Source: Vulcanimicrobiota bacterium (GTDB taxonomy: Bacteria; Vulcanimicrobiota; Vulcanimicrobiia; Vulcanimicrobiales; Vulcanimicrobiaceae). From it: 58,482 bases of DNA. This document shows positions 1 through 58,482 of the stretch, piece by piece. The position numbers and the translations under genes are program-made. The stretch spans positions 1 through 58,482 of the forward strand of contig JAQBPK010000284.1 of assembly GCA_028287565.1 (NCBI GenBank), in the 5' to 3' direction. Under the pieces are notes generated by a model. That model was not told the origin of the DNA, did no database searches, and was given only the letters and a program-made list of their open reading frames with translations. The first letter of the stretch is position 1. Every line of letters begins with the position of its first letter.

Positions 1-1183
1 CGAGCGCCAGCCCGCCCAGCGTCATGATGTTGAGCGACTGGTTCAGCATGTACGCCGCGAAGAACGTCCCCATCACCGAGATCGGGAGCGACACCGCGAC
101 GATGAGCGTCGAGCGCAGCGAGTGCAGGAACAGCAGGATGATGAGGACCGCGAGGATCGCGCCGTAGATCGCGGTGTGCGCCAGTGCGTCGACCGCGTTG
201 CGGATGAAGCCTTGCTGGTCGAACACGACGCCGAAGTGCATCGTGGGATAGCGCTTCTGGAAGTCGGCGATCTTGGCGTACACGCCCTGCGAGACGGAGA
301 TGACGTTCGCGTCGGGCTGCGCCGTGACGGCGAGCGCGATCGACGGCACGCCGTCCAGGCGCGAGAACGAGCGGATCTCCTGGATGCTGTCGCTCACCTT
401 GGCGACGTCGCGGACATAGACCGGCGCGCCGTTCTTGACGGTCAGCACCGTGTTTGCGACTTGGTCGGCGCCCTTGTACAGCGAGTTCGCGCGAATGACG
501 AACTCCTTGGGACCGATCGCGAGGATACCGGCCGGCGCATCGACGTTCTCGGCCTTGATCTTGTTGACGATCGTGTTGGTGTCGAGGCCGTAGCCGGCGA
601 GCGCGGCCGCGTCGGGCTCGACCATGATGGCGCGCTGCGCGCCGCCGAACACGCTGACCGAACCGACGCCCGAGACGCCGGCGAACTCGTCGGCGAGCTG
701 GTTGTTGAAGAGGTCGTAGAGATCGCGCAGCTGGCGCGTGGCGTCGGTGACCGAGAGGCGCACGACCGGGATCGAGTTGGGGTCGGCCTTCTGGATCTGC
801 GGCTGCTGCAGCAGCGGGTCGTTGGGGAGCGAGGTCGCGGCGCGCGCGACCTGCTGCTGGATGTCGGTGGCGGCGACGTTGATGTTGGTGCCGTACTTGA
901 ACGTCGCGCGCACGACGCTCTGGCCGGTGAACGAGTTCGACTGGAGGTAGTCGATGCCCGAGACGCGGCTGACCGCGTTCTCGATGGGCCGCGTGACGGT
1001 GGACTCCATCGTCTCGGGCGCGACGTTGCCGTAGTTGACGGTGACCGACACGACCGGCGGCTGGAAGCTCGGCAGCAGCGCGATCGGCAGCCGCGGTATG
1101 GCGAAGAGGCCGAGCAGCACGATGGCCGCGGCGAGCATCGCGACGGTCACGCGGCGGGTGACGGCAAAATCAGCGATCGACAA
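1..1183 (-). CDS. RND efflux transporter, inner-membrane subunit (N-terminal part, runs off the window)
   Basis: Reading the complement gives about 394 residues of an AcrB/HAE1-type RND pump, which exports drugs or hydrophobic compounds by proton antiport as part of a tripartite envelope complex. The protein opens with MSIADFAVTRRVTVAML and a first membrane helix, continues through the porter domain (PIENAVSRVSGIDYLQS, DIQQQVARA, then GVGSVSVFGG), and enters the next membrane segments (ILAVLIILLFLHSL, then SLNIMTLGGLAL) where the window ends. The likely start is TTG at 1183 with GGAG about 10 bases upstream; no ATG is available in this frame. The remaining two thirds lie outside, so substrate class cannot be judged. 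Confidence 0.93.
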   Translation of the reverse strand, partial: MSIADFAVTRRVTVAMLAAAIVLLGLFAIPRLPIALLPSFQPPVVSVTVNYGNVAPETMESTVTRPIENAVSRVSGIDYLQSNSFTGQSVVRATFKYGTNINVAATDIQQQVARAATSLPNDPLLQQPQIQKADPNSIPVVRLSVTDATRQLRDLYDLFNNQLADEFAGVSGVGSVSVFGGAQRAIMVEPDAAALAGYGLDTNTIVNKIKAENVDAPAGILAIGPKEFVIRANSLYKGADQVANTVLTVKNGAPVYVRDVAKVSDSIQEIRSFSRLDGVPSIALAVTAQPDANVISVSQGVYAKIADFQKRYPTMHFGVVFDQQGFIRNAVDALAHTAIYGAILAVLIILLFLHSLRSTLIVAVSLPISVMGTFFAAYMLNQSLNIMTLGGLAL

Positions 1184-1414
1184 GCAGGTACTCCGGGGAG
1201 GTCCCGACCTCCGGTGGTGAGGGCAGCGTCCCGAGAAGTCTGCGATTTTTCTCTGGGATGGCGCTCAGGGGTCGTACCCGGCCTAGACGCCCGTCATTTG
1301 CGCGTGATACCATCCGGGGGTTCTCACGGCGGCTCTTAGGCCCCGGAGACTCCCCGCTGCCCGGCCGATTGCGCCGGGCCGCCGGCTCCACCGGCGTCCA
1401 GAGAGGGCAACCAA
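1184..1414 (+). promoter_or_regulatory. Divergent intergenic region and possible rpsF leader hairpins
   Basis: The 231 bases between the pump and rpsF must hold both promoters. Just upstream of rpsF there are two GC-rich hairpins, CCCGG-(9 nt)-CCGGG near 1360-1380 and GCCGG-(5 nt)-CCGGC near 1381-1396, followed by the rpsF ribosome site. S6:S18-binding leaders are known upstream of rpsF in other phyla, but I cannot show that this leader has that motif. Confidence 0.3.
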
Positions 1415-1717
1415 ATGGCAGTTACCGCGATCGATTACGAAGTCACCTACGTCCTGCGCCCGAGCCTCGAAGAGACCGAGGTCGATGAGCGCGCGAACGC
1501 GATCGCCGAGGGCGTGAAGACCCGCGGCGGCGAGATCGTGGGCGAGCTCGAGAAGCACGGCAAGCGCCGCCTCGCCTACGAGATCGACGACGTCCGCGAG
1601 GGCTACTACGTGACGATGAACTTCCGCAGCACGGGCGAGGAGCAGAAGGAGCTGGAGCGCCTCCTGCGCCTCAACGAGAACGTGCTGCGCCACATCATCA
1701 TCCGCAAGACGGACTAG
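1415..1717 (+). CDS. rpsF: 30S ribosomal protein S6
   Basis: This is a 100-residue S6 protein, a component of the small ribosomal subunit platform that pairs with S18. The family signature is clear: an N-terminal YEVTYVLRPSLEE strand, the central GEIVGELEKHGKRRLAYEID segment and the C-terminal LERLLRLNENVLRHIIIRK. Length is typical. ATG at 1415 is preceded by GAGAGGG at proper distance. ssb follows on the same strand after about 190 bases, the usual bacterial pairing, but no rpsR follows within the window. Confidence 0.97.
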   Translation: MAVTAIDYEVTYVLRPSLEETEVDERANAIAEGVKTRGGEIVGELEKHGKRRLAYEIDDVREGYYVTMNFRSTGEEQKELERLLRLNENVLRHIIIRKTD

Positions 1718-1721
1718 GACT

Positions 1722-1736
1722 GGGCGCTCCGCGCCC
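1722..1736 (+). terminator. Short GC hairpin after rpsF
   Basis: GGGCGC-TCC-GCGCCC starts 5 bases after the rpsF stop and forms a perfect 6-bp stem. There is no following T-run, so it may be an attenuator between rpsF and ssb, a Rho-dependent end, or a chance structure. Confidence 0.3.
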
Positions 1737-1910
1737 GCCCGTCCACAGCCGGGGCTGATTGTCCACAAGGGCGCCACAGCCGCGGGGTCGGATCGGTCCT
1801 ATGGACCAAAAGCAGAGTGCCGTACACCTGGCACCGCCGCCGCATACCATGACGCGGCAAACACGCACACCAGCGCAGCAGCGCGCATAGCAGGCAGAAG
1901 GAAGACGACG

Positions 1911-2345
1911 ATGGCTGGCAGCTTTAACCGAATCACTTTGGTGGGAAATCTGACGCGCGACCCGGAGATCCGGTACGTCGGCTCGGGCGCGGCGGTGACG
2001 AAGTTCACCCTGGCGGTGAACCGCCGCTCGAAGCAGCAGGAAGAGACCGACTACATCGACTGCGTGGCATGGGACAAACTCGCGGAGACCTGCAACACGT
2101 ACCTGAAAAAGGGGATGTCGTGCCTGGTCGACGGGCGTCTGTCGATCCGCAGCTACGACGACAAGGACGGCAACAAGCGCAAAGCCACCGAGGTGGTGGT
2201 GAACACGATGCAGATGCTGGACCGCCCGAACCGCGGCGCCGGCGAAGGGGGCGGCGGATACGAGCGGCCTCGGGCAGCGGCGCCGGCGAACGGTGCTGGC
2301 GGCTATGATGATAGCGCCCTGGACGAGGAAGAAATTCCGTTCTAG
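1911..2345 (+). CDS. ssb: Single-stranded DNA-binding protein
   Basis: A 144-residue SSB that coats single-stranded DNA in replication, recombination and repair. The OB-fold begins with FNRITLVGNLTRDPEIRY and includes the conserved FTLAVNR and DYIDCVAWDKLAE segments (residues about 5-65). A glycine/proline-rich linker leads to the acidic tip DEEEIPF, the docking peptide for partner proteins, so the protein is complete. ATG 1911 has AAGGAAG upstream. Confidence 0.97.
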   Translation: MAGSFNRITLVGNLTRDPEIRYVGSGAAVTKFTLAVNRRSKQQEETDYIDCVAWDKLAETCNTYLKKGMSCLVDGRLSIRSYDDKDGNKRKATEVVVNTMQMLDRPNRGAGEGGGGYERPRAAAPANGAGGYDDSALDEEEIPF

Positions 2346-2387
2346 CTTTCTAGGCGTGAGCGCAGTAAGACTCGAGTATTGGAGCGT

Positions 2388-2783
2388 ATGGTCGTGGAGC
2401 ACTTCGGCGTAGCAAATTCCGACAAGGTATATAAGGCGGGCGATACGGTAACGTATGTCGCGGAGTTCAAGCAGGACGTAGATTCGCGTTTAGCCATGAC
2501 GGCATGGCTAGACCGAATCGGCGGTCCTGATGAGTCCGGTTTGACGTGGGAAATATATCTTCAGAATTCGCAACACGTTGGTCCACGGCACATTGAAGTG
2601 TCTGGGGTAATGGGCGGACTCGCAAATGGCCACTACAAACCTGTGCGCGTGGATCTCAACATTGGCGGCGTGACGAAGACGCTAAGCACAAACCTCGACC
2701 CCGACGGCGACGCTGTAATCACGGTTGCTGGGAACACTGGTCCTTCATTTCCAGAGCTCGTTGATTTCGATCCGAAACATTAG
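2388..2783 (+). CDS. Hypothetical protein, probable beta-rich fold
   Basis: I do not recognise this 131-residue protein. It is polar, has no signal peptide or membrane segment, and alternates short strand-like stretches (DTVTYVAEFKQD, LTWEIYLQ, KPVRVDLNIGG, DAVITVAG), suggesting a beta-sandwich. Base composition and codon use are less GC-rich than rpsF-ssb just upstream, which hints at acquisition. It sits 42 bases after ssb on the same strand, where rpsR would often be. ATG 2388 was preferred over TTG 2379; neither has a well-spaced ribosome site. Confidence 0.55.
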   Translation: MVVEHFGVANSDKVYKAGDTVTYVAEFKQDVDSRLAMTAWLDRIGGPDESGLTWEIYLQNSQHVGPRHIEVSGVMGGLANGHYKPVRVDLNIGGVTKTLSTNLDPDGDAVITVAGNTGPSFPELVDFDPKH

Positions 2784-3044
2784 TGGCTCGTCTCTCGGCG
2801 GGCGAGGTGGCTCTACGGAGACGCGCAGTGACGTGCGCCGTGTACTGGAGGCAGGCGGCCTAGGAATATACAAGCTGCGCCTTCCGGGGGCAGGCGACCT
2901 GGCCTGCTGAGTCTTTGGGCAAATCGATGGTGCCCTGTGCGTGCGGGCGGCGCGCGGAAAGCGTCGCTCCAGGGCAATGCGTGCGTCGAAAGCGGGCCGC
3001 GGGTAACGTCGCCGTTTGTAGACGACGAGCGCGCGGCAGCAAGG

Positions 3045-3590
3045 ATGCAGTCGGGCAACCGGAGCAATGTCGGCAGCACCATGCTTGATAGACCCACGTT
3101 CGACGAGCAGCGCATCCCGGTTCACGCGCGATATGCAGCGCACCGACTCGCGGTTCTGGCGCCGACTGTCTTCGCGAACGACGTCGATGCTCGGCTTGCT
3201 GACGCGCAGTATGCTGCTATCTACGATGACTTGCGCGAGGTTCGCGACGCGGCGTTCGACCTGGTTGTACGTTGTGAAGCCGCTCTGCGGATACTCGAAG
3301 GCGCGGATGCCGAAGCAGCGCCGCGGATCGGCGATCCGCGACTGCTAGTCGGGCTGCGCGCACCGATCGTCGATGCGCTCGACGCGACGATCGCGATGAA
3401 CCGCGCCTGGAAGCGCGCCATCGATGAAACGCTCGCGGCCATGACGAAGCCCCCGTTTGACGAAAGCCAACTGAGCGAGAAGGACCGCGAGTACCTGCGC
3501 GCATTCATAGCGGATGGCACTGCCTACGTCCAGGCCAACGAACGTTTGCAGCGCGCGTTGGCATTGTTCCAGACACGCATCGGCGCGTAG
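3045..3590 (+). CDS. Hypothetical helical protein
   Basis: About 181 residues, almost entirely helical and charged, without membrane segments. The body runs from MLDRPTFDEQRIPVHARYA through three or four long amphipathic helices (YDDLREVRDAAFDLVVRCEA, TLAAMTKPPFDESQLSEKD) to a C-terminal helix. No family is recognised. The start is uncertain: ATG at 3045 and ATG at 3081 are both possible and lack convincing ribosome sites. It lies directly upstream of the IS-rich segment. Confidence 0.5.
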   Translation: MQSGNRSNVGSTMLDRPTFDEQRIPVHARYAAHRLAVLAPTVFANDVDARLADAQYAAIYDDLREVRDAAFDLVVRCEAALRILEGADAEAAPRIGDPRLLVGLRAPIVDALDATIAMNRAWKRAIDETLAAMTKPPFDESQLSEKDREYLRAFIADGTAYVQANERLQRALALFQTRIGA

Positions 3591-3887
3591 CCGCATCCGC
3601 TGCGGCTGGTCGTCACCAACCTTTGGCAAACAGCGCGCCGGAGGTGTGTAGTGGATCCAACACCCGGGAGCTCCGGATAAGACACCGTCGTCCAGATATT
3701 CATATACAGGAGCTTGAAGCGGGTTTCGTTGACCAACGCGGTGCGTTGGAATGTCGCGAGTCGCGACGTCCGCGAGTGTTCTGCCACGCGACCATATGAA
3801 TCCGTGGCCCTCAGTAATCAATCGGGCGTGGAGAGCTCACGGATTGCTATCTCCGGTTCGGTAGCGAGCGATTCCCTGCAGTAGACC
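3591..3887. other. No gene seen between the helical ORF and the IS relic
   Basis: About 300 bases with no ORF that has convincing codon use and no recognisable transposase homology. It is probably the deleted front of the outer IS element whose tail follows. Confidence 0.4.
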
Positions 3888-4026
3888 GAACAAAACGGCG
3901 TTGCCGAATCGTTCATGGGAACGCTCAAGCTCGAGTGCATCTGGCAGCAGCGCTTCGCAACCTACGACGAAGCGAGGTCCGTCATCACCGCTTGGATCCG
4001 GCACTACAATGAGGCCGCCCCAAATG

Positions 4027-4881
4027 TCAGGCCGCAGTCAACCGTGAGTTTTGGGTGCTTTGATATTGCTGGATGAACTCGGCCGGCGTCAAGCCGCCAA
4101 GGGACGTATGAGGCCGTCGCAGGTTGTAATCGACGCGCCAACTCTCGATCGCCACTCGCGCATGAAAGATCGTCGGGAACGCGTGCTCATTGAGCAGCTC
4201 GTCGCGGAACCGACCGTTGAAGCTCTCGACGCTGCCGTTCTGCATCGGACGGCCGGGGTCGATGAAGTGCAAGTCGACGTTGGCCTGCGCCGCCCAGCCC
4301 AGCATCGCGTTACTCGTAAATTCGGTGCCATTGTCGAACTTCAGCGTCGGCGGGAGGCCGCGTTGAGCCGCCAGCCGTGAGAGAACGCGTACGACCCGGT
4401 CGCCGGTAAGCGAGAAATCGACTTCGATACCGATTGACTCGCGCGTGAAGTCGTCGACGATCGTGAGCGTACGGAACTTGCGCCCGGTGCTGAGCAGGTC
4501 ATGCACGAAGTCCAGCGACCAGCGCTCGTTCGGACGGGAGACCGCGGTAATTGCGTTGCCCCGGACGTACCGCACGCCGCGCTTGCGCCTCGGCCGCAGT
4601 TCGAGCCCATGTGCGCGGTAGATCCGATGCACCCGCTTGTGGTTGACCAGAAAGCCCTCGCGGCGCAGCATCAACGTGAGCCGACGGTAGCCGAACCGCC
4701 GACGCTCGTGCGCCAGCGACGTCAGCCGTTCGAGCAGCCGCGGATCTTCGATGCGGCGCATTGTGTATTGCGCTACCGATCGCGGACAGCGCGCGATACG
4801 GCATGCGGCGCGCTGACTCACGCCGAGCTCCTGCAGGGCCCTCACCGCGGCTTTTCGCTGCGAGGGCCCCAGGAGTTTTTT
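4027..4881 (-). CDS. IS3-family transposase OrfB (DDE integrase part)
   Basis: OrfB supplies the DDE catalytic domain. The frame contains the HTH_21-like RRFGYRRLTLMLRREG region, the integrase core ERWSLDFVHDLL (first D), KFDNGTEFTSNAML (second D) and MQNGSVESFNGRFRDELLNE (catalytic E), and ends with RRPHTSLGGLTPAEFI. It is read as an OrfAB fusion after a -1 frameshift at the A-run at 4876-4881. The long upstream extension of the open frame to 5172 lies over OrfA in another frame and is not a real N-terminus. Confidence 0.92.
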   Translation of the reverse strand, partial: KKLLGPSQRKAAVRALQELGVSQRAACRIARCPRSVAQYTMRRIEDPRLLERLTSLAHERRRFGYRRLTLMLRREGFLVNHKRVHRIYRAHGLELRPRRKRGVRYVRGNAITAVSRPNERWSLDFVHDLLSTGRKFRTLTIVDDFTRESIGIEVDFSLTGDRVVRVLSRLAAQRGLPPTLKFDNGTEFTSNAMLGWAAQANVDLHFIDPGRPMQNGSVESFNGRFRDELLNEHAFPTIFHARVAIESWRVDYNLRRPHTSLGGLTPAEFIQQYQSTQNSRLTAA

Positions 4882-5135
4882 GCGATCAGTTCTTTCATCG
4901 CGTCGTTCTCGAGCGAGAGGTTCGCAATGATGCGTTTCATCCGCCCGTTCTCGTCCTCGAGTGCGCGGCCGCGAGCGATTTCGCTGCTCTCCATGCCGCC
5001 GTACTTGCTCTTCCAGGCCGAGATCGTGTTGGGATGCACGCCGTGACGCCGGCCCAACTCGACGAACGAGGCGCCGGCATCGTGCTCGCGGAGGATCGAG
5101 ACAATCTGCGTCTCGGTGAAGCGGGACTTCCGCAT
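4842..5135 (-). CDS. IS3-family transposase OrfA (HTH part)
   Basis: This 97-residue OrfA is the DNA-binding subunit. It begins MRKSRFTETQIVSILREHD, carries the helix-turn-helix with GVHPNTISAWKSKYGG, and ends in a leucine-zipper-like helix (LEDENGRMKRIIANLSLEN). Near its end the codons GCA AAA AAC form the slippery heptamer A-AAA-AAC; shifting back one base gives AAA AAA and continues into OrfB. ATG 5135 has a ribosome site in AAAGGAAC. Confidence 0.93.
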   Translation of the reverse strand: MRKSRFTETQIVSILREHDAGASFVELGRRHGVHPNTISAWKSKYGGMESSEIARGRALEDENGRMKRIIANLSLENDAMKELIAKNSWGPRSEKPR

Positions 5136-5290
5136 GGCGGGTTCCTTTCGGCCTTGCGGCCGGGAAACCCACGGTGTCAGGTGGCCCGGATTATCGGGGC
5201 GGCGTCAACAACGAAACCCGTCCCCATTCCAGCCTGGGCTACCTCGCGCCGACGGCGTGGCGCGAGCGTCAGGCGAAACAAACCGCATAA

Positions 5291-5795
5291 CTGTCCAGAA
5301 TCGGCGGGGTCAGATCACTGGAAGCAAGAATCCCGCTTCCGGTCCTTCGGGACGAAAGGAGGTCCAATGTTCTGGCAGACTTGACGCAGGGCGCTCTGCG
5401 AAAGGCCGAATGGCCGGATCATCGCCCTCGAAGATCAACATGTCGGACTTTGCCCATCGCTACCGCTCCGGGCAATGCAACAAAGCGGCAGGCCTGCTGC
5501 CCGCTGCACCCGATTAAATGCGAAAGATGCGGAGTCGATTCAATGTGAAACGAAAGCATTGAGCGTGAATCAATGTGAAAGGACGGTTCATCGTGAGACG
5601 GCGCCGTTCTGACGTGCTGATGTTCTAGCGCTCTGACGTTCTAGCCCGTTCTACCGTTCTGACGTTCATGGCAACCTCACCGAATTCGCCGGTGATCTCG
5701 AGGCGAAGGCAGTTCCGCTCCATCTCGAACGGTCGACACTTTGGCATAGGTGAGTCGACGACGTCCACGTGATTGTCGCCTTTCGGAAAAATCCG
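5291..5795. other. Non-coding stretch with IS-end-like repeats and a degenerate GTTCT repeat
   Basis: About 500 bases with no convincing gene. GATTCAATGTGAAA at 5537-5550 recurs as GAATCAATGTGAAA at 5567-5580 in the same orientation, like the repeated terminal sites of IS21-type elements. From about 5605 to 5668 the unit GTTCTGACGT or GTTCTAGC recurs four or five times in degenerate form. Neither is tied to an intact transposase. Confidence 0.45.
5537..5580 (+). repeat. Two direct copies of a CAATGTGAAA site
   Basis: The copies start 30 bases apart. The same TGTGAAA-type site recurs near 11770, 11797, 11878, 26964 and 26989, always in the same orientation, which suggests relics of one IS family whose transposase is gone. 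Confidence 0.45.
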
Positions 5796-6887
5796 TTAGG
5801 ATCGCGGCTGCGCGAGCCAGTCGACGATGCGGCGTACGACTTGTTCGGCGACGGCCTTCGCCTCGCGCGCTTCTTCCGGTCGCAAATCCGGCGGCCCGGT
5901 GGGATGTTCCGAGAGCATGCGGCCGGCGTGGATGCGCTGACGCGTACGATTCAGGCCCTCGGCGCGCGTCTTCGTCTGACTGTCGAGTATAGGGTCCGCG
6001 CCTTGCGCTGCCCCGTTCAGCAGCGCCTCGAGTTTCCAGCGCATTGGGTCCCCCTCGAAATCCCGCGAGCCGAACAGGCCGACGCCGGCGTCCCGAGCGT
6101 GCTTGACGACGAACGTGAGTGCGCCTTCGACCGCCGCCGCGGAAAGGACGAGCATTGAGGTCGGATGCGAGCCTGGATTCAGCGTCAGTAGCTCCGAGGA
6201 GAGTTGACTCCACCACAGCCGGAAATTGCCATAACCCAATCGTTCGAGTGCTTCCGCGAACGCCGGAAACGCCTCGGCATGACGCGCACGTCCGTCGCCG
6301 CGCCGCGCTAGAACGTCCTTCACGTGCGGAAGGACGCTCTTGAGCTCATCGCGGCGGATCGGCCGCTGATTCGCGGATCCGGCAAGATTTGCGCTCGGTA
6401 ACGCGCGTTGTCCGCCTTGACGGAACCGAACGCCGGCAGCATCGGCTAAAAGATATCCAGCCTGCGACATCACGAGGATGGCGGCCTCGACGTCGACGGT
6501 CGGGACCGAGAGGGAACGCGCGCGCTCGATCAACACGTCGCGAGGGAGCACGGCTTGCGACGCGCCCATCGTCTTCGCGAGAGCGTTGAGTTGGCCCACG
6601 ATGAAGTCAAAGGCAGTGACGTTGCGCAGTTCGGGATCTTCCCGGTTAATAAGCATCGCACGATGTTGCCACAGACCGGGTGAGAGCGAAAGCCGGCCTC
6701 CTGCAGCATGATCGAACGCGCCTGGCCACCCCAACGCATCGTCGATCTCGCCGCATTCGAGGCCGATTCGACTTCCGACTTCGACCAGTTCATCGCGCGT
6801 TAATCCGAACTCGGTCGGCGCGAGCATGATACTCGCTTCGATGGCCGTTTGAAGCGTCCTCACGACGCCTTGCAACTGCATGTCCAT
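5796..6887 (-). CDS. Hypothetical protein with HEPN/DUF4145-like C-terminus
   Basis: A soluble 363-residue protein. The first 110 residues are helical with no recognised domain; a linker rich in basic residues follows; the last 170 residues (FRLWWSQLSSELLTL to the end) look like a helical HEPN or DUF4145-type bundle, with an R-X5-H motif in LNRTRQRIHAGR (about residue 312-322) before the final helix. HEPN proteins are often RNases of defence and toxin systems. This is a motif-level inference; sequence similarity is not strong enough to name a family. It starts at ATG 6887 and borders the degraded island. Confidence 0.6.
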   Translation of the reverse strand: MDMQLQGVVRTLQTAIEASIMLAPTEFGLTRDELVEVGSRIGLECGEIDDALGWPGAFDHAAGGRLSLSPGLWQHRAMLINREDPELRNVTAFDFIVGQLNALAKTMGASQAVLPRDVLIERARSLSVPTVDVEAAILVMSQAGYLLADAAGVRFRQGGQRALPSANLAGSANQRPIRRDELKSVLPHVKDVLARRGDGRARHAEAFPAFAEALERLGYGNFRLWWSQLSSELLTLNPGSHPTSMLVLSAAAVEGALTFVVKHARDAGVGLFGSRDFEGDPMRWKLEALLNGAAQGADPILDSQTKTRAEGLNRTRQRIHAGRMLSEHPTGPPDLRPEEAREAKAVAEQVVRRIVDWLAQPRS

Positions 6888-7236
6888 ATCGAATCAGGCC
6901 TCGCATTGGAATCGGGGTTCGAGCGTCCATCTTGAATCAGCCGAAACGCCTTCCCTTCACGCGACAAGCGCGTTGGTCGGCCGCGGAAGACGCGTCGACA
7001 CAGAACATATGGACGAAGAGACACGAGCGCTCCGTGTTGGCGACACGCAGGGCTCCTGCTGGCGCAAGAAGGACCGCGCTGGCTGAAAATAGACGGCCGA
7101 TGTTTGGGGCGGCGGATTTGATTGTGTCAGTGCCAGGCAGGGGGCATCGCATCGAGGGACACCCGCGGCAGGCCCTCCCGCGTCCGATCATCCGTGGTAC
7201 AATAGGAGTCAAGAATCGCGCGCCGTTGATCGGCCG
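6888..7236. other. Intergenic region between divergent genes
   Basis: About 350 bases separating the minus-strand HEPN-like gene from the plus-strand gene at 7237. A possible -10 box TACAAT lies at 7198-7203, followed by TAGGAG. No gene is apparent; the short open frames have poor codon use. Confidence 0.35.
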
Positions 7237-8742
7237 GTGCGACGCAGCAGCATTCGTAACCTAAAGATTACGGAAGTATCCGACACACCATTTAAGTTCG
7301 GCGGCGGCGTCGGCGCCGACGGTCGTGCCGCGTTCGGCGCGGCGAGATTCGCCGAACTGCCCAAAACCGCGATGTCGTTCCTCGCGACCGAAAGTCTTGC
7401 CGCCCGGCGCGCGGGGCACGTCGCCGGCATGATCTTCCTCCGTGCGCCGGCGTGGCGGGCCCAGCAGCGCGTCTTCGAACACTTGTCGATCCTCCGTTCG
7501 CCTGCGTGGGACGCCGAGAGGCGCCTCATGCAGCAGAACGCCATCTTGAGCTCCTTGGGCTGGCAGGCCATGCAGCGTGGCATCGAACGGACGCTGCCCT
7601 TGATGTCGGCCGCGTACAAGCGTGTCGCCCGCGACGCGCAGCTCCTCGCGACCAAGGCGCCCGGAATACCGGAGTGGGCGCTAGGCATGTTCCCGCGTTT
7701 CGCGGCCGTCGAGATCGCGCGGCGCCTCCCCGCCGAGGCCTACGAGCCGTCCGCCAAGTACGCCGAAATCGTGCCGGTGCGCCGCAGGCGCGCGAAGATC
7801 CGCGTCGTCCGCAGAAAGCAGACCGAAGCGGACGAGGGACCACGGCTCCCGCCCGACCCCCCAACTTCGGCCTACGTCCGAACCGCTTCTGAATCCCGTC
7901 AACACCCGATGAGGCAGAGAACAGAACATCGAGCCGAGATTCCCTCAGGCGCCGTGACCGACGCGCTGGCCTCCGTGATGGGCAACAGGAGCCCATTAAT
8001 CACGTGGGAACCGACGGGTTGGGCGAATCAAAGTGAACGGAATCCCGCTCGCCGAGCACCACGCGCGCTTCAAGCGGCCGGACGACGCCGTCTACCACAA
8101 GCAGACGCACGAGGCGATGAACCGGTTTATGGCCTGCGCATCGAACGAATGGAAACGACGTACCGCACGACCTATTCAATCTCAGACAAGATTTCGTTCT
8201 TCCTCGACGCATATCTTGAGAAGGTCACGTTCCGGGAAGTATGGACAAAGACGAAGGGCACTCCGTTCGCGTCGGCTCAGAACTGGCCCTTATGGGGGCT
8301 CTACGGGCTCTCGCGTGATCTCTTTGAACCAGACTTCATGGCAGTGACGCAGCCGGATTCCGAGGCTGTCGCAGAGATCCGGAATCACTTGGAGCACAAG
8401 TACCTGCGCGTGGTACGTGACGATGTGGCAACCGGTGGGGTACGAGTCAATGCAGACCCGCTTGTATATGTCGTCAAGCAACATGCCTTCGAGAAGCGGA
8501 CGCTGCGGCTTCTCAACCTCGCACGCGCGGCCCTCATTTTCCTCGTACTTGCAATCCACGCTGAGGAGCGCGGGAAAGAAAACGCGGGAATCAGCGGCCC
8601 GAAAACGACGCTACCGCGTTGTAGTTTGCCTGAGTCTTCGCTGACATGCATCAACATTCGACCGGTATTTCCCGACAGCGCCGGCGCTGCTGGAAGCGCC
8701 CGTTTCGATATCGCCGGCGTCATGTTGCAAGTAATCGTGTAA
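7237..8742 (+). pseudogene. LA2681-like HEPN protein, frameshifted
   Basis: The second half matches the LA2681-type HEPN family: YGLRIERMETTYRTTYSI, DKISFFLDAYLEKVTFREVW, NWPLWGLYGLSRDLFE, then EIRNHLEHKYL with the R-X4-H motif of HEPN RNases, and a C-terminal helix. The segment that should directly precede it, GIPLAEHHARFKRPDDAVY, is in another frame (from GTG 8033), so a frameshift lies between about 8095 and 8130. The first 250 residues, with repeated AW-R helices (APAWRAQQRV, SPAWDAERRL), have good codon use but no family I know. Start GTG 7237 is uncertain. It could also be one gene with a sequencing error. Confidence 0.65.
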
Positions 8743-8782
8743 CCCAGCGGCTGGAAGACGTCGATCAGCGCGGCGTCGTTTG

Positions 8783-9122
8783 TCAAATTCGAGATGGTAT
8801 TCTGGTCGGCGGTTCCTTGAGCCGGAGTTCGCCGCTCTCGATGTGACGGCAGTAGGTGCTGCGCATGTCGTCTGCCGACAGACCGCTGCACACCTTGAGG
8901 AGAAGCGCGGCGGCGCGGCTCGACGCGCGCTGCCCCTTCCCGCTCGGCGGCCGGGATCGTCGTCGTCCGCCACTCGGCGATGATTCTCGGCATATCGCTG
9001 GCGTCGGTATTTACCGGGATGACGTCGTCGATAGACGAGTGGTTCGGGACACCAAAGCAGCGTGACCCGTGTGCGACGTAGACGCCCCACGGCACGCACG
9101 GGTCGCCCGTGCGCCAGGACAT
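8783..9122 (-). pseudogene. Small protein coupled to the protease gene, with one frameshift
   Basis: ATG at 9122 overlaps the TGA of the upstream protease gene (ATGA), so the pair is translationally coupled. The frame opens MSWRTGDPCVPWGVYVAHGS and runs to about IPAAERE; a one-base shift near 8945 then gives a plausible continuation, AAALLLKVCSGLSADDMRST and GELRLKEPPTR, ending at TGA 8783. The repaired product would be about 113 residues. The shift falls in a G/A-rich stretch and may be a sequencing error. No family recognised. Confidence 0.5.
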
Positions 9123-9997
9123 CAGCCGTCGCCCTCGTCGTCCGCGAGGAAAATCGGGTCCGGGCGTGCCTTCAACGTCCCGTCGCTCCGGATGTTGGTC
9201 GCTGAGGTGATGACCAGAAGGTCATCGTCTTTTTGATACGCCTTCACGAATCCAACCAGCGGCGAGTTGAGCGTGCCTTCCGCACCGCGGTCGACGAAGA
9301 CCGGGCTCCCGCTCAAGCCGCTCAGTTCGCGAGACAGCAACTGCGGGTCGTTGGACGGGCCAAATTCGTTCTCCCAGCCTGAGCGGTCGAAGCGGATGCG
9401 GAATTCGTCGAAACCCTCTCCGGTGATGGCGATGCCGGCCATCGACCACGTTCCATGCGTGACGTCGACTCCGGCGCGCCTCCGCATCATTTCCGGGAAG
9501 CCGCCGAGCATGACGACATCGTCGGCGGCGATGTCAGGCGCGGGCCAAGGCGAAGGTTGATGATACTGCAACGGCACGAAGCCCTCCGGCTTGCACGTCG
9601 CGCCGAAGGTCATCGTGTTGACCAAGTCGAGGCGTTCGCCACGCTCCAGCGTCAGGTTCGTGGCGTCCAGGATGGCGAGGTCGCTCGCAGCGTTCGTGCC
9701 GAGCAGAAGTGACTCGATATCCACCGGAGTGGACCCAATCTGCACCCGAACAGTGCCCTTGGTCGTGTTCTTGGCGACGGCTCTGCGAATTTGACGGATG
9801 ACGTGCTCGTTGAGGACGACGAGACGACGATCGCGCACCTTGAGCAGGGTAACAGTTGCGCTGCGCATCCACGCGTGCTCTTCGCCGACTTCTTCGTGGT
9901 GAAGACCAAACATGATGGGTTCAGCGCAGCGCAAGGGAAGTGTGATGAGATGCTTCCTGATGAAGTTGATGCGGTCAGATTGCGAGATAGGTTGCAT
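9122..9997 (-). CDS. Trypsin-like serine protease
   Basis: A 291-residue cytoplasmic protein with the chymotrypsin-fold triad order. Histidine lies in VVLNEHVI (about H65), aspartate in ASDLAILDA (about D106) and the nucleophile in LSGLSGSPVF (about S229, the GxSGxP box). There is no signal peptide. ATG at 9997 has GGAG eight bases upstream and is preferred over ATG 10033. The small gene starting at 9122 overlaps its stop. Stand-alone trypsin-like proteases without export signals are common in bacterial conflict systems, and HEPN genes flank this one, so a defence role is a reasonable inference but unproven. Confidence 0.75.
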   Translation of the reverse strand: MQPISQSDRINFIRKHLITLPLRCAEPIMFGLHHEEVGEEHAWMRSATVTLLKVRDRRLVVLNEHVIRQIRRAVAKNTTKGTVRVQIGSTPVDIESLLLGTNAASDLAILDATNLTLERGERLDLVNTMTFGATCKPEGFVPLQYHQPSPWPAPDIAADDVVMLGGFPEMMRRRAGVDVTHGTWSMAGIAITGEGFDEFRIRFDRSGWENEFGPSNDPQLLSRELSGLSGSPVFVDRGAEGTLNSPLVGFVKAYQKDDDLLVITSATNIRSDGTLKARPDPIFLADDEGDG

Positions 9998-10151
9998 TTG
10001 GATAACTCCGATGATTGCGATTGGGGTGGACATCGAAAATATGGGACAACCGGCGGTAAGTCGGCGGCACTCGAAAACCGCCGCGTTGAACCTTCCTCGA
10101 TTTTGCTCCGGTACCCGTAGGTCCAGTCGAAGACAGGGGACTCACGCGCCA

Positions 10152-10680
10152 GTGTTGGACCCCGATCACCCCGTGGCCGAGCCGATGCGGCGGCTGCTCG
10201 TCGCGATGGAGCGCGCCTACCCGCTCCCCGCCTTGGTCGCGAGGTTGCTGCGGCTCGAGCCGCCCGAGCGCGAGTCTGAAGCGGCGACCGCCACGCCGTC
10301 TTCAGCGGACCCATCCCGACCCGGATCCTGCTCACGAAAGGAGTCCTCGGGTGGATCTTCGAGCCCCTGTGCGTCGCCTCGTCGGTCGGCTCCTACCGCG
10401 AGAGCGTGAAGAACGCCATGAAGCGGATGGAGGACGACGGCATCCTCGGTGCCGACCGGGCACGCGGCCCGGGCTTCAACGTCCGCGTCGTGACGATCTC
10501 GTACCGATCCCCGCGAAGGCCGAACAGGAAGACACGCTGCGCGCCTGCGCCGAGGCGTGGCCCGCGATCGGCGACGCCGTTCGGAACGCAATGCACGGTT
10601 CACGCCCAAGACTAAGGCGCACCTCAGGAAGCGCGGGCTCTGGGGAGAATATAATTGCGGAACAGCGGAAACGACAATAG
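10152..10680 (+). pseudogene. Winged-helix-like gene broken by two frameshifts
   Basis: Plausible coding sequence moves through all three frames: MRRLLVAMERAYPLPALVAR from about 10152, then FSGPIPTRILLTKG and ESVKNAMKRMEDDGILG from about 10295, then IPAKAEQEDTLRACAEAW from about 10500 to the stop at 10680. The middle part resembles the recognition helix and wing of small winged-helix regulators ('...SVKNAMKRMEDDGIL...'). With two shifts it cannot make a full product. It abuts the gene at 10731. Confidence 0.5.
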
Positions 10681-10730
10681 ACGTAGAAGTCGGCTGTTGT
10701 TGTCCGGTGTTCGCCATCCCGGGAGGCAGC

Positions 10731-11726
10731 ATGGATGTCCGCGCGGTTATCATCGAACAGCTTGAACTGAATAGCACGCTTCGCTCATTCCGCATGCATC
10801 CGACCCGTAGTGAAAGGCTAATAGTCGCGTTTGCTGATGAATATGACGAACCGCGTAGCGGTCCGTTCCATTTCTTCGATCCGAGGCACGAACGCGCGTA
10901 CGGGCGCGGACTCGCCGCCTGTACGGAAAAAAAACTCGGGCCAACTCGATTTCGCCGCGAGGGGAACCGGTATCATTTCAGCACGTGCTTTGACGGAATA
11001 CCTACCGAGTCGCACCGGCTGAGCTACTACGCGCTATCGCTACCGCCATACGCAGTTCCGAACAGTGTGCGTTTCTTCGATCCCAGACAACCCGAGCGCG
11101 AATATTCTAAGTCCGTTACCCGAGACGATCAGCATAAGAGGTTTGTTCTATACCTGGAGTGCCGATCAAAATCCGGTGCGTTCGGTTTCTGTCTTGAGGT
11201 TGAGTTTTCAACGGTGGACCCCGAGGCCTTTTCCGAAGCGGATTACCACGATGATAAGCTCGCGCTTTACGGAGGATATGCAGGCGCGTATCAGTATCAA
11301 CTCGAGAACGAGCAGGAACAGAGGGTTCAGAACTTTTTTGACGGACCCGTGGTTATGGGGGACCAATACGTGAATCGCGACCAATCGTCAACCTTCAACA
11401 ACTACGCGCCGGTCGGTGCTCTGCAAGTGGGCGCCAATAACGTGGCTAACGTAAGCCAAGCCGCGAACCTTACTGCGGTTACCAACGCGGTTCGCGTTCT
11501 CCGCGAGCATATTGCGGAATTCCCCGAGACCGATCGAGACGAGGTCGAGCAACACGTGGCGTCAATCGAGGAGGAGCTATCCTCGGCTGCCCCGAGGGCA
11601 TCCCGATTGAAGACCTGGCTTACATCCGTACAACGCATTGCCGCACCGCTTGCGGGCTCGGGGGTCAAGGCCGTGACGGAGGCTGCCGTGAGCAGCGCGA
11701 TCAAGAGTCTCATGGGCGCGCCCTAG
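10731..11726 (+). CDS. Hypothetical protein with GDQYVNRDQ linker, probable signalling/defence component
   Basis: A 331-residue soluble protein. ATG 10731 has GGGAGG just upstream; the longer open frame is spurious. Residues 1-195 form an unrecognised mixed domain (TLRSFRMHPTRSERLIVAFA, RFVLYLECRSKSGAFGF). A middle segment reads VVMGDQYVNRDQSS and GALQVGANNVAN, a low-complexity 'GD-Y-N' linker often seen between sensor and effector parts of bacterial STAND/EAD-type conflict proteins. The C-terminal 110 residues are helical, ending in a small hydrophobic helix (AVTEAAVSSAIKSLMG). Codon use is less GC-biased than the housekeeping genes. Confidence 0.6.
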   Translation: MDVRAVIIEQLELNSTLRSFRMHPTRSERLIVAFADEYDEPRSGPFHFFDPRHERAYGRGLAACTEKKLGPTRFRREGNRYHFSTCFDGIPTESHRLSYYALSLPPYAVPNSVRFFDPRQPEREYSKSVTRDDQHKRFVLYLECRSKSGAFGFCLEVEFSTVDPEAFSEADYHDDKLALYGGYAGAYQYQLENEQEQRVQNFFDGPVVMGDQYVNRDQSSTFNNYAPVGALQVGANNVANVSQAANLTAVTNAVRVLREHIAEFPETDRDEVEQHVASIEEELSSAAPRASRLKTWLTSVQRIAAPLAGSGVKAVTEAAVSSAIKSLMGAP

Positions 11727-12597
11727 AAATGCTGCAACCTCGCGGCACCCGCGACGGCTCTCCGCACCGATTGTGAAATGGAAACCCCGCACAGACTTCA
11801 TTGTAAAATGACCCCAGGATTGAGACAGCGCCGTTTTAGTTAGGGCTTTCACGGCTTATGAGCCGCTTTCCGACGTTGATTGTGAAACGTGAAATCCAAA
11901 AGCGTTTACCCGCCAAACGTACGCAAAAGCTGTGTACCCACGCCGCTAATTTGCCTGAGCACTGAGTTCCGATGTGCGGCCGGCGAAACGCTGCCATCTC
12001 CCAGGGCGGGGGACGCGATTTCAGCATTTGGAGTCTCGCACGTTCACGGTCAAACGAAGACAGCCGAGATCAATCGGTCAGGGCGGTTCTATCTACCACC
12101 GCGCAGCCTACGCGATCAACTTCTCGTCCATAAGGCATTCGCGGGAAGAACGTGTAGGCCAGCTCGCGCACCATCTAGCGATCGATCTCGTGAATCCGGT
12201 CGCGCTGCGCGCGCTCATGTAGATGACCTTGGAAAGCGCCTCGTTTACCCACCCGGCGCTGGGCGCCTGGCGGTCCTCCGCCCGTCTGCCGTTGGCGCCC
12301 TTGAGCGGCGGGCGAAAAAACTTCCGCGCAGCGGTTGGGCTATCGTCCTCTGACACTGCCGTAGTTTACGCTACGCCGGCGCCTCAGACAATTCCGTCCG
12401 TCCACTGTTCCACAACATACGCGTGGATCACGACGGAACGATTCCGCGATCTTGGCGTAGTGTCGCGACGCTGACAGAATCGAGATCCGGGAGTGCAATG
12501 ACGTCCATGCGTGACAAGGAAAACGAACCGTCTAGCAGAATCATGATGAATAGAATTGGTGCGTCATCGCTCATTGTAGTTATCGGGGGATCCTTCT
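11727..12597. other. Long non-coding stretch with IS-end-like repeats
   Basis: About 870 bases without a convincing gene. ATTGTGAAATG (11770-11780), TTCATTGTAAAATGACCCC (11797-11815) and TTGATTGTGAAACG (about 11876-11889) are spaced copies of the same terminal-type site seen at 5537 and 26964. Short open frames between 12100 and 12360 on both strands have no homology I recognise. The last 25 bases contain GGGGGA, the ribosome site of the helicase gene. Confidence 0.4.
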
Positions 12598-15156
12598 TTG
12601 AATTTCTCGGGTGTTCCGCCCTTCGGTGGGTCGTCGCAAACGGATGACCCGATTAAGATATTTGACGAATCGCCGAAGCCGCCGGGCATTAACGATTTGT
12701 ATAAGTCACAAGCGGACGTCCTGCGAACCTGGTACGAATCGTCAGCGAGAGATACCGTAGTCAAGATGCATACCGGCGGTGGAAAGACGCTGGTTGGCCT
12801 TCTCATTGCAAAGTCGATTCTAATCGCGAGCGGTAAGCCGGTCCTTTATCTGTGTCCCAATAATCAACTTGCCGAGCAGACGCTTCGCAAGGCCTCGCTT
12901 TACAGTATTGACGCTGTCGGCTACCCGCCCAGCGGCTTCCCCGCGGCCTTCGACAACGCTGACGCAGTAATGATCGCGAACTACAAAGCGCTGTTTAATG
13001 GTCAAAGTCGATTTGGTACCGCGAGCGGGAATAAGCCAGCAGTTGAGCTCGGTGGGATAATTGTCGACGACGCTCACGCCGCTTTCGCTGACCTGCGGGA
13101 CGTTTTCACGTACACCGCTTCAGCTAGAGAAGACCCCGAATTTTATCGGTACCTGTCGAATCTGTTCCGAGACGATTTCGATGCAATCGGGAAGCTCGGC
13201 ACCTTCGACGACATTGCGACAAGCGCTGCGGCGTCCGTTCTTGAGGTCCCGTACTGGGCATGGCGGGCGAAGGAGGGTGAAATTCGCGCCGCGATTAGCG
13301 CGAGACCATCGAAAGATTCAAATGGAAAGCTGATCGACGAAGAGCGATTCTTCAAATGGCCGTTCTTGCGCGACCAGTTATATGCGTGCCATGCACTCGT
13401 GTCCGCTCGTGGGTTTACAATAACGCCGATTCTGCCCCTTGTGGACGAAGTTCCTAGCTATGCCGAATGTCCGCAGCGCGTTTTCATGTCCGCGACCGTC
13501 AATGACGACTCTACTCTAATCCGCACTTTTAGAGTGGATGATTCATATCTCGCAATTGCGGCGCCGGGCGCAACCGGCATAGCGGAGAGGTACATTTTCG
13601 CGCCGGCTTTCACGTCTAATTTTGAATCGTCATACGATGAAACGACTCAATATCTTGCTAAACATGTGTCTGGCGACCGCGACAAAGGCGTGATCGTCCT
13701 CGCGCCGTCCGAGAAAAGCGCAACACCGTGGGATAGCACCGCAAAGATCGTAAAGGGCCATGCGGAAGTTGTGAAGGCCCTTGCTGAGCTAAACGCTGGT
13801 GCAACGCGTGGGCCGATTGTTTTTCTAAACCGGTACGACGGGCTCGATTTACCCGAGGACGCTTGCCGTCTTGTCGTACTATGGGATCTCCCGCATGGTG
13901 CCGGCGATTATGACGATTATCGCGCAACAATGCTCTACGGAGGTGACGAACTTGCAGCCGCAGTTGCTCGAACGATTGAACAGGGTATGGGCCGGGGGGC
14001 CCGGGGCGCAAGCGATTATTGTATCGTCATTTTCGCCGGCCGATCTCTGGAAAGTTGGATCGCAAAAAGAGCAAACCTCAGACACCTTTCGCTGGCAACG
14101 CAGATTCAGATCGAAATCGGGCGAGGAGTGTCATCATCGCTAAATTCCGTAGATGAGTTAAAGTCAGCGGTTGACACTGTCCTGGACCGCGATAAGCGGT
14201 GGACCACAATGCACGCATCGCGGCTGTCGGCTAGTCTCGAGCAGGCCTCGCAAGAGAAGGTGGACACTTCGGTGGCGTTTGACGAGCGACAGGCATTTGC
14301 TTTGCTGCGCTCGCGCCGCTTTGAGGAGACGCGGCGTAAGTATGAGGCTATTGCGTCAAAGACGACAGATTCGCGGCTTACGGCTTGGTACCTGCAGTTA
14401 GCAGCGCGGTCTGCATTGTACGGTAGCGATGCCACCGCCGCCGAGCGACTTCAGAACGACGCCAGCGCATCGAATGACCGCTTTCCGCGTCCGTTGCAAA
14501 ATCGCCGATATCTCCCGATCGCGGAGCCGACGGACCAAAGTCGGGCGATAGCGGCGATTATCGAAGAGCATGATCCGCCGAGCGGCACGCTCATAAGTAT
14601 AGTAGACGACCTTGCGAACCTAACTCCGCAATCGTCGGCTACCCAATTCGAAGAGTCGCTCGCGCGACTCGGTCGCTACTTGGGGTTTGCGACGCAGCGA
14701 CCTGAGAAGTCGGACAAGATTGGACCAGACGTCTTGTGGCTTGCTCCGGGGCACGCCTTTGTTCTTGAGGCAAAAAGCAGGAAATTTGCACAAAATCGTA
14801 TTGCGAAGAGCGAGGTCGGACAGCTGTTAACATCAGCGACGTGGTTTGAAGAACGCTACCCAGGAGTTCCGTTTACACATGCGATCGTCGCTCCCAACCC
14901 GACGCGTGAGAACAACGTCGTAGCTGGGACCTGTTATGCGCTAAGCTTAGCAAAACTTTTGGAACTTGTGCGGGACGTGCGTACACTGTACAAAGACCTG
15001 ACCGCTCTGTCCGATGTATCGTCGAACTTAGCGCAACAGGCCTCCTCGTTGCTTAAGACGACAGCCTTGCTCCCCAAACGTCTCACGGGTGGATACTTTG
15101 TCCCGCTGCAGGGCGCGCTTGCGCCAGCGAAGCCGACATCCGAGGCCGAGGAATGA
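12598..15156 (+). CDS. SF2 DEAD/DEAH-type helicase fused to a PD-(D/E)XK nuclease
   Basis: An 852-residue protein. Helicase motifs: Q-like LYKSQADVLRTW, motif I HTGGGKT (58-64), motif II DDAH (157-160), motif III SAT (298-300), FLNRYDGLDLPEDACR (about 409-424) and motif VI EQGMGRGARG (461-470). A helical spacer leads to a restriction-type nuclease fold: FEESLARLGRYLGF (684-697), GPDVLW (709-714), then VLEAKS with E724 and K726, the PD-ExK triad. It starts at TTG 12598, eight bases after GGGGGA. Codon use (AAT, TTT, CGA common) is clearly less GC-rich than its neighbours, a sign of transfer. It probably acts alone or with lost partners as an anti-phage helicase-nuclease; I cannot match it to a named system. 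Confidence 0.88.
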   Translation: MNFSGVPPFGGSSQTDDPIKIFDESPKPPGINDLYKSQADVLRTWYESSARDTVVKMHTGGGKTLVGLLIAKSILIASGKPVLYLCPNNQLAEQTLRKASLYSIDAVGYPPSGFPAAFDNADAVMIANYKALFNGQSRFGTASGNKPAVELGGIIVDDAHAAFADLRDVFTYTASAREDPEFYRYLSNLFRDDFDAIGKLGTFDDIATSAAASVLEVPYWAWRAKEGEIRAAISARPSKDSNGKLIDEERFFKWPFLRDQLYACHALVSARGFTITPILPLVDEVPSYAECPQRVFMSATVNDDSTLIRTFRVDDSYLAIAAPGATGIAERYIFAPAFTSNFESSYDETTQYLAKHVSGDRDKGVIVLAPSEKSATPWDSTAKIVKGHAEVVKALAELNAGATRGPIVFLNRYDGLDLPEDACRLVVLWDLPHGAGDYDDYRATMLYGGDELAAAVARTIEQGMGRGARGASDYCIVIFAGRSLESWIAKRANLRHLSLATQIQIEIGRGVSSSLNSVDELKSAVDTVLDRDKRWTTMHASRLSASLEQASQEKVDTSVAFDERQAFALLRSRRFEETRRKYEAIASKTTDSRLTAWYLQLAARSALYGSDATAAERLQNDASASNDRFPRPLQNRRYLPIAEPTDQSRAIAAIIEEHDPPSGTLISIVDDLANLTPQSSATQFEESLARLGRYLGFATQRPEKSDKIGPDVLWLAPGHAFVLEAKSRKFAQNRIAKSEVGQLLTSATWFEERYPGVPFTHAIVAPNPTRENNVVAGTCYALSLAKLLELVRDVRTLYKDLTALSDVSSNLAQQASSLLKTTALLPKRLTGGYFVPLQGALAPAKPTSEAEE

Positions 15157-15414
15157 TGCCGATTGGGTAAATCGATAAGTTCGTCGCAGACATGCGCGCG
15201 CGACTTTCGGAGATCTAGGCGGACAGTTAATCGGGCGGTACAAGCGTCGGCGGCCTTCGACACAGTAGGTTCTGCCGTTCTCCGCGGACCTTCTCGGGGG
15301 AGTGACCCGTGCGTGACCTGTACACTCAATTTGCGAAATACTCACATGGAAGATGGCCTGTATAGAAACGAAGAACTCGGCGCAGCTAAGCAGGAACCGA
15401 TAGAACCAGGGGCG

Positions 15415-15665
15415 GCGCAAAAGCCGCGATCGTCCTTGAGTCTTCAAAGGCGGCGATCTGGACGCCTGACGCGGCACACAAGTACGGACTTACGCAAGTG
15501 GTTCTCGCCAATGGACCGACGAGCTTATGTGTGGCGAAGCGTTGAAAGTCTATTGTTAAGGACGGGGATTCCGAGCATCGCAGCGAGGTTCGTCGGCCGC
15601 AAGCCAAGATTAAGTAGCTCGTGATGGAGAACGAGATCGCCGAGGAGACCTTGCGATTATCGCGT
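15415..15665 (+). pseudogene. IS3-type orfA relic
   Basis: The frame reads KAAIVLESSKAAIWTPDAAH and KYGLTQVVLA, a stop, then VKDGDSEHRSEVRRPQAKIK, a stop, then LVMENEIAEETLRL. This follows the layout of transposase OrfA proteins (K-A-x-IVL start, HTH with YGLT, then RRLQAKI-ELVMENEILEE). Two in-frame stops make it non-functional and no orfB follows. The flanking sequence from 15157 to 15831 has no other gene. Confidence 0.7.
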
Positions 15666-15831
15666 TGGACAAAAGCTAGAAGCGACGATCGTCTTGCTGC
15701 TCGGAGAGGGTCCTCCAAATATGTAGGCTGCGAAAGTTCTACTTGGTCTAAGCTAAAACTTTGCCGTGCGCGCATTGTGCGCAGCCGGGAATCGGCTTCC
15801 GAGATGCCCTCGGCCGGGCCGGTGTAGAATG

Positions 15832-17442
15832 TTATGTGTGGTCTGCCATGGTCGTTGGCTTCGACGGGAGGCGACCCAGGACAACCTGCTGCGTCGTCGG
15901 ATCGAAAATGAAGCCGACGTACAGCATCCGGCGGGGATCGTACGTCTTGCCCTTGGAACGTACGTGATACATCACCAAGTTTTGGTCGTTCCAGCGCAAT
16001 CGGTGATCATCGTCGGCGCCCATTTCGGTCGCGCTCGCGCCGTGCTTCATATAGAGGGCCTCGCAGGCTGCATTCCAGCGTTCGTGCGCCCCCTCGACAC
16101 CGCGCTCACGGTCATAGTAGTGCGTGGCGATCGCATCGAGCACGTGGACTAACTGCGCGCCATGCTCGTATTCGCTATCGCGGTAGAATCGACGAGCGCG
16201 CGGCGAGACGACGATGCGCCCTTGGTAGCGCGCATCAACGAAGGCGACAAATTCGTCTGGGCCGATCGGCGCGACGGCATCGTCACCGAGAACGAGGCCC
16301 GGGGCGTCGTTTGCGGCTACAAGAGCGTCGCGCTCAGCGCGCCAGCGGTATTCAGCGTTGCGGGCACTGTGCGCCAGGTCTTCGGCGTCTTGCCGCTCTT
16401 CGAGCAGCCGTTGATTGTCCGCTTCGAGCTCTTTCCAGAAAATCTGCTGCTCGTCGAGCCGTGCCTGAAGCGCATCGCGTGCCGCGCCCGCAGCCGCCAG
16501 TTGTTGCTCGAGGTGCGCCAGATCTTCGCGGACCTGCGGGCCGATCGTGTCCTGTCGCAATCGGGCCTGGCGGTCGACCTCCCCGATCGTCAGCAGCGGA
16601 CGCGTAGCAAGCGAGAGTGCGGTCCGCGCCAGCGCGAGCCGCACGATGCGCTCGGTGGCGGGCAAACCTTCGTTGATCTGCGCGAGGCGCGCGCCCAACC
16701 ACAGTGGTGCCGTGTGTGGAGGATCGATCCAGCGAAATCCCGCCGGGTAGGTACGAACGCCGCCGTGGAATACGGAGCGATACCGGCCAACGCGATCCGT
16801 GAGAGCGAGGGCGGCTTCATGGTTAATCGTGAAGATGTGGGCTGCGCCGGCAAGGCGCTCCGCGAGGTCGCCGGGATCGACAACGGTGGGAACGCTGATG
16901 ACCAGGACCGGGAGCTGTCGTCCGGGGTTGGCAATTAGCTCGACGACGTAGTCAATGTCGGCGGCAGTCAACGCCGCGGGCACAGTGCTGAGCGGAATGA
17001 CATCGCGCAGTGCGACGTTCGCATCGCCGATGGCGTGCGCGACGAAGACTGGTGTACGCCGAGGCGCGTAAGGCGCTTCGACCGGTTGATCGACTGTGAC
17101 GCGGACGTCGAGCGCTACGCCGCTGCCGCGCGCCGCAATTTCCGTCGTCCAGCGCCGCGCGGGCACTAGGTCGTCGCGTTCTATTACCTGGATGACGAGG
17201 TGCTGGTCGTCCCGGTCTACGTTGATCTCCGCGCGATCGTTCGCTGCGCGGTGGCGGCCGACGTCGCCGGGCAGGTCGAGGCCCTTCAACCTGGCTTTCC
17301 GCGTGAGCCAGCGCTCGAGGATCATGAGCAGCCCGCCACGGTCGCCGATCCCTGCAAGGGCGAGGCGGATCGCGGTCTCGCGTATACCCGCGGCGCGCAG
17401 GTTGGGGTCGGCGGGCGGAGGTGGGACCAGCGGTATCGTCAT
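15832..17442 (-). CDS. Large coiled-coil protein of unknown family, defence-island style
   Basis: A 536-residue protein read from ATG 17442 (MTIPLVPPPPADPNLRAAGI); the longer frame to 17643 is not credible. Residues 1-120 are basic. Residues about 120-230 form an alpha/beta domain with TPVFVAHAIGDANVALRDVI, PVLVISVPTVVDPGDLAERL and GAAHIFTINHEAAL, a pattern I have seen in unclassified actinobacterial proteins of defence regions. Residues about 320-400 are a coiled coil (DLAHLEQQLAAAGAARDALQ). The last 130 residues end with a beta-hairpin-like YVGFIFDPTTQQVVLGRLP. No catalytic motif is evident. It stands alone between an IS relic and a gene-poor segment. Confidence 0.7.
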   Translation of the reverse strand: MTIPLVPPPPADPNLRAAGIRETAIRLALAGIGDRGGLLMILERWLTRKARLKGLDLPGDVGRHRAANDRAEINVDRDDQHLVIQVIERDDLVPARRWTTEIAARGSGVALDVRVTVDQPVEAPYAPRRTPVFVAHAIGDANVALRDVIPLSTVPAALTAADIDYVVELIANPGRQLPVLVISVPTVVDPGDLAERLAGAAHIFTINHEAALALTDRVGRYRSVFHGGVRTYPAGFRWIDPPHTAPLWLGARLAQINEGLPATERIVRLALARTALSLATRPLLTIGEVDRQARLRQDTIGPQVREDLAHLEQQLAAAGAARDALQARLDEQQIFWKELEADNQRLLEERQDAEDLAHSARNAEYRWRAERDALVAANDAPGLVLGDDAVAPIGPDEFVAFVDARYQGRIVVSPRARRFYRDSEYEHGAQLVHVLDAIATHYYDRERGVEGAHERWNAACEALYMKHGASATEMGADDDHRLRWNDQNLVMYHVRSKGKTYDPRRMLYVGFIFDPTTQQVVLGRLPSKPTTMADHT

Positions 17443-18252
17443 GGTGCACGCACGACGTTCGCGATGGATGTGCCTTTTCCACGCACTTTTTGACCAAGGC
17501 AGGCCTCTAAGCTCGCGGTCGTAGGCCGAAGCGGCACGTTGCCGGCGCGCCCGGGTCGCGCGTCGGCAATGCGAACTCAACGTGTACGTCCGCCCTGCCA
17601 CAGATTTTCGGTCGACCTTCATTGCAGGGCAACCATGCCCCATGCCGTGCCGTACCGGGATCGGAACCCTTGTGCCTTACTGCTTTGGCGCTGCGGCGGA
17701 CAAGCTGGAATGCTGTCTCCCTGATGGCGGGCGGGAACGACGGAGTCTATTGGACCGTGGACGGTTTGACGCCACAAACTCGCGAAACTCGACGCGTTCG
17801 GACGCGCGGTCGTGCCGCTCGGCCAGCTCAGCGAGTCGACTCACACGCTTACGTTCGGAGCGACGGCGACCAAGCTCGATCAGCAAGTCTGCTTTCGCCC
17901 TTTTTCAGGAGCCGGCTGACTCGGAATCCATAAACTGAACTTCGACCGTCACAACAAGCGTGCTCGTGACGTGCGATCCGGCTGGCACCGACCGAGCTCA
18001 CATCGGTCGAGATAATCCAGTCTGCGGAAATCGCAGAACGCGATCGCTTCAAGATAACGCAGCTCTGTCCGATACGCCGCGATATCATTGCGGAAGGAAC
18101 GCAGCAAGGCGCGGAGATGGCGACGGTGGCCGGCGATCGTCGCCGGGTCGCCGCGCGCGACGTGTACGGCTACCCAAACGAGGCGGGCCAATCGGCTGGT
18201 GATGCTGTTTCGGTCAGGGCGCGGCAGGCGCGCGAAAGGGCGCGCCCAAGCG
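17443..18252. other. Gene-poor stretch before the first repeat cassette
   Basis: About 800 bases with only fragmentary open frames on both strands. The best is on the minus strand (see 17949-18191). No RNA gene or IS homology was recognised. Confidence 0.35.
17949..18191 (-). CDS. Possible small hypothetical protein or gene fragment
   Basis: From TTG 18191 an 80-residue frame reads LARLVWVAVHVARGDPATIA, HRRHLRALLRSFRND and AYRTELRYLEAIAFCDF before the stop. Codon third positions are moderately GC-rich, as expected for coding sequence here, but there is no ribosome site and the upstream frame runs into the repeat cassette. It may be the tail of a lost gene. Confidence 0.25.
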   Translation of the reverse strand: MARLVWVAVHVARGDPATIAGHRRHLRALLRSFRNDIAAYRTELRYLEAIAFCDFRRLDYLDRCELGRCQPDRTSRARLL

Positions 18253-18340
18253 TTCGACGCGCGTGCTCGAAGCGGGCGGGTGTCATTCGATGTATCTCCA
18301 TCGGGTGACGGACTCGGCCGGTGTTCCCCCACCGGCCGAG
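18253..18340 (+). ncRNA. Structured element A of cassette 1
   Basis: Three consecutive hairpins: TTCGA/TCGAA (18253-18271), GTCATTCGATG-(6 nt)-CATCGGGTGAC (11 bp including two G-U pairs) and CTCGGCCGGTG-(6 nt)-CACCGGCCGAG (11 bp perfect). The wobble pairs form only in the plus-strand transcript. Conserved GCTATAGGTTGTGC follows. Whether it is transcribed is unknown. Confidence 0.4.
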
Positions 18341-18377
18341 TTGCTATAGGTTGTGCGAGCGGACTACCGTGCGGTCC

Positions 18378-18698
18378 TCACGACCACACGATGCCGCCTT
18401 CCGCCAAGTACATCTCCATGGACGCCATCGCGTCATCCTGGTGCTTGTGCAGCTTCATCGCCAGCAGGATCTCCGCGTGGTCCGCGGCGGCCTGGAGATC
18501 TTCCGCGACCGCTCCTTGCCGCCGCGATACGGTCGCCAGGAGAAGTAGCGACACGAGCCCGTTTGGACCGCACGAGCTCTCGTAGGTGAGGAACGCTTCG
18601 CGCAGCTTGCGTTCGCGTTCGGTGGCGGCGGACCGGGTCCAGTCGATCCCGAAGCGCGTGAACGTATCGGGGGCTTTGAACGGTACGACGTTTCTCAT
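18378..18698 (-). CDS. Conserved small helical protein of the repeat cassette (copy 1)
   Basis: A 106-residue protein starting MRNVVPFKAPDTFTRFGIDW. The middle and end are helical (ERERKLREAFLTYESS, LLLLATVSRRQGAVAEDLQA, ADHAEILLAMKLHKHQDDAM), with no membrane helix or known motif. The copy at 54502 differs at only three residues (T13A, A-to-S and M-to-T near the end), although the two genes differ at many nucleotide positions, mostly third codon positions. That pattern indicates selection on the protein. It lies between hairpin elements A and B and is transcribed opposite to them. Function unknown. Confidence 0.8.
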   Translation of the reverse strand: MRNVVPFKAPDTFTRFGIDWTRSAATERERKLREAFLTYESSCGPNGLVSLLLLATVSRRQGAVAEDLQAAADHAEILLAMKLHKHQDDAMASMEMYLAEGGIVWS

Positions 18699-18729
18699 GC
18701 TGCGTCGCTCCGCTGTGCGGGCCGGGTGG

Positions 18730-18821
18730 TCGACGCGGGCGCGTCGAATGGGCGGTCTGTCATTCGGTGGATTCTCCCATCGGGTGACGGGCCCGGTCAG
18801 TGTTACCGCACTGATCGGGCC
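18730..18821 (+). ncRNA. Structured element B of cassette 1
   Basis: Same architecture as element A: TCGACGC/GCGTCGA, GTCATTCGGTGG-(6 nt)-CCATCGGGTGAC (12 bp with three G-U pairs), then GGCCCGGTCAGTG-(6 nt)-CACTGATCGGGCC (13 bp with one G-U). On the minus strand the G-U positions become A-C mismatches, so the plus-strand RNA is the better folder. A further hairpin follows at 18833-18865. Confidence 0.4.
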
Positions 18822-18960
18822 GCTTCGTTGCGGATCATGTGCGCACGTTCACCGTGCGCGTGATCTACCGATCACATAGCACATTTCCGGTGTTTGGGGA
18901 ATACTCGCGCAGCTGCCGCGGCGCACTAGCGCAACTTGGACGTCTATGCGACAATGAAGC

Positions 18961-20070
18961 ATGATCGACTTGCGCCGTTTTTGCCTGCCTCTCGCCGCCG
19001 CACTGTGCGCGGCTGCGAGCCTCGCCGCTTCGCCGGTGGCCTCGAGCGACTTCATCGTCGGTCAAGCGCGCATCAGCGTCGCCGTGCCGGCCGATGCGCG
19101 CGGCGACGACTCGCGCCGGTTGAACATCGTCGTGTGGTATCCGGCCGCCGCCGGCTCCGCGACGCAGCCGATGGCCGACGGCCCGCCCGGCACGCCGTTC
19201 TTCGTCGAGGGCGTTTCGTCTCGCGATGCAGTGCTCGTCGCTTCGCCGGGCACGCTCCCGCTGATCGTCGCCTCGCACGGCTCAGGCGGGACGGCGTCCG
19301 GGATGGGTTGGTTCGCGGCCGGGCTCGCATCGCGCGGCTACGTCGTCGCCGCCGTCGATCACCCCGGCAACAACGCGCTCGCGCCGCAAACGGTTTCCGG
19401 CATCACGCTAAATTGGCTGCGCGCGAGCGACCTCTCGCGTACGATCGACGCCGTTCTCGCCGACCCGCGCTTCGCATCGCGGATCGATCGGACGCAGATC
19501 GGCGCAGCGGGCTTCTCGATCGGCGGGAACGCGGTGCTCGAGCTGGCCGGCGCACGCGCTGACTTGTCGGCGCTGCACGCCTATTGCACGCAGAAACCGC
19601 AGACGCCGGTTTGCAGCGGAGAGGCCAGTCGCCATCCCGGACTCATGCAGGATGCGCAGGCGCTCGCGCTGAGCGATGCGGCGTATCGCGACGCGCTGGC
19701 GCAGGCCGGCAACTCGTACCGCGATCCGCGCGTGAAGGCGGTCTTCGCGATGGCGCCTGCAGCGGTTCCGGAATTTGCCGCGGCGAGCTTGCGGACGATC
19801 GCGATCCCAGTCGAGATCGTCGCGGGGAGCGCGGATCCAGTCGTTCCCGTCGCCGACAACGCGATCCCGGTCGCCGCCGCGATCCCGGGAGCGCATCTCG
19901 ATCTGCTGGATCCGCCGATCGGGCATTTCACTTTCGTCACGCAGTGCGCCCCGGCCGGGACCGCCCAGCTCGCCTACCTGTGCGCGGACAGCGGGCCGGT
20001 ACGCGCAAAGGCACACGAGGCAGCGATCACTCTGGCGCGCGCCTTCTTCTCAGCGAAGCTGGTGCGCTGA
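18961..20070 (+). CDS. Secreted alpha/beta hydrolase, dienelactone-hydrolase/PAF-acetylhydrolase-like
   Basis: A 369-residue exported esterase-like enzyme. A signal peptide (MIDLRRFCLPLAAALCAAAS, cleavage near ASPVA) is followed by an alpha/beta hydrolase fold: LIVASHGSGG oxyanion loop, nucleophile elbow GFSIGG (about residues 184-189), acid in AGSADPVVP and histidine in IGHFTF. The layout (RLNIVVWYPAA opening, HPGNN after strand 5) resembles predicted dienelactone hydrolases of COG4188. Four cysteines in the second half may form disulfides. Start ATG 18961 gives the cleanest signal. A small gene follows 20 bases downstream. Confidence 0.85.
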   Translation: MIDLRRFCLPLAAALCAAASLAASPVASSDFIVGQARISVAVPADARGDDSRRLNIVVWYPAAAGSATQPMADGPPGTPFFVEGVSSRDAVLVASPGTLPLIVASHGSGGTASGMGWFAAGLASRGYVVAAVDHPGNNALAPQTVSGITLNWLRASDLSRTIDAVLADPRFASRIDRTQIGAAGFSIGGNAVLELAGARADLSALHAYCTQKPQTPVCSGEASRHPGLMQDAQALALSDAAYRDALAQAGNSYRDPRVKAVFAMAPAAVPEFAAASLRTIAIPVEIVAGSADPVVPVADNAIPVAAAIPGAHLDLLDPPIGHFTFVTQCAPAGTAQLAYLCADSGPVRAKAHEAAITLARAFFSAKLVR

Positions 20071-20089
20071 ACAGCGAAGAACCGCCACG

Positions 20090-20407
20090 GTGATCGACCA
20101 TAGCGTCTACCCGGACGTCGAGCACGGCGAGGAATTCGAGGACGACTACGACCGTGCCGACTACGTGCAGCGCATCTGTGCGGCGTGCGACTTCGGCGTA
20201 CCGCCCGATCGCGACACCGTCGCGCTCTTCCGCGGTTGGCGCGATGTGTTCGATCGCTTCCCCATTCCCGACTCGCCGTCGTACCATGCGTTGCGCGCCC
20301 ACTTTCGCTGGCCCGCCGTGCCGATCGAGCCCAGCTTCTATCCCGCACCGTGGGAAACGTTGGACGCACTCGAAGGGCGGGTCGATCCCTGCAGGGACCT
20401 CGTCTAG
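20090..20407 (+). CDS. Hypothetical acidic protein downstream of the hydrolase
   Basis: 105 residues from GTG 20090 (VIDHSVYPDVEHGEEFEDDY), 19 bases after the hydrolase stop and probably cotranscribed. It is acidic and aromatic-rich with FRGWRDVFDRFPIPDSPSYH and FYPAPWETLDALEG; no membrane segment and no family recognised. The start is chosen because upstream codons of the same frame lie inside the hydrolase gene. Confidence 0.6.
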   Translation: MIDHSVYPDVEHGEEFEDDYDRADYVQRICAACDFGVPPDRDTVALFRGWRDVFDRFPIPDSPSYHALRAHFRWPAVPIEPSFYPAPWETLDALEGRVDPCRDLV

Positions 20408-20545
20408 CGGTTCCACGTTCGCGAAGCACGGCCGCGGCGGTCTGCGGAGCCCTCGCAGACCAGCGACCATGCGCCGACCTGGATCGAGTTGGCGGACGTG
20501 GTGAAATGACGAACAGGCGCCTATTTCGGCGAGGCCAACGAGTTG

Positions 20546-21820
20546 CTAGTGATCTCGGGTCAGGAAGGCGTCAGCCATTTCATCTTGCTCGCTTCGTTTG
20601 ATGCCGAGCGCGCTCGCGACGTCGCGCCAATTGCGGACCGCGTCTGCGATGCGAGAGATGATCTCGCTTGCCTGACGGGCTTTGATGCGAAAATACGGCG
20701 CGACGGATCGCACGAGATCGAGATCGAGCGCATTGTCCGTCTCGTCGATGTTCAATGCTAGGCCGGTCGAGCGCGCGGCCGGATTCATGTCGTACGCCGG
20801 AGACAGACGCCAACCGCTGCCGGGCGTCAGGAGAAAGCCGTGGTTGCGGAGATGGTCATCGGTGTTAGACACCATCACGCTGAACACGATGCGAGACCAG
20901 AGCTCGATGAGATCCTCGCGTGGTGTAGCGCCGTGTGATGCGAGAACTTCGGCGATTTCGAGATAGCTCGCGCCCGCCGATGCGTCGTCGCCGTCGTTGC
21001 GTCCGGTCAGCGTCATCGCCGAAGCGAAGTGGATGCGCGTACCCGATTCGCTGCGATCGAAGCGCCGTGCCAAGAACGTATGCTCGGCGCTTGCGAACTT
21101 GCGGGCGTTACTAACCGGTACGCGTAGGCCGGACCGGTCTGCGAGCTGCTGAAGGACCGACTCCCATGCACCCACGTCGTAGTGATCCTTGACGCTGGGA
21201 AATTTTGCGACCCACAAATGTCCGTCGAGATCAACAACGGTTGCCTTCGGTCTCGCCCCGCCAAGCGACGCTCCCGGTGCTAGGAGCAAGCGAAGCCACT
21301 CATCTGTCGCCGAGTCGTCGCCGTTCGGGTCGTTTTCGATTGCGCGGCTCGCCGCCTCGAGCTTGCGCAGCCGAACGAACGGCGGCGCGGCGCTTCCGTC
21401 GCGGTTATCGAGGAACGGCCCGTCGGCTGCAAGTTTGTAGCGCAACGCTCCCGACCGAAACGCATCGTGCACGCCGAGCAAGTAGTCTGATTCGCCCAGT
21501 CCCGCGTTTCGCGGCACCAACCCGGCGCGCTTCTGTCGTTCGAACCGGCGTCGGATGAGTGTTTGTCCCCACCGATCGGGGCTCGAGTCCTTGAAGACGC
21601 CGAACGTCGTGCGCCCGTTCTTTGGGAATTGCGGCCCGGGAAAGAAGCCCAGGTCGGGATCGAGCGCCTGTTTTTTGAGCATCGCGTCTGCGAGCGCGGC
21701 GTCGTCGAACGTGAAGTCGAAGATCTCACCCGTTCGCCCTGCGCGCGCGCGTAATGTTCCGAGGCGCGTCGCCGGCTCGTCGCTGCTCCAATCGCGGTAG
21801 ACTTCGATTACGCCTTCCAT
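20546..21820 (-). CDS. hipA: HipA-type serine/threonine kinase toxin
   Basis: A 424-residue HipA toxin, a kinase that in known members phosphorylates a translation factor such as GltX and causes growth arrest. The N-terminal subdomain has FFPGPQFPKNGRTTFGVFKD and SSPDRWGQTLIRRRF. The core has SLGGARPKATV (P-loop-like, about residues 200-210), WVAKFPS, the catalytic loop NTDDHLRNHGFLL and the metal site AYDMNP, so all key kinase residues are present. It starts at ATG 21820, overlapping the hipB end by 13 bases. Its length is normal and it appears intact. Confidence 0.94.
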   Translation of the reverse strand: MEGVIEVYRDWSSDEPATRLGTLRARAGRTGEIFDFTFDDAALADAMLKKQALDPDLGFFPGPQFPKNGRTTFGVFKDSSPDRWGQTLIRRRFERQKRAGLVPRNAGLGESDYLLGVHDAFRSGALRYKLAADGPFLDNRDGSAAPPFVRLRKLEAASRAIENDPNGDDSATDEWLRLLLAPGASLGGARPKATVVDLDGHLWVAKFPSVKDHYDVGAWESVLQQLADRSGLRVPVSNARKFASAEHTFLARRFDRSESGTRIHFASAMTLTGRNDGDDASAGASYLEIAEVLASHGATPREDLIELWSRIVFSVMVSNTDDHLRNHGFLLTPGSGWRLSPAYDMNPAARSTGLALNIDETDNALDLDLVRSVAPYFRIKARQASEIISRIADAVRNWRDVASALGIKRSEQDEMADAFLTRDH

Positions 21821-22134
21821 CGAGATTCGCTTTTCGCACGGGCACGGCGCGGCAGTGCCGCATCTTGAAGGTCGCGGCCGAGCGGATCGGCCTGCGCAAC
21901 CGCATCGAGATCGCCATCGAGCCCCAAAACGTGCAGGACCGCCGCGTACGCACCGATCGTCACGCCCATGCCGCCCTTCTCGACGTTCCGGAGGGTCATC
22001 ACCGACATTCCCGCACGTTCCGCGACGAGCTTTGCCGACAGCCGGCGGCGCAACCGCGCGGTGCGGATGCGCTCGCCAAGGCGTGCAAGCCGGCGTTCCA
22101 GCGGCGGAAGCAGCGGCGCGATTCGCTTAGCCAT
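21808..22134 (-). CDS. hipB: HipB-type HTH antitoxin
   Basis: A 108-residue antitoxin and autorepressor. The Cro/C1-type helix-turn-helix is LGERIRTARLRRRLSAKLVA followed by ERAGMSVMTLRNVEKG (residues about 19-55). The C-terminal tail is basic and flexible, as in other HipB proteins. It is the first gene of the hipBA operon and overlaps hipA. The promoter region carries an inverted repeat fitting an HTH operator. Confidence 0.9.
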   Translation of the reverse strand: MAKRIAPLLPPLERRLARLGERIRTARLRRRLSAKLVAERAGMSVMTLRNVEKGGMGVTIGAYAAVLHVLGLDGDLDAVAQADPLGRDLQDAALPRRARAKSESRWKA

Positions 22135-22150
22135 GCCATTATTCTAGCAT

Positions 22151-22173
22151 ATACTACCGCTTTAGGCTAGTAT
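22151..22173 (-). promoter_or_regulatory. Putative hipBA operator
   Basis: ATACTA (22151-22156) and TAGTAT (22168-22173) form an inverted repeat with an 11-base spacer, 17 bases upstream of hipB in an AT-rich patch that stands out from its surroundings. Autorepression by HipB at such repeats is the family norm. Confidence 0.45.
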
Positions 22174-22210
22174 TATGGCGCTTTCGCGCGAACTCAGCCA
22201 GCCGAACGCC

Positions 22211-22651
22211 TCAGAAGAGTTCCTCGGCCAGCGCGACGATGATGTTCGCAGGGCCCCGCATGTAGCAGAGTCTGTACTTGTCCTCGTACTCGACCACCTC
22301 GCCGACAAGTTCGGCGCCTTCGGCGCGCAGGCGAGCGATCGAGTCGTCGACGCTTTCGACGGTAAACATGACGCTCCGGAGGCCCAGCGCATTCGGCGGT
22401 GCGATCGCCGGTTCGATCTCGACCAGTTTCGGACTGCGAAACTTCGTCAGCTCGAGCCGCCCGTGCCCATCTGGAGTCCGCATCATGACGATGTCGACTT
22501 GAACGCTTTTGAGCCCGTTGACGCGGTCCACCCAGGTGCCCTCGACCGGCATCCCGCCTTCGAATGTCATGCCGAGCGCGGTGAAAAAGGCGATAGCCGC
22601 TGAGAGGTCGTCGACGACGACACTGACGTGGTCCAATCTCTTGATGGTCAT
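22211..22651 (-). CDS. VOC-family (glyoxalase/bleomycin-resistance fold) protein
   Basis: 146 residues with the two beta-alpha-beta modules of the vicinal oxygen chelate fold. The first starts IKRLDHVSVVVDDLSAAIAF with FFTALGMTFEGG; the second starts GLRSVMFTVESVDDSIARL. Putative metal ligands are H8 in LDHVS, E in RLELTKF and E in VVEYEDKYRLCYM. It could be a lyase, dioxygenase or resistance protein; the substrate cannot be read from sequence. ATG 22651 has an AGGAAC site upstream. Confidence 0.85.
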   Translation of the reverse strand: MTIKRLDHVSVVVDDLSAAIAFFTALGMTFEGGMPVEGTWVDRVNGLKSVQVDIVMMRTPDGHGRLELTKFRSPKLVEIEPAIAPPNALGLRSVMFTVESVDDSIARLRAEGAELVGEVVEYEDKYRLCYMRGPANIIVALAEELF

Positions 22652-22814
22652 AACCCCGGTTCCTATAGCGGAGGCCGTGCCGATTCGTCCTCGATGTAGC
22701 CGTCGAGCGACGCATTGGTGATGTAAATCAACGTCGGGATACGAAAGAACTAGGCCGTTTCATGCGGGATACGCACGACCTCCTCCGTGTCGTCGATCGT
22801 GTCCCCGGGCGTGG

Positions 22815-22950
22815 TGTATGAGCCGGTCGATCTGAAGATTCCGAAGCTCCGTCGCGGCACTTATTTCCCGAGCTTTCTGGAGCCGCGGCGTAGGGCGGAT
22901 AAGTCGCTTGTCGCGGTGATGCAAGAAACATACATTCAAGGCGTCTCTTA
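22815..22950 (+). pseudogene. IS256-family transposase fragment
   Basis: A short frame reads IPKLRRGTYFPSFLEPRRRA and DKSLVAVMQETYIQGVS, the well-known N-terminal signature of Mutator/IS256 transposases. The match ends at about 22950 and no DDE core follows, so about 90% of the gene is missing. It lies between the VOC gene and the glycine-rich protein gene. Confidence 0.85.
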
Positions 22951-23102
22951 CATGATCGGCGCTCCGAAATTGGTGATCGTGTCGGGCACGATGTTCGCGC
23001 CAGTACGAGGCGGTATCGAGGCAGGTCCCGCTTCGGGCTGAAGAAAATCGGGGGCCGAGAGTTCGGCATTCGCCGGCTCGACCAGTCGCCAGGGGTGATC
23101 TG

Positions 23103-25910
23103 ATGGAGCTAGCGCCGTACGTTGCGTTCACGTCCGAGGTTCAGACCCGGGACGGCGTGCAAGTGCGCGTGATTACGTGTCTGGCCAATACGCTGACGCA
23201 AGATCAGCTCGGGGCCGGAATGGACGTGTTCGTCTTCGGTGACGACATCACGATCGACTCTGCGCTCAGCTTACCCGCGTGCGATCTCACGATCGTCGCG
23301 CGCAACATCACGTTGGCCGCCGGAGCGAAGGTCGACCTATCGGCGCCCATGGCAGACCCGATCGTCCCTGCAAAGGCGAGCAACGGCGATCCCGGCGCAA
23401 GCTCTCATTATCCCGACGCGACCGACGGAGAAAAGGGACTGCCCGGCAACTCCGGTGCGCGCGCGGGCTCGTTCGCGCTCGGCGCCGGACAGATCAGCGG
23501 AGCGATCGACATCGTCCTTGCGGGTGGTGTAGGGTCGGCCGGGCAGGACGGCGGCGACGGCGGCTCCGGACTCGACGGAGCGAACGGCGACGATTTCAAG
23601 ACGGTCCAGGTTTCAGGACCTCCGAACAGCCGGGAAAATCTCGTTTCTCAGGGACAGCCTGGCGTCAACGGCGGCCGCGCAGGCAACGGCGGGGATGGCG
23701 GCGCCGGCGGCAATGGTGGGGATGGCGGTTCCTTCACCGCCGCTGCGCTCGCTGGAGGCGAGCCCGATGTCTGGATCAACGGCGGGCATCCCATCGTCGG
23801 CGGCGGCGCACAGTACCGAATCCAAAGCCCTGGCGGTGCCGGCGGTACGGCCGGGAAAGGGGGCGCACGCGGCGCGCGCGCCGGCAGCGGCGGCGCCGGG
23901 GGTTACATCGGTGTGTTCTTTAGCGAGTCCGGCAAAGGCGGCAGTGCCGAAGGCTACACGGCCGACGGCCAAGCGCGGGCGGGGGACCCCGGAGACCCCG
24001 GTACCGACGGAAATGCCGGCACGCCCCCGAGCCAGCCTGGAGCGCCCGGAGGGTTCGGCATAGGGACGATGCCGCGATTCTACGGTAGCCGGTTCGCGCC
24101 GCCGATTCCGCAACTGTTGCTGACGCTTCGGCAAGCGGAGTTCGCCTATCTGAGCGGCGTGACGGACCCCGCGCAATACGTTGTTGCGGCGGACCTGCTG
24201 CTCTGGCTGGTTACGGTCACGACGCCGCCGGACGGATCAAAGGCCGACCCTGATCGCGATCAGATCCTCGCCCGCGCGACGGCGCTGATCGCGCAGCTCA
24301 ACGGGCGCCTCGACTTCTACGGGCAGCCGACGACCCACGTCCCCCTGGCGTCGCTCGCGTATTACAGCGACACGCTCCCCGGCGAACTCGCGTCCGCAAC
24401 GGCGGTGGAAACGACCTATGATACGTATGTTGCTGCCGTGCAAGATCAAGCGCAACAGCGCGCTCAACTCAACGCGATGCTCGACGCGGACAGCGCTCGT
24501 CTCACCGCTCTGGAATCGCAGCTGCAACCACTTTTGGACCAGATTACCGCCTATGAGGCGGCGGTGTCCGTGCTCCAGCTTGCTCGCAACGAGCAGGGCG
24601 TGATTTTCGCGAACGCCGAAAAGGTGTGGGAGGGCGCCGTCCTCAGTCAGCTGGCAGACGATGCCGCGAGCGCCCAGTGCAAGAGCTACGAGCAGATCCT
24701 CACGACCGTGGGTAACGTCGTGACCATCGAGGATCCGGCGGATCTCGAGGAGATATCCGTAACGCTGGACGTCAAGAAAATCGATTACGGAACGATCGAA
24801 AAGATCGGAAACGGCGTGATCGACTGGCAAAACGCCGTGACCCGTCTCGACGCCGCGCAGGGAGATATCGCATCAGTCGTCGACGCGGCCAACGCGATCG
24901 GCAGCGACGCGCTCGCCGGCGACTCCGGGAAGATCGCGGTCGACCGGGCCGTCTTCGCGGAGAAGCTCCTGCCGTACAAGAAGATCGATGCCACGGGCGA
25001 GCTCGAAGCCCAGCTGAACATCTATCTCGCTCGAGCGCAGGCCTTCTCCCAAAAGCAAATCGAGTATAACGCGCTCCAGATTCAAGCGAAGAATCTCGCG
25101 GCGACGATCGCGCAAGGCCGTGACCAGCTTACGCAAATCAAAAATCAGCTGAGCGAGGCATCGGACCCGACGATCGCGGTGTACAAAGCGTACATGGCGC
25201 GCACCTACGGTGAGGTGCTCGATCGCACGATTCGCGACGTGTACGGGGTACGGCAAGCCTTCCGGTACTGGGCGCTCGAAGACTTCGCATTTCCGCCCAA
25301 CGACGGCGTTTGGGACATGGCGTACCTCAACGGAATTCAAGCCACCCTAACCGGGCGCGTGACGTCCGAGATCAACGACTACCATGGAACCGGTGCGAAC
25401 AACGCGGAGCAATTCGATTACCGCACGGCTGCGGGCGCCGGTTGGATCATCGACGATGCGCGCTCGCTCGACACCCTGCGCACGACCGGCACGCTGGATT
25501 TCAGCATACCGATCGACGACCCATGGGTTGCGAAAAACTTTGGCGGAATGGCGCAGGTCGTGGCGACCGATTACACGCTGCAACTGCACGGGGTGACGGT
25601 GCCCAGTGGTGACCTCATGGTTCGCTTGACGCACAACGGTGTTGCTCAGTTCATCGACCCGAACGGGAAGCCGTGGCTTTTCACCCATGTTCCCGTGGCG
25701 ACGTCCTATCGCTATTCGCTCGGCGACGGCTCTTGGCTTGCCGGAGGTTCGCTCGGGAACGCGGACATCTCGATCGGCCTGAGCCCGTTCACCTCGTGGC
25801 GATTGACCGTGCTGAAAGAACCGGACAATCCTGGGCTCGATTTGAGCGGCGCAACGCGTCTCGTCCTGAAATTCGCCGGGGGATTTCGATCGAGCGTACA
25901 GAGGCGATGA
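23103..25910 (+). CDS. Large glycine-rich and coiled-coil protein, first gene of a QueC-like unit
   Basis: A 935-residue protein of unknown family with no signal peptide. Residues 1-85 are beta-rich (DVFVFGDDITIDSALSLPAC). Residues about 95-320 are a collagen-like glycine-rich region with repeats such as GGAGGNGGDGG, GAGGTAGKGGA and GDPGDPGTDG. Residues about 440-720 are long coiled coils (ADSARLTALESQLQPLLDQI, LAATIAQGRDQLTQIKNQLS). The last 200 residues are beta-rich, ending LSPFTSWRLTVLKEPDNPGL, DLSGATRLVLKF; this recalls the beta-sandwich near the end of Tc-toxin A subunits, but weakly. ATG 23103 follows GGGGTGATCTG. Its TGA overlaps the start of the QueC-like gene. Confidence 0.8.
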   Translation: MELAPYVAFTSEVQTRDGVQVRVITCLANTLTQDQLGAGMDVFVFGDDITIDSALSLPACDLTIVARNITLAAGAKVDLSAPMADPIVPAKASNGDPGASSHYPDATDGEKGLPGNSGARAGSFALGAGQISGAIDIVLAGGVGSAGQDGGDGGSGLDGANGDDFKTVQVSGPPNSRENLVSQGQPGVNGGRAGNGGDGGAGGNGGDGGSFTAAALAGGEPDVWINGGHPIVGGGAQYRIQSPGGAGGTAGKGGARGARAGSGGAGGYIGVFFSESGKGGSAEGYTADGQARAGDPGDPGTDGNAGTPPSQPGAPGGFGIGTMPRFYGSRFAPPIPQLLLTLRQAEFAYLSGVTDPAQYVVAADLLLWLVTVTTPPDGSKADPDRDQILARATALIAQLNGRLDFYGQPTTHVPLASLAYYSDTLPGELASATAVETTYDTYVAAVQDQAQQRAQLNAMLDADSARLTALESQLQPLLDQITAYEAAVSVLQLARNEQGVIFANAEKVWEGAVLSQLADDAASAQCKSYEQILTTVGNVVTIEDPADLEEISVTLDVKKIDYGTIEKIGNGVIDWQNAVTRLDAAQGDIASVVDAANAIGSDALAGDSGKIAVDRAVFAEKLLPYKKIDATGELEAQLNIYLARAQAFSQKQIEYNALQIQAKNLAATIAQGRDQLTQIKNQLSEASDPTIAVYKAYMARTYGEVLDRTIRDVYGVRQAFRYWALEDFAFPPNDGVWDMAYLNGIQATLTGRVTSEINDYHGTGANNAEQFDYRTAAGAGWIIDDARSLDTLRTTGTLDFSIPIDDPWVAKNFGGMAQVVATDYTLQLHGVTVPSGDLMVRLTHNGVAQFIDPNGKPWLFTHVPVATSYRYSLGDGSWLAGGSLGNADISIGLSPFTSWRLTVLKEPDNPGLDLSGATRLVLKFAGGFRSSVQRR

Positions 25911-26506
25911 CCGCCGCGCCCGTCGAGGTGCTCCTCAGCGGCGGGATCGACTCGGCGGCTTGCGTCGCGTTGTACCGCGCCGCGGGACGCGAGGTCACCG
26001 GCGTCTTTCTCGACTACGGGCAGGCCGCGGCGATCCCGGAGTCCGGAGCAGCAACCCGCATCGCGCGCCATTACGGGATCGGCTTGCGGCTGGTGACGGT
26101 GCAGAGCGACCGCGCGTTCGGTGCGGGCGAAATCATGGGGCGCAACGGCATGTTGGTGTTTGCCGCGCTCACATCGTGCCGGTTGGGGGAGGGGTCGATC
26201 GCGATCGGGATTCATACCGGCACGAGCTACGCCGACTGCTCGCGCGACTTCTTCGAGCGGATATCTGATCTCGTCGCGCTTGGGAGCGGCGGTTCGATCG
26301 CGCTCGAGGCGCCGTTCCTCGACTGGTTCAAGCACGACGTTTTGACGTACGCCGACCGGTGCGGCGTCCCGCGTGACCTCACGTACAGCTGCGAACTCGG
26401 AACCAACCCGTCGTGCGGCCGGTGCGCGTCGTGCGTCGACGTTCGCATCTACCGGAACATGCAGGATCCAAGCCGCCGGCGCTATCAGATCTCGACCAAG
26501 GACTGA
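25907..26506 (+). CDS. QueC-like PP-loop enzyme (7-cyano-7-deazaguanine synthase family)
   Basis: 199 residues. SGGIDS (11-16) is the PP-loop that binds ATP; DYGQ (36-39), GRNGMLVFAAL (78-88) and GIHTGTSYADC (101-111) follow QueC, and the zinc cysteines are kept in SCELGTNPSCGRCASCVD (C162, C170, C173, C176). QueC converts 7-carboxy-7-deazaguanine to preQ0, but no queD, queE or queF is here. Its partners are a structural-looking protein and a phosphoribosyltransferase, so a specialised role is more likely than queuosine synthesis. QueC-like enzymes are known parts of Qat and type IV CBASS defence systems. ATG 25907 overlaps the previous stop; the protein is slightly short for QueC. Confidence 0.88.
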   Translation: MTAAPVEVLLSGGIDSAACVALYRAAGREVTGVFLDYGQAAAIPESGAATRIARHYGIGLRLVTVQSDRAFGAGEIMGRNGMLVFAALTSCRLGEGSIAIGIHTGTSYADCSRDFFERISDLVALGSGGSIALEAPFLDWFKHDVLTYADRCGVPRDLTYSCELGTNPSCGRCASCVDVRIYRNMQDPSRRRYQISTKD

Positions 26507-26517
26507 CGGGACGCATC

Positions 26518-27000
26518 GTGCAGATCACGTGGAAGACGTATCGAGCGCTCGTCGAAGACCTCGTGTCTGCGATACGATCCGCATCATATGAGCCGACGTG
26601 TATCGTCGGCGTGGCACGCGGCGGACTTCCGGTCGCCACGTCCCTTGCCGCGCAACTGAAGGTCGCCAACGTTCAGGTTGTCTCCGTCGCCCGGACCGTT
26701 GACGACCGGGTCTATGCGGCCAAGGAAAGACCGGTCCTGCGGTTCCGCTCGTTCGAGCGCCTCGACGAGCAACGAGTCCTCGTCGCGGAGGACATCGTGG
26801 GCACCGGCGAGACATGGCGCTTCGTCGACGCGCTCGTTCGGGCCGCGGGGGCGGTGTCGTGCGAATGCGCCGCGCTGGCGAGCACCGTTCATGCTGCTCC
26901 GGCTCCACGGTTTGCCGGGCGCATCACCGACGAATGGGTCGTGTTTCCTTGGGAGTCGCCGCCTTGTGAAACGGAGAACGCAAGTGCCGATTCATTGTGA
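26518..27000 (+). CDS. Purine-type phosphoribosyltransferase
   Basis: 160 residues from GTG 26518, 11 bases after the QueC-like gene. The type I PRTase fold is clear: IVGVARGGLPVATSLAAQL (PPi loop), the PRPP motif VLVAEDIVGTGETW (87-100; E-D where many have D-D) and the end ITDEWVVFPWE, as in xanthine/hypoxanthine PRTases of COG2236. It would join a purine-like base to PRPP. The last dozen residues after FPWES are encoded by an IS-end-like sequence (TTGTGAAACGG, GATTCATTGTGAAATTC), so the natural tail may have been replaced. Cotranscription with the QueC-like gene suggests that its base could be a deazapurine. Confidence 0.85.
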   Translation: MQITWKTYRALVEDLVSAIRSASYEPTCIVGVARGGLPVATSLAAQLKVANVQVVSVARTVDDRVYAAKERPVLRFRSFERLDEQRVLVAEDIVGTGETWRFVDALVRAAGAVSCECAALASTVHAAPAPRFAGRITDEWVVFPWESPPCETENASADSL

Positions 27001-27040
27001 AATTCAATGTCCACGGCCGATTGAATGTCCTACAATCAGG
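26964..27040 (+). repeat. IS-end-like TGTGAAA cluster at the PRTase 3' end
   Basis: TTGTGAAACGG (26964-26974), TTCATTGTGAAATTCAATG (26991-27009) and GATTGAATGTCC (27020-27031) repeat the site type found at 5537 and 11770, same orientation. The first copy lies inside the PRTase coding region and provides its last codons and stop. Confidence 0.45.
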
Positions 27041-27188
27041 AGGCCATGAACGACACCGAGCGCTCCACGATAGAGATCCGCCGCGACGGCTCGACGCGGC
27101 GGCCACCAGCTAGAACGATACAGTCGCAAGGGTCGTGCCCGCCGTGGCTGGAGGCATTTATCGGCGCATTCGCGAGACTACTCTTCTG

Positions 27189-27968
27189 ATGAAGGTCGCG
27201 ACCTACAACGTGAACGGCGTCAACGGGCGGCTCCCGGTGCTGCTCGACTGGCTCGCGCAATCGCAGCCGGACATCGTGTGCCTTCAGGAGCTAAAGGCCC
27301 CGCAAGAAAAGTTTCCGGAAGCTGCGATACGCGACGCCGGATACGGCGCAATTTGGCTGGGGCAGAAGAGCTGGAATGGGGTCGCGATTCTCGCGCGCGG
27401 TGAGCGGCCGGTCGAGACGCGCCGCGGACTCCCCGGTGAACCGGACGCGGCGCACTCGCGCTACATCGAGGCGACGGTGAACGGCCTGCTCATCGGGTGC
27501 ATCTACTTGCCCAACGGCAACCCCGCTCCCGGTCCGAAGTTCGACTACAAGCTGAGTTGGTTCGACGCGCTGATTGCGTACGCTGCGAGCCTATTGGCGC
27601 GCGATTTGCCGGTGATCCTCGCCGGCGACTTTAATGTGATGCCGACGGACCTCGATGTCTACAAGCCGGAGCGCTGGGTCGATGACGCGCTCTTTCGCCC
27701 CGAGGTGCGCGATGCGTTCCAGCGCCTCGTATCACAGGGGTGGACCGACGCAGTGCGCGCGTTGCACCCCGGCGAGCGCATTTACACCTTTTGGGATTAT
27801 TTCCGCAACGCGTTCGGCCGCAACGCCGGCTTGCGAATCGATCACCTGCTGCTCAGCCCCGCTGTCGCAACTCGGCTCGTTGCTGCCGGCGTCGACACGG
27901 ACGTCCGCGCGAAGGAGAAGACCAGCGACCACGCGCCGACGTGGGCCAAACTCGCGGACTCGCCGTAA
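27189..27968 (+). CDS. xthA: Exodeoxyribonuclease III
   Basis: A 259-residue endonuclease/exonuclease/phosphatase-family enzyme that cuts abasic sites and trims 3' ends in base excision repair. It starts MKVATYNVNGVNGRLPVLLD; the catalytic residues are in VCLQELKAPQEKFP (E), GCIYLPNGN (Y), LAGDFNVMP (D, N) and KTSDHAPTWAKL (D, H). Length and motif order are canonical. ATG 27189 is preferred over the upstream GTG in the same frame because it aligns with the family start. Confidence 0.96.
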   Translation: MKVATYNVNGVNGRLPVLLDWLAQSQPDIVCLQELKAPQEKFPEAAIRDAGYGAIWLGQKSWNGVAILARGERPVETRRGLPGEPDAAHSRYIEATVNGLLIGCIYLPNGNPAPGPKFDYKLSWFDALIAYAASLLARDLPVILAGDFNVMPTDLDVYKPERWVDDALFRPEVRDAFQRLVSQGWTDAVRALHPGERIYTFWDYFRNAFGRNAGLRIDHLLLSPAVATRLVAAGVDTDVRAKEKTSDHAPTWAKLADSP

Positions 27969-28067
27969 CGAGCCCGCACTCTCACCGGGACAGGCGGTCA
28001 GGCACACCGAAACGCTGGAATGCAATGTCCAACCGCCGCTGATCCATCGGCTGCTCGGGCTCCTGGC

Positions 28068-28463
28068 TCAGGCCGTTTGCTCCACGACCAACAGCGTGTG
28101 CCCGCTCGGGTCGCGGAACCAGAACATCGGCGGCACGGGGTCGCCCATGCGCGACACCTCGTGATCTACGTCCACGCCGAGTGCCTTGAATTGCGCGTGC
28201 GACGCGTCGATGTCGTTCGTCGTCAACGTGATACCGGTATTCGCCGGCGCAATCGGATCGTTGCCGGGCGGGGGCGCGAGCGCGATACCCGTCGTTCCTT
28301 GCGGCGGATACACCTCGACCCACCGGTAGCCCGGCCCGAACGTGTTGTCGGTCCGCTTTTCGAAGCCGAGCGACTCGTAGAACGCGATGGCGCGGTCCTG
28401 GTCGCGCGTCGGGACGCAGATGAGCGAAATCTGGCTGATAGGGGTGGTCTTGAGGGAGTTCAC
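28068..28463 (-). CDS. VOC-family (glyoxalase-like) protein
   Basis: 131 residues with a single VOC domain pair: ISQISLICVPTRDQDRAIAF and FYESLGFEKRTD open it, RWVEVYPPQGTTGIALAPP is the first sheet, and the second half ends FWFRDPSGHTLLVVEQ. Probable metal ligands are E in WVEVYPP, H in PSGHTL and E in VVEQ. Start GTG 28463 has AGAGGTG six bases upstream. Such proteins are often lactoylglutathione-lyase relatives or antibiotic-binding proteins; the substrate is unknown. Confidence 0.87.
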   Translation of the reverse strand: MNSLKTTPISQISLICVPTRDQDRAIAFYESLGFEKRTDNTFGPGYRWVEVYPPQGTTGIALAPPPGNDPIAPANTGITLTTNDIDASHAQFKALGVDVDHEVSRMGDPVPPMFWFRDPSGHTLLVVEQTA

Positions 28464-28655
28464 GGTTGCACCTCTTGGAGCGATGTCAGCATACCCCTAC
28501 GACCTCCGCCGGCGTTCGAACTCATCGGTCCGAGGCGCGCTGAGCTTAGCTGGGGCTGTTTCGCAGGCGATTTCACCTGGGAGGCGGGCGCGACGTCGGA
28601 GCCGGTCAGGGCTTCTCAACATGGAATCACTCATCTAGTTCCCGGAGCGATGGGC

Positions 28656-28886
28656 TCACTCGTGAGTGACGGGGTGTCGCTTGCTGCGCCACTTCGCAGC
28701 GTACGGCAGCACGAACAGGTACAGGCCGGTGAGCGCAAGCAAGGCGAGTGGAAGCAGCGGTGAAAGGTACACCCAATTGGCAGGCTTCGCTCCAACGCCC
28801 AGCGCGATGAAGATGCCGATGACGACTGCCACGAAGATGATCGACACCCAGCGGTGTATCTGCCGAATCCAAGCGTTCCAATTCAT
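28656..28886 (-). CDS. Small two-helix membrane protein
   Basis: 76 residues: MNWNAWIRQIHRWVSIIF begins a first membrane helix (about 13-32) and LSPLLPLALLALTGLYLFVL a second (about 42-61), with a basic cytoplasmic end (KWRSKRHPVTHE). The HRWVSI opening resembles PepSY-associated membrane proteins. A strong AAGGAGG lies 6 bases before ATG 28886, which fixes the start. It stands alone. Confidence 0.8.
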   Translation of the reverse strand: MNWNAWIRQIHRWVSIIFVAVVIGIFIALGVGAKPANWVYLSPLLPLALLALTGLYLFVLPYAAKWRSKRHPVTHE

Positions 28887-28924
28887 GCAAACCTCCTTAT
28901 CAAGACGATTCGAACGGAGAGCGG

Positions 28925-29049
28925 CCATTGATACCCAGCGGAACGGAACTCATCCGTCCATTCCTTCCTGCCAAAGACTTCGACGTTTCCAAGGCGTTCT
29001 ATGAAAGAATCGGCATACGACTAACTTCCGTTCCGCTGGGTATCAATGG
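28925..29049. repeat. 24-bp perfect inverted repeat around a VOC gene scrap
   Basis: Positions 28925-28948 (starting CCATTGATACCC) and 29026-29049 (ending GGGTATCAATGG) are exact reverse complements, separated by 77 bases. The plus-strand frame through the unit reads GTELIRPFLPAKDFDVSKAF and YERIGIRL, the typical start of a VOC/glyoxalase gene, then runs into the second arm and stops at 29059. It is a truncated gene folded into a long hairpin. Confidence 0.85.
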
Positions 29050-29055
29050 TCGCGA

Positions 29056-29514
29056 TTAGAGCCGCTTTCGTTCGTCGCGGCGAAACAGCGAGTAGAAGAG
29101 CGGCATCATCGCGCCGTTGTAGAGCGCTTTCACGATCGTCGGCCCCACGCCGGACCCCAGTCGCCCTTCGTCCGCTTCGACGAAGACGAAGTTCAGGTTC
29201 TTGCGGCGGAACGCTTTGTCGAACGCCTCGCACTCGGCGCGCGTGCGCCCGCTTCGCTCGACCAGGATTCTCGCTACGCCGGCGTCATCCGGATTCTCCC
29301 TCACCAGCGCCGATACGGCGGTGTCGGTCGTGCGCAAGAACGTTAGCAGCTGTTTGTCGATGAAGTCGTTGTCGCCGTAAAGGTATCCGTCCACGAGCCG
29401 CCCGCTCGCGGACGTCTCACAGCGACGCGCCTTCTCCAGCAGCCGCGGCAGCCACGAGAGCCCCTCGGCGGAGTTGCGACCGGAACAGGGTATCCACGCC
29501 ATATGATGGCCCAT
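29056..29514 (-). CDS. DUF5069 family protein
   Basis: 152 residues. The segments GLSWLPRLLEKARRCETSAS, GDNDFIDKQLLTFLRTTDTA and AECEAFDKAFRRKNLNFVFV follow the DUF5069 pattern (an all-helical cytoplasmic family of unknown function). Start ATG 29514 or ATG 29502 cannot be resolved. Its 3' end almost touches the inverted repeat at 28925-29049. Confidence 0.75.
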   Translation of the reverse strand: MGHHMAWIPCSGRNSAEGLSWLPRLLEKARRCETSASGRLVDGYLYGDNDFIDKQLLTFLRTTDTAVSALVRENPDDAGVARILVERSGRTRAECEAFDKAFRRKNLNFVFVEADEGRLGSGVGPTIVKALYNGAMMPLFYSLFRRDERKRL

Positions 29515-29605
29515 TACCGTATGGCATTGATAGCCGCCTTCAGACGTGCAGGAACCGCTGCGAACCTGATCTAGTCGACCCGACCCGGTCCCGGTCTAGC
29601 CGTCG

Positions 29606-32600
29606 CTACGGCAAACGCGCGTACAGCCCGAAGCGAACGGCGTAGTTGATCGCGGGGAACGGCGCGGATGCAGCGCCGGCCGCGGTGAGTTCCTCCTGCG
29701 TTGCGCCGGCCACGGATGCGCACTGGATCACCGCGGAGCGAAGGTCAGCGTCGGTTGTCGTCGTTTCGATCCATATTGTGCCGGCCGACTCCCGTCGCTT
29801 GAAGGTCCAGCCGTCAGGCGCCGGCACTGCGGCATCCGGCGTTGCTGTTGCGAAGGCGGCGAGCGCTGTAAGGTAGGTTTCCGCAGCGGGACGCAGTGCC
29901 GTCGTGCACGACGCGGCCGCGCGCAGCTTCAGCGGATCCGTCGGAGGCTTCGACGGCAACGCGGTAAAGCGCTGCGTCTGCGTTCCGGGGCGCTTCGCGT
30001 TTCCGCCGCGGACGAAGAGTGGCGTGTACAAGCCGACGTTCGGCATATAGACGAAATCAAGGTTCTCACCGCGCGCGGGCAAGTAGAGGCCGAGCGCCTC
30101 TTCCTGATCGCGCGTGCCGTTGTGAATGTAGGCGCAGGACGCGAGCGCGCGCAATGCGGGGATGCTCGTCGCCGTCACAGTGACTGCATATGAATCGCCG
30201 ACCTCGCGATACGCGAGCTTTACGTCCTGCTCGCCATCGAACGACAACGCGGTTCCGCTCCCGTGGGCGCGGCGTTCCTGCGCTGCCAACGTTGCGGCCT
30301 GGTCGATGCGGCGTAGCACGCGCTCCGCGAGCCGTGCTTCGTTGATGAAGCAATTCGGGTTCGTCTTATCGAGCTGAAACGGGCTGGTGCCGGGCGGGTC
30401 GCCGAACGCGGTCGGCGCTAGGCTAATTTCAGCGGATACATCCTGGTCCGGCGGCGCCGCGATTCTGGCCGGCAGCGGCGCACCGGCCGACATCGTATAG
30501 GTGAGATAGACCGCGCGCGGCGCAAGCGGCGTCGCGATCGTCGGCAGCGGAGCGGCGCCTCTGCGCGCGAGCGGAACTGCGTTTGCCGGGGTGCCGAGTG
30601 TGCCGCCGAACGCGTTCGTGAGGTTGTCCGCTGTGAGCTGCAGGTGGCCCTGCCGTAGTTTTACGTCGAGCGCCGCGGAGAAGGTCGTGTACGCCGGCAG
30701 ATTGTTCGCGTTGTTTTCCGAGGTGTGCCGGGCGCCCGCGACGACGGTCAGCGCGTCGGTATTCTTGGGTCGCCACGATACGACGGCGCTCGCTGTATGG
30801 AGGGGTACGTTGGGGAGTTGCGATCCCGTGAGGACGTATGAGTAGGGATTGTCGAGACGGGCATCGCGCGAAGCAATCGTCGCCGACTGCACGCTGTATG
30901 CTCCTTGCAGGGCGAGCCGTGGCGACAGCGCGAGGGCGAGCGATGCATTGAGACCTTGATACGTGCGCGCAGCCGTGATCGGAACGGTAACATAGACGTC
31001 GCTGGGAGCCAGCGTCGCGGGCGCGCAGCCGGGCTGGCGCGAGTACGCGGCCGACGCGTCGTCGAAATACGACGTGCCGCCGGGGAAAAAGTTGAGCGGT
31101 AAGGCTGCGCCGCTAACGGGCACGGCGAGCGGGGTTCCGCTCTCCGTTTGCCGGTACACCCCGACATTCGCCCGATACGAACCGGTCGAGCGGCTCCAGC
31201 CGGCTCGCGTCGTCGTCGCGTTCGGATGCGAACGGACGTCGCCCGGTCCCGATCCGCTCGCGGATCGCGCGTTGCAGTCAAACGTGAGCGCCGACGGCGG
31301 GGTGACGAATCCGCCCGAGATCTCGGTAGCCGATACGTCCCCTGATGTAACGTCGAAGGTATACCGGTCCAATCCGTTGGGAACGTAGTTCAGCGACGCG
31401 CCGTAGACCGCATTCGCGCGCGCCGGCGCCGTGTGCGCAAAACCTGTCGTGAGACGAGCGGTCAATCCAGCGGAGACCTTGACGCTATCGGTCAGCGCGA
31501 GACGGCTCGACGTCGACGCGGCGACAGCATCACCGCCACCTGACATCCCAGCCAGCGTCTCGTTCTTGCCGATCACGTATCCGCTCAGCGCCAGAGCGTG
31601 CCGGCTCGGTCGAAAGCGCACGTCGAACGTACCGCCGCGGCTCAGAATCGTATCGATCGACCCCGACGGTGCGGGCTGGCCGCCTACGTAGCGCCGGCTG
31701 AAGTCGGTGGTATTCCGCTCTTGCGTCGCGAACGCCGTAACGCGTATCGTGGTGGAGCCGCTCAGAATCGCATCATCGAGCTGGACGCGCCGGATGTCGC
31801 CGTAGGCGCGGTTTCCGGGTCCGTAACCGCAGGGCAGTGCGCCCGTCTGTCTGGCGCAGACGAGATCCTCGGAATAGTGGGACTCCAGCGCGACGCCTGT
31901 CAGCGTCTGGTTCGGCCCCAGCGTCGTACGAAGCTTGCCGACGTTCCCGACCGAGCGCGATACGCCGGCGTGTGGGTAGCGCAGTCCGGACGTGTCGAGA
32001 AAGGTCTCGCCGAGCAGTCCGTTCGCGACGTTGCGTTCGGCGTGGAGTGCCGAGTACCCGACCGAGCCTATCGTTCCGCGATCGAGCGCCGTAAACGCGC
32101 TATGTCCGTCGAAGGCGTTTTGGGCGGTCGCGGACGAGCTGTGGGCGAGGGCCGGATCGACGGTTCTCAGGTTCACGGTGCCGCCGAGAAAACCGAACTG
32201 CGGTTCGTTGCTTACCGACAGGCTACCGAAGAGATCGGCGTTCAGGCGGCTGCCGTTGCTGAATGCGGGAACGCCGTCGATTGCAAGCCCGGTAGCCGCC
32301 GGATCGTGACCGCCGATCGAGATACCGGTTATCAAGGCTCCGGCCTGGGAGCTCGTCTGGACGCCGGGCAGATATGATAGCGCATCGCCGAGTGATGGAA
32401 CCAGCTCGCGAAGAGTCGACGACGCGGCAACGGTCGTACCGTCAGTGTCTGCCGGGCGCGCTTTGATGCTGCCGATCGTCTTAAGCGCGCCGCTTCCCAA
32501 CGCCACGTCGAAGTGTAAGCCTTGCGCGTCGGCGATCGTGAATAAAGCCGTCGTGTTCGGCAGATAGCCTTGCTTGCTGATGCGCGCTCGGTATTGGCCC

Positions 32601-32830
32601 GCCGGAACGATGTCGAACTGCACCTGCCCGAACGCATCGCTGAAACCTACGAGAACGGTCGGACCGAACAATGCGACTCGCGCGCCGGACAGCGGTTGCT
32701 GGTGCGCGGAATCCGTGACGCTGAAGCTCAACTGCACCGTCGCCTGTGCTCGGGCGGTCGCCGGCAGGGCGACGACGATAGCGGCGATGAGCGTCGCGAA
32801 CACTCGCGAAAGGCACGGCCGGACGTCCAA
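29606..32830 (-). CDS. TonB-dependent outer-membrane receptor with a C-terminal extension
   Basis: About 1074 residues from TTG 32830, five bases after the upstream lipoprotein gene, so probably coupled. A signal peptide (FATLIAAIVVALPATARAQA) is followed by a carboxypeptidase-regulatory-like beta domain (LSFSVTDSAHQQPLSGARVA, residues about 25-105), a plug (LRELVPSLGDALSYLPGVQT, ITGISIGGHDPAATGLAIDG) and a long beta-barrel. Instead of ending at the barrel it carries about 260 extra residues (from DVSAEISLAP) with cysteines and a mixed fold, ending YAVRFGLYARLP. TonB receptors import large ligands such as siderophores; the ligand is unknown. The longer open frame to 33145 overlaps the lipoprotein gene and is rejected. 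Confidence 0.87.
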   Translation of the reverse strand: MDVRPCLSRVFATLIAAIVVALPATARAQATVQLSFSVTDSAHQQPLSGARVALFGPTVLVGFSDAFGQVQFDIVPAGQYRARISKQGYLPNTTALFTIADAQGLHFDVALGSGALKTIGSIKARPADTDGTTVAASSTLRELVPSLGDALSYLPGVQTSSQAGALITGISIGGHDPAATGLAIDGVPAFSNGSRLNADLFGSLSVSNEPQFGFLGGTVNLRTVDPALAHSSSATAQNAFDGHSAFTALDRGTIGSVGYSALHAERNVANGLLGETFLDTSGLRYPHAGVSRSVGNVGKLRTTLGPNQTLTGVALESHYSEDLVCARQTGALPCGYGPGNRAYGDIRRVQLDDAILSGSTTIRVTAFATQERNTTDFSRRYVGGQPAPSGSIDTILSRGGTFDVRFRPSRHALALSGYVIGKNETLAGMSGGGDAVAASTSSRLALTDSVKVSAGLTARLTTGFAHTAPARANAVYGASLNYVPNGLDRYTFDVTSGDVSATEISGGFVTPPSALTFDCNARSASGSGPGDVRSHPNATTTRAGWSRSTGSYRANVGVYRQTESGTPLAVPVSGAALPLNFFPGGTSYFDDASAAYSRQPGCAPATLAPSDVYVTVPITAARTYQGLNASLALALSPRLALQGAYSVQSATIASRDARLDNPYSYVLTGSQLPNVPLHTASAVVSWRPKNTDALTVVAGARHTSENNANNLPAYTTFSAALDVKLRQGHLQLTADNLTNAFGGTLGTPANAVPLARRGAAPLPTIATPLAPRAVYLTYTMSAGAPLPARIAAPPDQDVSAEISLAPTAFGDPPGTSPFQLDKTNPNCFINEARLAERVLRRIDQAATLAAQERRAHGSGTALSFDGEQDVKLAYREVGDSYAVTVTATSIPALRALASCAYIHNGTRDQEEALGLYLPARGENLDFVYMPNVGLYTPLFVRGGNAKRPGTQTQRFTALPSKPPTDPLKLRAAASCTTALRPAAETYLTALAAFATATPDAAVPAPDGWTFKRRESAGTIWIETTTTDADLRSAVIQCASVAGATQEELTAAGAASAPFPAINYAVRFGLYARLP

Positions 32831-32835
32831 CGAGC

Positions 32836-33654
32836 TTACACCAGCAACTTGTCGAGGTAGGTGTTCATGAGCGCGGCGTTCATGCTCCCCACGAACAACG
32901 TCTGGACGTGCCCGCCCGGTGCAACGAGGTACGACGCGGGCATCGAGCGCACCGCGAGGGCGGCCTCGACGGACAACCCGTTGTCGACGATCAAGTCGAC
33001 GTCGCCGCGCAAGCCGGTTGCCGCAAGCTCGCGCGCGGCATCGCCCGGGTCGCGGCCGACCAGATAAGACAACGTTCCAGCGCGCGGGTGAAGCCGGGCG
33101 AGCGTCACGGGGAAGTTGCGCTGGATGATTTTGCACCCTGCGCACGCCTTGTCGCCGATAACGAGGACCGTGGGTCCTTTGCGCTCGCTGAGGAGACCGG
33201 TCTCAGGCCCGTCCTTGACGGTCATGTCCAACTGCGTGTCTGCGATTGGGATGCTCCCGAACGCCTGCTCGTTCGGGGCGCTCGGCCACGATCCGCGAAA
33301 GATGAAGGTGCCGAGCGGTGGTGCGGCGAGCACACTGCGCGTCGCACCGGCCGACGCCGCTTTGATGGCAGCGGCGGACGAGTCCGAACTGAGCGGCAGC
33401 AGGTAATACCGCCGCTGCCAAGCGTTCGGCGTCTCGCGGCGGACATATGCGAACGCTTCAGTTCGGCGATACACGAAGACGCGCTGTTGTGCGCACGTGA
33501 CTGCGGTCCACCGCGCGCTTTCCGCGGTGGCGCGACAGGAACGTAGGTCGGTGCTGCCGGACGCGGATCGTTCAGGCTCGGCAGCGTGCGGCGAGCATGC
33601 CGTCAGCATGAGTGCGGCGATCGCAACCGCCGAAGATAAGCCTGGATGCAAGAC
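32836..33654 (-). CDS. Thioredoxin-like lipoprotein
   Basis: About 272 residues. From TTG 33654 (TGGGGA upstream) the leader HPGLSSAVAIAALMLTACS has a lipobox ending in cysteine. The C-terminal half is a redoxin fold: GPTVLVIGDKACAGCKIIQ has a CxxC motif after the first strand, and MPASYLVAPGGHVQ contains the expected cis-proline loop. It may reduce or sense thiols in the periplasm. It precedes the TonB receptor by 5 bases, suggesting a joint envelope role. The longer ORF to 33702 gives an unlikely leader. Confidence 0.75.
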   Translation of the reverse strand, partial: VLHPGLSSAVAIAALMLTACSPHAAEPERSASGSTDLRSCRATAESARWTAVTCAQQRVFVYRRTEAFAYVRRETPNAWQRRYYLLPLSSDSSAAAIKAASAGATRSVLAAPPLGTFIFRGSWPSAPNEQAFGSIPIADTQLDMTVKDGPETGLLSERKGPTVLVIGDKACAGCKIIQRNFPVTLARLHPRAGTLSYLVGRDPGDAARELAATGLRGDVDLIVDNGLSVEAALAVRSMPASYLVAPGGHVQTLFVGSMNAALMNTYLDKLLV

Positions 33655-33993
33655 AGTGTCCCCACATAGCGAAAATACGGGCACTAGCCTAGTCTCGCCC
33701 ACACGCGTTCATACTATACGCATATGTCTTCATCAGGTCAAGACGCATCAGGCTTCGGACGTTCGCGCAATAGTGCGACGTGGCTCTTTCCCCGCATTAA
33801 CATCTGCCAATTTGCCACATAGCGTTACGCAAGCGTTGCGAACGCGGTTTATCGCGATTGCGACGCTGAGATTACGAAATCACTACTCCCGCCATGTATC
33901 ATGGCGGCGCGGTGACGTGTTCGGCGCGCCCGAGCCATCATGTGCGGCGGGATTTTCCACAACAAGATTCGAGGAACAGTGTTTCAGATACGG
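33655..33993. other. Intergenic region between divergent genes
   Basis: About 340 bases, AT-richer than its surroundings, between the divergently oriented redoxin-TonB pair and the Cys-rich peptide gene. It should contain both promoters, but no convincing -35/-10 pair could be fixed. No gene is evident. Confidence 0.35.
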
Positions 33994-34200
33994 GTGCTCA
34001 AGAGCGCCATGCTAGCCCTTGCATTCGCGGCGACCGTCCCGGCGGCGGTCGCGATAGTCCAGCTTCCGGCCGCGGCGGTGAACGTCGAGCCCGTCGAAAG
34101 CGTCGACGGTTATCGCTGCCGCGATTGCTCGAGCCACGAAGTGTGCAGCAACGGCGTCTGCTCGACGGTTACGACGTGCGGCGCATGGTACAACTGCTGA
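33994..34200 (+). CDS. Small secreted cysteine-rich peptide
   Basis: 68 residues from GTG 33994 (ATG 34009 is also possible). A signal peptide (LALAFAATVPAAVAIVQLPA) leads to a short mature part with six cysteines: YRCRDCSSHEVCSNGVCSTV and TTCGAWYNC. The spacing suggests disulfides or metal binding. No family is recognised. A strong hairpin follows the stop codon. Upstream frame codons to 33940 lack leader character. Confidence 0.6.
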   Translation: MLKSAMLALAFAATVPAAVAIVQLPAAAVNVEPVESVDGYRCRDCSSHEVCSNGVCSTVTTCGAWYNC

Positions 34201-34225
34201 CGACTGGCCGCACGCGGTAGAGATG

Positions 34226-34272
34226 CCATCACCACCCGCGGTACCGCGTACCAATGCCGCGGGTGATGATGG
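34226..34272 (+). terminator. Strong hairpin after the Cys-rich peptide gene
   Basis: CCATCACCACCCGCGG (34226-34241) pairs with CCGCGGGTGATGATGG (34257-34272) at 15 of 16 positions around a 15-base loop. It lies 25 bases after the stop. There is no T-run, so it may be a Rho-independent-like end or an attenuator. Confidence 0.55.
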
Positions 34273-34491
34273 ACTCCGCCTGGTGAAGCCGTTCCTGCTT
34301 TGGAGCTGCGGCAGTGTACGACAGGGCGATCAGCCCTCGTCCGGGCGCATACGCGATGAGAACGGGCTGGACCTAAGTCGGGGTTCAGCTCGGTTGCCCG
34401 ACGCAGGCTCCCGGGCGCAGGACAGCTTCGCGAAGCGCGGCGGCGGCCGGCCGTGTAGGGCTGAGGAACACGCGAGGCAAACGTTGCCGGT

Positions 34492-35361
34492 ATGTCCATC
34501 GCCTCAACCGTTCGACCGGCGTTTCGCGATCCGGAATTGCAGCGGGTGTACGACCGTCAGGGTTACGTCGTGGTTCGCACGCTCGAGGACGATCAGATCG
34601 CGCAACTGCTCGCGCTCTGGAACACGTCTATGACGCCCGCGCAGGATTTACCGTTCGCGGTCAGCGTCTGCAGCGACGACTTCGCGTACCGTGCCAAGAT
34701 CGACCCGGAGATTCGCGCCGCGTTCGCCGGCTTCGCCGCCCGCGAGCTGATCGACTACCGGCTGTGCGTCGGCAGCTTTCTCACCAAGCGCGGCGACGGC
34801 GGCACAGCCGTCCTGTTACACACGGATACTTCGTTCGTCGACGAGTCGCGCTTCTACGCGCTGAACCTGTGGACGACCCTGGTCGACGTCACTTCGGAGA
34901 ACGGCTGTCTGCGCATGGTGCCCGGGAGCCATCTGCTCAGCGCGCAGATACGCGGCACGATCGGGACGTTCCGGTGGCCGGAGCTCATGCCACTGATCGA
35001 GGAGCGCTACCTCGTCGACGTCCCAATGGTCGCAGGCGAGACGTGCTTCATCGATCCGCGCACGATCCACGCGTCGTATCCGAACAACTCGGGGGCCTAT
35101 CGGATCTGCACGTCGGCGCTCGCGGTCCCGGCTGAGAGCGAGCTGTGGTACTGTTACCAAGAATACCCGGGTAGCGACATCGACCTCTACCGGCACGACG
35201 ACGAGTACTTTCGCACGCACGTCCACGGCTCGCCGCCCGACGGCCTGACGCGGTTCGGGCGCCTGCCCGATGCGCCGCCGGAGCTCACGCCCGAGCGGAT
35301 CGCCGAAGCTTTCGCCTACGGCACCGGCGCGTGCGACGATGCGGTCATGACGGCGAGTTAG
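34492..35361 (+). CDS. Phytanoyl-CoA dioxygenase (PhyH) family oxygenase
   Basis: A 289-residue non-haem Fe(II)/2-oxoglutarate-type oxygenase. The jelly-roll begins after YDRQGYVVVRTLEDDQIAQL; the facial triad is HTD in VLLHTDTSFVDE (H and D) and H in IDPRTIHASYPN, with the 2-oxoglutarate-binding R in YRICTSALAV. The substrate is unknown; bacterial members often act on small metabolites or secondary products. ATG 34492 has no clear ribosome site. The gene stands alone after about 290 bases without other genes. Confidence 0.87.
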   Translation: MSIASTVRPAFRDPELQRVYDRQGYVVVRTLEDDQIAQLLALWNTSMTPAQDLPFAVSVCSDDFAYRAKIDPEIRAAFAGFAARELIDYRLCVGSFLTKRGDGGTAVLLHTDTSFVDESRFYALNLWTTLVDVTSENGCLRMVPGSHLLSAQIRGTIGTFRWPELMPLIEERYLVDVPMVAGETCFIDPRTIHASYPNNSGAYRICTSALAVPAESELWYCYQEYPGSDIDLYRHDDEYFRTHVHGSPPDGLTRFGRLPDAPPELTPERIAEAFAYGTGACDDAVMTAS

Positions 35362-35467
35362 CGTGTTCCATCTGGTCTGCTTGTCTTACGGCGGTCCCGC
35401 ACGGCGCGCCAGCGACACGGCGAAAACGTCCAACCTGACCGGGTGAGCTGGGCGCTCGGCGTCGAAA

Positions 35468-36265
35468 ATGGGCTGCGTGCCGAAAGTCTTCAGCCGACGA
35501 ACGCTTGGGCAGTTCGAGGACGCGTCAGCTTCGATTCCTCTTCGTCAGATCGATCGGGCATTTGAAGGCGCGGACATTCGTCTGGGCCGGGACCCTGGTG
35601 GACCCGCCGGAGCGCGCCGAGCGCAATTCCGCCGTTATATGATCAGCGTGGATCAGCATGATCCGCAACAGCTCGATCGCCTTGGCGATGCGCTCGGGGC
35701 ATTGATCGACGAAGTGGCTGCCTCGAAGCAAGATTTTCTCGTGAAGGCCGCGGAGCGTGACGGCTTCGTCTTCGCGGACGGCGTCTTTCGGCCGGCGGGG
35801 ACTGCGCCAAGTTCATTCGCGGTGACGCATGCCGACGACTTGGCGTTTATCGATGACCGCGGCAGGCGGCTGCATCTGCTTGCAAACGATAGCCCGAAAG
35901 ACGCCGTCGCTGGAGCAATGGAGCTGGTCGATTCCGTTTGCCGGACCGTCTTGCGCCTTGTGGGCGAGCCGGCCCCCGGAAAAACAGCTGACCTCGTCGA
36001 TATCGCCAAATCGACGCTCGAGGCCCTCGAGCTCGTTCCGGCGGGCATCGGCGATGCGAAAAAGGGCGGCGAGCTCGTCCGTAGATGTCTACAGCAGCTA
36101 GGAACATGGAACGGTGTTTCACCGCGTCACGCTCGGCTCGCGGTCGGCGCGGCCGTGACGTTCGCCGTCTTCGTTGCGGAAACGTCTGAGACCGGATCGT
36201 GCGCCAGCGCTGCCTTGAAGAAGCGATACGCCCATTCTTCCCCGAGCTTGCGCGATTCGACGTAG
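35468..36265 (+). CDS. Abortive-infection family protein with a deleted HEPN core (copy 1)
   Basis: 265 residues. The N-terminal domain (QIDRAFEGADIRLGRDPGGP, RRYMISVDQHDP, ERDGFVFADGVF) is the one usually fused to Abi_C domains. The C-terminal part follows Abi_C: DAVAGAMELVDSVCRTVLRL, LVPAGIGDAKKGGELVRRCL, then GVSPRHARLAVGAAVTFAVF. Between the last two, about 30 residues that normally carry the RN...GTGHG motif are missing, replaced by QQLGTWN, so activity is doubtful. A 5' partial copy lies at 38653. Its end past 36200 is read-through sequence. Confidence 0.7.
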   Translation: MGCVPKVFSRRTLGQFEDASASIPLRQIDRAFEGADIRLGRDPGGPAGARRAQFRRYMISVDQHDPQQLDRLGDALGALIDEVAASKQDFLVKAAERDGFVFADGVFRPAGTAPSSFAVTHADDLAFIDDRGRRLHLLANDSPKDAVAGAMELVDSVCRTVLRLVGEPAPGKTADLVDIAKSTLEALELVPAGIGDAKKGGELVRRCLQQLGTWNGVSPRHARLAVGAAVTFAVFVAETSETGSCASAALKKRYAHSSPSLRDST

Positions 36266-36545
36266 GTGAGCTCGGCCTCGTCACCCGTGGAACTCTCGGA
36301 ACCACTCTCGTCTCGGGCTTCACGATCACGCAACTGCACGCTATGCACGCATCAATTGCGATCCACAAGTCGGACAAAGCTCTGGGCGTCATCGTCTCCT
36401 GCGGGAACATCAAAGGAGCGGCGAACACGCGGTCCCCAGGCCTAAATGCTCAAGGGGACGCTCACTAGTCCTGCAATGAATCGTGCGCGGGCGCCCATTG
36501 TGGCGCCCTTCTTTTCGCTTATCAAATGAGCGTGCGAGGTTGATC
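36266..36545. other. Intergenic, probable Abi relic sequence
   Basis: About 280 bases between the Abi-like ORF and the beta-helix lipoprotein. An alternative plus-strand frame (to 36468) is open but has random-looking codon use. GAGGTTGATC before 36546 is the ribosome site of the next gene. Confidence 0.3.
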
Positions 36546-37781
36546 ATGCGACGACTCTATCGGCCGGCTTTCCTGATCGCGGCCCTGATCGGAATCTCCG
36601 CGTGCAGCGGCGGTGGCGGCAGCTCCACGGTTCCCGGCGCAGGTTCCGTGACCACCGCGTCGGGACAAGGCCGCACCGTTTTATCGGTCGGCGGCCCGAC
36701 GTGTAACGTCCCCGCGGATTACCCGACCATCCAGGCGGCGGTCAGCGCACCCGCGTGTGCGACGATCAACGTCGCGCCCGGATCCTATACCGAAAACGTC
36801 ACCATCGCGCGCGCGCTCACGCTGCGCGGAGCGCAGGCGGGCCACGACGCGCGCGGTCCCCGCGGCAGCGAATCGATGATCAACGGCGGCCTCGGCCCGG
36901 ACGTCACGATCTCCGCGAACAGCGTCACGGTCGACGGGTTCACGCTCAACGGCCCCGTCAGTCAGGGGACCGCCGCGATCGTGATGATGACCGCAAGCTC
37001 CGGCGAAACGATAAAGAACAACATCGTCAACAATCCCGGTCGCGCGGCGTCCTTCAACACGAGCAACACCATCTTCTACCAAAATCTGGTCAAGTCGACG
37101 CCGACGGCCGGTGACGGTTTCCAAGCGAACACCAGCGCCGTTCAAAACGTGCTTCTGGCCGACAATACCTTCGGCGGTGCGTTGGCGGCGAATTACAACG
37201 CCGACATCACGATCATCGAAGGCACGTCCAACATCGCCGTCACCGGCAACAAGAGCAACGGCGACGGCACGCTCGTCGCGCTGTTCAAGACGAATCGCGC
37301 GCTCGTCGCCGGCAATACGGTGAAGGGCGACATCAGCTCGTCGGCGATCTACGTCGGCGGCGGCGACAGCAACATTCTCGTCGACTGCAACACCGTCAGT
37401 TCCGCCGGCACGGGCGTCAACGTGGCGAACGACTTCGGCGTCGGCTTGAATTCGGCCGTCACGATCGTCGGGAACAATCTGCACGACAACACGAACGGCA
37501 TCAAGGTGAAGACGGGTGCCGTCGCTACCGCCAATACCGTCGTGGCGAACCGGAACCGCCTGACCGGCAATACCGCGTTCGGCGTGAACAACCTGAGCGC
37601 GTTCAACGTCAACGCGACGAACAACTGGTGGGGCGCCTCGAACGGACCGGGGCCGGTCGGCCCGGGTTCCGGAGACCGCGTCACCACGAACGTGACCTAC
37701 GCGCCGTGGCTCCGCAACCCGAACGGCGCATCCTGCGGCCAGGGCGGCGAGGGTCACGAACGCGACGGGCACGACGACTAA
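36546..37781 (+). CDS. Parallel beta-helix lipoprotein
   Basis: 411 residues. The leader MRRLYRPAFLIAALIGISAC ends in a lipobox cysteine followed by a SGGGGSS spacer. The mature part has the pectate-lyase/NosD-like layout: CNVPADYPTIQAAVSAPACA, INVAPGSYTENVTIARALTL (first coils), then about ten coils with N-rich turns (TIKNNIVNN, NIAVTGNKSNG, TIVGNNLHDNTNGIKV) and a terminal NWWGASNGPGP stack. It is probably surface-exposed with a binding or polysaccharide role. ATG 36546 has GAGG six bases upstream. Confidence 0.88.
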   Translation: MRRLYRPAFLIAALIGISACSGGGGSSTVPGAGSVTTASGQGRTVLSVGGPTCNVPADYPTIQAAVSAPACATINVAPGSYTENVTIARALTLRGAQAGHDARGPRGSESMINGGLGPDVTISANSVTVDGFTLNGPVSQGTAAIVMMTASSGETIKNNIVNNPGRAASFNTSNTIFYQNLVKSTPTAGDGFQANTSAVQNVLLADNTFGGALAANYNADITIIEGTSNIAVTGNKSNGDGTLVALFKTNRALVAGNTVKGDISSSAIYVGGGDSNILVDCNTVSSAGTGVNVANDFGVGLNSAVTIVGNNLHDNTNGIKVKTGAVATANTVVANRNRLTGNTAFGVNNLSAFNVNATNNWWGASNGPGPVGPGSGDRVTTNVTYAPWLRNPNGASCGQGGEGHERDGHDD

Positions 37782-37787
37782 ACCAGA

Positions 37788-37819
37788 CTGAGCCGTCGCG
37801 CCGGGCGGCGGCGGCTCAG
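37788..37819 (+). terminator. Terminator-like hairpin after the beta-helix gene
   Basis: CTGAGCCG (37788-37795) pairs with CGGCTCAG (37812-37819), beginning 6 bases after the stop codon. No T-run follows. Confidence 0.5.
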
Positions 37820-37860
37820 CACGTAGCGGTTCCGCGCCGGGCCCGTGATAGGATTGGTGA

Positions 37861-38643
37861 ATGGTCGATCGCCTGTTCGCGGACGCCGGCCTCGCCGCAT
37901 TGTACGACCAGATGTGCCCGCGAGGACAACGAGCGGACTTCGATTTCTATTTACCGCTCGTCATGTCGGCGAGGTCCGTTCTCGATGTCGGCTGCGGGAC
38001 GGGTGCAATGCTGAAGGAGGCTCGGGATGCCGGTCATTCAGGTCGGCTTTGCGGACTCGACCCGGCTTCGGGTATGCTGGCGCAGGCGCGTAAACGGCCG
38101 GATATCGAGTGGATTTTGGGGGATCTCGCGTCGACCGGCTGGGACAGCGAGTACGACCTCGTCGTCATGACGGGTCATGCCTTTCAGGTACTCATCGAGG
38201 ACGATGAGCTCCGTCGCTCGCTCGCCGCTATCCGTTCGGCGTTGACCGATGACGGCCGTTTCGTCTTCGAAACGCGAAACCGGCTGTCAAGAGCATGGGA
38301 CGACTGGACGCCGGAAAACCCGGTCGAGTTCACCGACTCCGAAGGTGTCAACGTGCGAATGACCCGCAGGGTCACTGCCACTGTTGATGACCGCCTCGTC
38401 TCGTTCACCCACACGTTTATCAGTCCGAGATGGAATCAGCCGCAGGTGAGTACGAGCACATTGCGATTTTTTGATGCGGCTTCGCTATCGCGTTTTCTGA
38501 TTGACGCCGGTCTTTTTATCGAGGAACAGTTTGGAGACTGGGACCGAACGCCGGTGACCGCCGCGAGCCCGGAGATCATCACCATCGCGCGCAAAGATGC
38601 CACGAGGCCGAGCCGCATACCACGAAACCGAGCCGGCGGGTAA
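37861..38643 (+). CDS. Class I SAM-dependent methyltransferase
   Basis: 260 residues of Rossmann methyltransferase. Motif I is VLDVGCGTGAMLKEA (about residues 41-55), motif II the acidic GLDPASGMLAQAR, then ILGDLAS and DLVVMTGHAFQVL (motif IV region), and RFVFETRNRL. The C-terminal beta-rich part (TSTLRFFDAASLSRFLIDAG) is like small-molecule methyltransferases. The substrate cannot be told. ATG 37861 is preceded by AGGATTGGTGA. It is followed directly by the truncated Abi copy. Confidence 0.88.
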   Translation: MVDRLFADAGLAALYDQMCPRGQRADFDFYLPLVMSARSVLDVGCGTGAMLKEARDAGHSGRLCGLDPASGMLAQARKRPDIEWILGDLASTGWDSEYDLVVMTGHAFQVLIEDDELRRSLAAIRSALTDDGRFVFETRNRLSRAWDDWTPENPVEFTDSEGVNVRMTRRVTATVDDRLVSFTHTFISPRWNQPQVSTSTLRFFDAASLSRFLIDAGLFIEEQFGDWDRTPVTAASPEIITIARKDATRPSRIPRNRAGG

Positions 38644-38652
38644 GGTGGGCGC

Positions 38653-38898
38653 TTGCCGTCGAAAATCGGCAGCGTGCCAATAATCTTCAGCCGGCAGACG
38701 CTTGGGGAGTTCGAGGACGCGTCAGCGTCGATTCCTCTTCGTCAGATCGATCGGGCATTTGAAGGCGCGAATATTCGTCTGGGCCGCGACCCTGGTGGAC
38801 CCGCCGGATCGCGCCGAGCAGTGGCTGCCTCGAAGCAAGATTTCCTCGTGAAGGCCGCGGAGCGTGACGGCTTCGTCTTCGCGGGCGGGCCGCATTGA
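38653..38898 (+). pseudogene. Abortive-infection N-terminal fragment (copy 2), internally deleted
   Basis: The 5' part matches 35457-35620 almost base for base (FEDASASIPLRQIDRAFEGA, NIRLGRDPGGPAGSRRA). Relative to copy 1 about 90 bases are missing between SRRA and VAASKQDFLV, and homology ends at FVFAGG, where a stop follows. The whole C-terminal Abi domain is absent. It is a dispersed partial duplicate and not functional on its own. Confidence 0.8.
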
Positions 38899-38986
38899 AA
38901 CCGGGCGAGTGACGATCTCGGGGTCGGTCGCGAACACACCGCAGAGCTAGCTGGACGCCAAGGAGGCGACCCACGGAGATCGCACA

Positions 38987-39018
38987 AGAAGAGGCCCCGC
39001 TTTCGCGAGGCCTCTTCT
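38987..39018 (-). terminator. Terminator after katG
   Basis: AGAAGAGGCC (38987-38996) and GGCCTCTTCT (39009-39018) form a perfect 10-bp stem with a 12-base loop, 27 bases past the katG stop. It lies between convergent genes and could serve both. Confidence 0.75.
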
Positions 39019-39044
39019 GTTTCGCCGAGGTTCCCAGTTGGACG

Positions 39045-41411
<2,367 letters not shown>

Positions 41412-41978
41412 CTACCGATCCATCGGCGTTCTGGCAACTGCGACGAAAGCGGCCGCCGGCTGCATGTCGCGGCCGCCCATCCGAATCGCCTTGTCGATGA
41501 GGGCTAGCCCGTCGACATGCGTGGGGTCCGCTCTGAGCTTCCAGTTCGTGCGCTGTGCCGGGGGCAGCATCTGCCCCATCCGTGCGGCTTGGCGGACGCT
41601 CTCGACGAAGTAGCCGGCGTCGAACAACGCCGCCGGGCCGTTCCCGGCGTCCTCGGCCGCGGTGGCTCGGGCGATGAGGCGGGCGGCCAACGCTTCGGCC
41701 AGGCCCGTTTGGCGGGTCGCGTAGATCGCCGCGCGCCGCAGCGTCTCACGGCGGACGTTGACCGGCGTCTGCGGCGTCAGCAGCGCGATGGTGTCGTCGC
41801 CAAGGTGCGCGACCTCGTAGGAAGCCAGGGCGCCGTTCCAGCCCGGCGCGCTCGACCACGGGAGCGACGGCGCCGCGCCGATGTCGATCGCCCCGCAGAT
41901 GAGCGGCGGACCGGCGAGCGCCGGGGCCGCCGTCACCACCAGCGCGAAGGCAAGTGCGAGTAGTAGCTTTTTCATCAT
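41412..41978 (-). CDS. Secreted hypothetical protein
   Basis: 188 residues from ATG 41978 (the next codon is also ATG). The leader MMKKLLLALAFALVVTAAPA is cleaved near ALA-GPP. The mature part is helical, with PLICGAIDIGAAPSLPW and repeated alanine-rich helices (LRRAAIYATRQTGLAEALAA, ESVRQAARMGQMLPP). It resembles TPR-like secreted proteins annotated without function. It is divergent from the regulator gene at 42093. Confidence 0.75.
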   Translation of the reverse strand: MMKKLLLALAFALVVTAAPALAGPPLICGAIDIGAAPSLPWSSAPGWNGALASYEVAHLGDDTIALLTPQTPVNVRRETLRRAAIYATRQTGLAEALAARLIARATAAEDAGNGPAALFDAGYFVESVRQAARMGQMLPPAQRTNWKLRADPTHVDGLALIDKAIRMGGRDMQPAAAFVAVARTPMDR

Positions 41979-42092
41979 GCCTGAGGCTCGCACGATGCCG
42001 CTGCGTCGGCGGAGTAACGCCCGTCGCCGATGCGGTAACCTTACCGTAAGGTTCGCCCGGGCTCTTGAAAGTGAAAGCGGTGCGGTGCCAGT

Positions 42093-42950
42093 GTGAACGA
42101 GATGGACGGCATCCTCGTGCAGGCGGTACGCGATCATCTCGAACGTATCGTCGCCGACGACCTGTTCTCCGGGGCTGCGCGCCTCTGCCGCTTCCTGCGC
42201 TTCACCGTGGAATCGAAGATCAGCGGCCGCGAGGACCAGATCAAGGAATTCGTGATCGGCCGCGAGGTCTTCGACCGGAAGGACGGCTACGATCCGCGGC
42301 TCGATCCGATCGTCCGCGTCGAGGCGAGGCGGCTGCGCGCGAAGCTGGCGGAATACTATGAGGGACCGGGGCGCACCGAGCCGCTGCGGCTCGAATACCC
42401 GCGCGGAAGCTACATTCCGATCGTCACGCGGCCTAACCCGGTCGTCGCGGATGCGCAGCCGGCGCGCCGCCGCAGCCTGACGTGGCTCGCGATCCCCGGC
42501 GCGATCGTACTCGCCGCGCTAATTCTGGCCGCGTACCGCTTCGGGCCGTGGGCACGGCCTCAAACCGTCGCCGTGCTGCCCGTGCAATGGATCTCGGACG
42601 CGAGCGGGTTGGACAAGACGGATGCCGGGATCGCCGAAGCCGTCGACGCCGAGCTCGCGAACCGCGATATCGCGCGGGTCATTGCCTGGCCCGTGATGCT
42701 CCGCTATCAAACGGCGCACCGCTCGTCCGACTCGATCGCGGCCGAGCTCGGCGCGTCGACGCTCATCATGATCGCGGTCCGCGACGCCGATCGCGGAAAA
42801 CTGGTCAGCGCCTTTCTCATGGAGCCGGCGTCAGGACGCAAGCGCCGGGTGAACAGCTACACCGTCGACGACGTCTCGACCCTCGCCGCGCAACGCTCCG
42901 TCGCACACCAAATCGTCGGCGACCTCAGGCCGCTCCTCGTGTTGCGTTAG
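42093..42950 (+). CDS. Membrane-anchored regulator-like protein
   Basis: 285 residues from GTG 42093. Residues 1-110 match the N-terminal domain common in proteobacterial and acidobacterial adenylate-cyclase- or TPR-type regulators: CRFLRFTVESKISGREDQIK, EFVIGREVFDRKDGYDPRLD and IVRVEARRLRAKLAEYYEG, ending in PRGSYIPIV. A single membrane helix follows (WLAIPGAIVLAALILAAYRF, about 128-148), then a periplasmic or extracytoplasmic domain like the TolB-N-type region of such regulators (VAVLPVQWISDASG). It probably senses or relays a signal; its target is unknown. Confidence 0.75.
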   Translation: MNEMDGILVQAVRDHLERIVADDLFSGAARLCRFLRFTVESKISGREDQIKEFVIGREVFDRKDGYDPRLDPIVRVEARRLRAKLAEYYEGPGRTEPLRLEYPRGSYIPIVTRPNPVVADAQPARRRSLTWLAIPGAIVLAALILAAYRFGPWARPQTVAVLPVQWISDASGLDKTDAGIAEAVDAELANRDIARVIAWPVMLRYQTAHRSSDSIAAELGASTLIMIAVRDADRGKLVSAFLMEPASGRKRRVNSYTVDDVSTLAAQRSVAHQIVGDLRPLLVLR

Positions 42951-43110
42951 GCGAACCGACGCGCGCTGTCGGCGAGCGCTGAACCGACCCGCGCGTCGCC
43001 GTCGCCGTCCCCGAATTGAACGGTACGAACGGAGGTGCGCGCGCAGGCGCATGGTATCCGAAGCGGCGAGGGCTTTTCCCATCCGCTTTCACCTGCCGGC
43101 GGGTTTTCGC

Positions 43111-44844
43111 ATGTTTCGCAGATTCGTAATCGTCGCCGCTATGATCGCGGCGTTTTCCGGCTGCGGCGGCCGTGGCTCGCACGCCGTGCCGACCGGCGCC
43201 CCCGGCACGCCGGCGAGCAGCTCCAAGCTGTCGCTCGCCGTCCCGGCTCCGCCGCCGAGTCTTGCCGTGCCGGCGCGCACCGCCGTGCTCCGGACGACGC
43301 CGGCGCCGCCCGATCGCTCCGCGGCACGATCGCCGCGCACCACGGGTCACGCGGCGTTCTTCACCGGTGAAGCCGCGCTGAGCAACGGCGTGTACTACCT
43401 GCAGTTTGCGAACGGCAACGTGTTCGGCTACTACAGCTACCTGTCCGATTCGCGCTACATCTACCACTTCGATCTCGGCTACGAGTACGTTTCCGATGCG
43501 AACGACGGTAAGCGCGGCGTCTACCTCTACGATTTCGCGAGCGGACACTGGTGGTACACGAGCCCGGCGTTTGCGTTTCCGTACGTCTACGATTTCAGCC
43601 TCAACGCGTTTCTGTACTACTATCCCGACACGAAGAACGCGGGGCACTACACGACGAGCCCGCGCTATTTCTTCAACTTCGCGAACGGGCAGATCATCAC
43701 GCTGCCCGGACCGCAGCCGAACCCGTCCGCATTGTCGTTCGCGGGCGGTTCGAACCTGACGCAGCAGATCAACGTCAGCGGGTCGTCCGCGACCGTCGAC
43801 GCGTCGGGCTGCTCGGGCATCGCGTCGGTGACGGCCGTCAACGCGTCGACATTCAACGTGACGCCGGGCCAGCCCGGGAGCTGTTGGCTGATCGTCATCG
43901 ACCAGAACGGCGGCCGTTCGGCGCTGCACGTGCTCGTCACGACGCCGCCGACCGCATCCGTCACGGACTTCCCTGTCGCGGCGGGCTCGAATCCGCTCTT
44001 CATCACCACGGGGCCCGACGGAAACCTCTGGTTCACCGAGGGCGACGCCAACAAGATCGCGCGCATGACGACCTCGGGGACGGTGACCGAATTCACCATT
44101 CCGACGGCGAACGCGCTGCCGCTCTACATCACTGCGGGGACCGACGGCAACCTCTGGTTCACGGAATACTCGGCGAATCAGATCGGCCGGATCACGCCGT
44201 CGGGCGTCGTCACCGAGTTTCCGCTGCCGACCGCCAAGGCGTATCCGTCGAGCATCGTACAGGGTCCGGACGGCGCGTTCTGGTTCACGGAGGGTCACGT
44301 GCAGAACAGCGCCGTCGGCCGGATCACGACCGGCGGCACGGTCACCGAATATGCGACGCCGACGACGAACGCCGGGCCGGGCGAGATCACGGTCGGACCA
44401 GACGGGAACCTCTGGTTCACCGAAGGTCAGGCCAACAAGATCGCGCGCATGACGACGTCCGGCACGATCACCGACTTCCCGGTCCCGACCGCGGGCAGCG
44501 CCCCCAGCGGCATCGCGGCCGGCCCCGACGGCACGTTGTGGTTCACCGAGACGAACGCGTACGGCGCCATCGGACGCATCACGACCAGTGGTATCGTCAC
44601 GGAGTTCGCGCTCGCGTGGATGAACTTCACGTTGCCGTTGCAGATCGTCGCGGGCGACGACGGCAACCTGTGGTTCACGGAGATGTACGGCAACAAGATG
44701 GGACGGATCTCGACGACCGGGACAGCGGCGGAGTTTCCCCTCGCGACGGCGGGCGCGCAGCCCCACGGGATCACCAAAGGACCGGACGGCGCGGTCTGGT
44801 TCACCGAAGTCGGCGCGAGCAAGGTGGGGCGGATCAGTCCGTGA
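43111..44844 (+). CDS. Vgb-like beta-propeller lipoprotein (paralog 1)
   Basis: 577 residues. The lipoprotein leader is MFRRFVIVAAMIAAFSGCGG. Residues about 80-200 are an aromatic-rich domain of tyrosine repeats (YYLQFANGNVFGYYSYLSD, YVYDFSLNAFLYYYPDT). Residues about 300-577 form a propeller of roughly seven blades with the repeated core GPDGNLWFTEGDANKIARMT, as in virginiamycin B lyase. The catalytic histidine of true Vgb enzymes is not obvious, so a binding or structural role is as likely as lyase activity. A paralog begins 14 bases after its stop. Confidence 0.88.
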   Translation: MFRRFVIVAAMIAAFSGCGGRGSHAVPTGAPGTPASSSKLSLAVPAPPPSLAVPARTAVLRTTPAPPDRSAARSPRTTGHAAFFTGEAALSNGVYYLQFANGNVFGYYSYLSDSRYIYHFDLGYEYVSDANDGKRGVYLYDFASGHWWYTSPAFAFPYVYDFSLNAFLYYYPDTKNAGHYTTSPRYFFNFANGQIITLPGPQPNPSALSFAGGSNLTQQINVSGSSATVDASGCSGIASVTAVNASTFNVTPGQPGSCWLIVIDQNGGRSALHVLVTTPPTASVTDFPVAAGSNPLFITTGPDGNLWFTEGDANKIARMTTSGTVTEFTIPTANALPLYITAGTDGNLWFTEYSANQIGRITPSGVVTEFPLPTAKAYPSSIVQGPDGAFWFTEGHVQNSAVGRITTGGTVTEYATPTTNAGPGEITVGPDGNLWFTEGQANKIARMTTSGTITDFPVPTAGSAPSGIAAGPDGTLWFTETNAYGAIGRITTSGIVTEFALAWMNFTLPLQIVAGDDGNLWFTEMYGNKMGRISTTGTAAEFPLATAGAQPHGITKGPDGAVWFTEVGASKVGRISP

Positions 44845-44858
44845 CTGCAGGGTTAGGC

Positions 44859-46613
44859 ATGTTGCGCAGATATGCAATCGTTGCCGCTCTGACCGCGGCG
44901 TTATCCGGCTGCGGCGGCGGTTCGCACGCCGTGCCGAAAGACGCCGCCGGAACGCCGGCGAGCGGCTCGAAGCTTTCGCTGTCCGTTCCGCCACCGCCGC
45001 CGAGCCTCGCCGTGCCGCGGCGCGCCGCGTTGCTGGGAACGACGCCGGCACCGCCGGATCGATCGGGCCGCCGTTCGACGTCGACCGTTGGCCATCCGGC
45101 GTTTTTCAACGGCGAAGTCGCACTGAGCAACGGCGTCTACTATCTGCAATTTCCGAACGGTACCGCCTTCGGCTACTACAGCTATCTGACGGACCCGCAC
45201 TACATCTACCACTTCGATCTCGGCTACGAGTACGTCGCCGATCCGAACGACGGCAAGAGCAGCGCCTACCTCTACGACTTCGCGAGCAGTCATTGGTGGT
45301 ACACGAGCCCGACGTTCCCGTTCCCGTACGTCTACGACTTCAGCCTGAACGCGTTTCTGTACTACTATCCCGATACGAGCAACGCCGGGCACTACACTGC
45401 GAATCCGCGCTATTTTTACGACTACGCGATCGGCCAGATCATCACGCTTCCCGGCGCGCATCTCGTCCCGTCGAAGTTGACGTTTGCGGGAGGGTCGACC
45501 AGCCCGCAAGGCGTCGGCGCGTATCCACCAGGCGGCGACCCCTACCACGGCGCCGCTGCGACGGCCGACGCTTCGGCATGCTCGGGTATCGCGACCGCCT
45601 CGTCGACGAGCCCGTCGAGCTTCGACTCCATCGTCGTGACGCCCGGCCAACCGGGATCCTGTACCATGATCGTCATCGACGCCAGCGGCGGCCGAACTCC
45701 GCTTCCCATCCTGGTAACGACGCCTCCGATGGGTTCGATCACGGAGTTTCCACACGGGGGCGGCAGTAGTCAGCAAAATCTCGCGGCCGATTCAAGCGGC
45801 AACCTGTGGTCGACGAGCGTATTCACGGACCAGATCGTGAAAAGAACGCCGAGCGGAACCGAGTCGGTGTTTGCGCTCCCAGCGAAGGCGCGTCCAGAAT
45901 GCATCAGGAGCGGCAGCGACGGCAACATGTGGTTCGCGGAATTCGGTACGAACCAGATCGGCAGCATCACGCCCGCGGGGATCATCACCCAATTCTCGCT
46001 CCCGATTGCGAACTCTAAGCCCTCGTGCATCGTCCAGGGCCCGGATGGAGCATTCTGGTTCACGGAAGCAGGACACGCCGCCATCGGCAGGATCACGACC
46101 GCCGGCGTGGTGACCGAATATCCCACGCCGGCCGCGACGAGCAACGAGGTGTCCGGGATTACCGTGGGGCCCGACGGCAACATCTGGTTCACGGACTATC
46201 CGGCCAACAAGATCGGGCGCATGACGACCGCGGGCGCGCTCACCGAGTTTGCGATTCCGCTATCGAATGCAGGGCCGAGCGATATCGCGGCCGGACCCGA
46301 CGGGGCTCTCTGGTTCACGGAAATCGACGCCGGCCTCATCGGACGGGTCACGGTCACGGGCACGTTCACGCAGTACGCGCGACCCTCGACCTACTACGAT
46401 CAGCCGAACACGATCATCGCCGGCCCCGACGGCAACCTTTGGTTCACCGACTTCAACGGCGCCAAGATCGGCCGCATCACGCCGAGCGGGGTTGTCGACG
46501 AGTTTCCGACGCTCCACCGGAACACGTTCCCGGGCGGGATCGCGGTAGGACCCGACGGCGCGCTGTGGTTTACGCAGGCCGGGTCCGGCGCGATCGGTCG
46601 AATTCATCCGTAG
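44859..46613 (+). CDS. Vgb-like beta-propeller lipoprotein (paralog 2)
   Basis: 584 residues, tandem copy of the previous gene. The leader is MLRRYAIVAALTAALSGCGG. It has the same tyrosine-repeat domain (GYYSYLTDPHYIYHFDLGYE) and a propeller with blades such as GPDGNIWFTDYPANKIGRMT. It carries an insertion with PPGGDPYHGAAAT in the linker not present in paralog 1, and its first blades have lost the consensus (SGNLWSTSVFTDQIV). A very long open frame overlapping paralog 1 upstream is a GC artefact; ATG 44859 is the real start. Confidence 0.88.
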   Translation: MLRRYAIVAALTAALSGCGGGSHAVPKDAAGTPASGSKLSLSVPPPPPSLAVPRRAALLGTTPAPPDRSGRRSTSTVGHPAFFNGEVALSNGVYYLQFPNGTAFGYYSYLTDPHYIYHFDLGYEYVADPNDGKSSAYLYDFASSHWWYTSPTFPFPYVYDFSLNAFLYYYPDTSNAGHYTANPRYFYDYAIGQIITLPGAHLVPSKLTFAGGSTSPQGVGAYPPGGDPYHGAAATADASACSGIATASSTSPSSFDSIVVTPGQPGSCTMIVIDASGGRTPLPILVTTPPMGSITEFPHGGGSSQQNLAADSSGNLWSTSVFTDQIVKRTPSGTESVFALPAKARPECIRSGSDGNMWFAEFGTNQIGSITPAGIITQFSLPIANSKPSCIVQGPDGAFWFTEAGHAAIGRITTAGVVTEYPTPAATSNEVSGITVGPDGNIWFTDYPANKIGRMTTAGALTEFAIPLSNAGPSDIAAGPDGALWFTEIDAGLIGRVTVTGTFTQYARPSTYYDQPNTIIAGPDGNLWFTDFNGAKIGRITPSGVVDEFPTLHRNTFPGGIAVGPDGALWFTQAGSGAIGRIHP

Positions 46614-46733
46614 ACGAGCCGGCTGACACGCGAAGCGCGGCTATCGGGTGACGGGGAATTACGAGAGAAAAACGCGTCGCGTGCACCCCGATCGGTAGAG
46701 ACGCGATTACCCCCACGATCACCGAGGCGCACT

Positions 46734-47813
46734 ATGGATAAGCTCGTATTCTCGCCGTGGTATATCAACACCAGACGTCTTTCAGACGTTACTCGAACAG
46801 CGCTAAGTCCCGCCGCCCAAGTATCTGTTGCTCACAATAACCTCGAACGCGTCGCGGCCATGAGCGAGGCACGGTTTATTGCGCAGAGGTTTGTCGATAG
46901 TGGCAAGGTTCCGAATCTTGCCGACCTAATCGTCAAAGAGAAGTTTCCGGGCCGCGTGGTGGCTGGCGTCTGGAGTAACGCAATCTTCCGAGGGTCAAGT
47001 GCTGCGGCCAAAGCGTCTCACGACGGCAAACGGTTTTCAAAGCCGACATTTTCACTCAGGGTCCTGATTGGCGACGACGAGTGCATCTTGACCGGAACGC
47101 TTGAGATTGAGCACTACTATTCTTCATCAGCCGTGACGTACATGAGCCGACGAACGCAAGCGTACTTCGTCGGGCAATACGAACTCGCCGAAGGAGCGCG
47201 GTTGGGGACACTCGTGCCCTGGCTCATTGGAGACTTGCTAGAGCCAGTCGACGTGCTGCCGATGAGTTGGGGACGTGCCGCGGACGTATATGTTGGCCTT
47301 ATCGACGCCTTTGTGAAGATGCGTAAAGTTCGACCGCCCGCAGAACGAGAAGTCGTACGCATTATGCGACGGATCTCTGAGGCACAGATTAAGCAGGCTT
47401 TCTCTCAACTTATTGGCGAGCCATTCGTCCCAAAAGACTGGGGCGGTGAGCGTTCAGATCTCTATACGAGCCGGCTCAGCGTTGATGGGAAGCCGACTAC
47501 TGCGGCTTTTCTGTTGAAAGGTCCCTCAGTGCCCGGCCCGATGCACGTAGCTGATACTGGAAAGCGTGGCGACCAGATCCCGAGGCTCTTTGAAGAGCCC
47601 GCTGACTTAATGATCCTACAGCACTGCAATAAAGTTGAAACGTCGGTTGTTAAGACGATGCGCGTCTTTGCTGTTGATCCGGCCCGGCCTCGGAGCTATT
47701 GCATCATCGATGGCGTTGACACATACTGCATACTTAAGGCTTACGGGTACCTAGATAAGTCGGACGCCTTTAAGCCCAGGCGTGACCCGAAGGCAAGACG
47801 GCGAAAGCATTAG
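46734..47813 (+). CDS. Defence-island-type hypothetical protein
   Basis: 359 residues, soluble, with clearly lower GC and different codon use from the propeller genes just before it. The C-terminal 120 residues carry AAFLLKGPSVPGPMHVADTG, KRGDQIPRLFEEPADLMILQ, HCNKVETSVVKTMRVFAV and YCIIDGVDTYCILKAYG, a pattern I recall from unclassified proteins near restriction and phage-defence genes; the AAFLLKG strand could belong to a PD-(D/E)XK-like fold, but this is uncertain. A nuclease-like gene follows, now broken. ATG 46734 lacks a strong ribosome site. Confidence 0.65.
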   Translation: MDKLVFSPWYINTRRLSDVTRTALSPAAQVSVAHNNLERVAAMSEARFIAQRFVDSGKVPNLADLIVKEKFPGRVVAGVWSNAIFRGSSAAAKASHDGKRFSKPTFSLRVLIGDDECILTGTLEIEHYYSSSAVTYMSRRTQAYFVGQYELAEGARLGTLVPWLIGDLLEPVDVLPMSWGRAADVYVGLIDAFVKMRKVRPPAEREVVRIMRRISEAQIKQAFSQLIGEPFVPKDWGGERSDLYTSRLSVDGKPTTAAFLLKGPSVPGPMHVADTGKRGDQIPRLFEEPADLMILQHCNKVETSVVKTMRVFAVDPARPRSYCIIDGVDTYCILKAYGYLDKSDAFKPRRDPKARRRKH

Positions 47814-47990
47814 TTCCGACTTTTCTAACAAGGTTGTTGCCAGGCGCCTTCGATAGGAGCATTGAGGTGACTGATGATGTCGTGGCGGCTTGCCGGAACG
47901 GCTGCGCGACTGTCATCTGCGCGTGCCAGTGTGTCGCTTCCTCACGGTGAGGTGCGCATTGTTCCGATCTTACATGAAGGAGCCTCTATG

Positions 47991-48470
47991 ATTGTGTCAA
48001 CCAAACGCGTGCCGAATTTCCTGGAGCAGCTGGTTGCGGAATGGTACGAGTATCGTGGCTATTTCGTTCGCCGAAATGTCCTCGTAGGTCGTCGATCTCA
48101 AGGGGGACAAGACGGCGAACTCGATATCGTGGCCTTTAATCCACCTTAAAATCATTTCGTCCAAATTGAACCCTCCATGGACACCGAGAGTTGGCAGAAG
48201 CGCGATGAGAGGTTTAGTGGGGAATTTCGCGTGGGCGGGAGAATATCAGCCTCCTCTTCGATGCTCTGGCGCTCCCCAAACCTGAGCAGCTCGCGCTATT
48301 AGTTTACGGCTCTCGCGATCGCAACAATATCGGAGGTGCGCGCATTGTCTGGATTTAGGACCTTATGATGGACATTCACGCCGTGTTCCCGTTAGTACCG
48401 TCCAAACTCATTCCCGAGCAGTTCACGATCCTCCGATCATTGCAGTTTGCCCGGTCGTATTCGCCATAAC
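47991..48470 (+). pseudogene. Restriction-endonuclease-like (PD-(D/E)XK) gene, broken
   Basis: From ATG 47991 the frame reads RVPNFLEQLVAEWYEYRGYF, VRRNVLVGRRSQGGQDGELD and IVAFNPP, a typical PD-(D/E)XK start (E in the first helix, ELD on the second strand). A TAA at 48147 interrupts it, but the frame continues NHFVQIEPSMDTESW, shifts near 48240, then reads LPKPEQLALLVYGSRDRNN, a TAG, and MDIHAVFPLVPSKLIPEQFT with LRSLQFARSY at the end. Two stops and one shift make it a pseudogene. It follows the 46734 gene and may have been its nuclease partner. Confidence 0.7.
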
Positions 48471-48712
48471 CGTGTCGGCCCGAAAAGGCGACCGAAAGTT
48501 TAGCAAGACGCACCGCATGGCCGCAAGGCGTCACCTCTGGTATCTCAAGGGTCCCTTACGGGCACTCTCAATACAAAGAAGCGGCGCGGCTTCGCGCGTC
48601 TCAACAGGGATGTCCGACATGCCACGCGATGTTCCAAAGGTCTTAGAGAGGGGCTGCCTCTAACGAACCGACTGGCTTTGACATCGTGCGCGCGGCAAAT
48701 TAGGATATAAAT
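48471..48712. other. Intergenic, lower-GC segment
   Basis: About 240 bases after the broken nuclease with no convincing gene; a 63-residue plus-strand frame has no recognisable features. AT-rich TAGGATATAAATATGG precedes the next gene. Confidence 0.3.
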
Positions 48713-49285
48713 ATGGCAAGTAAGGCGCTTATCGACAGACTTCCCGGAAAACTGGGAGACGCTTTGTTTTCTACCTTAGCGACGACTGAAACGATTCTTG
48801 TCAGCATGCACACTGCACAAGGTGAAGGACTTGTCGTCACAGACCGCCGCACAATCGTTTTGAAGGCTGGTCTCTATGCGAATGCTGGAATCTCTGGTAA
48901 GAAGGCTATTTCGTACGCGTTTCGAGATATTTCAAGCGTAGAACATCGGGAAGGAATAGTGGGCGGTCACGTGAAGATTCTCGTCGCTGGTGTCCTCGAA
49001 TCGTCATCGTCAAACTTCGCGGCCGGTAACAACAGTTATTGGGGAAAAAATCGCGAGAGCGAAAATGTGGTTACTTACGAAGGCCGTGATATGCGGGATC
49101 TCATGAGAGAAGCAGTGTCAATCATTCAAGAGAGGATGGAACTGGCTCATGCGCCTGCCGTACCATCCCGATCCTCGGAGACCGATCTGGCTTCACAACT
49201 GCTTAAGCTCGAGGAACTTCGTAAGGCCGGAGTTCTTTCCGAAGAAGAGTTTTCGGCGGCTAAGAAGCGCGTCATCGAAGTGTGA
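48713..49285 (+). CDS. Bacterial PH-domain and SHOCT-domain protein
   Basis: 190 residues. Residues about 25-140 look like a YokE/bPH-type domain: ILVSMHTAQGEGLVVTDRRT, IVLKAG, YAFRDISSVEHREGIVGGHV and LVAGVLESSS. The C-terminal 30 residues are a SHOCT module, LLKLEELRKAGVLSEEEFSA followed by AKKRVIEV, a short oligomerisation or interaction helix pair found on many small bacterial proteins. It is cytoplasmic. Base composition is lower in GC, as in the two genes before it. Confidence 0.8.
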   Translation: MASKALIDRLPGKLGDALFSTLATTETILVSMHTAQGEGLVVTDRRTIVLKAGLYANAGISGKKAISYAFRDISSVEHREGIVGGHVKILVAGVLESSSSNFAAGNNSYWGKNRESENVVTYEGRDMRDLMREAVSIIQERMELAHAPAVPSRSSETDLASQLLKLEELRKAGVLSEEEFSAAKKRVIEV

Positions 49286-49501
49286 CCCAGAATTGACTTG
49301 AAACGGTGAAATCTCTGCCTCCGGCTCAGCAATTCGTGAAAGTCGCGGCGGCCCGGAGATCGTTCAATCTCCAGCTTACACCGTAGTTCCCGTTTCGCCA
49401 TCCAAGCCGACGACGCGGCCCTCGTTGAAACATTGGAGCGCGCGCGAGCCAACGTTGTTTCGCCGGTAATTCGTAATGACTGTCGAGGTCCAAGCCGGCG
49501 T

Positions 49502-51145
49502 CTAACATGGGCGCGATCGATCTGGGCTGTCACCCTCGGTCCACGACGGTGCACCGATGCCCCGCCGGTGGCATGCGACGAAAAGCTGCGGCGTGGACGC
49601 AACACCAAATTTACGATGGATTGAGACGACGTAGTTCTTGACTGTGCCCGGCGACAGGCCCATAAGTGCTGCGATTTCCTTATGGCTCATTCCATCGAGC
49701 AAGCGCCGTAAGATTTCGCGAGGCACGCGCGCCAGACTAGCATAAATAGGATCGGCTCTCGCATCGAGCCAGCGTCCCAGACGACGCGCTAAGAACGAGC
49801 GGGGATAGTGCTCCGTGACGTGCCTCGCCGCTTTCTCCAGGTGGAAGTGCTCTCGCCGAGACAGCGGCATTGGCGTGGCGTCGAGTTCAATGAGCGCTAG
49901 TGTAGCACGCCATAAGTATCCGACGCGCTCCGCTGCGTCATATGTTGCCTGGAAGGCTTCGCGAGCCTGGGCGGATTCGCCACTAATACGGTAGACGAGG
50001 CCTCGAACGAAGGTTTCGATGATCCACAACCGGATATCGGCGCTCGAAACCAAAGAGCGATCAACGTTGCTAGTCAGGCCGTCGTACCGTCGCCACACAG
50101 TGACCGCAGCCAACGGGTCCGAGACGGCCAGGGCTTCGGTCAAGAACAGCAATCCGACGCGCTCTTCATCGGCTGTTGCATTCCAATCCACCGACTCCAC
50201 GAGTTCCAGCGCCTGAGCGGCGAACTCGGCCCCGATCACCGCGTCGCCGAACGCGAGTGCGATGTTGGCGCGATTCGCGAGTGCCCACATTCGCCAGGGG
50301 ACCGTCGGGGCCAAGTCTTCGGCTATCCGCACGTTCCGGTACGCGTTTGGTCGATCTCCGTCGAAGGCATATAGCCACGCATCCAGCGCGGCGATCTGCA
50401 TTCTAAATATCCCGCAGGCGCGAGCGGCCGAGGCTGGCATGCGAACTATGTCCGCCCGTGAAGCATGCGTCCCCGGCACTACGCCGGAGCGCAGCGTGAG
50501 CTCAAGAGACGCGATCTGCACGAGAATACGCTCTACCAAGTCGGGATCGCGCTCTCGGCAAGCGCCGTACGAGTCTAACGCCGAACAAAACAGCGCGAGC
50601 GCTTCTGGATATCGTTCCTTCGCGACGGCGACGAACCCACGCAGCGAAGCAGCTCGCACCGACACGACATCGGCGCGTGCGGCTTCGGCGATGGCCGCTT
50701 GTCGCAATGCGTTTGCATAGTCGCGACGGAGCCAATAGCCGTAAGCGATCCAGTACGCGATTTCGGCGCGAATTGTTCGGTGGGCACACAAGCTGCGCGC
50801 CGCAGCATCGACTTCGAAGACCAAATCGAATCCTCGATCGAGCGAGCCAGCGCGCATCACGGCGACCGCATGAAGCATCCGCGCCGTGCATGCTTCGTCG
50901 ACTCCGATGAAACTCGCGAGCGCTGGACCGAGCAGTGGAACCACTTCTTCGGGTTGGTGTTGCCGTAGCAAGGCCCGCGCGCGCAGCAGCAGCGCCTCGC
51001 GCCGATCGGCCGGCGCTGCATTTGCGACTGCATCGAGAGACGCGAAGCACGCGGCGAAGTCGCCGTTCAGATACGCTTCGCGCGCCACGGCGATGGGAGA
51101 AGGCTGGAGGACGCCATCGCGGTCCTCGACGCGGTCGGTCTGCAT
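49502..51145 (-). CDS. TPR-LuxR-family transcriptional regulator
   Basis: About 547 residues from ATG 51145 (MQTDRVEDRDGVLQPSPIAV). Residues about 20-450 are helical repeats of TPR type (AREAYLNGDFAACFASLDAV, RRDYANALRQAAIAEAARAD, SGESAQAREAFQATYDAAER). The C-terminus is a LuxR helix-turn-helix: EILRRLLDGMSHKEIAALMG, LSPGTVKNYVVSIHRKFGV. There is no receiver or MalT ATPase domain, so ligand or peptide binding by the TPR part is plausible. GGAGG is only one base before the ATG, so the exact start is uncertain. A small secreted-peptide gene lies 93 bases upstream on the same strand. Confidence 0.85.
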   Translation of the reverse strand: MQTDRVEDRDGVLQPSPIAVAREAYLNGDFAACFASLDAVANAAPADRREALLLRARALLRQHQPEEVVPLLGPALASFIGVDEACTARMLHAVAVMRAGSLDRGFDLVFEVDAAARSLCAHRTIRAEIAYWIAYGYWLRRDYANALRQAAIAEAARADVVSVRAASLRGFVAVAKERYPEALALFCSALDSYGACRERDPDLVERILVQIASLELTLRSGVVPGTHASRADIVRMPASAARACGIFRMQIAALDAWLYAFDGDRPNAYRNVRIAEDLAPTVPWRMWALANRANIALAFGDAVIGAEFAAQALELVESVDWNATADEERVGLLFLTEALAVSDPLAAVTVWRRYDGLTSNVDRSLVSSADIRLWIIETFVRGLVYRISGESAQAREAFQATYDAAERVGYLWRATLALIELDATPMPLSRREHFHLEKAARHVTEHYPRSFLARRLGRWLDARADPIYASLARVPREILRRLLDGMSHKEIAALMGLSPGTVKNYVVSIHRKFGVASTPQLFVACHRRGIGAPSWTEGDSPDRSRPC

Positions 51146-51238
51146 GCCTCCATACACCCGTACGACCGGCGGATGCAAAAACGCCCGCCGTTTCGTCCTG
51201 CGTTCCAGATCAGCAACCGCGTCCCCCGCCGTCTTGTC

Positions 51239-51415
51239 TTAGCCGGGGCCTCCACCAACATAGCTGTCGGACGACGCTGGAGCTCCAGGGGGCCCACTCC
51301 CGACGTAGCTAGGCTGTGGTGCACCAGTACCGCCGCCGAACACGCCCGCGGGCGATACGGAACCAAGTGCGGCCGCGACGAGAACCGCCGCGATGATGGC
51401 AGAAACGACGTTCAT
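51239..51415 (-). CDS. Small secreted peptide precursor upstream of the LuxR regulator
   Basis: 58 residues. ATG 51415 has an excellent AAGGAGGG seven bases upstream, which argues strongly that it is translated. MNVVSAIIAAVLVAAALGS is a leader; the mature part is Gly/Pro/Ser-rich with a duplicated motif, SYVGSGPPGAP and SYVGGGPG at the C-terminus. No cysteine is present. Position and size suit a signalling peptide or a small surface protein; which of these is open. Confidence 0.65.
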   Translation of the reverse strand: MNVVSAIIAAVLVAAALGSVSPAGVFGGGTGAPQPSYVGSGPPGAPASSDSYVGGGPG

Positions 51416-51722
51416 CCAAGGACCCTCCTTCCGGACGGGACATTCCAAATGGAACACCCTACGCGTCCTTTCGCGCTCCGTCCGTCCGGTCCAGTGGGCC
51501 CATCCGCCGAATCCAACACGACCCCGCCGCGCCTGGTGCGGATAACTCGGGCCTCGCAAGCGCCCTGCAAATGCCATTAATCAGAATGGACGCGCGTCGG
51601 GGCACGCTGCATTATCGAGAAGATGGAAGAACGGGTGTACAGCGCATTGCGGAGCGCCGCGCCAAAACGGAGCCCCGACGGTTCGGGCGCCGGCCCGTCG
51701 TCCGTCTGCCGGCTGATACACG
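51416..51722. other. Divergent intergenic region
   Basis: About 300 bases between the peptide gene (minus) and the HTH gene (plus). It should contain two promoters, but none could be assigned with confidence. No gene is evident. Confidence 0.3.
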
Positions 51723-52457
51723 GTGTCGCGAACCCGTAGAGCACCGAATGACGATATCTCTCCGAACGCCCGTACTGCGCCGCGCGAGGCGGCGCTGACG
51801 CGCGGCGAGCTTCGCATCCTCGAGCGATTACGTGCCGGCGCGACCCAGTCGGCGATTGCGGCCGAACTCGGCAACAGCGTCCACACGGTTCGGACGGTGG
51901 CGCGCACCATTCGGGAGAAGTTCGAGTCGGCCAGCATCACCGAGGTACTGCACGGCCTGAGAACCGGCGCCTACACGATCACGCAAGAGCCCGCGGCTAA
52001 ACGGCGCGCATTCAATCTCGGGTCAGCGCTAGGCATTCTCGAACACGAGCATGGACGCTTGCCCGCCGACCGCAAACTACGCACATTGCGCATGCACCCG
52101 GACGAGATATCTGCGCTGCTCGGTATGGCGCAGTCCTACCATGCCGTCGTTGCGCGCGGCGCGCAGCTTTCGAAAGACGTTGGCTCGGTAGTCGACCGTG
52201 TGGAAGGATTGGTAGAGAAAATCAAGGACGAGCGGGCAATGCTCGCACACGCGGCCGGACGCGAGCTCGGCGCAACGGACGCCGAACGCGGCAGCATGCG
52301 CAGCGCAGCGCATATCGAGCGGCTGGGCGCGCTCTTCACAGCGACACCGTTCGCGCTGTACGGAGACGCCCGGGAGCGGATACTGGACTCGTTCCGGACC
52401 GCGTATAATGCCGGCCGCCGAGACCACGAAGCGAAGCGGAGGCAGCGCAGGCGGTAA
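51723..52457 (+). CDS. LuxR-type HTH protein
   Basis: 244 residues from GTG 51723. The N-terminal part holds a LuxR-like helix-turn-helix, LTRGELRILERLRAGATQSA, IAAELGNSVHTVRTVARTIR and EKFESASITEVL (about residues 25-80). The remaining 160 residues are helical with a coiled-coil-like stretch (VDRVEGLVEKIKDERAMLAH) and a basic tail, of unknown role. The HTH sits at the N-terminus, which is unusual for LuxR proteins. Confidence 0.7.
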   Translation: MSRTRRAPNDDISPNARTAPREAALTRGELRILERLRAGATQSAIAAELGNSVHTVRTVARTIREKFESASITEVLHGLRTGAYTITQEPAAKRRAFNLGSALGILEHEHGRLPADRKLRTLRMHPDEISALLGMAQSYHAVVARGAQLSKDVGSVVDRVEGLVEKIKDERAMLAHAAGRELGATDAERGSMRSAAHIERLGALFTATPFALYGDARERILDSFRTAYNAGRRDHEAKRRQRRR

Positions 52458-52469
52458 CGCCGCGTGACG

Positions 52470-52841
52470 TCAGCGAGGCTTTGCAGCTCGGCGCTCGAGC
52501 TCATCGAGACGACGAGACGCTTCCGCCAGCGCGTCCGCGAGTGGCCCGAGGTCGTCCACCGTGAGTCCGAGCGGCGCCAGCCTGCGGCCCTTGACGCGCG
52601 GTAGTAGCCCAGCCTCGGTCGCGAGATCGTCCAGCGAGAAGTCGAGCACCTTTGCGAGTGCAGCCAAGGTCGTCAGCTTCACGTCCTTGACGACGCCGCT
52701 CTCGATGCGACTCAAGACCGATGCAGCGATTCCCGCCTCATCGGCGACGCGCTGGAGCGACTTGCGCCTGCGTTCGCGCGCCCGGCGTAACGCGGCTCCG
52801 ATCCGCGTCTGCGGCGGCGATCCATCGTGTCGTGCGGGCAT
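52470..52841 (-). CDS. XRE-family HTH regulator
   Basis: 123 residues. The Cro/C1-type HTH is GAALRRARERRRKSLQRVAD, EAGIAASVLSRIESG and LAALAKVLDFSLDDLATEAG (residues about 14-80). A short C-terminal helix (LADALAEASRRLDELERRAA) could mediate dimerisation. It converges on the LuxR-type gene at 52457 with only 12 bases between the stops. Confidence 0.88.
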   Translation of the reverse strand: MPARHDGSPPQTRIGAALRRARERRRKSLQRVADEAGIAASVLSRIESGVVKDVKLTTLAALAKVLDFSLDDLATEAGLLPRVKGRRLAPLGLTVDDLGPLADALAEASRRLDELERRAAKPR

Positions 52842-53030
52842 GAGCGTTGCGTTTCAGCAAGGAGCCACGCCCCCTGTGACTGAATCGGAACAAAACCGAG
52901 AATCATTGCACAAGTGCAAATCTTTGGCTCTGCCGGTGCGCCGGGACCCGATTCCGGCGTCCCAGCGCGGATCAAGCGCTGCGCGCGCCTCCTTTGACAA
53001 GCCAACAACGCGCGACTAGGATCGGGTGGT

Positions 53031-53657
53031 ATGAATGTCATCTGTCGATTCCTATGCACGCTCGGCATCATTGCCACCGCCGCATGCGGTTCCTCGGAAA
53101 ATAGCAACACGACGCACCCCGAGGCGACAGCTACTTCGAGCCCAAGCGTCATTTCCGCACCAATGCCACTGAAAAAGAGGGTGGCAAGAAAGGAATCATA
53201 TATCGCCCCTGCACCGGTAACACGGGCAGAAATGCGCGCAGAGCTCGAGACGGCCGAGTCTCTTTTATCGCGAGCAGAAATATATGCCGACAATGCTTCG
53301 AGCGGGCAATCAGATGACGGCTGGTACGAAGACGATCGTAGATTTCAGAGCCGCATGGACAGCGTAGCGAAGAGAATCAATATGCGACTCGCTCGTACGC
53401 CATTTGATAAGCGCTCCGATTGGGATTCGGTTTCATATGATATTTCTGCGAACCTCCTGCAGGCTGAGAGCTTTCTATTCGGCGCAGTTCAGTCTGCCTT
53501 AGCCGCGTGCAATGAGGCTGATGCAAAAGCAAATCTCCGTGTTGCTCGTGCAGATATAAAGGAAGCTCGCCGAGATTTTGACAAATCGACGAGGGATCCT
53601 GATAACTGGTCTCCGCCAGAAATCAATCCATCTGGCGAGATGTTGTGCAATAGATAA
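53031..53657 (+). CDS. Lipoprotein of unknown function
   Basis: 208 residues. The leader MNVICRFLCTLGIIATAAC has a lipobox cysteine, then a Ser/Thr-rich spacer. The rest is helical and charged (TRAEMRAELETAESLLSRAE, SRMDSVAKRINMRLARTPF, ADAKANLRVARADIKEARRD). GC and codon use are lower than the flanking genes, suggesting acquisition. No family recognised. Confidence 0.7.
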   Translation: MNVICRFLCTLGIIATAACGSSENSNTTHPEATATSSPSVISAPMPLKKRVARKESYIAPAPVTRAEMRAELETAESLLSRAEIYADNASSGQSDDGWYEDDRRFQSRMDSVAKRINMRLARTPFDKRSDWDSVSYDISANLLQAESFLFGAVQSALAACNEADAKANLRVARADIKEARRDFDKSTRDPDNWSPPEINPSGEMLCNR

Positions 53658-53677
53658 CGGAAACCGGGAGCTCGCTG

Positions 53678-54337
53678 TCACTGACGCTCCGTACGCGGGT
53701 AGAGCAGTTGCATCGTGTCGCGCACCCCATTGAGGACCTGCGTGCCTGGTGCAATGTCCAGCATCTTCGTAATATCCATCGGATCTGCATAAATGATCTT
53801 GCGCTCCGCAAACCGCGCGAGAGGTCCGTCAGCTTCATGGGGTTGCGATGCGAGCAGGGAGCGGACATAGGCCTTTTCCATACCTTCGCCGCCGCTGTCG
53901 ACGCCGCCACTGGTGTTCACCGCTCGCGAGACGGGACACAGCCGCAAGTAAGGGTGTGAGTATCCGCGGAGCCTGATGGCGTGACGATTCTGCACGTGAT
54001 CCAGGACGTATTCGGGCGCGAGCGGCGGCATGCGGAAGCTCAGGTACGCCGCCCGATACCGGCGGTAATCGACGTGTACCCACACCTGTCTAGCCGGATG
54101 AAGTTGCGCTCGGTAGAAGCCGGCGCGTGAATCATGCCACAATGCGACGCGCGGGTCTTCGACAGGCGCGGGTTCATACGGCTCGACCAGGAGCGCGTTG
54201 ATACGCCCATCGCCGCCGACGATTCTATCGTTCACGGCGCCGACATACTCCGCGATCGCTTCGATGCTGGCCGCGGCTATCGGGAGCCACAAGCAAGGCG
54301 GCAGCCCGAACGTGTTCCCGGTCGGATCGACCCTCAC
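53678..54337 (-). CDS. Hypothetical protein
   Basis: 219 residues with good codon use and no signal or membrane segment. Segments such as LWHDSRAGFYRAQLHPARQV, WVHVDYRRYRAAYLSFRMPP and YADPMDITKMLDIAPGTQVL look like an ordered alpha/beta domain, but I do not recognise the family. It reads toward the lipoprotein gene (convergent). The second repeat cassette begins 36 bases upstream of its ATG at 54337. Confidence 0.6.
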   Translation of the reverse strand: MRVDPTGNTFGLPPCLWLPIAAASIEAIAEYVGAVNDRIVGGDGRINALLVEPYEPAPVEDPRVALWHDSRAGFYRAQLHPARQVWVHVDYRRYRAAYLSFRMPPLAPEYVLDHVQNRHAIRLRGYSHPYLRLCPVSRAVNTSGGVDSGGEGMEKAYVRSLLASQPHEADGPLARFAERKIIYADPMDITKMLDIAPGTQVLNGVRDTMQLLYPRTERQ

Positions 54338-54373
54338 GGGCCGTTGTTGTTACCTGAATCCGCGACGTACCTC

Positions 54374-54462
54374 TTCGACGCGGGCGCGTCGAAGCGGGCG
54401 GGTGTCATTCGGTGACTCCAATCATCGAGTGACGGACCCGGCCGGTGTTAGAGCACCGGCCG
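54374..54462 (+). ncRNA. Structured element C of cassette 2
   Basis: Hairpins TTCGACGC/GCGTCGAA, GTCATTCGGTG-(8 nt)-CATCGAGTGAC (11 bp) and CGGCCGGTG-(6 nt)-CACCGGCCG. In the second stem, a U-G pair of the other copies is replaced by U-A, keeping the pairing. Followed by the conserved GCTATAGGTTGTGC. Confidence 0.4.
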
Positions 54463-54501
54463 AGTCGCTATAGGTTGTGCAGGCTTGCTACTGTTCGATC
54501 C

Positions 54502-54822
54502 TCACGACCACACGATTCCGCCCTCCGCTAAATACGTCTCCATCGACGACATCGCGTCGTCCTGGTGCTTGTGCAGCTTCATCGCCAGGAGGATCTCGGC
54601 GTGGTCGGCGGCGGCCTGGAGATCCTCCGCGACCGCTCCTTGGCGTCGCGATACGGTCGCCAGGAGAAGAAGCGACACGAGGCCGTTTGGGCCGCACGAG
54701 CTCTCGTAGGTGAGGAATGCTTCGCGCAGTTTGCGCTCGCGTTCGGTGGCGGCGGATCGGGTCCAGTCGATCCCGAAGCGTGCGAACGTGTCGGGGGCTT
54801 TGAACGGTACGACGTTTCTCAT
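54502..54822 (-). CDS. Conserved small helical protein of the repeat cassette (copy 2)
   Basis: 106 residues, starting MRNVVPFKAPDTFARFGIDW, and identical to the copy at 18378-18698 except at three positions. The surrounding hairpin elements and spacing are conserved too. Helical, no membrane segment, ending YLAEGGIVWS. Many synonymous differences between the copies mean that they have been separate for some time while the protein was maintained. Function unknown. Confidence 0.8.
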   Translation of the reverse strand: MRNVVPFKAPDTFARFGIDWTRSAATERERKLREAFLTYESSCGPNGLVSLLLLATVSRRQGAVAEDLQAAADHAEILLAMKLHKHQDDAMSSMETYLAEGGIVWS

Positions 54823-54853
54823 GCTGCGTCGCTCCGCTGTGCGGGCCGGGTGG

Positions 54854-54945
54854 TCGACGCGGGCGCGTCGAATGGGCGGTCTGTCATTCGGTGGGTCTCT
54901 CCATCGGGTGACGGGCCCGGTCAGTGTTCGCGCACTGATCGGGCC
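54854..54945 (+). ncRNA. Structured element D of cassette 2
   Basis: TCGACGC/GCGTCGA, GTCATTCGGTGG-(6 nt)-CCATCGGGTGAC and GGCCCGGTCAGTG-(6 nt)-CACTGATCGGGCC, the same three stems as element B with different loops. A fourth hairpin follows with outer stem GCGGAT/ATCCGC, differing in sequence from cassette 1, where the outer stem is GATCA/TGATC. Confidence 0.4.
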
Positions 54946-54972
54946 GCTTCGTTGCGGATTACGTGCGCACGT

Positions 54973-55590
54973 TTACCGTGCGTTCGATCCGCCGATGGTA
55001 TAGCACACTTTCGGTGTTTGCGGAATACCTTGGCGCGTTCGGCTGAAATCAACGTCCTTCGTCTCGACGGTGCCCGCCGTACGTCCCGGCGCGGTGTGGT
55101 AGCTCCAGTAGAGGTTCGTGTGCGCGATGACCTGGTTTGGCGGCGGAGCGCCCCATTCGGTTAGGTCGTCCGTCGTGTGCGCATCGCTCACGAGCGTCGC
55201 ATCGTATCCCCTGACCAGTGCGCCGCGAAGCGTCGAGCGAATGCATTCATCGGTCTGTGCGCCGGCGACGAACAGCCGCCCGACTCCGAGACCCGACAGC
55301 GCGCTTTCGAGCGTGGTCTCCTCGAACGCATCGCCGTAGCGCTTGTGCACGAGCGGCTCGGCTTCGTCCGGCGTCAGCTCCGGGACGATCCGCCAGTTGT
55401 CGCTGCCGCACGCAAGTTTCTCGCTCGTGTGTTGGACCCAGACAACGGGGACGCCGTCCCGCCGCGCCTTCTCGACGAGGTTGCCGATGTTCGCGACGAC
55501 CGCGTCGCGGTTGTGAGCGTTCTCCACGACGCCGTTCTGCACGTCGACGACCAGGAGCGCTGTGTTAGGGCGGTTCGCGAGCGTGGCCAT
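54973..55590 (-). CDS. Isochorismatase-family cysteine hydrolase
   Basis: 205 residues. The catalytic aspartate is in ALLVVDVQNGVVENAHNRD (about D16), and the nucleophile cysteine in VAGAQTDECIRSTLRGAL; between them PVVWVQHTSEKLACGSD and LVHKRYGDAFEETTLE follow the family. ATG 55590 has GGAGAG five bases upstream. Homologs end near the ETKDVDF segment; here about 23 extra residues (from SRTRQGIPQTPKV) are encoded by the tail of the repeat cassette. Substrate unknown (amide or isochorismate-type). Confidence 0.88.
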   Translation of the reverse strand: MATLANRPNTALLVVDVQNGVVENAHNRDAVVANIGNLVEKARRDGVPVVWVQHTSEKLACGSDNWRIVPELTPDEAEPLVHKRYGDAFEETTLESALSGLGVGRLFVAGAQTDECIRSTLRGALVRGYDATLVSDAHTTDDLTEWGAPPPNQVIAHTNLYWSYHTAPGRTAGTVETKDVDFSRTRQGIPQTPKVCYTIGGSNAR

Positions 55591-55610
55591 CGTCTCTCCG
55601 ATTCCGCGCA

Positions 55611-55861
55611 GTGGGGTTTTACTCCGGCATCGAGAATTCCGACCATCGTGCTCCAGGCACTGCATCATCAGATCTCGACCCGTTCGACCAAGCGTTTCTC
55701 GCCGACCCGTGGCCGTATCATGCGCAGCTCCGCGATGCGAGCCCGGTGGTGTATCTCGAACGGTACGGCGTTTGGGCGGTCGCGCGTACGGCGAGCCGCA
55801 TCTCCGGCTGAACAACACGATCAGAGGCTACGACTCGCTTCCACTCGCCGTCGCGGTTTGA
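55611..55861 (+). pseudogene. Cytochrome P450 gene reduced to its two ends
   Basis: One frame gives a P450 N-terminus, DLDPFDQAFLADPWPYHAQL followed by RDASPVVYLERYGVWAVAR. At about 55790 the sequence continues in a different frame with the P450 C-terminus, YGEPHLRLNNTIRGYDSLPL, and stops. The roughly 300 central residues, including the haem cysteine loop, are gone. It is a deletion relic, divergent from the isochorismatase gene. The rest of 55862-56000 holds only the ribosome site of the next gene. Confidence 0.75.
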
Positions 55862-56000
55862 CGCAAGTCATCTGAACGAGGCAAGCCGGCCGCTAGACGG
55901 CCCGCCGGTTGCTCGGGCCACGGCGTCGTTCGCGGGGTACACCACCGCCCATGACCGAGGACGTTGCAACGAAGACCGCGATACGCGAGGAGAACCGTTC

Positions 56001-57152
56001 GTGCTTGCGATGAACTATCGTGGACCGCATCGCGTCCGCATCGATCGCAAGCCGACGCCGGAGATTCTGCATCCCGAAGATGCGATCGTGCGGGTCACGC
56101 GGTCGTGCATCTGCGGGTCGGACCTGCACCTGTACAACGGACTGGTCCCCGATACGCGTGTCGGCATGACGTTCGGTCACGAGTTCACCGGGGTCGTCGA
56201 GGAGGTCGGCGCCGGCGTGCATACGATCAAGCGCGGCGATCACGTGCTCGTGCCGTTCAACATCGCGTGCGGCCGGTGCGCCTTTTGCCGTGAGGAGTTG
56301 TACGGCAACTGCCACGAGTCCAACCCGCAGGCGACGGCGGTCGGAGGCATCTTCGGTTACTCGCACACGGCAGGCGGCTACGACGGCGGGCAAGCGGAGT
56401 ACGTGCGCGTTCCGTACGCAGACGTCGGACCGACGGTCATCCCGGATTGGATGGACCTCGACGACGCGGTGCTGCTGACGGATGTCGTCCCGACGGGCTA
56501 TCAAGCCGCCGAGATGGGCGGTATCCAGCCGGGCGACACCGTCGTCGTCTTCGGCGCCGGCCCCGTCGGGATCATGGCCGCGCGGTGCGCGTGGCTGTTC
56601 GGCGCGGCGCGCGTCATCGTGATCGACCGCGAAGAGTATCGTCTGGCGTTCGCCGCGCAGTATTGCCCTGCGGAAACCTACAACTTCGAGTCGTTGAAAG
56701 ACCCGGTCGTCTTCTTGAAGCAGACGACCGTGATCGGCGCCGATGTGTGCATCGATGCCGTCGGCGCCGACGCCGCCGGCAGCCGCATGCAGACGATCCT
56801 GGGACGGAAGCTGCTGCTCGAAGGCGGCGCCGTGACCGCGCTGCACTGGGCGATCAACTCGGTGAAGAAGGGCGGGATCGTGTCGATCGTCGGCGTGTAC
56901 GGCCCGATCGGTGCGCTCGTGCCGATCGGGAACGTGGTGAACAAGGGGATCACAATTCGAGCAAATCAGGCGTCGGTGAAGCGGCTGCTGCCGCGGCTCA
57001 TCGAGCACGTGCAGAACGGCGTGCTGAATCCGAAAGCGCTGATCACGCACCGCATCCCGCTCGAGCACGTGTCGGACGCGTATCGAATCTTTTCCTCGAA
57101 GCTCGACGAGTGCATCAAGCCCGTGCTCGTGCCGCCCTCCGCCAGATCGTAG
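56001..57152 (+). CDS. Zinc-dependent alcohol dehydrogenase, formaldehyde-dehydrogenase-like
   Basis: 383 residues. The catalytic zinc site is SCICGSDLHLYNG and FGHEFTGVVEEVG; the structural zinc cysteines are in CGRCAFCREELYGNC. The NAD-binding fold follows (VVVFGAGPVGIMAARCAWLF, VIVIDREEYR). Length and the GYSHTAGGYDGGQAEYVRVP insertion are as in glutathione-dependent or -independent formaldehyde dehydrogenases. GTG 56001 has GAGGAG eight bases upstream, favouring it over ATG 56010. Probable role: oxidation of formaldehyde or other aldehydes/alcohols. Confidence 0.93.
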   Translation: MLAMNYRGPHRVRIDRKPTPEILHPEDAIVRVTRSCICGSDLHLYNGLVPDTRVGMTFGHEFTGVVEEVGAGVHTIKRGDHVLVPFNIACGRCAFCREELYGNCHESNPQATAVGGIFGYSHTAGGYDGGQAEYVRVPYADVGPTVIPDWMDLDDAVLLTDVVPTGYQAAEMGGIQPGDTVVVFGAGPVGIMAARCAWLFGAARVIVIDREEYRLAFAAQYCPAETYNFESLKDPVVFLKQTTVIGADVCIDAVGADAAGSRMQTILGRKLLLEGGAVTALHWAINSVKKGGIVSIVGVYGPIGALVPIGNVVNKGITIRANQASVKRLLPRLIEHVQNGVLNPKALITHRIPLEHVSDAYRIFSSKLDECIKPVLVPPSARS

Positions 57153-57158
57153 GTTCGC

Positions 57159-57689
57159 ATGCAGAACACCGAGGATACCGGCACCCGCGTGAACGGTCGT
57201 GGCGTCGACGCGGACCCGAAGAACGACCCCACCTATCCGATCCGGCATCGGCTTCCCGCCGAAGAGGCGCGCTCCGGGTGGGTGCGTCCGGCTCAGCAGG
57301 CGGTTGACGTCGAGGTGCTTCGTTCGATCGAATATCCCGAAATGACGGCGGTCTTCGGCACGTCGACGCCGCCGGCGGGGCTGAGCGGGATGATTCGGCG
57401 CGCGGCGTTCGCGTACAGCGAGTCCAGCTATCTGCACTGGCTGCCGCTCGTGCTCGCGGACCGCATCAACGTCGTCGAAGGGATCCTCGACGATTTGCGG
57501 CGGGGACGTCTCCCGAATGGCTTCGCGGAAGCGGGCGGAAAGGCGCAATGGAGATACAACCGCCGCCGTCTGATCGGCGGGACGCTTGTTCGCGCGGCGC
57601 TCGCGGCGGTTCTGATCGCCTACGTGCGCGGCCGGGTGAAAGGCAATTGCGCCGCTGATTCACAGCCGAACGATCAGGATGGCGGCTGA
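57159..57689 (+). CDS. Hypothetical partner of the dehydrogenase
   Basis: 176 residues, starting 6 bases after the dehydrogenase stop. It contains NDPTYPIRHR, PEMTAVFGTSTPPAGLSGMI, RRAAFAYSESSYLHWLPLVL and ADRINVVEGILDDLRRGRLP, and a C-terminal membrane helix (LVRAALAAVLIAYVRGRVKG). I recall this protein type occurring directly downstream of such dehydrogenases in other bacteria. Its role is unknown; it may anchor or chaperone the enzyme at the membrane. Confidence 0.8.
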   Translation: MQNTEDTGTRVNGRGVDADPKNDPTYPIRHRLPAEEARSGWVRPAQQAVDVEVLRSIEYPEMTAVFGTSTPPAGLSGMIRRAAFAYSESSYLHWLPLVLADRINVVEGILDDLRRGRLPNGFAEAGGKAQWRYNRRRLIGGTLVRAALAAVLIAYVRGRVKGNCAADSQPNDQDGG

Positions 57690-57731
57690 AAACGGCGCAC
57701 GCCCATCCGCCAGGGAGAGGTTCTTCGTTCA

Positions 57732-58397
57732 CTAGCAAGGCGCAGGCGTTGCTAAGGTGACGATTTCGTTTTTGTTTCGCTCAGCAGTCCAGAAGTGTTT
57801 GCCGTCAAACGCCAAACCACGCGCATTGAACGGAATTGACGCCATAGGAATCAAGAGGCTTGCCGCTCCTTCGCTCGGATCCAATCGGCCCAGCTGCAGG
57901 TTCTTAAATTTCCTATCGCCGGTGACCAGGTAGAAAGAATCTCCGACTACGGTCATCCCGACCGGCACGCGATCGAGTGCAATCTCCTTGATCACTTCGC
58001 CGCTCGGGTCCAGGGCAAGAATCTTTCTGTTGTGAGCTTGTGATAAGAATAGCGTCTCCCCAACGGGTGCAAGATGTACACCGCTAAGGCCGGGACATGC
58101 AACGGGATCGTCTTCGAAGCCGCGACCAAGGACGTATCGATAGATATATCGATCGTCGTCATCGTTACCGTGCCCGATTACGACATGCAGCTTATCTTGG
58201 AAGAACGCAAGGCCGAACGGTGCGCCAGGCGTCTGAACCTCTTCGGAGATCGCCGAAGAGGACGCGTCCATTGCATAGAGCCGGTGCGACTCACGGCACG
58301 ATACCCAAAGCGTCCCGTGGTTGAAGGCTAATCCCATTGGCTCGGTCCCTGGCGAAGGCCACCGTCCGGCTTCCTCGACAGGAATCAGAACATCCAT
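57732..58397 (-). CDS. Beta-propeller protein (SMP-30/YncE-like)
   Basis: 221 residues from ATG 58397 (AAGGAATGAAG upstream); the frame stays open to 58451. Repeated blades are seen: EPMGLAFNHGTLWVSCRESH, RLYAMDASS, APFGLAFFQDKLHVVIG, RKILALDPSGEVIKEIAL and ARGLAFDGKHFWTAERNK. There is no signal peptide in this reading. This suggests a five- or six-bladed propeller with a binding or lactonase-like role; the substrate is unknown. Codon use is less GC-rich than the dehydrogenase gene. Confidence 0.75.
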   Translation of the reverse strand: MDVLIPVEEAGRWPSPGTEPMGLAFNHGTLWVSCRESHRLYAMDASSSAISEEVQTPGAPFGLAFFQDKLHVVIGHGNDDDDRYIYRYVLGRGFEDDPVACPGLSGVHLAPVGETLFLSQAHNRKILALDPSGEVIKEIALDRVPVGMTVVGDSFYLVTGDRKFKNLQLGRLDPSEGAASLLIPMASIPFNARGLAFDGKHFWTAERNKNEIVTLATPAPC

Positions 58398-58482
58398 TTC
58401 ATCTTCATTCCTTGATTCTGCGGCGACCCCGGCAAAGGACCCTGTCGGCATCCTAGGCGGGTAGCGTGCGCCCAGCCGCCGG

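Follow-up and report, generated by a model that had tools for sequence, protein, structure and literature searches.

A homologue of the helicase-nuclease Hna in a Vulcanimicrobiota genome lies in a sister branch to the characterised S. meliloti protein

Hna and other helicase-nuclease defence systems

The principle of joining a helicase to a nuclease is shared by the single-gene protein considered here with Zorya (ZorD), Hachiman (HamAB), Gabija and Nhi, whose gene sets and architectures are unlike its own. Hna (helicase-nuclease abortive infection) is credited to Sather et al. 2023, as cited in PMC12445080. The Hna of Sinorhizobium meliloti (SmHna), an 845-aa protein encoded by SMa2245 on pSymA, was the subject of a biochemical and cryo-EM study in which the structures 9YKJ and 10UJ are cited (PMC13381803). 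In the same study a canonical FeS cluster was missing from SmHna, and the K729A substitution abolished its nuclease activity (PMC13381803). Residues T30, D31 and P34 were assigned to a dimer loop and R36 together with Q39 to an ATP contact; the R36A/Q39A double mutant lost ATPase activity, cut DNA 15-fold more efficiently and was more toxic, and T30A/D31A/P34A was >10-fold faster (PMC13381803). Among DinG-related proteins, ExoDinG carries its exonuclease at the N-terminus (PMC11981726).

A single gene encodes the helicase motifs and the nuclease site

Within the window, the 58,482-nucleotide stretch of Vulcanimicrobiota DNA that was analysed, the gene of interest and its principal sites are as follows.

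12598..15156, plus strand: hna homologue, an 852-aa SF2 helicase with a C-terminal PD-(D/E)XK nuclease, from its ORF, homology and fold
12682..12714, plus strand: counterpart of the dimer loop and Q motif of SmHna, residues 29-39, with P29, G30, D33, Y35 and Q38 at the positions of SmHna T30, D31, P34, R36 and Q39
12772..12789, plus strand: Walker A motif TGGGKT, residues 59-64, with no variation at T59, G60, G62, K63 or T64 among 93 sequences
13066..13077, plus strand: motif II DDAH, residues 157-160, from the homologue alignment
13978..14004, plus strand: motif VI EQGMGRGAR, residues 461-469, from the homologue alignment
14650..14775, plus strand: PD-(D/E)XK active site, residues 685-726, with E685, P710, D711, E724 and K726 placed by alignment

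The ORF is 852 codons long and opens with TTG; just 6 further codons of open frame precede this TTG, with no alternative start among them, and the N-terminus aligned collinearly with those of the homologues. Pfam matches were obtained to DEAD/ResIII, with Helicase_C_2 below threshold. Across an alignment of 94 proteins, the Walker A motif, DDAH, motif VI, E685, D711, K726 and Q742 were invariant or nearly so, and P710 and E724 differed in just one or two sequences. The motor residues K63, T64, D157, D158, H160, Q462, R466 and R469 were likewise kept across homologues. An earlier reading made from the sequence alone had described one 852-residue gene with helicase motifs and a full E...D...ExK nuclease site, and both the ORF and the alignment agree with it. 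Six Cys residues were found in the protein (86, 264, 291, 423, 475 and 779), and because a single one lies between Walker A and motif II, a four-Cys FeS cluster is impossible in that stretch.

Models, sequence and predicted fold point to Hna

Using PADLOC, the best model for the window protein was PDC-S28/PDLC04986 (residues 13-836; 741 bits; 3.5e-223). The best model for SmHna, searched as the gene from pSymA, was also PDLC04986 (residues 1-842; 1020 bits; E = 0), and therefore PDC-S28 is only a label, that of Hna under an older candidate name. A survey of Bacillus cereus genomes had listed PDC-S28 among PADLOC candidates coinciding with differently named systems (PMC11811056), and the label is now tied to the characterised Hna system. 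A phmmer search against PDB sequences returned a single strong match, chain 10uj_A (E value, 1.7e-91; residues 16-799), whose sequence is identical in 9yhn and 9ykj. An AlphaFold2 model of the window protein, built from a 44-sequence alignment, had a mean pLDDT of 89.5 and a pTM of 0.87. With this model, Foldseek ranked the Hna monomer and dimer at the top (9YHN TM, 0.82/0.85), followed by DinG and XPD, and VIA-align placed the cryo-EM monomer of Hna (9YHN) at Z 43.6 over 801 residues, the next being DinG at 18.1.

The likeness to SmHna extends through the HEL1, HEL2 and NUC architecture (852 versus 845 aa), the Walker A, DDAH and VI motifs, the Q-motif Gln and the P-D...E-x-K site, and includes the absence of a canonical FeS cluster, a single-gene organisation and a mobile distribution. 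P710, D711, E724 and K726 of the window protein correspond to P712, D713, E727 and K729 of SmHna, so that all nuclease residues mutated in SmHna are kept. The two proteins differ in being just 27% identical, in belonging to sister clades, and in the dimer-loop residues and Q-motif Arg, where the window protein has P29, G30, D33 and Y35. With DinG, CasDinG and ExoDinG the likeness is confined to the helicase core fold (Z ∼15 to 18 over ∼360 to 470 residues), and the window protein, unlike ExoDinG, has its PD-(D/E)XK domain at the C-terminus. The PADLOC search with the window protein gave no significant full-length match to ZorD, HamAB, Gabija or Nhi models; a weak match to the ZorD model (E value, 0.003) covered the nuclease region.

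The window gene thus belongs to a family that has been described before and whose structure is solved, within a branch sister to that of the studied protein. Very probably it encodes a Hna-family single-protein abortive-infection defence, even though the low identity to SmHna, the long branch within the sister clade and the replacement of T30/D31/P34 and R36 by P29/G30/D33 and Y35 all speak against this assignment. In the sequence-only reading the gene was a foreign-looking, single-gene SF2 helicase-nuclease, probably anti-phage and with defence-type neighbors, a description that stands; its further claim that no named system matches was overturned by the shared PADLOC model, the phmmer match and the fold. 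The HMM search against PADLOC that it had proposed as a check gave a confident match to a described anti-phage family, PDC-S28, that is, Hna.

Composition and distribution suggest horizontal acquisition

The hna homologue has a GC content of 55.4% and a GC3 of 58.7%, compared with a background of ∼64% GC, and is part of a lower-GC block that extends from ∼11 to 16 kb of the window. Its codon-usage divergence was 0.21, against 0.05 to 0.14 among the seven reference genes, all of them genes of the window, that made up the comparison set. These values bear out the lower GC and foreign-looking codon use noted earlier, and the gene was probably acquired horizontally. A search at 10.0 to 18.5 kb for flanking repeats marking an insertion identified just short, uninformative ones.

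The full-length gene was sought in 98 genomes, comprising its own and those of relatives, and was found in its own genome and in one distant relative (1 of 97). It was missing from all 10 congeners, which, like the other relatives, had at most short, weak helicase-motif matches. Consistent core-genome presence, which the sequence-only reading had named beforehand as a refuting result, was therefore not seen in these genomes, the full-length gene being sporadic. Relatives were identified elsewhere in 257 PLSDB plasmid records, at 35 viral-contig loci and in the genome collection, and are spread over many phyla, including archaea. In that collection 428 candidates were confirmed with an alignment as the query; a protein-pattern scan of it yielded no relatives when the window protein was the sole query. 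Across ∼95 loci inspected for a conserved operon partner, no neighbor cluster occurred at more than seven and none was common to the window, and the two commonest neighbor families were recombinases where annotated. Sporadic presence together with the lack of a conserved neighbor is as expected for a single-gene system that moves horizontally.

The own genome also contains a 193-codon frame that corresponds to the Hna nuclease domain alone (G000:C397:21348-21821, minus strand; L162, 5301-5879, minus strand). In this frame GPDVLW...MEAK is intact, and no helicase match was found on that contig. Nuclease-only stretches were also present on Enterococcus and Lactobacillales plasmids (H94-H101). 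Such frames are either remnants or free-standing nucleases.

Two clades differ at the regulatory contacts of SmHna

A maximum-likelihood tree (quick mode) split the family into clade I, to which the window protein belongs (37 sequences; support, 88), and clade II, which contains SmHna (56 sequences; support, 96). The branch leading to the window protein is long, and its precise position inside clade I is uncertain. At the position of SmHna P34, Asp was found in 37/37 clade I sequences. The position of R36 was occupied by Tyr, Trp or Phe in all 37 and by Arg in 55 of the 56 clade II sequences. Q39 was invariant in both clades, and since the spacing from P34 and R36 to this Gln is nearly gap-free, both positions are safe from alignment error. 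T30 and D31 varied even inside clade II. Clade I therefore retains the nuclease and motor residues without the dimer-loop residues or the Q-motif Arg of SmHna. Because the family is defined by its helicase-nuclease architecture, we regard the dimer loop and R36 as features of the SmHna clade that do not define the family. The restraining contacts of SmHna, described as highly conserved, are thus kept in one of the two major clades at most, and the published regulatory model needs a check in clade I before it is generalised.

Proposed mechanism

By homology with SmHna, the DinG-like helicase core of the window protein would bind ATP and ssDNA without unwinding DNA, and at normal ATP levels the protein would stay restrained, its nuclease activity low. 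During infection a phage factor, which for SmHna is a phage ssDNA-binding protein (SSB), may lift this restraint. The C-terminal PD-(D/E)XK domain would then act as a 3′-5′ ssDNA exonuclease on single-stranded 3′ ends, and the expected outcome would be failed phage replication and cell death. What is established here for the window protein is its anatomy, the conservation of residues for ATPase and nuclease activity, the match in fold and the sporadic distribution; its polarity, ATP restraint, SSB trigger and abortive outcome we infer from SmHna. The catalytic part of the mechanism is transferable. The restraint part, including the exact dimer contact that enforces it, should not be assumed, as the contact residues differ in clade I.

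Alternative explanations

A housekeeping role in DNA repair would be in keeping with the DinG/XPD-like core, these proteins ranking right after Hna in Foldseek; however, the full-length gene is missing from 10/10 congeners and present in 1/97 relatives, its composition is foreign, its relatives are carried on plasmids and viral contigs, and its sequence and fold are far nearer to Hna than to DinG. A repair helicase of the DinG/XPD type is therefore very unlikely and was set aside. Less probable still is a new, unnamed defence system, as had been proposed: the 27% identity to SmHna would suit it, but the PADLOC model, full-length architecture, catalytic residues and fold are all as in Hna.

A third possibility refines the Hna assignment and does not exclude it. 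Here the protein is a Hna whose restraint uses neither the SmHna HEL1 loop dimer contact nor the Q-motif Arg, so that it would perhaps act as a monomer, form dimers through another site or have DNA ends as its gate in place of ATP-bound dimers, a suggestion we regard as tentative. It draws on the uniform Asp and aromatic residues of clade I, set against the Arg of clade II, and on the SmHna mutants R36A/Q39A and T30A/D31A/P34A, both of which release the nuclease (PMC13381803). On the other hand, an aromatic side chain can take over from Arg by stacking against adenine, a loop of another sequence can form a dimer all the same, the similarity to the Hna fold is global, and R36 of SmHna was mutated only jointly with Q39, which is kept here. 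It is conceivable, if doubtful, that throughout clade I, spread as it is over many phyla, the nuclease is restrained by a gate other than the SmHna ATP-dimer switch, perhaps with another phage trigger.

Neighborhood of the hna homologue

The following genes of the window provide context for the hna homologue.

4027-5172: IS3 transposase
7237..8742, plus strand: LA2681-like HEPN protein (HEPN_LA2681; Pfam, 8.1e-37), context only
15832..17643, minus strand: 603-aa protein of the PADLOC candidate defence family HEC-07 (5.7e-64), context outside the Hna system
20546-21820, minus strand: HipA-like protein (HipA_C, 2e-47)

These genes support a defence-rich, mobile stretch, and none of them was tied to Hna at other loci (∼95 examined). 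Of the neighbors named in the sequence-only reading, the HEPN gene was recovered; no clear protease was found beside it. The HEC-07 gene directly adjoins the hna homologue on its 3′ side, and its codon usage resembles that found elsewhere in the window. It was considered as a partner of hna and rejected, as no similar gene was near any other Hna locus examined.

Three further frames were observed in the window. At 10557-11726 (plus strand), a 389-aa protein with a lower GC content (57%) has a C-terminal part that weakly matches PADLOC PDC-M14B (5e-6). A second lower-GC stretch (∼53 to 55%) at 46734-49300 contains a 359-aa ORF with atypical codon use (divergence, 0.33) and no Pfam or PADLOC match. 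A 260-aa ORF at 37861-38643 (plus strand) has a local match to PADLOC mad2 (2e-14; residues 38-144).

Follow-up and report, generated by a model that had tools for sequence, protein, structure and literature searches.

In Escherichia coli, the antisense RNA SymR overlaps the ribosome binding site and the start codon of symE, which encodes a toxin of about 113 aa and which, like tisB and dinQ, is LexA-regulated (PMC4147584). In the case of hok, Sok acts via the coupled leader ORF mok (PMC4147584). PafBC, for its part, is a DNA-damage activator of mycobacteria (PMC6789036, PMC11804915). At the ptaRNA1 and symR loci, the antisense RNA has its 5′ end opposite the AUG of the toxin gene. We compared with these systems a repeated element of the candidate phylum WPS-2/Eremiobacterota; in 42 copies of this element, the structure of the predicted antisense RNA overlaps the ribosome binding site and the start codon of its target.

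The element was found in the window, i.e., the whole stretch of 58,482 nucleotides analysed. Here, positions 18253-18904 and 54374-55027 can be aligned pairwise over 655 bp with 89.3% identity, which bears out the duplicated cassette described in an earlier note on this DNA. The parts that it listed are present in each copy, namely two three-hairpin elements, an antisense 106-aa ORF (ORF2), a fourth hairpin and a GGAATAC tail. The few residue changes and many silent ones ascribed to the protein correspond to 3 nonsynonymous versus 20 synonymous codon differences and therefore indicate purifying selection. The meaning of these parts had to be revised. Rather than a unit present in two copies, the cassette belongs to a family with 18 copies in the window's genome; the elements on either side of the 106-aa gene do not bound one mobile unit, but each forms the 5′ end of one of two consecutive minus-strand units (a and b); and the GGAATAC tail is complementary to the -35 side of the promoter that unit a has on the minus strand. 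The description as structured RNA plus one protein holds for the plus-strand structure and the single conserved protein, whereas the promoter, Shine-Dalgarno sequence (SD), AUG and leader ORF of the minus strand had been missed. Since these minus-strand signals lie at the elements, a plus-strand RNA would be antisense over a translation start. The features of both copies are collected in the table.

Table. Features of the two window copies (R2, covariance model of the element; H0-H3, hairpins and palindrome).
Feature	Position	Strand	Details
Predicted antisense RNA, copy 1 unit a	18759..18831	+	R2 80.6 bits; strand bias, covariation
H2, copy 1 unit a	18759-18788	+	Over SD and AUG of minus-strand leader ORF
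H1, copy 1 unit a	18790-18821	+	
U-rich tail, copy 1 unit a	18822-18831	+	
Predicted antisense RNA, copy 1 unit b	18282..18352	+	R2 78.7 bits; subthreshold PtaRNA1 match 18280-18346
Predicted antisense RNA, copy 2 unit a	54883..54955	+	R2 80.7 bits
Predicted antisense RNA, copy 2 unit b	54404..54476	+	R2 76.1 bits
ORF2, 106-aa protein MRNVVPFKAPDTF..., copy 1	18378..18698	-	Purifying selection
ORF2, 106-aa protein, copy 2	54502..54822	-	
ORF1 remnant, copy 1	18695..18763	-	22-codon leader MTDRPFDAPASTTRPAQRSDAA; ATGA overlap with ORF2 start
ORF1 remnant, copy 2	54819..54887	-	Identical 22-aa leader
H3 palindrome TCGACGCGGGCGCGTCGA	18730..18747		In codons 6-12 of the leader; conserved at the DNA level, without strand bias
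H0 (fourth hairpin of the earlier note)	18833..18865	-	5′ end of minus-strand transcript; no strand bias
Promoter region	18873..18904	-	TGnTATG -10-like; plus-strand GGAATAC = -35 side
Unit b coding remnant, copy 1	18018..18286	-	Leader MTPARFE... frameshifted; HTH remnant 18018-18269
Unit b, copy 2	54334..54408	-	24-codon leader only

A DNA search of the window's genome gave 21 matches. With a covariance model of the element, 18 strong copies were recovered in the window's genome and 24 in a sister species of the same genus, and the remaining genomes have 5, 2, 1 or zero copies each. Overall, 8 of 149 genomes of the phylum contain the element, all from one family. The leader looks like a start signal repeated about 20 times per genome before different small genes. 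Scans of IMG/VR with the exact leader pattern and with a third pattern gave none; a looser pattern gave 8 contigs, which were judged chance matches (best R2 score 18.4 bits, second hairpin missing). In the window itself, a weak match to the antisense model at 32426-32501 of the plus strand (16 bits) is probably due to chance.

In nearly every copy, the element sits on the minus strand between promoter and start codon. Read in this direction, a TGnTATAAT-like -10 sequence is directly followed by H0, then by H1, H2 and about 14 conserved codons. H2 encloses an SD of the GGAG type together with ATGAC, while the conserved leader codons (MTxxxFDAxAS) contain H3, a perfect palindrome of 18-20 bp in many copies, without strand bias. 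Three types of operon follow the leader. In type A, an HTH protein of 83-99 aa (ORF1) has a stop codon that overlaps the start of ORF2 (ATGA); in type B, ORF1 is followed by a different ORF; in type C, a leader of 33 codons precedes a protein of 96 aa, in some cases together with an XRE regulator. At one locus (L013), a DprA-like gene lies downstream of ORF1, after a type B operon. In both a-units of the window, ORF1 is cut to the same 22 codons; the b-units, which lie directly after ORF2 and have no promoter of the unit-a kind, are decayed.

As to the encoded proteins, 12 of 20 ORF1 members match the PafC HTH, and there are HTH_11 matches as well; ORF1 also has relatives in the HTH of WYL/WCX regulators from other WPS-2 genomes. 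ORF2 occurs at 27 places, full or partial, confined to two genomes. In line with the association of hairpins and protein proposed earlier, the element lies upstream of the intact ORF2 homologs inspected, but it also precedes unrelated genes. Searches of Pfam, PADLOC, PHROGs and NCBIfam with ORF2 and the type C protein gave no usable match; ORF2 has no relative by sequence in the PDB, and no likeness to known toxins was found in any of these five collections. A protein-based search of the genome contigs also gave no match. Remnants were also noted (L009, L010, L011): some are shortened ORF2 copies without leader, and in L011 (G000:C266), promoter and H0 are joined directly to the middle of ORF2. 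Downstream of ORF2 at L005, positions 1236-1280 form a strong perfect stem followed by T6, which matches the plastid psbA 3′ UTR model with 37 bits, below the cut-off, and is surely an ordinary terminator.

Divergent leaders were found before a serine recombinase (L110/L146) and before SWIM zinc-finger proteins (L108, L109). Four others (L147-L150) stand on the first genes of operons near an M15 endolysin-like gene, a tape-measure-like gene and integrases, and we read these regions as prophage or mobile early regions. For instance, at L149 (G000:C327:58000-77000) and L147 (G008), both prophage-like, the early operon opens with a divergent leader opposite a ribbon-helix-helix-like gene.

The structure is strongly asymmetric between strands. 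In the long stem of H1, the 42 copies contain 489 Watson-Crick pairs, 53 U-G pairs that form on the plus strand only (A-C on the mRNA strand) and a single G-U pair restricted to the minus strand, in line with the earlier statement that several stems use G-U pairs possible only in the plus-strand transcript. Parsimony on a tree gives 13 gains of plus-type wobbles versus 1 of the minus type, next to 15 changes from one Watson-Crick pair to another. The plus strand has 96.8% of its stem cells paired (99.4% in H1), and 12 pairs are altered on both sides; none of the 500 shuffles and none of the slid controls reached these values. H2, separated from H1 by 1 nt, contains up to three A-C positions when read as mRNA, and its stems covary in divergent copies (CGAUG/CAUCG, CGAGA/UCUCG, CGAAAG/CUUUCG); in two copies, a base is inserted on both sides of the stem together. 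Furthermore, the antisense strand folds more stably in 52 of 52 copies, with a mean advantage of 13.9 kcal/mol, while random windows of the same contig have a mean strand difference of 4.0 (sd 5.1). The positive controls have the same asymmetry (ptaRNA1, -42.4 vs -26.6 kcal/mol; symR, -41.4 vs -29.8 kcal/mol), and H0, the 5′ hairpin of the mRNA, serves as an internal control without strand bias. If it holds, such a strand-specific wobble bias would provide a test for antisense RNAs that needs only sequence and no expression data.

Signals that could delimit the RNA were also considered. The plus strand 3′ of H1 is T-rich (GCTTTAGTTGT), with 50-88% T at most of positions 3-11; this is what a weak intrinsic terminator would be expected to look like, but for the window copy the antisense strand yielded no consensus terminator. 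In leader codons 6-14, third positions are fixed while the amino acids vary, with codon 7 (G.C) and codon 14 (C.G) as examples; this pattern suggests that a signal of the other strand is conserved here at the DNA level. The signal within the first 14 codons is plausibly an antisense promoter; a sigma-70 promoter scan of the antisense strand of the window copy returned none.

Comparison of covariance models was used to relate the element to described RNAs. No Rfam family matches at gathering threshold; nevertheless, the PtaRNA1 model gave full-length matches at 18280-18346 on the plus strand and at another copy, with 22.9 and 26.6 bits, i.e., below gathering cut-offs of 47 or 61 bits (47 bits for PtaRNA1, RF01811), and the symR model a subthreshold match on the antisense strand of a prophage-type copy. 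In the reverse direction, the best match of R2 is ptaRNA1 itself, at the right place and on the right strand in 4 of 4 plasmid loci (34.8, 23.7, 21.3 and 19.1 bits), whereas nothing else in the 58-kb window apart from the elements scores above 16.0. At symE of E. coli, R2 also finds the right place, but with only 11.5 bits, and therefore homology to symR is not claimed.

The promoters suggest a link to DNA damage. A GAAC-N4-GTTC box with at most one mismatch is present in 27 of 42 promoters, compared to 2.8% of shuffled sequences. Both window copies are without a good box; in copy 1, none was found in the promoter region listed in the table. In the window's genome, the LexA box is CGAAC-N4-GTTCG, of the Gram-positive type (loci L022, G000:C38 20324-20337, L025, L028 and L037). 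The lexA promoter of this genome carries the box (CGAACGCTCGTTCG and CGAACGTATGTTTG upstream), as do the sequences preceding a RecA/ImuA-like gene and an ImuB-like locus, and the exact palindrome has 36 sites in this genome versus 6 for a control pattern. Six copies of the genome G007 (L086, L090, L092, L096, L097 and L099) have a second promoter type without LexA box, in which TTAGGTATG is conserved at a distance of about 30 bp upstream of the -10.

Taken together, the sequence evidence makes it probable that the cassette consists of two successive small minus-strand operons of the SOS type, the translation start of each being controlled by a plus-strand antisense RNA in a SymR/ptaRNA1-like manner. 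This RNA, of about 70-75 nt, would lie opposite SD and AUG; its promoter would be situated within the first ~14 codons and its 3′ end at H1, and it would block translation of the leader. Since ORF2 overlaps the leader stop by ATGA, such a block would also silence the 106-aa protein, as Sok does via mok. Upon DNA damage, sensed through LexA, the mRNA might rise above the antisense RNA and the protein be released, as in SymE/SymR, and the HTH ORF, related to the PafC/WYL type, may be an additional regulator, of which the window copies retain only decayed forms.

The same hairpins could instead act in cis, H1 and H2 forming a translational switch or a put-like antitermination RNA in the leader of the minus-strand mRNA, without any antisense RNA. 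The presence of SD and AUG within H2, the position of H0 right behind the promoter and the divergent copies in phage-like early operons would suit such a role; moreover, the put RNA of phage HK022 consists of two stem-loops with a one-nucleotide gap, the same spacing as here. We regard this reading as unlikely, because 53 stem cells of H1 and up to three positions of H2 are A-C mismatches in the mRNA, while the antisense strand has almost none; an HK022-put-like leader was rejected, as the structure lies on the other strand. As DNA, G-T pairs would yield an equal strand bias if the plus-strand hairpins acted as single strands, e.g., while a mobile element is being transferred or replicated, with the operon position secondary, and the high and patchy copy number would agree with it. 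Each copy, however, is placed at a fixed distance from SD and start codon, no transposase, relaxase or flanking repeats were seen at the copies, and both the anatomy and the model matches favour antisense RNAs, which makes this explanation very unlikely.

Even less probable is that the palindromes are operators bound by a protein as double-stranded DNA. Such a function would explain a perfect palindrome of 18-20 bp without strand bias in many copies, and for H3 alone it may hold, but it leaves the strand bias and the conserved G-U positions of H1 and H2 unexplained. To a MITE-like or IS-derived repeat that carries promoters by chance we assign the lowest probability: the copies are dispersed, their distribution is patchy and remnants exist in the genome, yet the duplicated block has neither terminal inverted repeats nor shared ends, the leader stands at the 5′ end of ORFs and ORF2 is under purifying selection. 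An IS/MITE mobile element was thus rejected, since the edges of the block have no inverted repeats or defined ends and the inspected copies contain no transposase, an absence that the earlier note had already pointed out; the unit that it called mobile or dispersed is dispersed, and very probably no mobile element of the IS/MITE type.

Going beyond control by an antisense RNA at these operons, we can only tentatively suggest that SymR, ptaRNA1 and the element form one superfamily of portable antitoxin-RNA cassettes, which move onto unrelated genes, phage early operons included, and have multiplied in WPS-2 bacteria until each genome contained about 20 of them. In this view, the portable parts would be a LexA or phage promoter, an antisense RNA over SD/AUG and an antisense promoter within the first codons. 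If this were true, control of the SymR/ptaRNA1 type would not be bound to one toxin family but would be an exchangeable promoter-leader cassette that an uncultured phylum and phage-like operons have as well, and a large SOS-inducible set of small uncharacterised proteins would be predicted in WPS-2.

Among the known systems, the PafBC/WYL factors resemble ORF1, which matches the PafC HTH and the N-termini of WYL regulators; unlike them, ORF1 consists of the HTH alone and lacks WYL and WCX domains. With hok/mok/sok, the element shares the placement of a (here predicted) antisense RNA on a leader ORF that is translationally coupled to the next gene (PMC4147584), whereas the sequences are unrelated and the leader is here a decayed HTH gene. 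SymE/SymR of E. coli resembles it in the antisense RNA, here predicted, over ribosome binding site and start codon, in an mRNA that may here be LexA-regulated too, and in an ATGAC start; on the other hand, the mRNA is here a two-ORF operon, the match between R2 and symR is weak, and ORF2, with no match in Pfam, NCBIfam or PDB, is no recognisable SymE homolog. As for ptaRNA1, its loci encode a “type I toxin-antitoxin system ptaRNA1 family toxin” on IncP/proteobacterial plasmids, while the element is dispersed in WPS-2 with several cargo genes; an NCBIfam search of ORF1, ORF2 and the other cargo revealed no toxin of this family, the proteins are unrelated, and the element scores under the Rfam cut-off. 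The claim that no known element is matched therefore stands at curated Rfam cut-offs, but not for the anatomy, which fits SymR and ptaRNA1. Indeed, the predicted two-hairpin RNA starts at the complement of the target AUG, as PtaRNA1 (RF01811) does, and shares with it a UU/GG wobble step in the first hairpin, which covers SD/AUG, as well as a second hairpin rich in GC, a CGCUUU tail and mutual covariance-model matches.
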